Source: a virus. From it: a stretch of 29,159 nt of DNA. Positions 1 through 29,159 of this stretch are shown here, one piece after another (the stretch's first letter is position 1; each line of letters starts with the position of its first letter). The translations under genes were made by a program, and so were the position numbers. The notes below the pieces were generated by a model. The model searched no databases and was not told the origin of the DNA. It saw only the letters and a list, made by a program, of their open reading frames with translations. The stretch lies in IMG/VR virus record IMGVR_UViG_3300032202_000036, positions 1-29,159 of that record, one strand, 5' to 3'.

Positions 1-201
1 ATGGTTGACAAAGCACCCAAAAAAAGCCCTAAAAAAATGGAGCCGCCTTTTGTGCAAGAACAAATAATAGTGTTTACTATTGAATATTCTGTTTCTCCAC
101 AAGATGTGGCTGGCATTGGTGAAGTTATTGATAAAATGTGCGAAACGGGATCAGGCGATATTGTTGATGTCCGAATTGAAACCAGACAGGTTTTCGCATG
201 A
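1..201 (+). CDS. Small hypothetical phage protein (start may lie upstream)
   Basis: A 66-residue protein that begins on the first base of the window, so the true start could lie further upstream. The N-terminus is very lysine- and proline-rich (residues 4-14), followed by a mixed beta/alpha stretch (IIVFTIEYSV, then VAGIGEVIDKM) that looks like a small folded domain. I do not recognise a family. Its stop overlaps a possible downstream start in an ATGA arrangement at 198-201, typical of the coupled early operon. No function can be assigned. Confidence 0.6.
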   Translation: MVDKAPKKSPKKMEPPFVQEQIIVFTIEYSVSPQDVAGIGEVIDKMCETGSGDIVDVRIETRQVFA

Positions 202-254
202 CCCTCCGCCGCACAGAAATAATCGAATGGGCCACGACGCCAGATGCAGATTAA
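198..254 (+). CDS. Possible 18-residue mini-ORF linking two early genes
   Basis: An ATG at 198 overlaps the preceding stop (ATGA), and the frame runs 18 codons (MTLRRTEIIEWATTPDAD) to TAA at 252-254, 11 nt inside the next gene. It could be a coupling peptide, the remnant of a longer gene, or chance. Only its position supports it. It would fill the 42-nt gap between its neighbours, which otherwise holds nothing recognisable. Confidence 0.25.
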   Translation: MTLRRTEIIEWATTPDAD

Positions 255-501
255 ACATAACGAAATTTTTAGAATCTATACTACGCCAAAGCAATTAAGG
301 AAGATTGCTGACCAATTGGAAGTGTTGTGGGATCAAACAGAAAAAGAATTAAAACATTTCCCGCAAGCCGATGTTGGTGAAGTGACAGTATGGTTTGATA
401 AGACATTAGGCTATAATGAGGGACTGCAATTTGAATTTTATGTAAGCTGTCAAGATAAGCTGACAGAATATTTAGCAGAGCAAACGGAGGATAACGAGTA
501 A
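244..501 (+). CDS. Hypothetical early phage protein, 85 aa
   Basis: An acidic 85-residue protein with no signal peptide or membrane segment. Residues 13-37 (KQLRKIADQLEVLWDQ onward) look like an amphipathic helix, followed by strand-like segments (GEVTVWFD, LQFEFYVSCQ) and a charged C-terminus. No family recognised. Its TAA stop (499-501) directly abuts the first helix of the structured non-coding region, so the RNA may share its transcript. Confidence 0.65.
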   Translation: MQIKHNEIFRIYTTPKQLRKIADQLEVLWDQTEKELKHFPQADVGEVTVWFDKTLGYNEGLQFEFYVSCQDKLTEYLAEQTEDNE

Positions 502-940
502 TGGGCAGGGGTTGTTGGTCACTTACGTCGGCAGTTAAACGCGCCGTGGGCATAAAGCCAACAACCCCATGCCCACCAGAGCATAGGCACGGTAGGGTTG
601 AGTCACCCATGACGACCGTGGACCAGGGCCAATGCCTGCGTTGAGAGAGCGGCATGTTTAGATGTACGTAGCCTCTCAATCCATTGAGCCGATAAGCAAG
701 TGGGGGCAGCCGGGAGAGACCGGCACCAGTTATGGCAAGTCGTGGAGGTGCGTTGTGTTTGTACAGGTAGGGACGTAACCGAGGTGTTTTGTTGAGGTTG
801 TGTTGGATGGTGCGGGCCGATGAGCAAAGTTACATGTACTTTTGCAAGGCGGACGGATATAAAACACTGTGACAAAATGTCGAAATCGGTATGTTGCTAG
901 ATCGGGTTGCTAGTGCCCGGCCACCTCCACTGACTTGCCG
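502..940 (+). ncRNA. Candidate large structured RNA of about 440 nt
   Basis: No convincing coding frame exists here. By hand count 541-960 is about 54% GC, against roughly 38-43% in sampled flanking lines. Helices appear in succession. P1: 502-518 with 558-575, 17 bp, one bulge (A569), inner hairpin 529-532/543-546. P2: 577-587 with 629-638, then 588-593/615-620 and 595-598/605-608. P3: 641-647/673-679, 7 bp. P4: 709-713/720-724. P5: a long-range helix, 734-750 with 922-939, 17 bp, one bulge (U931), closing about 170 nt that hold 784-790/861-867, 824-830/838-845, 871-874/878-881 and 903-906/916-919. Size, complexity and a phage early-region setting recall the GOLLD and ROOL RNA classes, but I cannot match it to either. 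It lacks recognisable group I intron core, tRNA, tmRNA or RNase P signatures. The strand is taken from its neighbours. Ends are approximate; no U-tract follows, so it may be processed from the operon transcript. Confidence 0.75.
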
Positions 941-959
941 CCAATATGGGGAATGATAG

Positions 960-1109
960 ATGAGTGAAGAACTTAAGCCTTGTCCAGTTTGTGGTTGGAA
1001 ACTGGAATATGATGAAAAGGACGGTGAAGATGATTATGGACAATTTGAAGTAGAGATAGAATATTGTCCTAATTGTGGTTATACAGAAGAATCAGGCGGA
1101 AGATGCTGA
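960..1109 (+). CDS. Lar-like zinc-ribbon mini-protein, 49 aa
   Basis: A short gene starting at ATG 960 with a GGGGAA SD-like stretch at 948-953. The protein has two CxxC knuckles, C8-P-V-C11 and C36-P-N-C39, with 24 residues between them, many acidic. This is the layout of the Lar (restriction alleviation) and related phage zinc-ribbon families, although the usual C-terminal W-N-x-R tail is missing and the protein stops at Cys49. It follows the structured RNA by about 20 nt. A role in dodging host restriction is the family suggestion only. It may simply be a truncated Lar-like fold. Confidence 0.7.
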   Translation: MSEELKPCPVCGWKLEYDEKDGEDDYGQFEVEIEYCPNCGYTEESGGRC

Positions 1110-1121
1110 GGAACCCAAACC

Positions 1122-1337
1122 ATGATCCATGATGCCGATCATGTACCAATATATGAAGAACGGGACATTGTTGCACAAGGCGAAGTTTATTTAGCACATG
1201 TGCAGAGAATGACAGATTATGGATTACATTCTAAATCTGCTATTGCAGCAGAGTTGGCACATAGGGATATTATTATCATGGAACTGAGAGAAAAACTTAA
1301 TCAATTAGCAAAAGGACTAATGGCGAGGACATCATGA
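1122..1337 (+). CDS. Hypothetical early phage protein, 71 aa
   Basis: A 71-residue protein beginning MIHDADHVPIY, largely helical by appearance: residues 21-48 form one long run and residues 50-66 (IIIMELREKLNQLAKGL) look like a coiled-coil helix. No known family. Its first five residues, and about 16 nt around its start, are nearly identical to those of the next gene. The stop overlaps the next ATG (ATGA at 1334-1337), so translation is probably coupled. Confidence 0.65.
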   Translation: MIHDADHVPIYEERDIVAQGEVYLAHVQRMTDYGLHSKSAIAAELAHRDIIIMELREKLNQLAKGLMARTS

Positions 1338-1540
1338 TCCATGACGCCATAGTGCCGGTGACGTGTGATAATGAGCAATGTGAACATGAGCAGGTATTAA
1401 TCTCATTGCCATTTATATTCGGTGAAGTTGATATTGCTGGTGTAGAACTTCATTTAGGTGATGAAGATGGATGGCACACGAAAAACGGCAAACACTATTG
1501 TAGCGAACAATGCGCGAGTGAGGCGGAAGATGCTAAATGA
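1334..1540 (+). CDS. Putative zinc-binding mini-protein, 68 aa
   Basis: A 68-residue protein with two cysteine pairs, C11-x4-C16 near the N-terminus and C56-x3-C60 near the C-terminus, the second in the context HYCSEQC. This resembles short treble-clef or MYM/YHS-type zinc modules (inference; no family confirmed). The central part is hydrophobic and acidic. It starts inside the stop of the upstream gene (ATGA) and begins with the same MIHDA residues. Confidence 0.65.
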   Translation: MIHDAIVPVTCDNEQCEHEQVLISLPFIFGEVDIAGVELHLGDEDGWHTKNGKHYCSEQCASEAEDAK

Positions 1541-1748
1541 ATATACAGAAGGCGACTCAAGAGAAAATAAACATGCTATTGCATGTAGAAAAAATGTTTG
1601 TGAAATGAGGTGCCAATGTTGGTGTCATGGAATTACAAGACATGAGAACGGTGATTTGCGTGATGATGCATACTATACACTTATTAGCATGGGATATGGT
1701 TATGCTTTAGCAAGAGAGAAAAAAGAGGCAGAAAATGGAAACTCTTAA
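1530..1748 (+). CDS. Cys-rich hypothetical protein, 72 aa
   Basis: I chose ATG 1530 because GAGGCGG lies just upstream and the overlap with the preceding gene is then only 11 nt; an earlier in-frame ATG at 1458 would overlap by 83 nt. The 72-residue product has a dense metal-binding-like cluster, C19, C24, C28, C30, C32 and H33, followed by a helical C-terminus. No family recognised. It is one of several small Cys-rich proteins in this block. Confidence 0.6.
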   Translation: MLNEYTEGDSRENKHAIACRKNVCEMRCQCWCHGITRHENGDLRDDAYYTLISMGYGYALAREKKEAENGNS

Positions 1749-1971
1749 AATGACCAAAAAAGAGCAAGCGCTCTTAGATTCATTGGATGAGTTTATTAAT
1801 CGGTGGAAGGAATTAAAGACTACCGAAAAGCCACCAGAGATCCCATTGTATCGTTTCCAGGCCGCGCTTTTTAATTCGATTTGTGAGAAAATAGACCAAG
1901 GGATGGAAGCAGGAAATGTGGGGCATAAAAATAAAACCTACAAAGGCGTGCCGATCAGGTGTCAGTATTGA
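1735..1971 (+). CDS. Hypothetical early phage protein, 78 aa
   Basis: A 78-residue protein overlapping the upstream gene by 14 nt; an internal ATG at 1750 is an alternative start. The N-terminal half (EQALLDSLDEFINRWKEL) looks like a single amphipathic helix, and a second helix follows at about residues 42-60. No motif allows a function. Its stop at 1969-1971 lies one base before the preferred start of the RuvC-like gene, suggesting coupling. Confidence 0.6.
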   Translation: METLKMTKKEQALLDSLDEFINRWKELKTTEKPPEIPLYRFQAALFNSICEKIDQGMEAGNVGHKNKTYKGVPIRCQY

Positions 1972-1972
1972 T

Positions 1973-2482
1973 ATGCCTATAATTATCGGAATAGATCCAG
2001 GGATTACCGGAGCAATTGCTAGAATCAGCAATTCATCTTCTATACAAGTTGAAGATATGCCTATTATGGCAAAAGGCAAAGGCAGCTCAAAAGTCAAAAA
2101 TCAAGTTAATGCCGCTGCATTATATGATTTATTGAAAGGGTGGGCTGGACTTAGTGGAGTGGTTTATTGTGAGCGTGTTTCCGCTATGCCAGGGCAAGGT
2201 GTTGCGAGTATGTTTAGTATGGGTGATAGCTTCGGTGTGATTCGTGGTGTTTGTGCGTCTATAGGAATACCAATAGTATTTATAACACCACCACAATGGA
2301 AAAAATATTTTGGTCTTGGAAAAGATAAAGAAATCTGCCGGGCAAAGGCAATAGAAATATTCCCATATATTCCACTTGGAAAGAAAAAAGATCATAATAA
2401 GGCAGAAGCATTATTGATAGCGAAATATGGTTTTGATGCAGAACGGGCTATGAATGAGAAAATGCGTAAACGTGGATCATGA
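1973..2482 (+). CDS. RuvC-like Holliday junction resolvase
   Basis: A 169-residue RNase H-fold nuclease expected to cut four-way junctions during phage recombination or before packaging. The N-terminus carries the RuvC signature GIDPG with D8. The second acidic residue is E67 in YCERV, followed by a RuvC-like segment (FSMGDSFGVIRGV). The C-terminal acidic motif is D140-H-N-K-A-E145 before ALLIA, the form with Glu at the last position; E. coli RuvC uses D7, E66, D138 and D141. ATG 1973 places GIDPG at the usual distance from the N-terminus; an upstream ATG at 1916 would add 19 unlikely residues. The family assignment is firm, the exact substrate is inferred. Confidence 0.88.
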   Translation: MPIIIGIDPGITGAIARISNSSSIQVEDMPIMAKGKGSSKVKNQVNAAALYDLLKGWAGLSGVVYCERVSAMPGQGVASMFSMGDSFGVIRGVCASIGIPIVFITPPQWKKYFGLGKDKEICRAKAIEIFPYIPLGKKKDHNKAEALLIAKYGFDAERAMNEKMRKRGS

Positions 2483-2507
2483 TGGGATTACTAGAGAGGG
2501 CGATGGA

Positions 2508-2798
2508 ATGAAAGAAATAAACTTACATGCCGCACTATGGGCCATGTTCTTTCTGGCTTCCTGGACATTCTGGCTTGTTTATCACAATTCCAAGGTATCT
2601 GAATATGTGCTTTCCTTGGAACGAAACAATAGCGCACAAAGAGCCATTGAATCTTGTCTTGATAGAGGCTTCCTATTTCATGCATATCCAGATCGTTTCG
2701 GAATGATGAATGTGGTATGTAAGGTCAAAGACCCGCCGCCTATCTTCGCCACCTACAAGGAATACAAACGCTATATGCGAGCTGTGGGGGGTGGGTGA
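2508..2798 (+). CDS. Small single-span membrane protein, 96 aa
   Basis: A 96-residue protein with one N-terminal hydrophobic segment (roughly residues 5-26, HAALWAMFFLASWTFWLVYH) followed by a charged soluble part with cysteines and a K/Y-rich C-terminus. ATG 2508 was chosen because it follows a GAGAGGG SD stretch; an in-frame ATG at 2454 would extend deep into the resolvase gene. The likely topology is a short N-in anchor with the bulk outside the cytoplasm, or a signal anchor. No family recognised. Confidence 0.62.
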   Translation: MKEINLHAALWAMFFLASWTFWLVYHNSKVSEYVLSLERNNSAQRAIESCLDRGFLFHAYPDRFGMMNVVCKVKDPPPIFATYKEYKRYMRAVGGG

Positions 2799-2799
2799 T

Positions 2800-3018
2800 A
2801 TGGGTGAATTAGTTATTTCAGTAACTATTAAGCCTTGTCCATTCTGCGGTGGCGAGGATATTGAAAGACAAATTGTTGATATGAGAGACAGAGAGGGAGT
2901 ACCAATTTGTATGTCATGTCCGTCATGTGGTGCAAGCGGTCCGTGGAGTTATGCAGATCATGAAGACCACATAGAAACAGCAATTGACGATTGGAATACC
3001 AGGATTGATGCAGACTGA
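2800..3018 (+). CDS. Lar family restriction-alleviation-like protein
   Basis: A 72-residue protein with the full Lar layout: K-P-C13-P-F-C16-G-G, then C40-P-S-C43-G-A-S-G-P-W, then an acidic helix ending in A-x3-W-N-x-R. In Rac prophage, Lar modulates type I restriction-modification; most phage homologues are untested. The start at 2800 follows the previous stop (2796-2798) by one base and has GGGGGTGGG upstream. It is the second Lar-like gene in the block and the better match. Confidence 0.82.
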   Translation: MGELVISVTIKPCPFCGGEDIERQIVDMRDREGVPICMSCPSCGASGPWSYADHEDHIETAIDDWNTRIDAD

Positions 3019-3045
3019 ATTTAACACCACAGACAGGCGAGGGAT

Positions 3046-3378
3046 ATGAACTTTCAGGAACTTGAAGAAAAGGTAGAGCGGGCGCTCCCATTTCTTCGGG
3101 ACACGGATGAAGAACACGCCAAGGCTAAAGCCAGAGTTAAAGGGCTGGAACGCAAGGAAAAGACGATTAAGGCTGTTAAGTTTCTGGACGCGCATGGTTC
3201 AAGTGTGGCGGAAAAGGAGGCTGTTGTTCATGCATCAAATGAATACAAACAATGGACAGAGGATTATGAAAATGCGGTCTATGATGAGCAGATCCTTGCG
3301 AACAAACGTAAGCGGGCAGAACTGACAATCGAGGTCTGGCGTTCTGTGAATGCATCATATAAACGGAGTAACTTATAG
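3046..3378 (+). CDS. Conserved-type phage early protein, helical, 110 aa
   Basis: A 110-residue, highly charged and almost wholly helical protein. An SD-like GGCGAGGG precedes the ATG. The pattern of a long N-terminal helix (LRDTDEEHAKAKARVKGLERKEKTIKAVKFL), a short glycine turn near residue 51, then a second long helix rich in Y, W, K and R resembles a protein commonly found in phage recombination or replication modules, whose function I do not know. No catalytic motif is visible. Confidence 0.65.
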   Translation: MNFQELEEKVERALPFLRDTDEEHAKAKARVKGLERKEKTIKAVKFLDAHGSSVAEKEAVVHASNEYKQWTEDYENAVYDEQILANKRKRAELTIEVWRSVNASYKRSNL

Positions 3379-3397
3379 CGAGCGGCGGGGGTGTGAT

Positions 3398-3655
3398 ATG
3401 AAAGATCAAGTAAAACTCAATGTCGTACAGAATGACTCAATTACTATTGAAGTATTAGCGGAAAGCATTAAATCTATTTCAGACGGAATTAATAAACTGA
3501 AGGGTGGGTCATTAAATGAAAAGGCATTGATCTTATTGATTCAACATGCCGCACCGAAAATCGGTAGTAAATATCAGAAGCGGTCTTTGAGTGCTAGAGA
3601 GATTAAAGCCGTTTTATCTGGACTTGAGTCATTAAAAGAACAGTATCTTAAATGA
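3398..3655 (+). CDS. Hypothetical early phage protein, 85 aa
   Basis: ATG 3398 follows a strong purine run (GGCGGGGG at 3383-3390); an in-frame ATG at 3350 would lie inside the upstream gene. The 85-residue product has a beta-rich N-terminus and a helical C-terminus with a short basic stretch (YQKRSLSAREIKAVLSGL). No known family. The stop overlaps the HNH gene start (ATGA at 3652-3655). Confidence 0.62.
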   Translation: MKDQVKLNVVQNDSITIEVLAESIKSISDGINKLKGGSLNEKALILLIQHAAPKIGSKYQKRSLSAREIKAVLSGLESLKEQYLK

Positions 3656-4011
3656 ACCTCCAAAAACAAACCCGCTGGACCAATGAGAAATATATCAAAT
3701 GGTTATGCCAGCAAAACTGTGTTATCTGCGGCGAGCCAGGACATGACAATAACCAGATCGTGCCACATCATATCAAGGGTATAGGCCATTTCAGCGGGAC
3801 AGCATTAAAGGCCGGGGATAATTGGGCGATGCCGATGCATGTTAAATGCCATGATCATTTCCATAATGAGGCATTAAAAAATGGTACGATGGTTATATAT
3901 TATCCATTAGGTCAATATGACAGAATTGTAACTATTGACGAGCAACTAGAATGGGTCGCCAGAACATTGGCTAAAGCGGTTGAGGAAGGGGTATTGAAGG
4001 TTGGCATTTAG
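3652..4011 (+). CDS. HNH-type nuclease (DUF968/Ref-like)
   Basis: A 119-residue protein with a zinc-finger HNH layout: C23-V-I-C26, then V-P-H39-H40-I-K-G, a GT-x-L-K-A-x-D-N-W turn, and V-K-C66-H67-D-H-F-H71. The His pair and the C-terminal Cys/His cluster fit the DUF968 and P1 Ref-like group of recombination-associated HNH nucleases often found in phage early regions. A C-terminal helix follows (EQLEWVARTLAKAVEE). It likely nicks or cuts DNA during recombination, but substrate and partner are unknown. Translation is coupled to the gene upstream. Confidence 0.8.
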   Translation: MNLQKQTRWTNEKYIKWLCQQNCVICGEPGHDNNQIVPHHIKGIGHFSGTALKAGDNWAMPMHVKCHDHFHNEALKNGTMVIYYPLGQYDRIVTIDEQLEWVARTLAKAVEEGVLKVGI

Positions 4012-4189
4012 GTGGTGGGAATATAAAAACACTGTTGAGACATTGGCAAGGCACAGAGCGGAGGATGAGGGTTGTTACGTATGTCAACTGAGCAAGCGGA
4101 AGAAAACCGGCAAATGGCATTGTCTGTTAAAGATCAATGGGTATCCTTATCACACAAAGCAATCTTGTGAGGAGTGGCGGCGGAGATGA
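4001..4189 (+). CDS. Small Cys/Trp-rich hypothetical protein, TTG start
   Basis: A 62-residue basic protein starting at TTG 4001, with GAGGAAGGGG upstream at 3982-3991; no ATG occurs in this frame. Possible zinc ligands are C25-Y-V-C28, H40, C41, H51 and C56, and tryptophans cluster at both ends. It overlaps the HNH gene by 11 nt, and its TGA overlaps the ATG of the next gene. The fold is unknown; a small nucleic-acid-binding zinc protein is a guess. Confidence 0.55.
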   Translation: MAFRWWEYKNTVETLARHRAEDEGCYVCQLSKRKKTGKWHCLLKINGYPYHTKQSCEEWRRR

Positions 4190-4599
4190 ATATATTTAAG
4201 CGATTCATGTATAATAGGCAGTTAGAGCAGGATTTGCAGGAAGCAAAAAGGAAAATATCAGACGTTGAGATTGAGCGTGATAAATGGTTTCAAAAATATG
4301 ATGAAGAAAAACAGCAAAAATGGGATATTAAAAGGGAGAGCGACAAACTTGCTAAAATAGTCAGAAAACAAGCTGAGGCTGATGAGGTATTTGCATCGCT
4401 GCGAATTGTGTTTAATCGGCTTACTGACAAACCAGTAGAAAGCGATAAACAATGGCTTGAAATGAAAGCTGACGCACAAGCGAGACTCAGGCAAGTTTCC
4501 GCACTTCGAGCGCAAAGCATATTATCTCAATCAGCATTTGATTATGGCCAAGGATTGGGATCATTAGGCAACACGTTAGGGCTAGGGCGCGTTTTTTGA
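4186..4599 (+). CDS. Coiled-coil hypothetical protein, 137 aa
   Basis: ATG 4186 overlaps the preceding stop (ATGA) and is preferred over an in-frame GTG at 4174. Residues 10 to about 65 form a long, strongly charged coiled coil (LEQDLQEAKRKISDVEIERD onward). A second helical region (about 90-115) and a flexible Gly/Ser/Leu-rich tail ending GLGSLGNTLGLGRVF follow. No family recognised. It is the last gene before the antiterminator, whose TTG start overlaps this stop. Confidence 0.62.
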   Translation: MNIFKRFMYNRQLEQDLQEAKRKISDVEIERDKWFQKYDEEKQQKWDIKRESDKLAKIVRKQAEADEVFASLRIVFNRLTDKPVESDKQWLEMKADAQARLRQVSALRAQSILSQSAFDYGQGLGSLGNTLGLGRVF

Positions 4600-5078
4600 C
4601 TCCCATTCGTCAGCTATTAGAGTCCTGGGCCTGGTGGCGGCACACCAAATACTGGATACCATTGGGTTACGGGAAAACCATATTCGCCAGACTCATCGAC
4701 GGGATGCCGGGGACAAACTGTCCCTTATGCCGGACCAGCGGCAAATACCAAGGAAATACCTGCCCTCAATGCTCTGGATTAGGCCGAATCAAGCTTGATC
4801 CGAGCAGTACACGGACCAAGATCAATCCGGCCACCATCCGCAGCACCCACCAATCCGAGGAAAACCTGCTTTTCTACCAGATAGACCGGATAATCGCCCA
4901 ACAGCTCCCACGACAGCAGAAACGGGTCATTATGAGCGAATACGTATGGCATATCAGGGAACCCGACCAAAAACGCCGTGCGCAGCGTCTGAGGCTGACT
5001 CATGGGAATTTTAGAACTCTCTTATCTTTGGCTCATGAAAATATTGAACAGCGGTTGAGGGCCAATAGCCAAAACTAA
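4596..5078 (+). CDS. Q-like late-gene antitermination protein
   Basis: A 160-residue protein with a DnaJ-like zinc knuckle, C42-P-L-C45-x10-C56-P-Q-C59-x-G-x-G, followed by a basic linker and a helical C-terminus (about residues 90-155) that looks like a helix-turn-helix with a conserved tyrosine (SEYVWHI, then RAQRLRLTHGNFRTLLSLA). This is the architecture of phage Q antitermination proteins of the non-lambda zinc-finger type. Q proteins bind the late promoter region and modify paused RNA polymerase so that it reads through terminators. The position, last early gene directly before a promoter-terminator pair and the head genes, is exactly as expected. The start is TTG, overlapping the previous stop as TTGA. 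Confidence 0.8.
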   Translation: MTPIRQLLESWAWWRHTKYWIPLGYGKTIFARLIDGMPGTNCPLCRTSGKYQGNTCPQCSGLGRIKLDPSSTRTKINPATIRSTHQSEENLLFYQIDRIIAQQLPRQQKRVIMSEYVWHIREPDQKRRAQRLRLTHGNFRTLLSLAHENIEQRLRANSQN

Positions 5079-5176
5079 TCAGTTCACTCAGAACAATTAA
5101 TAAATTCAATGACCGTTTGTCGGCCAGCTAAAGATTCTTCTTGACTATCTATCGCTAACCGGTCGTCTTAAATTAT

Positions 5177-5205
5177 TTGATTTCTTTAACATTTTGTGGT
5201 ATAGA
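5177..5205 (+). promoter_or_regulatory. Candidate late promoter (PR'-like), sigma70 type
   Basis: The -35 element TTGATT (5177-5182) is separated by exactly 17 bp from TATAGA (5200-5205), which is preceded by TG at 5197-5198, giving an extended -10. The start would be near 5212. It lies in the only sizeable gap between the Q-like gene and the structural genes. A short hairpin is possible just after the start (5211-5215 with 5223-5227). A second -35-like TTGACT at 5141 has no matching -10. Confidence 0.6.
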
Positions 5206-5234
5206 ACAATAGACTCACGGGAAGTCTCCCAAAA

Positions 5235-5417
5235 ATGGCAGAGAAATCAAAGACTAAACGCATATTGAGACAAGTCGGCCATGAGCTAAAAGTCAACGAG
5301 CCCGCTGTGGTCAAAAAGACCCGAAGAAAAAAGGGGCAAATGGCTGCTGAAAAAGTAAGAAAAGCCGTTCTATTAGACAAGGCCCGCCGTCGGGGCGCTA
5401 GGATTAAAAAGAAGTAG
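5235..5417 (+). CDS. Small highly basic protein, 60 aa
   Basis: A 60-residue protein in which 23 residues are Lys or Arg, probably nucleic-acid binding. The first half (KTKRILRQVGHELKVNEP) and a C-terminal helix ending ARRRGARIKKK weakly recall small phage proteins of the DUF6496 type, but I cannot confirm this. It sits between the late promoter and the first terminator, so it would be transcribed even without antitermination. That would suit an early or constitutive role. Confidence 0.55.
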   Translation: MAEKSKTKRILRQVGHELKVNEPAVVKKTRRKKGQMAAEKVRKAVLLDKARRRGARIKKK

Positions 5418-5434
5418 TCATGGCACATTCTTTT

Positions 5435-5458
5435 ACAGGGCATACGCCCTGTTTTTTT
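5435..5458 (+). terminator. Intrinsic terminator (tR'-like)
   Basis: A perfect 7-bp stem (ACAGGGC 5435-5441 with GCCCTGT 5446-5452) with an ATAC loop is followed by a run of seven T (5452-5458). This is a textbook rho-independent terminator, located 18 nt after the small basic gene and before all packaging and head genes. Those genes therefore need read-through, which fits control by the Q-like protein. Confidence 0.85.
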
Positions 5459-5512
5459 GGACCAAACAATAGCCAAAAGCTATCAATCACATACAAATCA
5501 TAGGACATTGAT

Positions 5513-5695
5513 ATGGCAGGTAGTAGAAAGGTAGATACTCTAGCGCGATCAGGCAGTTTTGCAGATAGACTACGTCGCCGGCGTATGGCCATGGATGCAG
5601 GAGACCCAACAGGCGGTGCTGCCTTTCGTCCTAAAGTGGGCAAGAAGAAGAAAGCTAAAGCCAAAGTGAAAAAGAAAGTTATTAGAGCACGCTAA
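5513..5695 (+). CDS. Small basic protein upstream of terminase, 60 aa
   Basis: A 60-residue protein with 21 Lys/Arg, including an RLRRRR patch near residue 19 and a lysine-rich tail (GKKKKAKAKVKKK). It is probably disordered and nucleic-acid binding. It is the first gene after the terminator. I do not recognise a family; a DNA-packaging accessory or a minor virion protein are both possible. Confidence 0.55.
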   Translation: MAGSRKVDTLARSGSFADRLRRRRMAMDAGDPTGGAAFRPKVGKKKKAKAKVKKKVIRAR

Positions 5696-5717
5696 TGTAG
5701 TTCGATAAATATAGATT

Positions 5718-6011
5718 ATGGCAAGAGATGGCACCAAAACTGGCGGGCGGAAGAAAGGAACAGCCAACAAGAAAACGCAAGACATCGCCAATAAAGCAGC
5801 AGCAGAAGGGATAACGCCGCTTGAGTATATGATTCAGATTTATCGTGATGAGAAGGCGGAACCCGCTAGGCGCGATGACATGGCTAAGGCAGCCGCGCCA
5901 TACATGCACCCACGGCTACAGTCCACAAAGATAGAAGGCCCCGAGGAAGACGGCAGCTTCAAGCATCAAGTAGAGGTCACTTTTGTCGAAGACAAAGGCG
6001 AGTTTTCCTGA
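5718..6011 (+). CDS. terS: Terminase small subunit (putative)
   Basis: A 97-residue protein opening with a basic, glycine-rich DNA-binding-like arm (GGRKKGTANKKTQDIA), then a helical core with TPLEYMIQIYRDE and RRDDMAKAAAPYMHPRLQS. This matches small-terminase-like proteins that precede large terminases in many phages; they recognise the packaging site and stimulate the motor. It lies directly upstream of, and overlaps by 29 nt, the large terminase. It is short for a full TerS (usually 140-180 residues), so a minimal or atypical version is likely. Confidence 0.72.
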   Translation: MARDGTKTGGRKKGTANKKTQDIANKAAAEGITPLEYMIQIYRDEKAEPARRDDMAKAAAPYMHPRLQSTKIEGPEEDGSFKHQVEVTFVEDKGEFS

Positions 6012-7254
6012 AAAACTCCGCTTCCTCTTTGAACCAGCACCATACAAAGTCGCATGGGGCGGGCGCGGATCTGCTAAAAGCTGGTCATTTGCCCGTGCTC
6101 TGTTAATCAAGGGTGCCAGTGCCCCGCTCAGATGGCTATGTGCGAGGGAAATACAGCAATCCATCAAGCAATCCGTTCATCAGCTCTTATGCGATCAAAT
6201 CAAGTTATTAGGGCTTGAGCGCTTCTATGATCCATTACATACCGAGATTCGGGGCAAGAACGGGACATTGTTTAGCTTTACCGGCCTATCCACTCACACC
6301 GTAGACTCGATTAAATCCTTCGAGGGTTACGATGGGGTATGGGTAGAGGAAGGCCAGACCGTCAAAAAGCGGTCATGGGATATCTTGGACCCGACGATAC
6401 GAAAGCCAGATAGCGAGATTTGGGTTACTTTTAACCCCGATCTGGACACGGACGAAACCTATGTCCGTTACATCATCAACACGCCACCCGGCACAAGAAT
6501 CGCTAAAGTCAACTACAGCGATAATCCCTGGTTTCCTGAAGTCCTGGAGAAAAAGCGCCAACATGCAAAGCGCACCATGCCCAGAGAGGACTATAACAAC
6601 ATCTGGGAAGGCATGTGTCGGACTTCAGTCCCTGGCGCGATCTATGCCAATGAAATCGCCAAGGCGCACGAGGAAAAGCGCATCTGTGATGTGCCGTATG
6701 ATCCCATGCTCAAAGTGCACTTGGTCTTTGACATGGGCTGGAATGATTCGATGTTTATCATCCTCGTTCAACGGCATATCTCCAAGCTCATGGTGATTGA
6801 AGCCATTGAGGACGATCATCAAACACTTGATTACTACTCGGCCCTGCTGAAAGAAAAGCGGCTGAATTGGGGTAAGATGTTCCTCCCTTTTGATGCCAGA
6901 CATAAAGACTATAAGCTCGGTAAGTCCGCGCAGGACATCATGACAACGCTAGGATGGGATGTGGAAATCGTGCCGGATATCGGTATGGAGCAAGGCATTC
7001 GAGTGGCGAGGATGGGATTCGGCCAGACGTACTTTGACAAGCACAAGGCGTCAAGACTTGTTGAGTGCCTGAAACGCTACAAGCGCAAGATCAACCAAAG
7101 CAATGACGAGCCCGGCACACCGGATCATGATGAGTTCAGTCATGGTGCTGATTGTTTCCGATATCTACAGATCAGTGCTAATGAAATGACAAATGACACC
7201 AGAAACAGGGAGTTCTTCAAAGACATTCAGTACGACAATAGAGGCATTATATGA
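5983..7254 (+). CDS. terL: Terminase large subunit (PBSX/Terminase_3-like)
   Basis: A 423-residue packaging motor. The ATPase domain has Walker A GGRGSAKS (26-33), Walker B GVWVEEG (118-124) with the catalytic Glu, and a coupling motif WVTFNPD (147-153). The C-terminal RNase H-like nuclease shows the acidic triad D250 (VFDMGW), D304 (LPFDA) and D390 (HGADCFRY). Length is normal for the family. The start is TTG at 5983 with an AGAGG SD at 5972-5976; no ATG lies early enough to keep the Walker A region intact. Its stop overlaps the next ATG. It translocates DNA into the prohead through the portal and cuts concatemers. Confidence 0.95.
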   Translation: MSKTKASFPEKLRFLFEPAPYKVAWGGRGSAKSWSFARALLIKGASAPLRWLCAREIQQSIKQSVHQLLCDQIKLLGLERFYDPLHTEIRGKNGTLFSFTGLSTHTVDSIKSFEGYDGVWVEEGQTVKKRSWDILDPTIRKPDSEIWVTFNPDLDTDETYVRYIINTPPGTRIAKVNYSDNPWFPEVLEKKRQHAKRTMPREDYNNIWEGMCRTSVPGAIYANEIAKAHEEKRICDVPYDPMLKVHLVFDMGWNDSMFIILVQRHISKLMVIEAIEDDHQTLDYYSALLKEKRLNWGKMFLPFDARHKDYKLGKSAQDIMTTLGWDVEIVPDIGMEQGIRVARMGFGQTYFDKHKASRLVECLKRYKRKINQSNDEPGTPDHDEFSHGADCFRYLQISANEMTNDTRNREFFKDIQYDNRGII

Positions 7255-7454
7255 GTGCAAAGATGCAGGCCCAGATTATCAGGCTTCAAGATAGATTGGC
7301 AGCGATAGAAGCCGAGAGCACAGGCGAAGACTATAAGCACGAGAACATGTATCAAGACGAGATAAAACAGATTTCCGAGCGGCTAAGCCAGATAGAGCAA
7401 AGGCTTGTTGTGTTGGAAACCAAACCCAAACGTGGACGCCCGCCTAAAAAATGA
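7251..7454 (+). CDS. Coiled-coil protein with AT-hook-like tail, 67 aa
   Basis: A 67-residue protein, mostly one heptad-patterned helix (QAQIIRLQDRLAAIEAE, then EIKQISERLSQIEQRLVVLE), ending in KPKRGRPPKK, an AT-hook-like basic motif that binds the minor groove in other proteins. It lies between terminase and portal with ATGA overlaps on both sides, so it is probably made in step with them. A packaging accessory role is plausible but unproven. Confidence 0.65.
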   Translation: MSAKMQAQIIRLQDRLAAIEAESTGEDYKHENMYQDEIKQISERLSQIEQRLVVLETKPKRGRPPKK

Positions 7455-9460
7455 AAACCGATAGGGAATTACTCTCCATCATTGCCAGACATGAACGGCA
7501 TGCGATAGGCGGGGATACCCAGGAATTCTCGCAAGACCGTACCGATGCCATGGATCGGTATTTCGGACGTCCTTATGGGAATGAGACCGACGGTCATTCT
7601 AAAGTTGTATCGAAGGATGTTTCGGACGCGGTTGACTGGATTCTGCCCTCCATTATTAGAATATTCTTATCAACAAATGACGCGGTGACATTTGATCCTG
7701 TCGGTCCAGAGGACGAAGAGCCGGCCGAGCAAGAATCCGATTACGTTAATCATGTCATCATGAAAGGTAATGACGGATTCCGCATTGTCCATGACTGGGT
7801 CAAAGACGGTCTGTTATTGCGTAATGGGTATGTGAAATGTTGGTGGGATGATGAGGACGAAATCACGCATGAGACGTATACTGGTCTGACTGAGGAAATG
7901 TTAACCTTGCTCGATCAAGAGCTAAAGTCAAGCGGTGACCAGGTAGAGATTGCAGAACAGCAAAGCACGAATATTGAGGGCATTCCCTTTTACGATGTAA
8001 AGTATCGTAGAACCCGTAAAAGCGGGAAGGTCATTATCGAACCAACCCCACCTGAAGAGGTGCTGGTCTCTAATCGCTGTCGGGGTAATCTACAGGAAGC
8101 CACTTTTGTGGCTCATATTACCCGAAAGACCCGCTCGGAACTGGTTGAGATGGGTCTCGATAAAGATTTTGTCAATATGTTGCCGACTTGGACCGAAGAG
8201 AGCACAGATGAAGAAAAGCTGGCCAGGGACACGGTTGACGATGAAGAAACTTACCAAGACAGTCCAGAACGCGCACTGGATGAGATTGAGTACAAAGAAT
8301 GTTTTATCAGGGTTGATGCGGATCAGGATGGTATTACAGAGTTAAGAAGGATTACGGTTACCGGAAACAAGATCCCGGAAGGCGATGAATACAATCAGGA
8401 GATTGACAAGATTCCGATGTATTACTGGACGCCCAATCGTTTACCGCATCGGCATGTCGGTCTGAGTGAATATGATGAGCTTAAGGACATTGCCGAGATC
8501 AAAACTGCGCTGATTCGTGGCACATTAGACAATACTTATCAACTCGCCAACTCGGAGTGGATGGTTAACGAGCGTGTTAATCTTTCTGACTTTCTAGTCT
8601 CACGTCCCAATGGCGTTAAGCGGGTTGAAGGGAAAGAGCCTATTGGGGATGCTGCCTCACCTGTTATCAAACCCCCGATAATCGGTCATGTTATTCCAGT
8701 GCTGGACTATGTTGACGGCATGAAGGAAAGGCGCACCGGCGTCAGCCAAAATGTCATGGGCCTTGATGCCGATACTCTGAAAAAGACCACGGAAGGCGCG
8801 GCCAGACAAGCCTTACAGCAAGCCAACCAAAAGATCGAAATGGTAGCCAGGCTCTTTGCTGAGACCGGATTCAAGGATCTTTCACTTGCTGTCCATGAAT
8901 TACTCATCAAACACCAAGCACCTATGCGCATTGTAAAACTGCGCAGTAAATGGATTCCCATTAATCCACAGGAATGGAAGAACCGCACGGATATGACGGT
9001 TAATGTAGGGTTAGGAACCGGGACACAGGACGAGATTCGCGCAAATCTGTTGTTAATGGCAGACTTTCAAGAACGTGCCGCACAAGCCGGTATTGTGTTA
9101 CCAAGGAACGTTTATAATCTTGCCAACAAAACGGCGGAGTCCTTGGGCTTTAAACAAGAAGGCTTGTTCTTCACGGATCCAGACTCGGAAGAATTCCAAG
9201 AATTCTTTGAAAGCCAGCAAAACACAGATGAGGAAGTCAACCCACTGGCTGAGGCGGAAGCTATCAAGGGCCAGGTCAAACAACAGTCTGATCTGATGAA
9301 ATCCCAGCTCGAAATGATGAAAATGCAATTCGAGCAGTACAAATTCGATAATGAACATGCCCTTAAAATAGCTCATGAAGAGATTGAAGCTTTAAAGGCG
9401 GCTCTCTCTGTAGACTTGGGCCAGCCGGGTGTTGGGACAGAAACTAAGGCGCTATCATGA
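7451..9460 (+). CDS. Portal protein (SU10/P22-like)
   Basis: A 669-residue protein in the portal position. The N-terminus (DAMDRYFGRPYGNE, SDAVDWILPSIIRIFLS) and the central helix region with the TGVSQNVMGLDADTL loop, followed by EGAARQALQQANQKIEMVARLFAETG, are typical of P22/SU10-type portals. Twelve copies form the ring at the capsid vertex through which DNA enters and leaves. The last 100 residues are a long coiled coil (LMKSQLEMMKMQFEQYKF), suggesting a barrel-like crown. It starts in an ATGA overlap with the upstream gene. Confidence 0.9.
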   Translation: MKTDRELLSIIARHERHAIGGDTQEFSQDRTDAMDRYFGRPYGNETDGHSKVVSKDVSDAVDWILPSIIRIFLSTNDAVTFDPVGPEDEEPAEQESDYVNHVIMKGNDGFRIVHDWVKDGLLLRNGYVKCWWDDEDEITHETYTGLTEEMLTLLDQELKSSGDQVEIAEQQSTNIEGIPFYDVKYRRTRKSGKVIIEPTPPEEVLVSNRCRGNLQEATFVAHITRKTRSELVEMGLDKDFVNMLPTWTEESTDEEKLARDTVDDEETYQDSPERALDEIEYKECFIRVDADQDGITELRRITVTGNKIPEGDEYNQEIDKIPMYYWTPNRLPHRHVGLSEYDELKDIAEIKTALIRGTLDNTYQLANSEWMVNERVNLSDFLVSRPNGVKRVEGKEPIGDAASPVIKPPIIGHVIPVLDYVDGMKERRTGVSQNVMGLDADTLKKTTEGAARQALQQANQKIEMVARLFAETGFKDLSLAVHELLIKHQAPMRIVKLRSKWIPINPQEWKNRTDMTVNVGLGTGTQDEIRANLLLMADFQERAAQAGIVLPRNVYNLANKTAESLGFKQEGLFFTDPDSEEFQEFFESQQNTDEEVNPLAEAEAIKGQVKQQSDLMKSQLEMMKMQFEQYKFDNEHALKIAHEEIEALKAALSVDLGQPGVGTETKALS

Positions 9461-9735
9461 GACAACAGCTTGAACAAGAACGCATTGACGGTGAAGCGGC
9501 CCGTCAATTGCTGAATAACCCCATTTTTAAACGGCTTTGGCAGGAAGCGGAACAGGACATTCTCGCACAGATGCAGGCCGTTGAAATGCGTGATACTGAC
9601 ATGCATACAAAATTGATCTTTGCTTTAAAGATCTTCCATCAAATGAAAAGACATGTTGAAAGAACATTAGAAACAGGAGAAATGGCAACATTGCAGTTAA
9701 ACGAGCCAAACAAGCACAAAGCATTTGGCAGATGA
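9457..9735 (+). CDS. Small helical protein between portal and scaffold, 92 aa
   Basis: A 92-residue, wholly helical-looking protein (DGEAARQLLNNPIFKRLWQE; KLIFALKIFHQMKRHVERTL). Such short genes often sit between portal and scaffold in podovirus genomes, and I do not know a tested function. The start overlaps the portal stop (ATGA). It could be a portal-associated or assembly factor. Confidence 0.6.
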   Translation: MRQQLEQERIDGEAARQLLNNPIFKRLWQEAEQDILAQMQAVEMRDTDMHTKLIFALKIFHQMKRHVERTLETGEMATLQLNEPNKHKAFGR

Positions 9736-9749
9736 TTAAAAGGTGATTT

Positions 9750-10808
9750 ATGCCCAAAGAAACACAGGCAGAACAAGCTAACCCACAACCGGGAGCGGAT
9801 CTGCACACCGCGGCAGACAGGATTGGTGATCTGTTTGTCAAAGAGACTGAAACGCCGGAAGCCGAACAGGCTAGCCCTGAGCAGGAAGTCTCTCAGAAAG
9901 TAGAGGAAACACAGCAGGAACCGCAAGAATCACAGGAAGCAGATAACGAGCCCCAAGAGGCCGAATCCGAAGAAGAGCAGGCACAATTCGAGTCTTTAGA
10001 CCAGTTTGCCCAGGCCCTTGATATGCCCTTTGACGACTTTATGGGCAACATTAAGGCTAAGGTAAAGATTTCTGGTGTAGAGCGTGATGTGACCCTGGCA
10101 GAACTTCGGGACGGCTATCAGATGGAGGCTGATTATCGTCGCAAAACCTCAGAACTTGCAGAACAGCGTAAAGCCTTTGAGGCTGAACGCGGTAAATTAA
10201 CCGAAGAGCTGACGCAACGCTACACGGAAGCCCAGCAATTAACAGGATTGTTAGAACAATCGTTAATGGCTGAATTCAATACTGTTGACTGGAACGGTTT
10301 AAGACAAAGCGATCCGGCAGAATTTGCTGCCAAGAAACAGGAATACAATGATCGTTATGCGCAGATTCAACAAATGCGCGTACATGCGGTTAATGAGATT
10401 CAGCAGCATGCCGAAGAACAGCAAAGGGAGCAAACAGAACAGTATAAGGAAACTCTTAAACAAGAGCAGGAAAAGCTGGTATCATTTATTCCTGAATTTG
10501 GGAATGAAGCCAAGCGCAAGGCACTTGTTGCGGACATGAATCGTTATATGACCGAACAGGGGTTTACTGATGCTGAGATAAATGGCATTTACGATCACAG
10601 GCAAATCCTCGTGATTCGTGATGCTATGGCCTATCGGGATTTGAAAACCAAACAACCCGAAGTCAAAAATAAGGTCATCAAAGCACCCAAGTTTCAAAAA
10701 CCGGGAAGCGGAGAGAAACCGAACCAGGATAAAGTCACTCAACAGTTACGTAACAGGCTTAAGAAATCAGGACGTGTGGAGGATGCGGCAGCTCTCATCA
10801 AGTTATGA
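9750..10808 (+). CDS. Scaffolding protein
   Basis: A 352-residue acidic protein whose first 85 residues are a Glu/Gln/Pro-rich disordered stretch. A small conserved-looking domain follows (KAKVKISGVERDVTLAELRD, about 107-130), then a long coiled coil (about 130-240), and a basic C-terminus (KNKVIKAPKFQK to NRLKKSGRVEDAAAL). Disordered acidic N-terminus, coiled coil and basic helical tail that contacts the coat are the hallmarks of phage scaffolds, and the gene lies immediately upstream of the major capsid gene. It would template prohead assembly and exit or be degraded before packaging. Confidence 0.82.
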   Translation: MPKETQAEQANPQPGADLHTAADRIGDLFVKETETPEAEQASPEQEVSQKVEETQQEPQESQEADNEPQEAESEEEQAQFESLDQFAQALDMPFDDFMGNIKAKVKISGVERDVTLAELRDGYQMEADYRRKTSELAEQRKAFEAERGKLTEELTQRYTEAQQLTGLLEQSLMAEFNTVDWNGLRQSDPAEFAAKKQEYNDRYAQIQQMRVHAVNEIQQHAEEQQREQTEQYKETLKQEQEKLVSFIPEFGNEAKRKALVADMNRYMTEQGFTDAEINGIYDHRQILVIRDAMAYRDLKTKQPEVKNKVIKAPKFQKPGSGEKPNQDKVTQQLRNRLKKSGRVEDAAALIKL

Positions 10809-10818
10809 GGGCTAGAAA

Positions 10819-11790
10819 ATGGCACTTCCAACCAATACGTTTTCATCGTATGACGCGATAGGAAATCGCGAAGACCTTGAGGACATTATTTACGATATCA
10901 GTCCGATGGATACCCCGTTTCTGTCAAATGCGGGACGGGTCAATGCCACGGCTGTTTTCCATGAATGGCAGACCGACGTACTCGATACGGCTGCGACTAA
11001 CCAAGCTTTAGAAGGTGACGACGCGACTGGTGGTTCGCTGGCAGCGACTACTCGTTATGGGAATTATTGTCAGATCAGTGATAAGGTCGTGGTGGTGTCC
11101 GGCACGCAAGATGCGGTGAATTCCGCCGGTCGTGATTCTGAGTTTAAGTATCAGATCGCCAAGGCCGGTAAAGCGCTAAAGCGTGACATGGAATTTGCGT
11201 TGACGCGCAACCAGGCCTCCGATAACGGATCGGAAGCCACGGCCCGTTCATTGGGTTCGGTCGAATCCTGGCTGTTTTCCTCAACGGGTAATGTGGTTGA
11301 CGGTACCGGTGGGACGACACCTGAATATTCCGCCGGTGTGTCGGCGCCTACAGACGCCTCAAGCACAAACTTGATCACCTTTACGGAGGCCCGCCTTAAA
11401 ACTATTATCCAGCAGTGCTGGACTGATGGCGGTGATCCGAAGGTGGTTATGGTCGGTCCGGTGAACAAGCAGAATGCTTCCGCGTTCAGTGGTATTTCTA
11501 CGTTGTATAAAGACACGCCTGGAAAACTTCAGGCCGTCATTATCGGTGCAGCGGATACCTATATTTCGGACTTTGGTGAGCATGCGATTGTGCCCAATCG
11601 GTTTTCCAGGGACAGGACTGCATTGGTTCTGGACATGGACTACTGGAAAGTAGCAAGCCTGCGGCCCATGCAGCAAAACCCATTGGCCAAGACCGGTGAC
11701 AGCGAGAAACGCCAGCTATTGGTTGAATTCACGCTGGTGGCCGCTAATCCTAATGCGTCCGGTAAGGTCGCGGATCTGACCACGTCATAA
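10819..11790 (+). CDS. Major capsid protein (SU10-type, DUF5309-like)
   Basis: A 323-residue protein with the features of the SU10-like HK97-fold coat family: N-terminal NREDLEDIIYDISPMDTPFLS, the A(T)VFHEWQTD segment, and near the C-terminus YISDFGEHAIVPNRFSRDRTALVLDMDYWKVASLRPMQ spread over about 250-290. The family forms the icosahedral shell of several podoviruses. Length is normal. It lies in the canonical position after scaffold and is followed at once by a strong SD and a hairpin. Confidence 0.92.
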   Translation: MALPTNTFSSYDAIGNREDLEDIIYDISPMDTPFLSNAGRVNATAVFHEWQTDVLDTAATNQALEGDDATGGSLAATTRYGNYCQISDKVVVVSGTQDAVNSAGRDSEFKYQIAKAGKALKRDMEFALTRNQASDNGSEATARSLGSVESWLFSSTGNVVDGTGGTTPEYSAGVSAPTDASSTNLITFTEARLKTIIQQCWTDGGDPKVVMVGPVNKQNASAFSGISTLYKDTPGKLQAVIIGAADTYISDFGEHAIVPNRFSRDRTALVLDMDYWKVASLRPMQQNPLAKTGDSEKRQLLVEFTLVAANPNASGKVADLTTS

Positions 11791-11822
11791 AGGAGAAGGG
11801 GGGCGCAAGCCCCCCTATCACC
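11790..11822 (+). promoter_or_regulatory. SD-hairpin-ATG element (T4 gene 38-like)
   Basis: A perfect SD, AAGGAG (11790-11795), is followed by a 7-bp GC hairpin (11798-11804 with 11809-11815) capped by a GCAA tetraloop, then ATG at 11823. The linear SD-to-ATG gap is 27 nt, too long for normal initiation; with the 18-nt hairpin folded the remaining spacing is 9 nt, which is optimal. No other in-frame start or SD is present. There is no U-tract, so it is not a standard terminator. Confidence 0.65.
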
Positions 11823-12431
11823 ATGCACAGACGGATCTTTACATGGTTAGGTCGTTTCATCGAAGGATTAGAAACGACTAATATTGAGTTTACGCGGCCC
11901 ATTTATGGCGATTATTTAACGTCCGGGCTGTCTTTACGTTTGGGGGCTTCTGCACCGGATTTGGCGGAGTTTAGGGATGGCTTATTTTTGCTTGGCTTTG
12001 ACGGAGCAGCGACCAGTGAACAGGCGTTCTTTTCCGTTCATATCTTGCATGATATCGCGCCCGATACAAATCCAACATTTCATGTACATTGGACACACAA
12101 TGTGGCGTCACCTTCTGGAAATGTCAAATGGTTCATTGATTATGCCGTGGCCAAGGGTTACGGAGCCGGCTCATTTCCTGCCCCAACGACATTAAATACC
12201 GTGCAGGCTGCCGGGGCGCAATACGAACATCACATTACCAATGATGATGACATGGTGGTGACTGAGGATCTTGAACCGGACACCTTATTAATTTGTCGTG
12301 TGTATCGTACTCCTGGTGATGCAGAGGACACCTTTGCCAATGATGCGTTTCTGGTGAATATCGATTGTCATTATCAGATAGGCCAGATCGGTACAGAAGA
12401 GCGCAACCGACCTTTTGCGAGATTTGAATGA
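11823..12431 (+). CDS. Putative capsid decoration/head structural protein
   Basis: A 202-residue protein, beta-rich by appearance, with a central FHVHWTHN motif followed by GNVKWFIDYAVAKGYG. I recall this H-x-H-W plus V-x-W-x-x-x-Y pattern from many uncharacterised phage proteins encoded just after the major capsid gene. The location favours a head decoration or vertex protein, but this is inference. No signal peptide is present. Translation appears to use the hairpin-bridged SD described separately. The stop overlaps the next start (ATGA). Confidence 0.65.
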   Translation: MHRRIFTWLGRFIEGLETTNIEFTRPIYGDYLTSGLSLRLGASAPDLAEFRDGLFLLGFDGAATSEQAFFSVHILHDIAPDTNPTFHVHWTHNVASPSGNVKWFIDYAVAKGYGAGSFPAPTTLNTVQAAGAQYEHHITNDDDMVVTEDLEPDTLLICRVYRTPGDAEDTFANDAFLVNIDCHYQIGQIGTEERNRPFARFE

Positions 12432-12757
12432 AGCGATTATTCGACTATGATCCTTTAACCGGAGTTACACAGTATTTTCATTATGATGAATTAACCGGTA
12501 ACTGGGGCATTGAATCCGTTCAGGATGTTGAACCCTTTTTGGAATTGAACAAAGCCTTACAGAATGATCCGGAATACTCCAGACAAGGGATTAAACAATC
12601 CTGGTGGCATGTGGCCAGAATCCCTATATTAGTTCAGGAAAAATGGCTACGAGAAGAGGGTATTGACATCTATAACAAGGACCATTGGCCGAAAGTCAAA
12701 CAGAAGCTGAATGATCCGGAATGGCGTTATTTACGCACAGCAACAGGCAAGATTTGA
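12428..12757 (+). CDS. Conserved-type neck/head-region protein, 109 aa
   Basis: A 109-residue protein beginning KRLFDYDPLTGVTQYFHYDE, with WWHVARIPILVQEKWLREEG in the middle and a C-terminus LNDPEWRYLRTATGKI. This pattern is familiar from short-tailed phages, where the gene sits between coat and adaptor genes, but I know no tested role. Head completion or neck assembly is the best guess. The sugar-modifying cassette begins inside its 3' end and separates it from the adaptor gene. Confidence 0.68.
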   Translation: MKRLFDYDPLTGVTQYFHYDELTGNWGIESVQDVEPFLELNKALQNDPEYSRQGIKQSWWHVARIPILVQEKWLREEGIDIYNKDHWPKVKQKLNDPEWRYLRTATGKI

Positions 12758-14103
12758 ACGCGATTCAGCGGCTCATTGATGCCGGAGAGTACCAGGAAGC
12801 CTTAAAAGTGCTGAATGAGGCGCTAGACAACAATCCGGATGATTTGACGGCCTTATTTCAGATTGGGGAAGTTCTGCTCAAGACAGACCGATTGGGACTG
12901 GCCACCAATATTTACCGTTATTTGACGACGAAAACCGAGCGCAGTGAGGTCTGGAACAATCTGGGGCGCTGTTATCAGAAGCGGGAAACCTCGAAAGAGG
13001 CTAGGAAATGCTTCGGAAAGGCACTTCAGGTTGCCCCAGAGTCTCCGTATGCCCGAATTAACCTGGCCGTGCTGGATGTCCAAGAGGGACACCCGGAAAC
13101 CGCCCAAAAACTCGCCTCAGAGGCCCTAAGTGTGTTACCGGACTCCCGACAGGCCCGGGATGTGCTGGCTATGGCCAAACTGCATTTACGGGACTGGAGC
13201 GGATTTGATGATTATCTCCATTCCGAAGGTCCGCCTTTTCGCCTATTACGTCAATATTGTATGCCGGGCGAGGCGGAATGGATGGGAGAGCCTGATAAAA
13301 CCGTTGTGATTTATCGGGAACAAGGATTGGGAGATGAGATTTTGTATGCCTCCTGTTTGGATGAAGCGATTCAAGTCTCAAAACAAGTTATTTTAGACGT
13401 GGATAAGCGATTAGTGGGACTGTTTCAGCGCTCTTTCCCAGCTAAGGTCTACGGTACGGGTCATTCTAAGGAAATCAGGTGGGCACGGCATTATCAGATT
13501 GATGCGTCGGCTCCCATTGGAAGGATTGCGGGGTTTTACAGACGGAAAAACAGCGATTTTACCGGCAAGCCTTATCTCAAGGCCTGCCCTCACAGGAAAA
13601 CAGCCTATCGCGCCATGCTGGATGCCTTAGGGCCAGGCCAGAAAATCGGTTTAGCCTGGACCGGTGGGAAACGCAGCGATTCCGTTACGCGTGCCGACAG
13701 CGATTACCGTTCTTTGCCGCCTGAACTGATCAAGCGGCTCATGAAATCGGAGAATCACTATATCAGCTTGGAATATCGACCAGGGCATAAAATAGAAGGT
13801 GTTCATGATTGGCCGTGGATCACGCAAAGCCAGGATTACGACGATACCGCGGCATTAGTCAGTGAGCTGGACTACGTTATTGCCGTACCCACAACAGTCG
13901 TGCATTTGGCCGGTGCATTAGGCACGCCGTGTTATTGTTTGACACCGGAATTTCCTAATTGGCGTTTCGGTTTAAAGGGCGACATGATTTGGCACAAGTC
14001 TGTGAAACTGTTTCGTAATCAGGGAAACTGGGTTAAGACTGTTAAACGATTGAGGCATTACCTTGAAACTCGATATTGTGATACCTGTCGGACCGGGACA
14101 TAA
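12721..14103 (+). CDS. TPR-fused GT9/GT41-like glycosyltransferase
   Basis: A 460-residue protein. Residues 12 to about 155 are tetratricopeptide repeats (AGEYQEALKVLNEALDNNPD; SEVWNNLGRCYQKRETSKEA; then SPYARINLAVLDVQEG). The rest is a GT-B-type glycosyltransferase: YREQGLGDEILYASCL (donor-site loop), IGLAWTGGKRSDSV, and VVHLAGALGTPCYCLTP followed by NWRFG, the heptosyltransferase/OGT-like signature. The usual acidic residue before the VHLAGA helix is replaced (AVPTTVVHL). The start is uncertain: ATG 12721 overlaps the upstream gene by 37 nt, while TTG 12754 would overlap its stop as TTGA. First gene of a four-gene sugar cassette; acceptor unknown. Confidence 0.82.
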   Translation: MALFTHSNRQDLNAIQRLIDAGEYQEALKVLNEALDNNPDDLTALFQIGEVLLKTDRLGLATNIYRYLTTKTERSEVWNNLGRCYQKRETSKEARKCFGKALQVAPESPYARINLAVLDVQEGHPETAQKLASEALSVLPDSRQARDVLAMAKLHLRDWSGFDDYLHSEGPPFRLLRQYCMPGEAEWMGEPDKTVVIYREQGLGDEILYASCLDEAIQVSKQVILDVDKRLVGLFQRSFPAKVYGTGHSKEIRWARHYQIDASAPIGRIAGFYRRKNSDFTGKPYLKACPHRKTAYRAMLDALGPGQKIGLAWTGGKRSDSVTRADSDYRSLPPELIKRLMKSENHYISLEYRPGHKIEGVHDWPWITQSQDYDDTAALVSELDYVIAVPTTVVHLAGALGTPCYCLTPEFPNWRFGLKGDMIWHKSVKLFRNQGNWVKTVKRLRHYLETRYCDTCRTGT

Positions 14104-14725
14104 GCAACTTGTCAATGAGGCGATACATAGTGTTAATATCGCCTGTTTGACAGATAAAGGCCCTTTCGCTGACATCAAGATTAAAGGTGTTGACGACACA
14201 GAAGGCAAGTATGGTCGTTCCAAGGCCAGGAATATGGCCATTGATGCCTCTAAGGCAGATTGGATGTTCTTTTTAGATGCCGATGATCTGATGCATCCTC
14301 AAGCCTTTAAGCACTTAAAAGAAGTCTTTGAACAGGAAAGCATAGGTTATGTCGCGATTTGGGGGAAGATTGTAGAAGAAAAAGACGGCTGTCTTGTAGA
14401 TCGTTATCAACTGCCGGTTGTTAGAAATTTTGAAACACTGCTTAACGTAGATCCCTACTACACATTGCAAATGGGATTTTTTGTCAAGCGTGATCGTATG
14501 CCGGTTTTTGATGAATCTATGGATACCGGAGAGGACTGGAAGGTCTATCTTGAATTATGGCGTAATTTCCCCTGCATTAAGACGGATAAGCCTTTCATGA
14601 TTAATCGTCGTGGACTTCATTCCGAAGGAGAAAGATCAGCCAATGGCGTCCAATGGCGGGAAGTCGTAACGAAACTGATCGAAGCGGAAAGACAGGCTAA
14701 GCGTGTTTCTTTGTCCGTCGCGTAG
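14063..14725 (+). CDS. Family 2-like glycosyltransferase
   Basis: A 220-residue GT-A-fold enzyme: LDIVIPVGPGHKQLVNEAI at the N-terminus, GRSKARNMAIDASKADWMFF leading into the DxD motif D72-A-D74-D, and a later MDTGEDWKVYLELW segment at the acceptor site. It would transfer a sugar from a nucleotide donor with a divalent metal. The start is TTG at 14063 with GAGG 7 nt upstream, inside the previous gene (41-nt overlap). Short length suggests a compact single-domain enzyme. Confidence 0.82.
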   Translation: MKLDIVIPVGPGHKQLVNEAIHSVNIACLTDKGPFADIKIKGVDDTEGKYGRSKARNMAIDASKADWMFFLDADDLMHPQAFKHLKEVFEQESIGYVAIWGKIVEEKDGCLVDRYQLPVVRNFETLLNVDPYYTLQMGFFVKRDRMPVFDESMDTGEDWKVYLELWRNFPCIKTDKPFMINRRGLHSEGERSANGVQWREVVTKLIEAERQAKRVSLSVA

Positions 14726-15374
14726 CCGGCCGCATAATTTGCAACGGCTTATCGATTATTACGAAAAAACACATGCCTATGTAAAGTTCCTGGTTCGTTT
14801 GGATGAAGATGATCCGTATCTTGAAGATTATCTGAAGCTAGTTATTCCAGATTCCTGGATTGTGCATATCGGCCCGCAAGTCAAAATGGGCGGTGCCATG
14901 CGTGAGACTTTCAAGGAATTTCCAAACGAGCCGTTTTACTCCTTTATCGGTGACGACACGATACCAAGAACAGAGTATTGGGATAAGGAACTGATAGAGA
15001 CCGCCGGAGATTGGCTGATTGCTTATCCCAATGATTTGTTGAAAGGCCGTAAACAGGCCACGCACCCCGTCATCGGTGGTGAATTATTACGTGCCGTCGG
15101 TTATTGGACATTACCTTGCTTGACACATTTGTATACCGATACTGTATGGGATTACATCGGTAAAATGCTTGATTTGCTTCGTTATCGTGAAGATGTAATT
15201 TTAGAGCATTGTCACTGGAGCGTAGGAAAGGCACCAAAAGACGAAATATATATCAGGCAATTCAACGGTAGAAATTACCATATTGAGGACTTGTTATGTT
15301 ACGAGCATTGGAAACGGACTCTGGATGTCAATATCTTGCGCAAGACCATTGCCGAGTCTGTGAAGGCTCATTAA
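14703..15374 (+). CDS. GT-A-like glycosyltransferase, second copy type
   Basis: A 223-residue protein with PSRSRPHNLQRLIDYY at the N-terminus, VRLDEDDPYLEDY, and a DxD-like motif FIGDD (81-85) before a TEYWDKEL helix. It also has an H-W-S-V-G segment near residue 172. This fits small phage or metagenomic GT2-like enzymes. The start is GTG at 14703, 23 nt inside the previous gene. Its sequence differs from the upstream GT2, so it is not a recent duplicate. Donor and acceptor are unknown. Confidence 0.72.
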   Translation: MFLCPSRSRPHNLQRLIDYYEKTHAYVKFLVRLDEDDPYLEDYLKLVIPDSWIVHIGPQVKMGGAMRETFKEFPNEPFYSFIGDDTIPRTEYWDKELIETAGDWLIAYPNDLLKGRKQATHPVIGGELLRAVGYWTLPCLTHLYTDTVWDYIGKMLDLLRYREDVILEHCHWSVGKAPKDEIYIRQFNGRNYHIEDLLCYEHWKRTLDVNILRKTIAESVKAH

Positions 15375-16510
15375 AAGAGTTACTCTATTTTGGAAAGCAT
15401 TATCTAAGCGGTCAGTTTCCCAATAAGGAAGATCCGAACCCGCCTAGAGTGCCGATGACATTAATGCATTGTCCTGATTGCGGGCTAGTGCAATTGCGTG
15501 AAACCGTGAATCCACGGGAACTGTATCATTATGGTTATGGATATAGAAGCGGTACCACGCATACTATGAAATCTCATTTGAAGGATATTGTAGATCGTGC
15601 TGGTACTGAGGTCGACCTGTGTTATCGCTCTGATGTCGTGTTAGACATAGGTTGTAATGATGGGACATTGTTGTCATTCTGGCCAGAAAATGTTGTTCGT
15701 GTCGGCTTTGATCCTATTGCCAAACCAAAGGACGGTTATCGTATCGTTCAGGATTTTTTTAATTATGGCTCATATCGACGCGCGGTGAGCAATCAGACCA
15801 AAGTAATCACTGCTATTGCCATGTTCTACGATTTGGCAAGCCCGATATCGGTTGCAAAAGATATGTATGAAATCCTTGATAACAAAGGAATCGTTATTAT
15901 AGAAGTCGCCTATATAGGTGCTTTATTGAAAGGGGCGTGGGATGGTGTATGTCATGAGCATCTTGAATATTACGGTCTGGCACAATTAAAGCGCATCCTT
16001 GAGAGAGTTGGGTTTAAAATATTTCATGCAGAATTAAACGATATTAATGGAGGGTCAATACAGGTCTGGGCTGATAAAGGAGTTCGCCCGATTAAAAGCA
16101 GTGTTTATGGGATTTTGAACAAAGAATGGATGTTCAATTTCAAGGATTTCAAAGATAACGCATTACGAGCGGCGAGCCGTATTAATCATGTTGTGAAAAA
16201 ATTAAAATCAGAAGGTAAAACAATTGATATCTACGGCGCTTCGACAAAAGGAAATACTCTTTTGCAGTTTTGCGGGATCAAAAACGAGATACGATGGGCA
16301 GCAGATCGCAACCCGGAGAAGGTCGGTAAAGTAACTCCCGGTACGCGTATTCCTATCGTATCAGAAATGGAGTCACGCAATAATCCGCCAGATTACTATC
16401 TTGTGTTGCCTTGGGCCTTTAAAGATGAATTCATCAGCCGAGAAAAAGCCCTTTTAAATAAAGGAGTTAGATTCATTTTTCCGCTGCCCAATTTGGAGAT
16501 TGTCGGATAA
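15296..16510 (+). CDS. Sugar C-methyltransferase, SAM-dependent
   Basis: A 404-residue protein with the three-part layout of NDP-deoxysugar C-methyltransferases such as TylC3 and TcaB9. Part one is an N-terminal zinc module (C19-R-V-C22 and C59-P-D-C62). Part two is a Rossmann SAM domain with VLDIGCNDGTLL (115-126), and the family hallmark HEHLEYYG that carries the catalytic His/Glu and Tyr pair. Part three is a C-terminal Rossmann-like domain (IDIYGASTKGNTLLQF). The enzyme adds a methyl branch to a keto-sugar nucleotide. ATG 15296 has a GAGG SD 8 nt upstream, and the long 79-nt overlap is needed to keep the zinc ligands. No NDP-sugar synthesis genes are nearby, so host sugar nucleotides are the likely substrate. 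Confidence 0.87.
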   Translation: MLRALETDSGCQYLAQDHCRVCEGSLKELLYFGKHYLSGQFPNKEDPNPPRVPMTLMHCPDCGLVQLRETVNPRELYHYGYGYRSGTTHTMKSHLKDIVDRAGTEVDLCYRSDVVLDIGCNDGTLLSFWPENVVRVGFDPIAKPKDGYRIVQDFFNYGSYRRAVSNQTKVITAIAMFYDLASPISVAKDMYEILDNKGIVIIEVAYIGALLKGAWDGVCHEHLEYYGLAQLKRILERVGFKIFHAELNDINGGSIQVWADKGVRPIKSSVYGILNKEWMFNFKDFKDNALRAASRINHVVKKLKSEGKTIDIYGASTKGNTLLQFCGIKNEIRWAADRNPEKVGKVTPGTRIPIVSEMESRNNPPDYYLVLPWAFKDEFISREKALLNKGVRFIFPLPNLEIVG

Positions 16511-17124
16511 TGGCGATTGCGAATTATACGGATCTAAAAACATCAATTGGCAACTGGTTAAATCGCTCTGATTTATCGGCTTATATTCCCGACTTCATTA
16601 CATTGGCAGAGGCAGAAATAAACCGTAGATTGCGTATTGCTGCGATGGAAAAACGCTCGCGATCCGATACCGCGTCCGGTGATACATATGTTGCTTTGCC
16701 GTCTGGGTTTTTGGAAGCCTCAAGGGTTACGATCATAGGTGCTCCAAATCGGGATTTGGACTACAAGCCACCATCTGAACTGCACAAGATGTATGAATCC
16801 AATGTCGGCGGTAAACCTAAAGTTTATACGATAGAAGGGACAGAGCTACGATTAGCGCCAAAAACCGATGCGATCTACACCGTAGAAATACGTTTCTATG
16901 AGAAGTTTGCTGCCTTATCCGATTCTAATCTGACAAATTGGTTGACCGATAATGCGCCAGACCTTTTACTATACTCGTCTTTATCTCAATCTGAATTATT
17001 TCTTAAAAATGATCCTCGCGTAGCAACCTGGAAGTCTCTTGCTGAAAAAATATTCAGCGATATAGTGAAAGAGGACAGAGATAAAAAAGTCTCAGGCTCT
17101 CCGCTGGAGATGAGGGTTAACTAA
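16510..17124 (+). CDS. Head-to-tail adaptor (SU10-like)
   Basis: A 204-residue protein: MAIANYTDLKTSIGNWLNRSDL, FITLAEAEINRRLR, a beta segment with VALPSGFLEASRV and a C-terminal helix region NAPDLLLYSSLSQSELFLKND. This is the recurrent architecture of podovirus adaptor proteins that bind beneath the portal, and it matches my memory of the SU10 adaptor family. It begins in a TAATG overlap with the methyltransferase, resuming the structural gene order after the sugar cassette. Confidence 0.85.
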   Translation: MAIANYTDLKTSIGNWLNRSDLSAYIPDFITLAEAEINRRLRIAAMEKRSRSDTASGDTYVALPSGFLEASRVTIIGAPNRDLDYKPPSELHKMYESNVGGKPKVYTIEGTELRLAPKTDAIYTVEIRFYEKFAALSDSNLTNWLTDNAPDLLLYSSLSQSELFLKNDPRVATWKSLAEKIFSDIVKEDRDKKVSGSPLEMRVN

Positions 17125-17288
17125 TGGCGTGGAATGAGGTTTCCGAAGATACACAAAGCTGGTCGCCACAAGTTGGTGACCAGGATACCGCTATTGTAGA
17201 CATTGCAGTAGTTGACTATGCCATTGTAGAAACAGGCGACCCATGGGAAACAGTCGCCGATGATACACAGACGTGGACTGAACAGTGA
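17124..17288 (+). CDS. 54-residue structural-region protein with internal repeat
   Basis: A short gene starting in a TAATG overlap with the adaptor stop and ending in a GTGA overlap with the nozzle start, which makes it very likely translated. The 54-residue acidic product has an internal imperfect duplication: W-N-E-V-S-E-D-T-Q-S-W near the N-terminus and W-E-T-V-A-D-D-T-Q-T-W near the C-terminus, joined by a hydrophobic IVDIAVVDYAIV stretch. No known function. Position suggests a minor neck or tail component. Confidence 0.7.
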   Translation: MAWNEVSEDTQSWSPQVGDQDTAIVDIAVVDYAIVETGDPWETVADDTQTWTEQ

Positions 17289-18748
17289 TTATTCCTTTCG
17301 GTGAATGGGCACCGGACAGACCGGATTTAGGGAATACAGGCTCTCCAGTAATAAAAAACGTCATTCCACATGAAAATGGATACAAGCAATTACCATCGCT
17401 TGAATCATACAGTGATGCATTATCCTTGTATTGTAGGGGCGCGTTTTCGGCCAATGATATTGATGGTAATGTGAATATCTATTCGGGAGATCAGACAAAA
17501 CTATATCGATTGATTGGCACCACACAGACCGATTCATCAAAAGTGGGGGACTATAGTTGCTCGGCCGATGCTTATTGGCAATTCACAAAATGGAAAAATC
17601 AATGTCTTGCCACAAATTTTGATGATGATATACAGACCATTACGCTCGGTGGATCGCAATTTGCAGATTTGTCCGGAACACCGCCGAAAGCAAGGCATAT
17701 AAGTGTTGTAGGTGATTTTGTTGTTGTTGGAAATACTTTTGATTCAGCAGATGGCAATGTGCCTTATCGCGTCAGATGGTCAGGTTTTGATGATGAGACA
17801 ACATGGACGGTATCCGCTGTAACGCAAGCTGATTTTCAGGATTTAAAGGGTAATGGCGGCTGGGTTCAAGCTATTGTTGGAAGCCAGGAAACAGGCGTTA
17901 TATTTCAGGAACGCGCGATCTGGACCATGCGATATGTCGGGTCACCTGTTGTATTTCAATTTGATCAAGTTGAAGACTCAAGAGGCGCTTTTTGTCCGCG
18001 TGGCGTAATATCAGTCGGTAATATTATTTATTATATTGCCGATGACGGATTTTATGCCTATTCAGGCGGGCAATCTATACCCATTGGCAGGAATAAAATC
18101 GATAAGACATTTTTAGCCGATCTTGATGAAAACTATGTCCATCGGGTTACGGCTGCCGCATTGCCTAAAGATAAAGTTATTATATGGTCTTATCCTGGTT
18201 CCGGTTCAACAGATGGTACGCCTGATAGATGCGTGCTGTTTAATTGGGGTAGTGGAAGATGGGCACAGGCAGAATTTAATAATGAATTAGTTTTGCGTGT
18301 CCAGTCAATTGGCGTGACATTAGACGGGCTGGATACAACACAACCACAACTTGACGCAATGACATTTTCGCTTGATTCGAAGATATTGATGGGCGGTGCT
18401 TTGGAGCTGGCAGCATTCGATACATCGCATAAATTGTCATATTTTACTGGTACCGCATTAGATTCAACATATGAAACAGGAGAGTTTCAGGCAGTCCCAA
18501 ATCAACGTTCGGAGATTACAAGACTTACACCATTAGTAGACGGTGGCACACATAGCGTGCAAGTAGGCACAAGGGACACACAGGCTGGCACGGTTTCATG
18601 GAGTAGTGAAATAAACGAAGAGGCATCTGGTCAATGTGCCGTGAGATCAAATTCCAGATACCATCGTATTAGAGTCAAAAATACCGGTAACTTCAATGAT
18701 GCGGTAGGCGTGGAAATCAATGAAATGATGCCGGTTGGTGAGCGTTAA
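17285..18748 (+). CDS. Tail nozzle/DNA stabilisation protein (gp10-like)
   Basis: A 487-residue, almost wholly beta-strand protein with WAPDRPDLGN at the N-terminus, repeated blade-like segments (ISVVGDFVVVGNT, YRVRWSGFDDETTW, VGNIIYYIADDGFYAYSGG) and a C-terminal jelly-roll-like part. It resembles the beta-propeller nozzle proteins of short-tailed phages (P22 gp10 and SU10 nozzle type), which plug the tail tube and hold DNA in the head. The GTG start overlaps the previous stop. Length is normal for the group. Confidence 0.82.
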   Translation: MIIPFGEWAPDRPDLGNTGSPVIKNVIPHENGYKQLPSLESYSDALSLYCRGAFSANDIDGNVNIYSGDQTKLYRLIGTTQTDSSKVGDYSCSADAYWQFTKWKNQCLATNFDDDIQTITLGGSQFADLSGTPPKARHISVVGDFVVVGNTFDSADGNVPYRVRWSGFDDETTWTVSAVTQADFQDLKGNGGWVQAIVGSQETGVIFQERAIWTMRYVGSPVVFQFDQVEDSRGAFCPRGVISVGNIIYYIADDGFYAYSGGQSIPIGRNKIDKTFLADLDENYVHRVTAAALPKDKVIIWSYPGSGSTDGTPDRCVLFNWGSGRWAQAEFNNELVLRVQSIGVTLDGLDTTQPQLDAMTFSLDSKILMGGALELAAFDTSHKLSYFTGTALDSTYETGEFQAVPNQRSEITRLTPLVDGGTHSVQVGTRDTQAGTVSWSSEINEEASGQCAVRSNSRYHRIRVKNTGNFNDAVGVEINEMMPVGER

Positions 18749-19080
18749 TGGGTCTTTCAACCAATACATTACCGCCGTCATGGTATGACGTTAATGATTT
18801 TTTGAAAAAGATATCCGATGCCGTTAATAACATTTTACGAGGAAAGACAAATAACACCGGGACGATAACATTAACAGATAATGTGGCGACAACGACATTA
18901 ACTGATATCAGGATTGGAATAAATTCCGTTATCTTGTTACAGCCCACAACCGCGAATGCGTCGGCTGAAATTGGTGCGGGCACGATTTATTTTAATACGC
19001 CAGATGGTGGTTCAATCGTGATTAACCATGCAAACAATGCCCAAACCGACAGAACCTTTAAATATGCAATTGTCGGTTAA
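18748..19080 (+). CDS. Small beta-rich tail-region protein, 110 aa
   Basis: A 110-residue protein. The N-terminus (MGLSTNTLPPSWYDVNDFLKKISDAVNNIL) is helical. The rest (GTITLTDNVATTTLTD, INSVILLQPTTANASAEIG, SIVINHANNAQTDRTFKY) is a beta domain found, as I recall, in many phage structural clusters without a tested function. It is probably a virion component near the nozzle or an oligomerisation domain for fibres. It starts in a TAATG overlap. Confidence 0.7.
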   Translation: MGLSTNTLPPSWYDVNDFLKKISDAVNNILRGKTNNTGTITLTDNVATTTLTDIRIGINSVILLQPTTANASAEIGAGTIYFNTPDGGSIVINHANNAQTDRTFKYAIVG

Positions 19081-19471
19081 ATTATACGGCATTCCATCTG
19101 ATGATATTGATTTTGTATGGGATGACGTATTGCCTTTTGTTGAAAAAGCGCTTTCTCGCGATGATGGGAAATGGACGGTTCGAAGTATTAAAGAATCATT
19201 GGAACAAGAACAGACGCAATTGTTTGTCGTAATAGATGATGAGATTATAGCGATCATTATTACACAGATAACCCCATTCCCTGGCAAAAAGGTGTTAACA
19301 ATTAAATTTGCCAGTGGTCGTGATATCGACCGTTGGGTGCATTTGATAAATCATTTCGAGCAGTGGGCACGCGAGAAAAATTGTCAATCCGTTGAAGTAT
19401 GGGGACGTGAAGGCTGGGAAAGAATGTTAAATTATGAGCGCGTAGGTGTAATTTTAAGGAAATCGCTATGA
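19064..19471 (+). CDS. GNAT-like phage protein
   Basis: From ATG 19064 the product has 135 residues: an N-terminal helix (DFVWDDVLPFVEKAL), then strand-helix segments QLFVVIDDEIIAIIITQITP, VLTIKFASGRD, and a C-terminal SVEVWGREGWERMLNYE. This order and the G-R-x-G-W motif match short acetyltransferase-like (GNAT) proteins seen in phage tail clusters. The acetyl-CoA loop is not obvious, so activity is uncertain. An in-frame ATG at 19028 is possible but would deepen the overlap to 53 nt. Confidence 0.68.
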   Translation: MQLSVKLYGIPSDDIDFVWDDVLPFVEKALSRDDGKWTVRSIKESLEQEQTQLFVVIDDEIIAIIITQITPFPGKKVLTIKFASGRDIDRWVHLINHFEQWAREKNCQSVEVWGREGWERMLNYERVGVILRKSL

Positions 19472-20355
19472 GAGTACACACCAAAATCGTAATTGATATC
19501 GCAAGCGGTGATGTCATAGAAGATGAAAGTTACGAATATGATGGTCCTATTATTCAATGTCTAGGGGGTGGTGGAGAGCAAACGGTTGAGACAGGACCGC
19601 CAGCTTTTGTTGTACCTGATATTCGACGTATCCTTAGAAGAAACAGAAGACTCTCAAGACGTGCAGAATTTTTCCCTGGACAGACTTTTGCCGGGTTTGC
19701 GCCTGAACAAGAACAAGCGCTTAATCTACAGACACAACGTGCATTATCTGGCTCGCCTGTCACGCAAGCCGCACAAGGTAATCTTGCCTCGACATTGCGC
19801 GGTGATTTCCTTGCCGGTGGTCCTGGCTTTGATGCGGCTTTTCAGGCAGCGTCAAATCGAATTATCCCACAAGTCAGCTCAGCATTTGGCCGTGCTGGAA
19901 GGACTGGCAGCGGTCTTGCACGTACAGCCATGACCTCTGCACTGGGTGACGCCTTTGCCGGTCTTTTTGGTCAAGAAAGAGGGCGGCAATTGCAGGCTGC
20001 TTCCTTGGCACCCACATTGGCCTCACAGGATTTTCTCAATATTAATGCTTTGGCTGATGTAGGCAGGCAAAGACAGGCCATGGAGCAACAGTCCATCAAT
20101 GAAGCCATGGCAAGACATGACTTTCCCTTTCAGCAATTAATGCGTGAGACAGGTTTGATTACCAGCCTTATTCCTGGTGCGGGTGGCGTACAAAGAACAC
20201 CAACTACCCAGAACCGTGCTGCTGGTATTTTAGGCGGTGCTTTGGCGGGTGGTGCCTTGTTGGGTGAGGGCGGTGCTCTTGCGCCATTATTTGGCGTACA
20301 TCCTGCCTTGGGTGCCATTGGTGGCGGTTTGTTGGGTAGTGGATTACTCGGATAG
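19468..20355 (+). CDS. Internal virion/ejection protein 1 (putative)
   Basis: A 295-residue protein. The first 45 residues are a separate small segment (MRVHTKIVIDIASGDVIEDE, then a CLGGGG turn). The middle is Ala/Gln/Arg-rich and helical (FAGFAPEQEQALNLQTQRAL; RQRQAMEQQSINEAMARHD). The C-terminus (about 245-295) is a Gly/Ala/Leu-rich hydrophobic tract that could insert in a membrane. Such proteins follow the nozzle gene in podoviruses and are ejected with DNA to form a channel across the cell envelope. Function is assigned by position and composition. Confidence 0.68.
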   Translation: MRVHTKIVIDIASGDVIEDESYEYDGPIIQCLGGGGEQTVETGPPAFVVPDIRRILRRNRRLSRRAEFFPGQTFAGFAPEQEQALNLQTQRALSGSPVTQAAQGNLASTLRGDFLAGGPGFDAAFQAASNRIIPQVSSAFGRAGRTGSGLARTAMTSALGDAFAGLFGQERGRQLQAASLAPTLASQDFLNINALADVGRQRQAMEQQSINEAMARHDFPFQQLMRETGLITSLIPGAGGVQRTPTTQNRAAGILGGALAGGALLGEGGALAPLFGVHPALGAIGGGLLGSGLLG

Positions 20356-20364
20356 GGGGACAGT

Positions 20365-21321
20365 ATGGCCTTACTTGCAGGCATGCCATTATCGGCTTTT
20401 ACAGGTCAAAGACAAGGGTTACTGTCAACAAATGACAGAGAGAAACAACTGCGACAGCGGGGATTATTGGGCTTAGCCAGTGGTTTATTGGCGGCGTCCG
20501 GACCTTCCACGACACCTATCAGCACAGGCCAAGCTTTAGGGCAAGGATTACTCAGTCTTCAGGAAGCACAAGGTGGCCTAGGCGCGGGTGTGGCAGATCC
20601 GTCTGCTGTACGTGAATTTCAATTCTTTCAAGGGCTAAATCCAGAGGAACAAGAGCAATTTTTAACTGTTAAACGTTCTCAGCCTTTCCTTGATGTTGGT
20701 GCTGGCTTTGTTGCGCCAAGCCGGGTTGATCCGACACAAGTCAGTCCTGTTGCAGAAAAAGAGCTGCCACCAGCGCAAAGACCAGAAACTAAAGGAGCGC
20801 AGATTACCGCAGAGGAAGAAGCAAGGACTTCCGCTAAGAAACGACGGGCTTTGCCAAAAGCGAGAGGATCTATACGGGCATTTAAACTAAAAGCTGATAT
20901 TGTTCGAAATAAAGTTGATGAAGCGCTAGAATTAATTGGACCCACTACGGCTGGGGCTGGTGCTGCATTGTCCCTTTTACCTGCTACTAAGGCACGAAAG
21001 TTAAGAGGTATATTAAATACTATTGAAGCGAATCTAGCATTTGGTGAGCTCAGAGAAATAAAAGAAACCGGTGGAACACTAGGGTCTGTCTCTGCTCCAG
21101 AGTTAATTCTATTAAAAGCAGGTAAACAAGATATCGACCAAGCACAAGAAGATGCGGATCTTGCAGGAGCTTTACTTAATGTAAAAGACATTATGGATCG
21201 TATGGAAAGAAATTCTTTTATAGCCTTTGAGGAAGATTTCGGGCAACCATTTGAGGCACAACAACAGCCAGATATACAGCCAAGCGTTCCGCCTTTACCA
21301 GAAGGATTTAGTATACGATGA
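20365..21321 (+). CDS. Internal virion/ejection protein 2 (putative)
   Basis: A 318-residue protein with an N-terminal Gly/Leu/Ala segment (RGLLGLASGLLAASG), a Pro/Glu-rich middle, and a helical C-terminal domain (KARGSIRAFKLKADIVRNKV; TKARKLRGILNTIEANLAFG; TLGSVSAPELILL) similar to DNA-transfer proteins of P22-like phages in its I-E-A-N-L/G-S-V-S pattern. A GGGGG SD lies upstream (20354-20359). The stop overlaps the next start (ATGA). It is probably part of the ejectosome. Confidence 0.7.
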   Translation: MALLAGMPLSAFTGQRQGLLSTNDREKQLRQRGLLGLASGLLAASGPSTTPISTGQALGQGLLSLQEAQGGLGAGVADPSAVREFQFFQGLNPEEQEQFLTVKRSQPFLDVGAGFVAPSRVDPTQVSPVAEKELPPAQRPETKGAQITAEEEARTSAKKRRALPKARGSIRAFKLKADIVRNKVDEALELIGPTTAGAGAALSLLPATKARKLRGILNTIEANLAFGELREIKETGGTLGSVSAPELILLKAGKQDIDQAQEDADLAGALLNVKDIMDRMERNSFIAFEEDFGQPFEAQQQPDIQPSVPPLPEGFSIR

Positions 21322-23021
21322 CTATTGCCGTTAACGATAAAACCGGCGAAGTTCTACAATTACAGAATAATCAATGGGTGCCTGCTACGATTGCTCAAAA
21401 TGACAAAGGTGATAGACTTGTTTTGGATGAAGGACAATGGAAACAAGTACCAACGACAAAACCGAAAGAACCGCCAAAGAGAGCGCCTAGAGAATTTTCA
21501 CCCGGAATATTGGGAGGCTTACAGCGTCTTTCAGCCTCGTTAGAAGCGCCATTACCGTCATCTTTCGGTCCACGGTTCGCGGGTGGACTCCAGAATCTCC
21601 CGGAAGGTTTCGCGCAAAGCCTTGCTTTGACTACGGAAGGTTCGCCCTTGTTTCCGCAAGTTCAACCCGGTACGGCTGAGGGTATTACCGAAACTTTCGG
21701 ACAACGTCGCCAAGCATTACGAGAGCAATTCCCCGGTACAGCAGGTGAAATTGGTGAGATTGCCGGTGAGATTGCGCCCGCTTTTCTTGTCAATCCGCAA
21801 TCTGCCGCGAGAACACTAACGCAACGCATGGGGCTCGGTGCGCGTATCGGTGGATTGTTTGGCGCTGGACAATTAACGGAACCGACACAACAAGCTAAGG
21901 GCACATCGGTATTAAAAGGGGCCGGGCTCGGCGCAACAGTCCCGGTTGTAACGGGTGGTCTTGCGCGTACGATTCGCCCGCAAACCCGGCCACAGGTTAC
22001 CCAACTTATGGAGGAAGGCGTTACCCCAACTCCTGGACAAATTCTAGGCGGTGGATTTCAGCGAGCTGAGGAAGGCTTAACAAGCGTGCCCTTTGTGGGT
22101 GACGTCATTCGCGCCGGTCAACGCCGTGCGGTGAGCGAATTTAATACAGCGGCGATGAATCGTGCGCTTGAGCCAATTGGAAAAGCTTTACCAAAAGGCA
22201 GTGCTGGACGCGAAGCGGTAACTAAAGCAAGCGAATTAATCAGCAATGCCTATGACGATATTTTTTCAAAACTTAAAACCGTTGAAGCTGACGACATCTT
22301 TATAAGACAGATTGGCTTGATAGGCCGTGCGGGACAAAGAATGTCAAGCGATCAGGCCAGGATGTTGGAAAACATTATAAAACGTGATGTTACAGATCGT
22401 TTTGTTAATGGGAAAGTCTCAGGACGTTTATTTAAGAAGATTTACAGCAAATTAGGAATGCACGTCAGGCGCTTTGGGAAAAGCGAAAACCCAGACCATC
22501 AGATGTTATCCGAGGCCATTGTTGCGACACAGGACGCCTTGAAACGTGCCGTAGCGCGTGCCAGTCCAGAGGCAAGTGCTTCTTTAAGAAAGGCGGATAG
22601 GGCATTTGCCAATATGGTCCGGGTTGAAAATGCCGCAGGCCGTATTGGTGCGAAAGAAGGGATCTTTACCCCGGCTCAGTTAAGGGCGGCAGTACGCACG
22701 ACAGATACCAGCGGGCGACATCGCGCCTTTGCCAGGGGTCAGGCATTAATGCAGGATCTAGCTGAATCTGGCGAATCCGTATTGGGTGCTACAGTACCTG
22801 ATTCCGGAACACCTTTTCGCTCATTGATGGCAACCGGATTACCTGGACTGATAAGCACTGCTGCTACATCACCATTAGCGCCAATGTTTACCCCAGCAGG
22901 ACAACGGGCAATGGCTAGTATTCTCACCCAAAGGCCTGAAACGGCAGGGTTACTTGCTGGATCATTGCGTGCAACATCACCGAGGCTTTCTGCAATAGCT
23001 GGCTTGCTTGGAGAGGAATAA
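21318..23021 (+). CDS. Internal virion/ejection protein 3 (putative)
   Basis: A 567-residue protein with a short N-terminal domain (TIAVNDKTGEVLQLQNNQWV), a Pro-rich linker, a Gly/Ala-rich hydrophobic region (GEIGEIAGEIAPAFLVNPQS; then LGARIGGLFGAGQ), and a long helical C-terminal half (ASELISNAYDDIFSKLKTVE; ASASLRKADRAFANMVRVEN; RHRAFARGQALMQDLAESGE). This mix is typical of the largest ejection protein in short-tailed phages. No lytic transglycosylase motif is visible. It is the last of three ejection genes. Confidence 0.68.
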   Translation: MTIAVNDKTGEVLQLQNNQWVPATIAQNDKGDRLVLDEGQWKQVPTTKPKEPPKRAPREFSPGILGGLQRLSASLEAPLPSSFGPRFAGGLQNLPEGFAQSLALTTEGSPLFPQVQPGTAEGITETFGQRRQALREQFPGTAGEIGEIAGEIAPAFLVNPQSAARTLTQRMGLGARIGGLFGAGQLTEPTQQAKGTSVLKGAGLGATVPVVTGGLARTIRPQTRPQVTQLMEEGVTPTPGQILGGGFQRAEEGLTSVPFVGDVIRAGQRRAVSEFNTAAMNRALEPIGKALPKGSAGREAVTKASELISNAYDDIFSKLKTVEADDIFIRQIGLIGRAGQRMSSDQARMLENIIKRDVTDRFVNGKVSGRLFKKIYSKLGMHVRRFGKSENPDHQMLSEAIVATQDALKRAVARASPEASASLRKADRAFANMVRVENAAGRIGAKEGIFTPAQLRAAVRTTDTSGRHRAFARGQALMQDLAESGESVLGATVPDSGTPFRSLMATGLPGLISTAATSPLAPMFTPAGQRAMASILTQRPETAGLLAGSLRATSPRLSAIAGLLGEE

Positions 23022-23024
23022 AAC

Positions 23025-24374
23025 ATGGCATTAAAAGATTGGAGCACAAGTGCGGGTGATAATGATGATGCCGATCCTGGTATTAATTGGTTAGAGAATC
23101 AACCGCCTAGCACAGTTAATAATTCTGCTCGTGCCATGATGGCGGAGATCCGTACATGGTATGACGCCGTAGAATGGCGCGATTGGGGTCATAGTGTGAC
23201 CCGTATTACCAATACAACCTTTACGGTGACTGGTGATGTTACCGCGATTTATACAACGAACAGGCCCATTAAATGTGTCGATAGCTCAACATTATATGGG
23301 TTTGTTGCTTCAAGTTCTTATTCTGCACCTGATACCACAGTAACCGTTACGCTTGATTCCGGTAATTTATCTGCCTCACTATCGTCTGTTGAGCTGGGTT
23401 ACGAGCCCTCAACGAAACAAATACACGTCAGCTCAGTCAGAAATGCCGCTGATGTTACGGCAAATAACAACTTTTCAGGGACATTAACAAATACATCAAC
23501 CGATGCCGGTGCGGCTGCCGGTCCTGTTGTTACCCTTGATCGAAATAGCGCAAGCCCTGCCGCAAGCGATGTGATAGGCGCTATAGATGGTGTCGGGCGC
23601 GACAGCGGCGGTAATTCCACGACTTATTATCGTCTGCAAGGTGAAATTGTAGATCCGACCGATACATCGGAAGATGGACGTTTTGTTGTTCAGACGGTGT
23701 TAGCGGGTTCTCTTGGCGATAGATTGACTGTTGAAGACGGTATACAGCTTGGTGCGCCGACGGGCGGTAATGTTGCTGATTCTGTTAATATCTCTGGTAA
23801 TTATCTGATTGATGGATCAACGGTTGCCAATAAGGTTTTGCTACAAAGTGGAAATTTGAATGGATCGGCGCTATCTACTATTGATATTACGGACATTCCA
23901 GCAACATACGATATTATAGAATTACATATTAATGGCCTAGTAACTGGTAGTGCTGCAAAACTGGCGTTTAGAGTTTCCACAAATAACGGAAGCACTTTTT
24001 ATGCTGGTGGCACTGATTATGAATGGCGTGTGGATTCAACACAAACAGACGGGACAGGTAATAATGACAATAATACTCTCGCGTCTGCTGTTCAGTTAAG
24101 TGGTCTTCTTGCCGGTGATGCAAACGGCGGTCATCACAATTTGACGATTATGATGCGTAATTTTGGATTAGGTGTTTTAAAGAATATTTCTTTCGAAGGC
24201 GGTTATCGTTGCACAAGTGGAAACTGGTGTACTGTTAATGGAACAGGTGTTTGTAAAAATGCAACCGCTATATCAAGTGCGGTAGATGCAATACGATTAT
24301 TTCCTAGTGTCGGAAATTTTCCGTTGGTATCGCCATCTGCTAAATGGTATCTATACGGCTATAAGAATCCATAA
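23025..24374 (+). CDS. Tail fibre/receptor-binding protein 1
   Basis: A 449-residue protein. The N-terminal about 130 residues (NWLENQPPSTVNNSARAMMA; EWRDWGHSVTRI; TFTVTGDVTAIYTTNRPIKC) are a common phage fibre anchor module. The middle is an Ala/Thr/Ser/Asn-rich beta segment. The C-terminal about 180 residues (ALSTIDITDIPATYDIIELH; LAFRVSTNNGSTFYAGGTDY) form a galactose-binding-like beta domain likely to contact the receptor. The SD GAGAGGA is upstream. It lies before the lysis genes, with a second fibre after them. Confidence 0.8.
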   Translation: MALKDWSTSAGDNDDADPGINWLENQPPSTVNNSARAMMAEIRTWYDAVEWRDWGHSVTRITNTTFTVTGDVTAIYTTNRPIKCVDSSTLYGFVASSSYSAPDTTVTVTLDSGNLSASLSSVELGYEPSTKQIHVSSVRNAADVTANNNFSGTLTNTSTDAGAAAGPVVTLDRNSASPAASDVIGAIDGVGRDSGGNSTTYYRLQGEIVDPTDTSEDGRFVVQTVLAGSLGDRLTVEDGIQLGAPTGGNVADSVNISGNYLIDGSTVANKVLLQSGNLNGSALSTIDITDIPATYDIIELHINGLVTGSAAKLAFRVSTNNGSTFYAGGTDYEWRVDSTQTDGTGNNDNNTLASAVQLSGLLAGDANGGHHNLTIMMRNFGLGVLKNISFEGGYRCTSGNWCTVNGTGVCKNATAISSAVDAIRLFPSVGNFPLVSPSAKWYLYGYKNP

Positions 24375-24715
24375 TGCCTTTTACTAAACAGGAAAAATGG
24401 ATTGTTACGTTAAATTTTACGCTATTAATAGCGATTGCTATTGGTTTGATTGAGACAGCTTTTGGTATTTTAACAGGGCATAGATTTACTGCTCAAGATT
24501 CATCTGACATGGAAAACAGAATTCATGAGAGAATTCTGGATCAATGCAATATTGATGATCCAAAGCGATTGGATGAAATACTTGTCGATCTTAATTTCAT
24601 ACGACAAACAATGAAGACCACCACTTATGCACGGGAACAAGAGCAAGACGAAAGGAGACGAGAACATAGACAGCTGTTAAAGCTGTTTGAAGATAAATGC
24701 CAATGCCAAAAATAA
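24374..24715 (+). CDS. Single-span membrane protein of lysis cassette
   Basis: A 113-residue protein with a hydrophobic span near the N-terminus (about residues 12-32) followed by a long charged, coiled-coil-like helix (RLDEILVDLNFIRQTMKTT; REQEQDERRREHRQLLKLFE) and a Cys-containing tail (KCQCQK). N-in, coil-out topology resembles an inner-membrane spanin or a holin-associated protein. No lipobox is present. It starts in a TAATG overlap with the fibre gene. Confidence 0.62.
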   Translation: MPFTKQEKWIVTLNFTLLIAIAIGLIETAFGILTGHRFTAQDSSDMENRIHERILDQCNIDDPKRLDEILVDLNFIRQTMKTTTYAREQEQDERRREHRQLLKLFEDKCQCQK

Positions 24716-24750
24716 CAACCTAGAGAGCATTAAAGCTAGGATAATTGTTC

Positions 24751-25095
24751 ATGAGCTTTCATACAGAACGGCGCGAAAAAAAGCGCTTTATTGGTCTTAC
24801 TATTACGGAAATCGTCGCACTTGTTTCTGTCTTTGCCGCAATGGGAACGACTGGCATATTTGTCTGGCGTGCCAGTGCAGATTATACGACTTTGAGCAAC
24901 AATGTGGATGATGCAGTTCAATATGCAGAAGAGGTTAGACAATTACATATAGAAGACGTTAAAGAGATAAAACAACAGCAAGATAAAAACCTTAGAACTC
25001 TGATGGATCAGCAAAACCGTGATCATAGCGAGGTTGCATCGAAGCTAAGTGAGCTTGATCGAGATATTAAACAGATACTAAGGGACATGCGTTGA
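24751..25095 (+). CDS. Single-span membrane protein, i-spanin-like
   Basis: From ATG 24751 (AGGA SD, 9-nt spacing; a TTG at 24745 is too close to that SD) the product has 114 residues. A short basic N-terminus (HTERREKKR) precedes one membrane span (about 12-36, ITEIVALVSVFAAMGTTGIFVW), then a long coiled coil outside (VDDAVQYAEEVRQLHIEDVK; LDRDIKQIL). This matches i-spanin topology, and positive-inside charge fits. No separate outer lipoprotein spanin is seen. Confidence 0.65.
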   Translation: MSFHTERREKKRFIGLTITEIVALVSVFAAMGTTGIFVWRASADYTTLSNNVDDAVQYAEEVRQLHIEDVKEIKQQQDKNLRTLMDQQNRDHSEVASKLSELDRDIKQILRDMR

Positions 25096-25166
25096 GCCAT
25101 CGTTATTGGCAAATATTGGTAGGGATGGTACTTATTATTTTGACTTTCGTGTTTTATTTCATATGA
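25092..25166 (+). CDS. 24-residue hydrophobic lysis-cassette peptide
   Basis: A very short frame beginning with TTG at 25092, which overlaps the stop of the upstream gene (TTGA), and ending with TGA at 25164-25166, which overlaps the ATG of the amidase (ATGA). Both junctions copy the coupling used across this genome. The peptide has a short polar start (SHRYWQ) and one uninterrupted hydrophobic span of about 18 residues (ILVGMVLIILTFVFYFI). It could be a mini-holin or regulator, or just a coupling peptide. No SD of its own is clear. Confidence 0.5.
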   Translation: MSHRYWQILVGMVLIILTFVFYFI

Positions 25167-25798
25167 ATATTATTAAACGTCCACTTCCACAATTCTGTTA
25201 CAGTAATCGAACACGTCCTATTGAGGGACTTGTGATCCACTATATATCTTGTATCTATGCAGATATGCCGGATACCTGGAAAGAAAAGCACTGGAATGAT
25301 ATCGAACAAGTCTGGCGACTTCTGCATGATATGAATTGTGAACCTGAACAAAGGAAATATGGAATATATCAAGGTCCGCGTCTATATGGTTCATACGATT
25401 GGCTGATATCAGGGATGGGAGAGATATGGGAGTCTGTGCCCTATGGATACCGGAGTTGGCATGCTGGTGAATCTCAGTGGAAAGGCCGTACAGGATGTAA
25501 TGATTTTATGGCAGGCATTGCATTAATTTCTGCTCCACAGCATGTCGATGACAGAATCAATACATTAGGTCATGATGAAATCAGCATGGAACGTCGTAAA
25601 TATGGATTTACCGATGCCCATTATATGGCATTAGAGCACCTGTGCCGGCGTGAGATGAAGCGAAATGATTTTGGGTTAGATATGATCACAGGACACGACA
25701 AAGTCGCTCCAGATCGCAAGAGGGATCCCGGGCACACCTTTGACTATACACGTTTGTTTTCCAGGCTTAAACCGGCCTATGACTTAAATGGTGGGTAA
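25163..25798 (+). CDS. N-acetylmuramoyl-L-alanine amidase (Amidase_2) endolysin
   Basis: A 211-residue zinc amidase that should cut the bond between muramic acid and the peptide stem in peptidoglycan. Ligands are visible: H26 in LVIHY, H178 in TGHDKVAPDRKRDPG and D188, 10 residues after it, with catalytic-type K186; this equals the H34/H154/K162/D164 pattern of AmpD. A further WHAG motif (99-102) lines the substrate site. No signal peptide or binding domain, so it needs a holin. ATG 25163 overlaps the stop of the tiny upstream frame; a TTG at 25106 would add 19 residues without SD support. Confidence 0.9.
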   Translation: MNIIKRPLPQFCYSNRTRPIEGLVIHYISCIYADMPDTWKEKHWNDIEQVWRLLHDMNCEPEQRKYGIYQGPRLYGSYDWLISGMGEIWESVPYGYRSWHAGESQWKGRTGCNDFMAGIALISAPQHVDDRINTLGHDEISMERRKYGFTDAHYMALEHLCRREMKRNDFGLDMITGHDKVAPDRKRDPGHTFDYTRLFSRLKPAYDLNGG

Positions 25799-25799
25799 T

Positions 25800-26228
25800 A
25801 TGGGCTTTAATCCATTTGCTTCAATTGTACGAGGATTGGTCGATAGTATTACAGGAGCAGCAAATACCTTTATTCAAACACCGGATGAAAAGGCGGCATT
25901 CAGGCTTAAATTGCTTGAATTAGCCGATGAAGCTGAGGCACGTTCTCAGAATGCCATGGACAGCGCCAGAGACGCCTATAAGGCTGAATGGCAGTATGGG
26001 GGTCATGATACCAAGTTCGATTCCTTTGTGGACGGTATGAATCGTCTTGTAAGACCTGTAGTCACTTATGGGCTTTTAGCTGCTGTATTTGGATTTATCG
26101 AAATACCAGATAACTTGGATGATAATATTTGGCTGCCATTAACGACCGTACTGGCTTTCTGGTTTGGCGGTCGTCTATTGAAACGTGATGGTGGCGTTGA
26201 TGCAATCAAAGCAATCAGGGAAAAATAA
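25800..26228 (+). CDS. Holin (3TM/GTA-holin-like)
   Basis: A 142-residue protein. The first 80 residues are soluble and helical (TPDEKAAFRLKLLELADEAE; DSARDAYKAEWQ), and the C-terminal half has two hydrophobic spans (RLVRPVVTYGLLAAVFGFIE and LPLTTVLAFWFGGRLLKRD). The K-x-D-x-F-V-D-G-x-N-R-x-V-R-P element and the F-W-F-G-x-R motif are typical of the phage Holin_3TM group. It would open the membrane to let the amidase out. ATG 25800 is preferred to ATG 25788 because of the GGTGGG SD at 25790-25795. Confidence 0.82.
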   Translation: MGFNPFASIVRGLVDSITGAANTFIQTPDEKAAFRLKLLELADEAEARSQNAMDSARDAYKAEWQYGGHDTKFDSFVDGMNRLVRPVVTYGLLAAVFGFIEIPDNLDDNIWLPLTTVLAFWFGGRLLKRDGGVDAIKAIREK

Positions 26229-28366
26229 TGCCTTTAACTAATTTTGTGTCTCGTGTCACAATCATTACAGCGGCATGGGCAAATAAAGTTGATAAATTGC
26301 TCGTTACCGTATTTGGTGAAGCCGAGACAAAAGCGGATGCGAGAGTGGCATTACATCCCACCCCCACAGACGGAAATATATTAGTTGGCGATGGCACAGA
26401 CTGGGTAAATGAATCAGGTGCGACTGCCAGAACATCGCTTGGAGCTGTAGGCTCTGCCGATCTTGCTAGTAATGCCAATGCGTTGGGTGCTTCATTAGTC
26501 GGTATTGAAGACACAGCCGGTAACTTTGGTGCAACTAATGTTGAAGCAGCATTGGCAGAAATTTATACCGATTTTTCCTCTAGTTCTTCCGGGCTTGGTG
26601 CGTCATTAGTCGGTTTTAATCCTGCTGGCAATATTGCATCAACTAATGTACAAAATGCACTTAGCGAATTAGACAGTGAAAAAGTACCGGAAACAGATTT
26701 TTCCGCATATGGTAAAACATTAGTCGATGATGCAGACGCGGCGACTGCAAGAACAACATTAGGACTAGGAACGTCTGCAACACAAAACGTCGGGGTAACG
26801 ACGGGTGATGTAGTTCAAGTCGATACAGGCAATAAACTCCCTGTTATAGACGGATCTCAATTAACTAACATTAGTGTCTCTAATGTACCGTCTTCGACGG
26901 TCAGGCAGAGTGTTTTATCCGGTAAAACGGACTCAGATGGCCTGGCAAATTTTGTTGAGGCAGGAAGCGGTTTAAATGCTGATATCAATACTACCGCCGG
27001 AAGTGATCCTGTTATCTTGAATTTTGCTGATGGATTCGATACAACCAATGGAAAACAAGATTATATTGGTTCGATTTCAAGTGATCAAGCCGCCTATTTC
27101 GGAACATTTCCTGCAAACTCAGAGAATTATCTATATGTAAACAGAAATTCCGGCACCGGTGTATTAACTGGTGGGCATGTATCGAATCTTCCGCCAATAT
27201 GCGGACCGTCTTACTTGTCAGCAGAGGGAGTCGGTACGCTTTATTCAAGCTTTGACGGTGCCGATGCAGCGACAGCCTTTACAGATGCAAGCGGCATGGC
27301 TTGGACATTTGCCGCGAATGCGCAATTAGATACCGCACAAAAGAAATTTGGTACAGCATCGTTATATCTTGATGGTATTGGCGATTATGTGCAAGTTGCC
27401 AGTGATTTTGTGTTTCATGCAGGCGAAAATAAAGGAGGGTTTGAGTTTATTTTTTGGTATCGTCCGGAAGTTTCCGGGGTATCTGATAATATTCTCGGCA
27501 ATACGACAAATAACCATCTTGCACTAACTAAAAATGCCTCTGACATCCTAGCACTATCGTTAGGCAATGGAAGCACATGGACAATTGCCAGCGCGGTAGC
27601 AGGCACAACAGTGCTTGCCATTAATACATGGTATCGTATCCGTATTGTCTGGGACGGGGCAGCCTATAAACTTTATCTGTCGAATAATGGCGGTATTGAG
27701 GTAGAAGAGATCAGTGTAACCAGTGCTGTGGCTTTTGCCAGAACACGCGGTGAATTTTGTATCGGTCAAAATAATTCATCAAGCCATGCACAAGGATGGT
27801 TTGATGATGTTTCCTATTGTATTGGTCCTCAAACAATAGGTATTAAGACACCAGAGGCAACTGCTAGAGGTGGATTGGCAGAAAATAATGAACACTGGTT
27901 TGATACCAGTATCATGAAAATGAAATACTGGGATCGATCAACGGCGAGTTGGACGGAAACTCAAAGGGTTTTTGTGGGTGAAGCTATTACAGATGCCTCA
28001 ACTGTTACAACTGCCACGACTTATGCGTTACGTGGTGAATATACATCTATTTTTACAATATCTGTTAACACGCTATACACCAAAAGCCATAACTTGGGAT
28101 GTGTTCCTGATCAAGTACAAGCCTATATAAGAGAACATAAGGGATATAACTGGATACCGGCAATGTATTCCGGCATGTTAAATGCTGCTTCTGCTTCAGA
28201 TCGTGGAGGATTGACGGTAGGATGTAATCGATCACAAGTATTAGCTTTTACAGATAATTATACCATTATCAGTAATTTACTGAATATGGATGACGTTAAC
28301 GGTGGACAAGATACAGCACAGGTTGATTTTGCGGATCTAAAAATTATTGTAAAAAGGGGATGGTAA
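26228..28366 (+). CDS. Tail fibre 2 with LamG/concanavalin-like domain
   Basis: A 712-residue fibre. The N-terminal part carries repeated trimer-type motifs: GASLVGIEDTAGNFGATNVE and GASLVGFNPAGNIASTNVQ, plus two TAR-T-S/T-LG repeats (about 66 and 175). Residues about 345-520 form a LamG/ConA-like jelly roll: DGADAATAFTDASGMAWTFA, KKFGTASLYLDGIGDYVQVA, WYRIRIVWDGAAYKLYLSNN. The C-terminal about 170 residues hold a separate beta domain likely to bind the receptor. It starts in a TAATG overlap with the holin. A carbohydrate receptor is plausible from the LamG fold. Confidence 0.82.
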   Translation: MPLTNFVSRVTIITAAWANKVDKLLVTVFGEAETKADARVALHPTPTDGNILVGDGTDWVNESGATARTSLGAVGSADLASNANALGASLVGIEDTAGNFGATNVEAALAEIYTDFSSSSSGLGASLVGFNPAGNIASTNVQNALSELDSEKVPETDFSAYGKTLVDDADAATARTTLGLGTSATQNVGVTTGDVVQVDTGNKLPVIDGSQLTNISVSNVPSSTVRQSVLSGKTDSDGLANFVEAGSGLNADINTTAGSDPVILNFADGFDTTNGKQDYIGSISSDQAAYFGTFPANSENYLYVNRNSGTGVLTGGHVSNLPPICGPSYLSAEGVGTLYSSFDGADAATAFTDASGMAWTFAANAQLDTAQKKFGTASLYLDGIGDYVQVASDFVFHAGENKGGFEFIFWYRPEVSGVSDNILGNTTNNHLALTKNASDILALSLGNGSTWTIASAVAGTTVLAINTWYRIRIVWDGAAYKLYLSNNGGIEVEEISVTSAVAFARTRGEFCIGQNNSSSHAQGWFDDVSYCIGPQTIGIKTPEATARGGLAENNEHWFDTSIMKMKYWDRSTASWTETQRVFVGEAITDASTVTTATTYALRGEYTSIFTISVNTLYTKSHNLGCVPDQVQAYIREHKGYNWIPAMYSGMLNAASASDRGGLTVGCNRSQVLAFTDNYTIISNLLNMDDVNGGQDTAQVDFADLKIIVKRGW

Positions 28367-28882
28367 ATGGAGGGATATTTAACAACGGATGGTAGATATT
28401 ATGAAGGTGACAGGCAACGAACTGATCAGATTGTACCGATAAGGCCATCCCCTTTTCATGCATGGAATAATACATTATCTACATGGGAGGAAGATTTAAC
28501 CAATGCTAAGCGGGTTGCCTATGAAAGAGTAATTATCGCGGTCGGTGATGCGCGTTTGAGATATGTCGTATCCACGGCGACACAATCTGGTACTTATATC
28601 GATAAAGCCAAAGAGGCTGAAGCTTATAAAACAGCAGGATACCCGCTACCTTTAGATACAACTCTTTATCCCTATATTGATGGAAGTTCTAGGGCACGCG
28701 GATTGACGGCTGCACAGGCGGCTGATTATATTTTAGGTGAATATAGCCGTTTACGGGCACTGAATGGACGACAAGTCGAATATATCCGAGAACAGGCAAG
28801 CGTTCATATTGAGGCGGCAACAACATTAGCAGAGATTGAATCGATAAAAACGCGGGCGATTAACGCTTTATTAGCAGTATAA
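28367..28882 (+). CDS. Tail fibre assembly/DUF4376-like protein
   Basis: A 171-residue protein starting directly after the fibre stop. The N-terminus (GYLTTDGRYYEGDRQRTDQI) is a short beta module. The C-terminal half (KAKEAEAYKTAGYPLPLDTT; YPYIDGSSRARGLTAAQAAD; ASVHIEAATTLAEIESIKT) matches the DUF4376-type domain found in genes after fibre genes. Likely a chaperone or a fibre-tip component. It is the last + strand gene in the window. Confidence 0.76.
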   Translation: MEGYLTTDGRYYEGDRQRTDQIVPIRPSPFHAWNNTLSTWEEDLTNAKRVAYERVIIAVGDARLRYVVSTATQSGTYIDKAKEAEAYKTAGYPLPLDTTLYPYIDGSSRARGLTAAQAADYILGEYSRLRALNGRQVEYIREQASVHIEAATTLAEIESIKTRAINALLAV

Positions 28883-28906
28883 AAAATACCCCGCCCGAAG
28901 GCGGGG
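28881..28906 (-). terminator. Hairpin terminator between convergent genes
   Basis: A perfect 7-bp stem (CCCCGCC 28889-28895 with GGCGGGG 28900-28906) with a CGAA loop. On the - strand it is followed by a T-run (the A6 at 28881-28886), so it reads as an intrinsic terminator for the leftward gene. On the + strand the stem is followed by CAAAAGGG, so it would end the late operon only weakly. Confidence 0.78.
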
Positions 28907-28922
28907 CAAAAGGGAGGACTCA

Positions 28923-29159
28923 TTATTTACAAACTACGGTACGGTCATACACGTAATTTCCGTCTTTTGATTTGACCGTTTCGGTGCATCCCTTATAGGG
29001 TGCGTCTTTGGTAGCTTCTACGGCCTGTGCCATACCATAACCCAAAAGGAAAAACAGCCCGAACTTTGCGGCGGTTCCGGATGGATCAATTAGGCCTGAA
29101 GCATTAGCAGTACCAATTACCGAAAAACAAAGCACAAGTGTCAATAACAGCTTTTTCAT
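28923..29159 (-). CDS. Small exported protein, leftward
   Basis: A 78-residue protein whose ATG lies on the last base of the window, so its promoter and SD are outside. It has a clear Sec signal peptide (KK, then LLLTLVLCFSVIG, and an ANA-SG cleavage site near residue 21). A second hydrophobic stretch (AAKFGLFFLLGYGMAQAV) follows, then a soluble tail with two cysteines (KGC, VVCK) that could form a disulphide in the periplasm. It is the only leftward gene, with its own terminator, which suggests an independently expressed moron-type gene. No family recognised. Confidence 0.7.
   Translation of the reverse strand: MKKLLLTLVLCFSVIGTANASGLIDPSGTAAKFGLFFLLGYGMAQAVEATKDAPYKGCTETVKSKDGNYVYDRTVVCK

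Follow-up and report, generated by a model that had tools for sequence, protein, structure and literature searches.

What is the 439-nt stretch at positions 502-940 of this virus record, and does it hold an RNA or a gene? The window analysed here is the whole 29,159-nt record (IMG/VR IMGVR_UViG_3300032202_000036), which carries small early genes, a RuvC-like resolvase, an HNH protein, a terminase, a portal and a capsid. The gap is bounded by the stop codon of a small phage gene (499-501) and by the ATG of the next gene at 960. Its GC content is 0.547, compared with 0.395 upstream and 0.405 downstream, and its codon scores are below zero in all six frames, compared with scores above zero for each of the eight neighbouring genes that were scored. 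No credible family match was obtained for the minus-strand ORFs (PHROG E 0.14 at best), and the one of 132 aa gave no tblastn match in phages. On the negative codon scores and the lack of credible ORF relatives, a hidden or decayed gene was rejected. The initial annotation had described a coding gap of raised GC, which holds (55% versus 40%), and the decayed protein gene that it named as a refuting outcome is not borne out.

The plus strand of 502-940 folds at -173.5 kcal/mol, compared with -152.5 +/- 5.9 for its shuffles (z -3.56), and none of 100 shuffles folded as well, so that the comparison with shuffled controls proposed in the initial annotation came out in its favour. The minus strand folds less well against its own shuffles (z -2.5), and the coding stretch of equal length directly upstream has a z of -1.18. 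The region is a real structured non-coding stretch, and its place and direction suggest that it is probably part of a phage early transcript. The earlier view that no promoter, terminator or gene accounts for it is supported, and it is best treated as a structured non-coding RNA candidate. Its domains are collected in Table 1. P1 and P6 correspond to the pair of ~17-bp, singly bulged helices that had been noticed in the sequence; the count of at least five helices also stands, although the energy of P2 is no better than chance. The fold signal is carried by P1, P3 and P6, with no contribution from P2, and P4 together with the adjoining hairpin (680-732) has a z of -2.0.

Table 1. Features of the 502-940 region, in positions of the window
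Feature	Positions	Strand	Evidence
Structured non-coding RNA region	502-940	+	Fold z, codon scores, raised GC, absent from nearest relative (L003)
P1: helix of ~17 bp with one bulge (A569); CCA directly after (576-578)	502-578	+	z -4.8 for 502-575
P2: weak hairpin region	578-640	+	z -0.6, not significant
P3: 7-bp helix UUGAGAG/CUCUCAA closing a small hairpin, then U-CCA (680-683)	641-683	+	z -2.9 for 640-680
P4: small hairpin immediately 5' of the candidate leader hairpin	681-703	+	In MFE and centroid
Candidate leader hairpin: GGGCA, stem 709-713/720-724, loop GAGAGA 714-719, A725	704-725	+	cmsearch
G-poor spacer between hairpin and P6	726-733	+	Sequence; hairpin family G-poor at the same place
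P6: branched 207-nt domain closed by a 17-bp helix with one bulge; G940, then CCA 941-943	734-940	+	z -2.9 (733-940)
T-arm-like hairpin next to the 3' strand of P6, with 5 bp and the 7-nt loop UGCUAGU	903-919	+	MFE and centroid

When the Rfam models, including those of GOLLD, ROOL, OLE, HEARO and group I and II introns, were run on the window, none reached its gathering threshold, and at E <= 10 the sole match on 400-1000 was an unrelated frameshift element below its cut-off. The suggested kinship with GOLLD or ROOL is therefore unsupported, and the RNA lies outside the catalogued families. It resembles GOLLD and ROOL in being large, structured, non-coding and found in phages, in some cases near tRNAs; it differs in being shorter, in carrying a UGACA-type hairpin and in having no Rfam match. 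Searches of viral contigs, phages and plasmids gave no homologue of the RNA as a whole. With its exact helix strands as queries, one search returned four matches that had no further similarity and another returned none. The nearest relative with this region of the genome (L003), with 83% identity in the terminase, shares some of the small genes nearby, and after its homologue of gene 2 it has different protein genes and no RNA. Since this syntenic relative lacks it, the RNA is accessory. Since these searches gave no homologue of the full RNA, covariation could be tested on its hairpin module alone, where, as described below, the check called for in the initial annotation gave a strong result. 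On its own, a large RNA lacking relatives would be no more than a candidate; what is new here is the family to which the hairpin belongs and where its members are placed.

The first lead to this family was a weak BLAST match (E 0.1) in three near-identical cyanophage records, covering 36 nt of a gap that carries no annotation. With the cyanophage gap as query, the same 22 nt turned up in Microcystis and Cronobacter phages, in non-coding stretches. A 34-nt consensus query matched phages of Enterobacteriaceae, Pseudomonas, Stenotrophomonas, Acinetobacter, Brevundimonas, Rhodobacter and Phaeobacter as well as plasmids, including one of Tsukamurella, mostly where nothing is annotated. The consensus is UGACA-stem-GARAGA-stem'-A, with a 5-bp stem that ends in G-C and a G-poor spacer after it. 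The boxB element of lambda nut also has a 5-bp stem and a purine-rich G...A loop and is found in phage leaders, where each boxB is specific to its phage and recognised by the N protein of that phage; the type of stem and loop is similar, but the loop of the hairpin is constant across unrelated phages. A strict pattern, TGACAGNCSGGARAGACSNGCA, occurs in at least 120 viral contigs of IMG/VR. Nearly half of the copies (59 of 128) fall in gaps between ORFs, compared with 14% of random positions, and in annotated phages most are in unannotated gaps; if the family is what it appears to be, it would have been overlooked because of this location. Among 398 proteobacterial genomes the strict pattern has three copies and its reversed control none. 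One of the three is 4 nt upstream of a tRNA-Pro, which is followed by a Mor-like gene, and another adjoins a RecE-like gene; by a reading of the translated ORFs, rather than a family search, these two look like prophage copies. The 5' pentamer also occurs as TGGCA, TGGCG, TGACC and AGACA, and one-change variants make up 11 of 228 paired hairpins, a figure limited by the search patterns, which imposed UGACA. Four hairpin strings have no occurrence in 5.39 million open-access papers, and topical searches of the open literature found no description of the hairpin; subscription journals and bioRxiv were mostly outside this scope, and an earlier description is possible.

To obtain a fair test of pairing, we searched viral contigs with the pattern TGACANNNNGGAAAGACNNNNA, in which the stem is left free. 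All four free stem positions were paired in 76 of 110 distinct instances, where about 2.2 would be expected, and these represent 30 stem types; in a more stringent set, 133 of 134 instances had complementary bases at the two S positions. The alignment A1 was picked from paired instances, and its pair counts are therefore no test, a role that falls to the TGACANNNNGGAAAGACNNNNA search. Strand is constrained too, in that all 78 pairs of tRNA and hairpin within 1 kb of each other are on the same strand and none on opposite strands. T-arms cluster within 200 nt on either side of the hairpins, with almost none in antisense, and among the sequence modules common to the hairpin surroundings only tRNA T-arms and further copies of the motif stand out. 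Because the stem covaries and the strand is always that of the neighbouring tRNAs, the hairpin works at the RNA level. It is a covarying, phage-specific, strand-bound RNA element located at the 5' edge of tRNAs and of other units.

Across phages, the hairpin is located in the 5' leaders of tRNAs and tRNA-like RNAs and before genes. A tRNA-like gene begins 3-7 nt 3' of it in 30 of 221 cases, with a peak at 4 nt, compared with 34 cases for offsets 10-119 taken together; copies before a tRNA are thus a minority of the family. The other copies are found in intercistronic gaps or in large non-coding gaps of 300-1700 nt; roughly a third have a plausible start codon 15-45 nt downstream, and those with neither a tRNA nor a start codon nearby have no clear partner. 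An array of hairpins is present on the contig L102, where one hairpin stands directly before each of four tRNA-like genes, several of them unusual in shape, and a fifth before an ORF. These five hairpins fall within 1.4 kb (4710-6160), and ARAGORN called only one of the four aberrant-looking tRNA-like genes. Elsewhere (L116, L105, L142, L092 and L168), tRNA-like genes just 3' of a hairpin have a normal-looking acceptor stem and T-arm and an odd middle. Two candidate features of the family were rejected: a role of the motif's UGA as a stop codon, as most ORFs ending at it are short, and a stable upstream helix as a general trait, where stems abut UGACA somewhat more often than in control windows (28 versus about 9-18 of ~95) and show no energy effect. 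A long helix directly 3' of the hairpin is likewise not supported as a general feature of the family.

How well does the copy in the window fit? A covariance model built from 44 hairpin instances, with this copy excluded, ranks 707-731 first in the 29-kb record at 22.8 bits (the next best site has 9.8), with an E of 0.002 that is not fully independent, as the family was found through the record's own BLAST match. The model has no match in 29 control loci (391 kb) or in ten records with related terminases. At 704-725 the sequence reads GGGCA-GCCGG-GAGAGA-CCGGC-A, and 709-725 has the 5-bp stem, the GARAGA hexaloop and the A after the stem. In place of the UGACA pentamer it has GGGCA, with two of five bases changed; the pentamer is possibly not a strict requirement, and the L102 variants TGGCA, TGGCG and AGACA approach this form.

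P6 starts 8 nt after A725; a tRNA follows the hairpin in only a minority of the family. Neither ARAGORN nor the RF00005 model recognised a tRNA or tmRNA at 502-940. P6 is like a tRNA in its closing helix, its abutting arm of 5 bp and 7 nt, its terminal N-CCA and its association with a hairpin found in tRNA leaders; it differs in that the helix has 17 bp rather than the 7 bp of an acceptor-like stem, the domain is 207 nt long and there is no T-loop consensus, the UGCUAGU loop being off TTCRANY. An (N)CCA directly follows P1, P3 and P6. In the MFE structure of 502-940 it follows two of five exterior stems, and only one of 300 shuffles has as many, a pattern that was spotted post hoc. P1 and P3 may likewise be tRNA-like modules with a CCA end. 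Real tRNAs aside, N-CCA behind a closing helix is not general at the other hairpins of the family.

That one hairpin is common to many unrelated phages and is often just before tRNA genes suggests an undescribed signal for phage RNA handling. Our preferred reading, to which we give a probability of roughly 0.45, is that the hairpin acts as an RNA leader or as a punctuation element and that the 502-940 RNA is a structured non-coding RNA with P6 as its tRNA-like cargo. Within a long phage transcript, the hairpin would mark the start of the RNA unit that comes next, and a putative, widely conserved host factor would read it and free, protect or otherwise handle that unit. In the window, the unit would be the tRNA-like 207-nt P6 domain, which begins 8 nt past the hairpin and ends in N-CCA.

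The main rival takes the hairpin for an antiterminator or anti-pausing RNA like HK022 put or nut, whose nascent transcript would bind RNA polymerase and allow passage through untranslated, structured or Rho-sensitive stretches such as tRNA arrays or the 502-940 RNA. A phage-specific, strand-specific hairpin that works at the RNA level in hosts of several phyla is what one would look for in an element targeting a universal enzyme, and there is a precedent in HK022 put, a cis-acting antiterminator RNA of ~70 nt with two stems that needs no protein partner (PMC9378689). In an E. coli prophage locus (L089), a promoter-like site shortly precedes one copy of the hairpin, and a strong terminator follows it. 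Within 150 nt of the hairpins, terminator-like sites are also more frequent downstream (11 of 97) than upstream (5 of 94), but this enrichment is small, and processive antitermination would need neither the 3-7 nt peak before tRNAs nor the copies between tRNAs. Moreover, no such hairpin is present in the HK022 early region (24-40.75 kb). As this region contains put, identity of the two elements is rejected; both are cis-acting phage RNA structures in early transcripts, but put, with its ~70 nt and two stems, has a different sequence. We consider antitermination unlikely, if still a serious competitor to punctuation.

Two further explanations give the hairpin a lesser or a different part. If the whole 439-nt region were one new class of large RNA, a scaffold, cage or ribozyme in which the hairpin is incidental, its two long closed domains and good overall fold would be accounted for, but conservation of a single architecture cannot be shown for an RNA with no whole-length homologue in viral contigs, phages or plasmids, and we regard this as improbable. 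More doubtful again is a role as decoy or sponge that draws in a host RNA-binding protein or a defence nuclease, with large RNAs such as this one carrying the hairpin as cargo: some loci (L089 and L102) do have multiple copies, and the hairpin travels with accessory non-coding regions and is absent from the nearest relative, yet most loci have a single copy and the tight spacing to tRNAs would be unexpected.

Returning to the punctuation reading, its widest form is that in tailed phages of several bacterial phyla one undescribed UGACA-stem-GARAGA leader hairpin acts through a conserved host factor to punctuate transcripts before tRNAs, tRNA-like RNAs of aberrant form and genes, the 502-940 RNA being a giant CCA-ended tRNA-like RNA on such a leader. 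We advance this broader proposal tentatively, with less confidence than the reading of the hairpin and its cargo given above. If true, one short RNA signal would be common to phages of proteobacterial, actinobacterial and cyanobacterial hosts; it would help to explain how tRNAs and large non-coding RNAs are processed or protected in phages and provide a way to search out such RNAs, and host defence might perhaps target this RNA. The hairpin occurs in cultured phages such as Enterobacteria phage mEp390 and Cronobacter phage ESP2949-1, and its small size would permit direct mutation in laboratory phages such as mEp390.

Several other observations were made along the way. Long imperfect helices of the form CACAAC..AAGCGCATTCC/GGAGTGCGCTT..GTTGTG are found in non-coding gaps of enterobacterial phages (L084, L085, L090 and L219), and in three of these four loci such a helix comes directly after the hairpin. 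Hairpin-bearing non-coding regions of lambdoid prophages (L162, 300-401 on the minus strand, and similarly L089, L219 and L223) contain a stretch like the 3' end of the host sRNA RprA together with a terminator; the stretch in L162 scores 37.7 bits against an Rfam cut-off of 70. In the window itself, 2800-3018 encodes a small protein that matches Pfam PF14354, the family of Lar restriction alleviation proteins (E 8.6e-11), and the interval between the capsid and tail genes (12721-16510) appears by eye to encode a TPR protein, glycosyltransferases and a methyltransferase, possibly for modification of the virion or the host surface.

Follow-up and report, generated by a model that had tools for sequence, protein, structure and literature searches.

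Between two ORFs near its left end, the window (the whole stretch of DNA analysed, a virus record of 29,159 bases) holds 458 nt of noncoding sequence. The product of the following ORF, 960-1109, is a short Zn-ribbon with weak, sub-threshold similarity to Lar in Pfam, and beyond it lie a RuvC-like resolvase, an HNH/DUF968 protein, terminase, portal and scaffold. We conclude that the noncoding RNA region 502-959 comprises at least two parts, a twin-hairpin element (681-725) and a closed domain (733-940). The features of the region are as follows.

502-959, plus strand: noncoding stretch of 458 nt between ORF 244-501 and ORF 960-1109, from the ORF lists
681-685, plus strand: 5' strand of stem I, CCATT; stem I forms in the fold of 681-960
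699-703, plus strand: 3' strand of stem I, AGTGG, directly before the linker
704-708, plus strand: linker GGGCA (family: UGACA); in the family, T in 99 of 115 and G in 114 of 115 copies at the first two positions
709-725, plus strand: stem II hairpin GCCGG-GAGAGA-CCGGC with the conserved A725, from pattern matches and compensatory pairs
734-750, plus strand: 5' arm of the long-range helix, from direct reading, fold, repeat finder and helix scan
751-921, plus strand: branched domain of 171 nt inside the helix, from the minimum-energy fold
922-939, plus strand: 3' arm of the long-range helix with U931 bulged, from direct reading, fold, repeat finder and helix scan

No match to Rfam 15 was obtained in the window at the gathering threshold, and ARAGORN called no tRNA or tmRNA in it. 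A match to RF_site5 (Ma3 frameshift signal) at 489-591 reached 25.1 bits against a gathering threshold of 35 (E 0.033) and was treated as chance. GOLLD and ROOL are large phage noncoding RNAs that form Rfam families. The region resembles them as a large structured phage noncoding RNA, but differs in that no family of this type was matched at 480-980 when hits up to E 5 were accepted.

A long-range helix at 734-939

The sequence-only reading had proposed that positions 734-750 pair with 922-939 and thereby close a separate 3' domain. Direct reading confirmed the helix: GGCAAGTC (734-741) pairs with GACTTGCC (932-939), and GTGGAGGTG (742-750) with CACCTCCAC (922-930), giving 17 Watson-Crick pairs with U931 bulged. 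A repeat finder returned the same two pairs of arms, each 100% complementary. The arms are separated by 171 nt (751-921), the distance given in that reading, and a U733-G940 wobble can extend the helix. When 734-939 was folded, the helix appeared in both the minimum-energy and the centroid structures (-76.6 kcal/mol, z -3.31, 2 of 200 shuffles as good). The same was observed for 490-965, which also folds better than its shuffles (z -3.31, 1 of 100 as good).

The helix was further assessed in a scan for long-range helices with arms at least 100 nt apart and one bulge allowed, in which it scored 43. None of 300 dinucleotide shuffles of 502-959 scored as well (mean 27.3, sd 3.2, max 40); elsewhere in the same phage, the highest score in 121 stretches of 458 nt was 33. 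The earlier statement that such a match is unlikely to arise by chance thus holds. That the helix is not a simple terminator also agrees with our data. An intrinsic terminator was rejected for this site, as no terminator-like site (a short GC-rich hairpin and then a T run) was found in 1-1150, and no T run follows the helix.

The earlier interpretation is partly supported. A separate, closed 3' domain distinct from a terminator has support, as no other long-range helix of the region scores better; the comparative support sits with the element at 681-725. We best read 733-940 as a separate, lineage-specific RNA domain closed by the 17-bp helix, the 3' end of which lies about 20 nt ahead of the start codon at 960.

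A relative carrying the domain was sought in several ways. With blastn and nhmmer none was found when the whole region was compared with 37 loci, 35 of which are terminase relatives. Against phages the whole region gave only a short match of 36 bases and no relative of the domain, and against plasmids no relative of the domain was found; the plasmid search returned a match to a Rhizobium plasmid. A strict pattern search gave no matches. Neighbouring proteins used as queries gave five loci in one search and none in another, and the twin-hairpin element was present in none of the five. An antisense ORF at 603-875 was also considered. Its translation found nothing in PDB and no confirmed relative in viral and genome contigs, and since no relative was confirmed, the ORF is without support as a gene.

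The closest relative covering the place is L004 (terminase 83% identical), which has protein genes instead of the RNA, namely an ORF of 308 aa and others. The short frame starting ATGACCCTCCGC at 199 and ORF 244-501 of the window jointly resemble one ORF of 63 aa in L004, and the gene at 199-501 looks split or duplicated relative to L004 1578-1769. Two short repeats were also seen in the noncoding stretch: a near-repeat GCCGATRAGCAA at 689-700 (the stem I loop) and 815-826 (the 3' domain), and GTTGCTAG, which occurs twice, at 893 and 906.

A twin-hairpin element upstream of the helix

Nine bases upstream of the helix, at 681-725, lies an element that the sequence-only reading did not mention. 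Its plan is a variable stem I, a linker with the family consensus UGACA, the hairpin GCCGG-GARAGA-CCGGC and then an A. Among 115 nonredundant copies, the linker T and G counted above precede the searched pattern and the A follows it in 89. The copy in the window departs from the linker consensus at two positions, and its stem I has a competitor, as the fold of 490-965 prefers another hairpin there. Its stem II hairpin ends at 724, with no T run after it, and the long helix starts at 733/734. The element is almost certainly a real conserved RNA structure, and the comparisons below establish its conservation, the pairing of both stems, its strand specificity and its phage context.

The trail to these copies started with the 36-base match, which occurs in three cyanophage records of equal length, outside annotated genes in the one region opened. 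In L038 a weak match carries the same hairpin, with a RuvC relative about 1 kb downstream of it, an arrangement shared with the window. The 19-mer pattern RCAGCCGGGARAGACCGGC occurs in at least 120 stretches in IMG/VR and the 22-mer pattern TGRCAGCCGGGARAGACCGGCA in at least 117 stretches in GTDB genomes. By their record titles, the GTDB matches listed include Proteobacteria, Clostridia, Bacteroidales, Chloroflexota, Planctomycetes, Spirochaetes, Omnitrophota, Patescibacteria and others. In E. coli the element is rare (6 of 5,426 genomes). Of 32 records with a match, not restricted to E. coli, most hold a single copy.

One or two ORFs near the element were compared with PHROGs for 12 of the GTDB contigs. 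Families typical of phage functions were found in nine (portal, terminase, tail fibre, Mu-like transposase, helicase, polymerase, head protease, primase, integrase). One further contig (L186) has a methyltransferase and a radical-SAM phage family, and two (L226, L227) have only PHROGs families of unknown function. In 28 phage records found with a GAGAGA query, several of them duplicates or near relatives of one another, the match was unannotated in 24, lay in a hypothetical protein in three and had no annotation to compare in one. At the gathering threshold Rfam 15 gave only tRNA and DUF805b matches on the 29 distinct element loci scanned. No paper on the element was found in open-licence PubMed Central by an exact 18-mer string or by topic, and with shorter exact strings the papers among the matches listed were unrelated by title. 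The only closely related system met in these searches is put.

Pairing of stems I and II

A relaxed, strand-specific scan of 301 sequences gave 286 matches and none in reversed controls. Stem II occurs with alternative arms (GCCCG/CGGGC, TGCGG/CCGCA, GTCTG/CAGGC, CCTCG/CGAGG), and versions with G-U wobbles exist. Twenty inexact copies were collected in a search that did not require pairing (2 matches in its reversed control); 12 of them are fully paired, five have four of five pairs, two have three and one has one. When the partner base of the GCCCG variant was left free to be C or G, it was G in 120 of 120 among the matches listed, 78 of which are nonredundant. A direct exchange is seen between mEp390 and an E. 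coli prophage, which share a 30-nt context in which GCCGG/CCGGC is replaced by GCCCG/CGGGC.

For stem I, a complement to the four bases that adjoin the linker is present within 40 nt in 138 of 225 copies, compared with 89.4 (sd 6.0) after permutation of the strands; by a gap of two bases to the linker the signal has faded. In a second, differently searched set the counts were 47 of 78 against 32.5 (sd 3.3), and a stem of 5 bp gave a weaker signal (19 against 13.2, z 1.7). These numbers refer to a stem that ends before the linker; a first test, in which the linker U was forced into the stem, showed little signal. In L093 (7130-7215) and related prophage leaders, a word GGAAAGACC precedes stem I, the stem I loop is a constant NTGACCA-like sequence, and the arms of stem I change together (GAGC/GCTC, GGGC/GCCC, GGA/TCC).

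What follows the element

ARAGORN placed the start of a same-strand tRNA 3-8 nt downstream of the element in 17 of 203 nonredundant copies (window copy included). Within 60 nt of the element 18 tRNAs were found, against 0.26 at random positions, and on the opposite strand none was found within 150 nt of the 203 copies. In the second set a tRNA starts 2-8 nt downstream in 7 of 78 copies, with 0.04 expected within 15 nt. Open starts with a ribosome site on the same strand are also frequent within 100 nt downstream, in 49 of 190 copies against 4, 4 and 10 in three controls, and in 19 of 76 copies of the second set against 2, 2 and 1. Since tRNAs and coding starts both follow the element, neither translation control nor tRNA processing alone would account for every case.

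Terminators are not clearly enriched downstream: 22 were found in the first 200 nt, against 11-15 per upstream bin of 200 nt on the same strand, and antisense bins of 200 nt gave counts as high or higher (16-33). A context statistic based on ORFs was dropped as GC-rich antisense ORFs swamp the signal; it had placed 111 of 220 motifs in ORFs of at least 100 aa (78 on the opposite strand) and 869 of 1100 random positions.

Closed domains occasionally follow as well. Helices with a score of at least 33 start within 25 nt after the element in 5 of 197 copies (window included) and in none of 197 shuffled ones; at a lower cut-off of 28 the excess is small (15 against 9). In L177, a Vogesella contig, a helix of 15-16 bp, ACCAACACAGAATCC/GGATTCTGTGTTGGT, stands immediately after the element and encloses about 170 nt. 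The domain of the window occupies the slot that tRNAs hold in other phages, starting after nine bases as compared with 2-8 nt.

Three other recurrences were observed near the element. L053 has four copies (4968, 5712, 5936 and 6144) within 1.2 kb, and the sequence between them contains stretches resembling tRNAs, none of which is called as a tRNA. A word like AACACGCATGRGGATTGG stands just after the element in L056, L124, L131 and L159 and is perhaps a second recurrent RNA domain. In lambdoid prophage leaders, a word GCTGTGTGTAGTCTTGGC (L093 7015, L097 2865, L111 1239, L162 2630, L294 2925) runs into a hairpin 37-342 nt downstream of the twin-hairpin units, and the hairpin is terminator-like with a T7 run in four of the five.

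Position in annotated genomes

Twenty annotated regions with the element were opened. In eight of them (mEp390, Medea1, P7641, BUCT708, three E. coli prophages and Cruim01) the repressor gene precedes it and the leader of the next operon contains it; other genes intervene between repressor and element in Medea1 and Cruim01. The repressor of P7641 is our reading from its place, as the gene is annotated only as hypothetical. In the lambdoid prophages the element is at the putL/nutL position. In mEp390 a promoter-like site, TTGACA-18-TACATT, lies between the repressor gene and the element, with 1.0 such sites expected on either strand of that stretch; a second unit with a GAAGAGA loop is found 213 bases upstream of the main one, and no copy was found on the rightward strand.

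In three of the 20 regions the element is upstream of terminase, with tRNAs also adjoining in two of these, and in three more it lies before or inside a tRNA array; ct7L0027 has a second copy 6 nt before a tRNA. The other regions are exceptions. The element stands before an HNH gene in MinM2, between small ORFs in CRES9 and in a gap of 1.7 kb in an Acinetobacter plasmid, and in Alexa and RcCWillis it adjoins the integrase gene and is not co-oriented with the next gene.

Comparison with nut and put

The boxB hairpin of phage lambda has a 5-bp stem and a purine loop and is bound by N. Stem II of the element is likewise a hairpin of 5 bp, has a loop rich in purines and occurs in early-operon leaders. 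The element differs from nut in a GARAGA loop of six bases, the fixed UGACA linker, a stem I upstream and hosts from many phyla. No boxA-like word was found among the top enriched words upstream of the element.

HK022 put RNA attaches to the zinc-binding domain of beta' and needs no phage protein to suppress termination; according to PMC9378689, putL lies just downstream of PL. With the 30 residues named in that paper as a fingerprint, HK022 putL was located on the leftward strand with 30 of 30 positions. HK022 and mEp390 belong to the same subfamily. The element shares with put the form of two adjacent hairpins in a phage leader, which the statistics for stems I and II bear out, and the PL-side position, which was seen in several lambdoid prophages; in mEp390 the left leader that corresponds to that of HK022 contains it, preceded by the repressor and the promoter-like site. 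In contrast, stem II of put measures 37 nt, includes internal non-canonical pairs and lacks a GARAGA hairpin, and HK022 has a putR, whereas no rightward copy of the element was found in mEp390. The element motif has no match in HK022. Identity with HK022 put was therefore rejected, as the element does not show the sequence and position fingerprint of putL and its stem II differs.

Possible roles of the element

Judging by position, form and constancy, we tentatively favour the reading that the element is a cis-acting transcription antiterminator, put-like without being put, though at somewhat less than even probability. The positions that suggest it are the putL/nutL place, terminase leaders, tRNA arrays and long noncoding leaders; the form is the two-hairpin plan shared with HK022 put; and the constancy of the hairpin across phyla suggests that its target is universal, RNA polymerase for instance. 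The nascent twin hairpin would bind host RNA polymerase during elongation, or else a universal polymerase factor, and the polymerase so bound would resist pausing and termination, as with HK022 put RNA. Long untranslated leaders, tRNA arrays and structured domains such as 733-940 could thereby be transcribed through. For the window this would make 733-940 an untranslated RNA domain, transcribed under the protection of the element, and the ribosome site of ORF 960 beyond the domain would stay free. Against this stand the lack of clear enrichment of terminators downstream, the failure to find a rightward copy in mEp390, a stem II unlike that of put, the integrase-side copies in Alexa and RcCWillis and the mostly single copies per record, and for the window itself the two linker departures and the competing fold of stem I. 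The broadest form of the reading, one small RNA module, carried by phages into many bacterial phyla, that makes the host polymerase terminator-resistant in cis without a phage protein and shields tRNA arrays and large closed domains such as 733-940, appears doubtful.

The near invariance of the hairpin among variable neighbours, its usual occurrence once per record, its spread across many phyla and its co-location with tRNA genes and noncoding leaders would also suit a small trans-acting phage RNA, or a part of one, carried as cargo in tRNA arrays and noncoding leaders and then processed out; it could, for instance, serve as a decoy of some universal factor of the host or of its defence. We consider this unlikely, as the element often stands directly before a same-strand coding start, recurs in early-operon leaders and at most loci has no terminator of its own, and a stem I free in sequence is unusual for a recognised trans RNA. 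Less probable again is a processing or punctuation element, at or near which a nuclease would cut to free the 5' end of the following tRNA, mRNA or domain. The very short, constant distance to tRNA 5' ends (2-8 nt) and the long closed domains directly after the element in a few loci agree with such a role, but the element also occurs in leaders with no RNA gene after it and before plain coding genes, and most tRNAs in arrays lack it (L088 has one exact motif and 25 tRNA matches). The nutL place in lambdoid prophages, together with the boxB-like 5-bp stem and purine loop, suggests a nut-like hairpin bound by a phage antitermination protein, as boxB is by N; a near-identical hairpin over many phyla is hard to square with one phage protein, and no boxA-like word was seen among the top enriched words upstream. 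This reading appears improbable. That the element acts as DNA, as a palindrome for a dimeric protein or an att-like site, is very improbable. Its arms are inverted repeats and two phages carry it next to integrase, but the conserved loop and flanks are asymmetric, arms with G-U wobbles occur, stem I is variable yet paired, and the strand bias towards downstream tRNAs and starts is strict.

Significance

An element of such reach that has no match in Rfam 15 would be a new phage control element, and the closed domain at 733-940 becomes a candidate for a new phage noncoding RNA. Should the element act in trans, a universal target in the host would be indicated. If the antiterminator reading that we tentatively favour is correct, put-like RNA would no longer be an oddity of a few lambdoid phages but a strategy of general use, and the way in which phages get long untranslated leaders and tRNA arrays transcribed would be accounted for.
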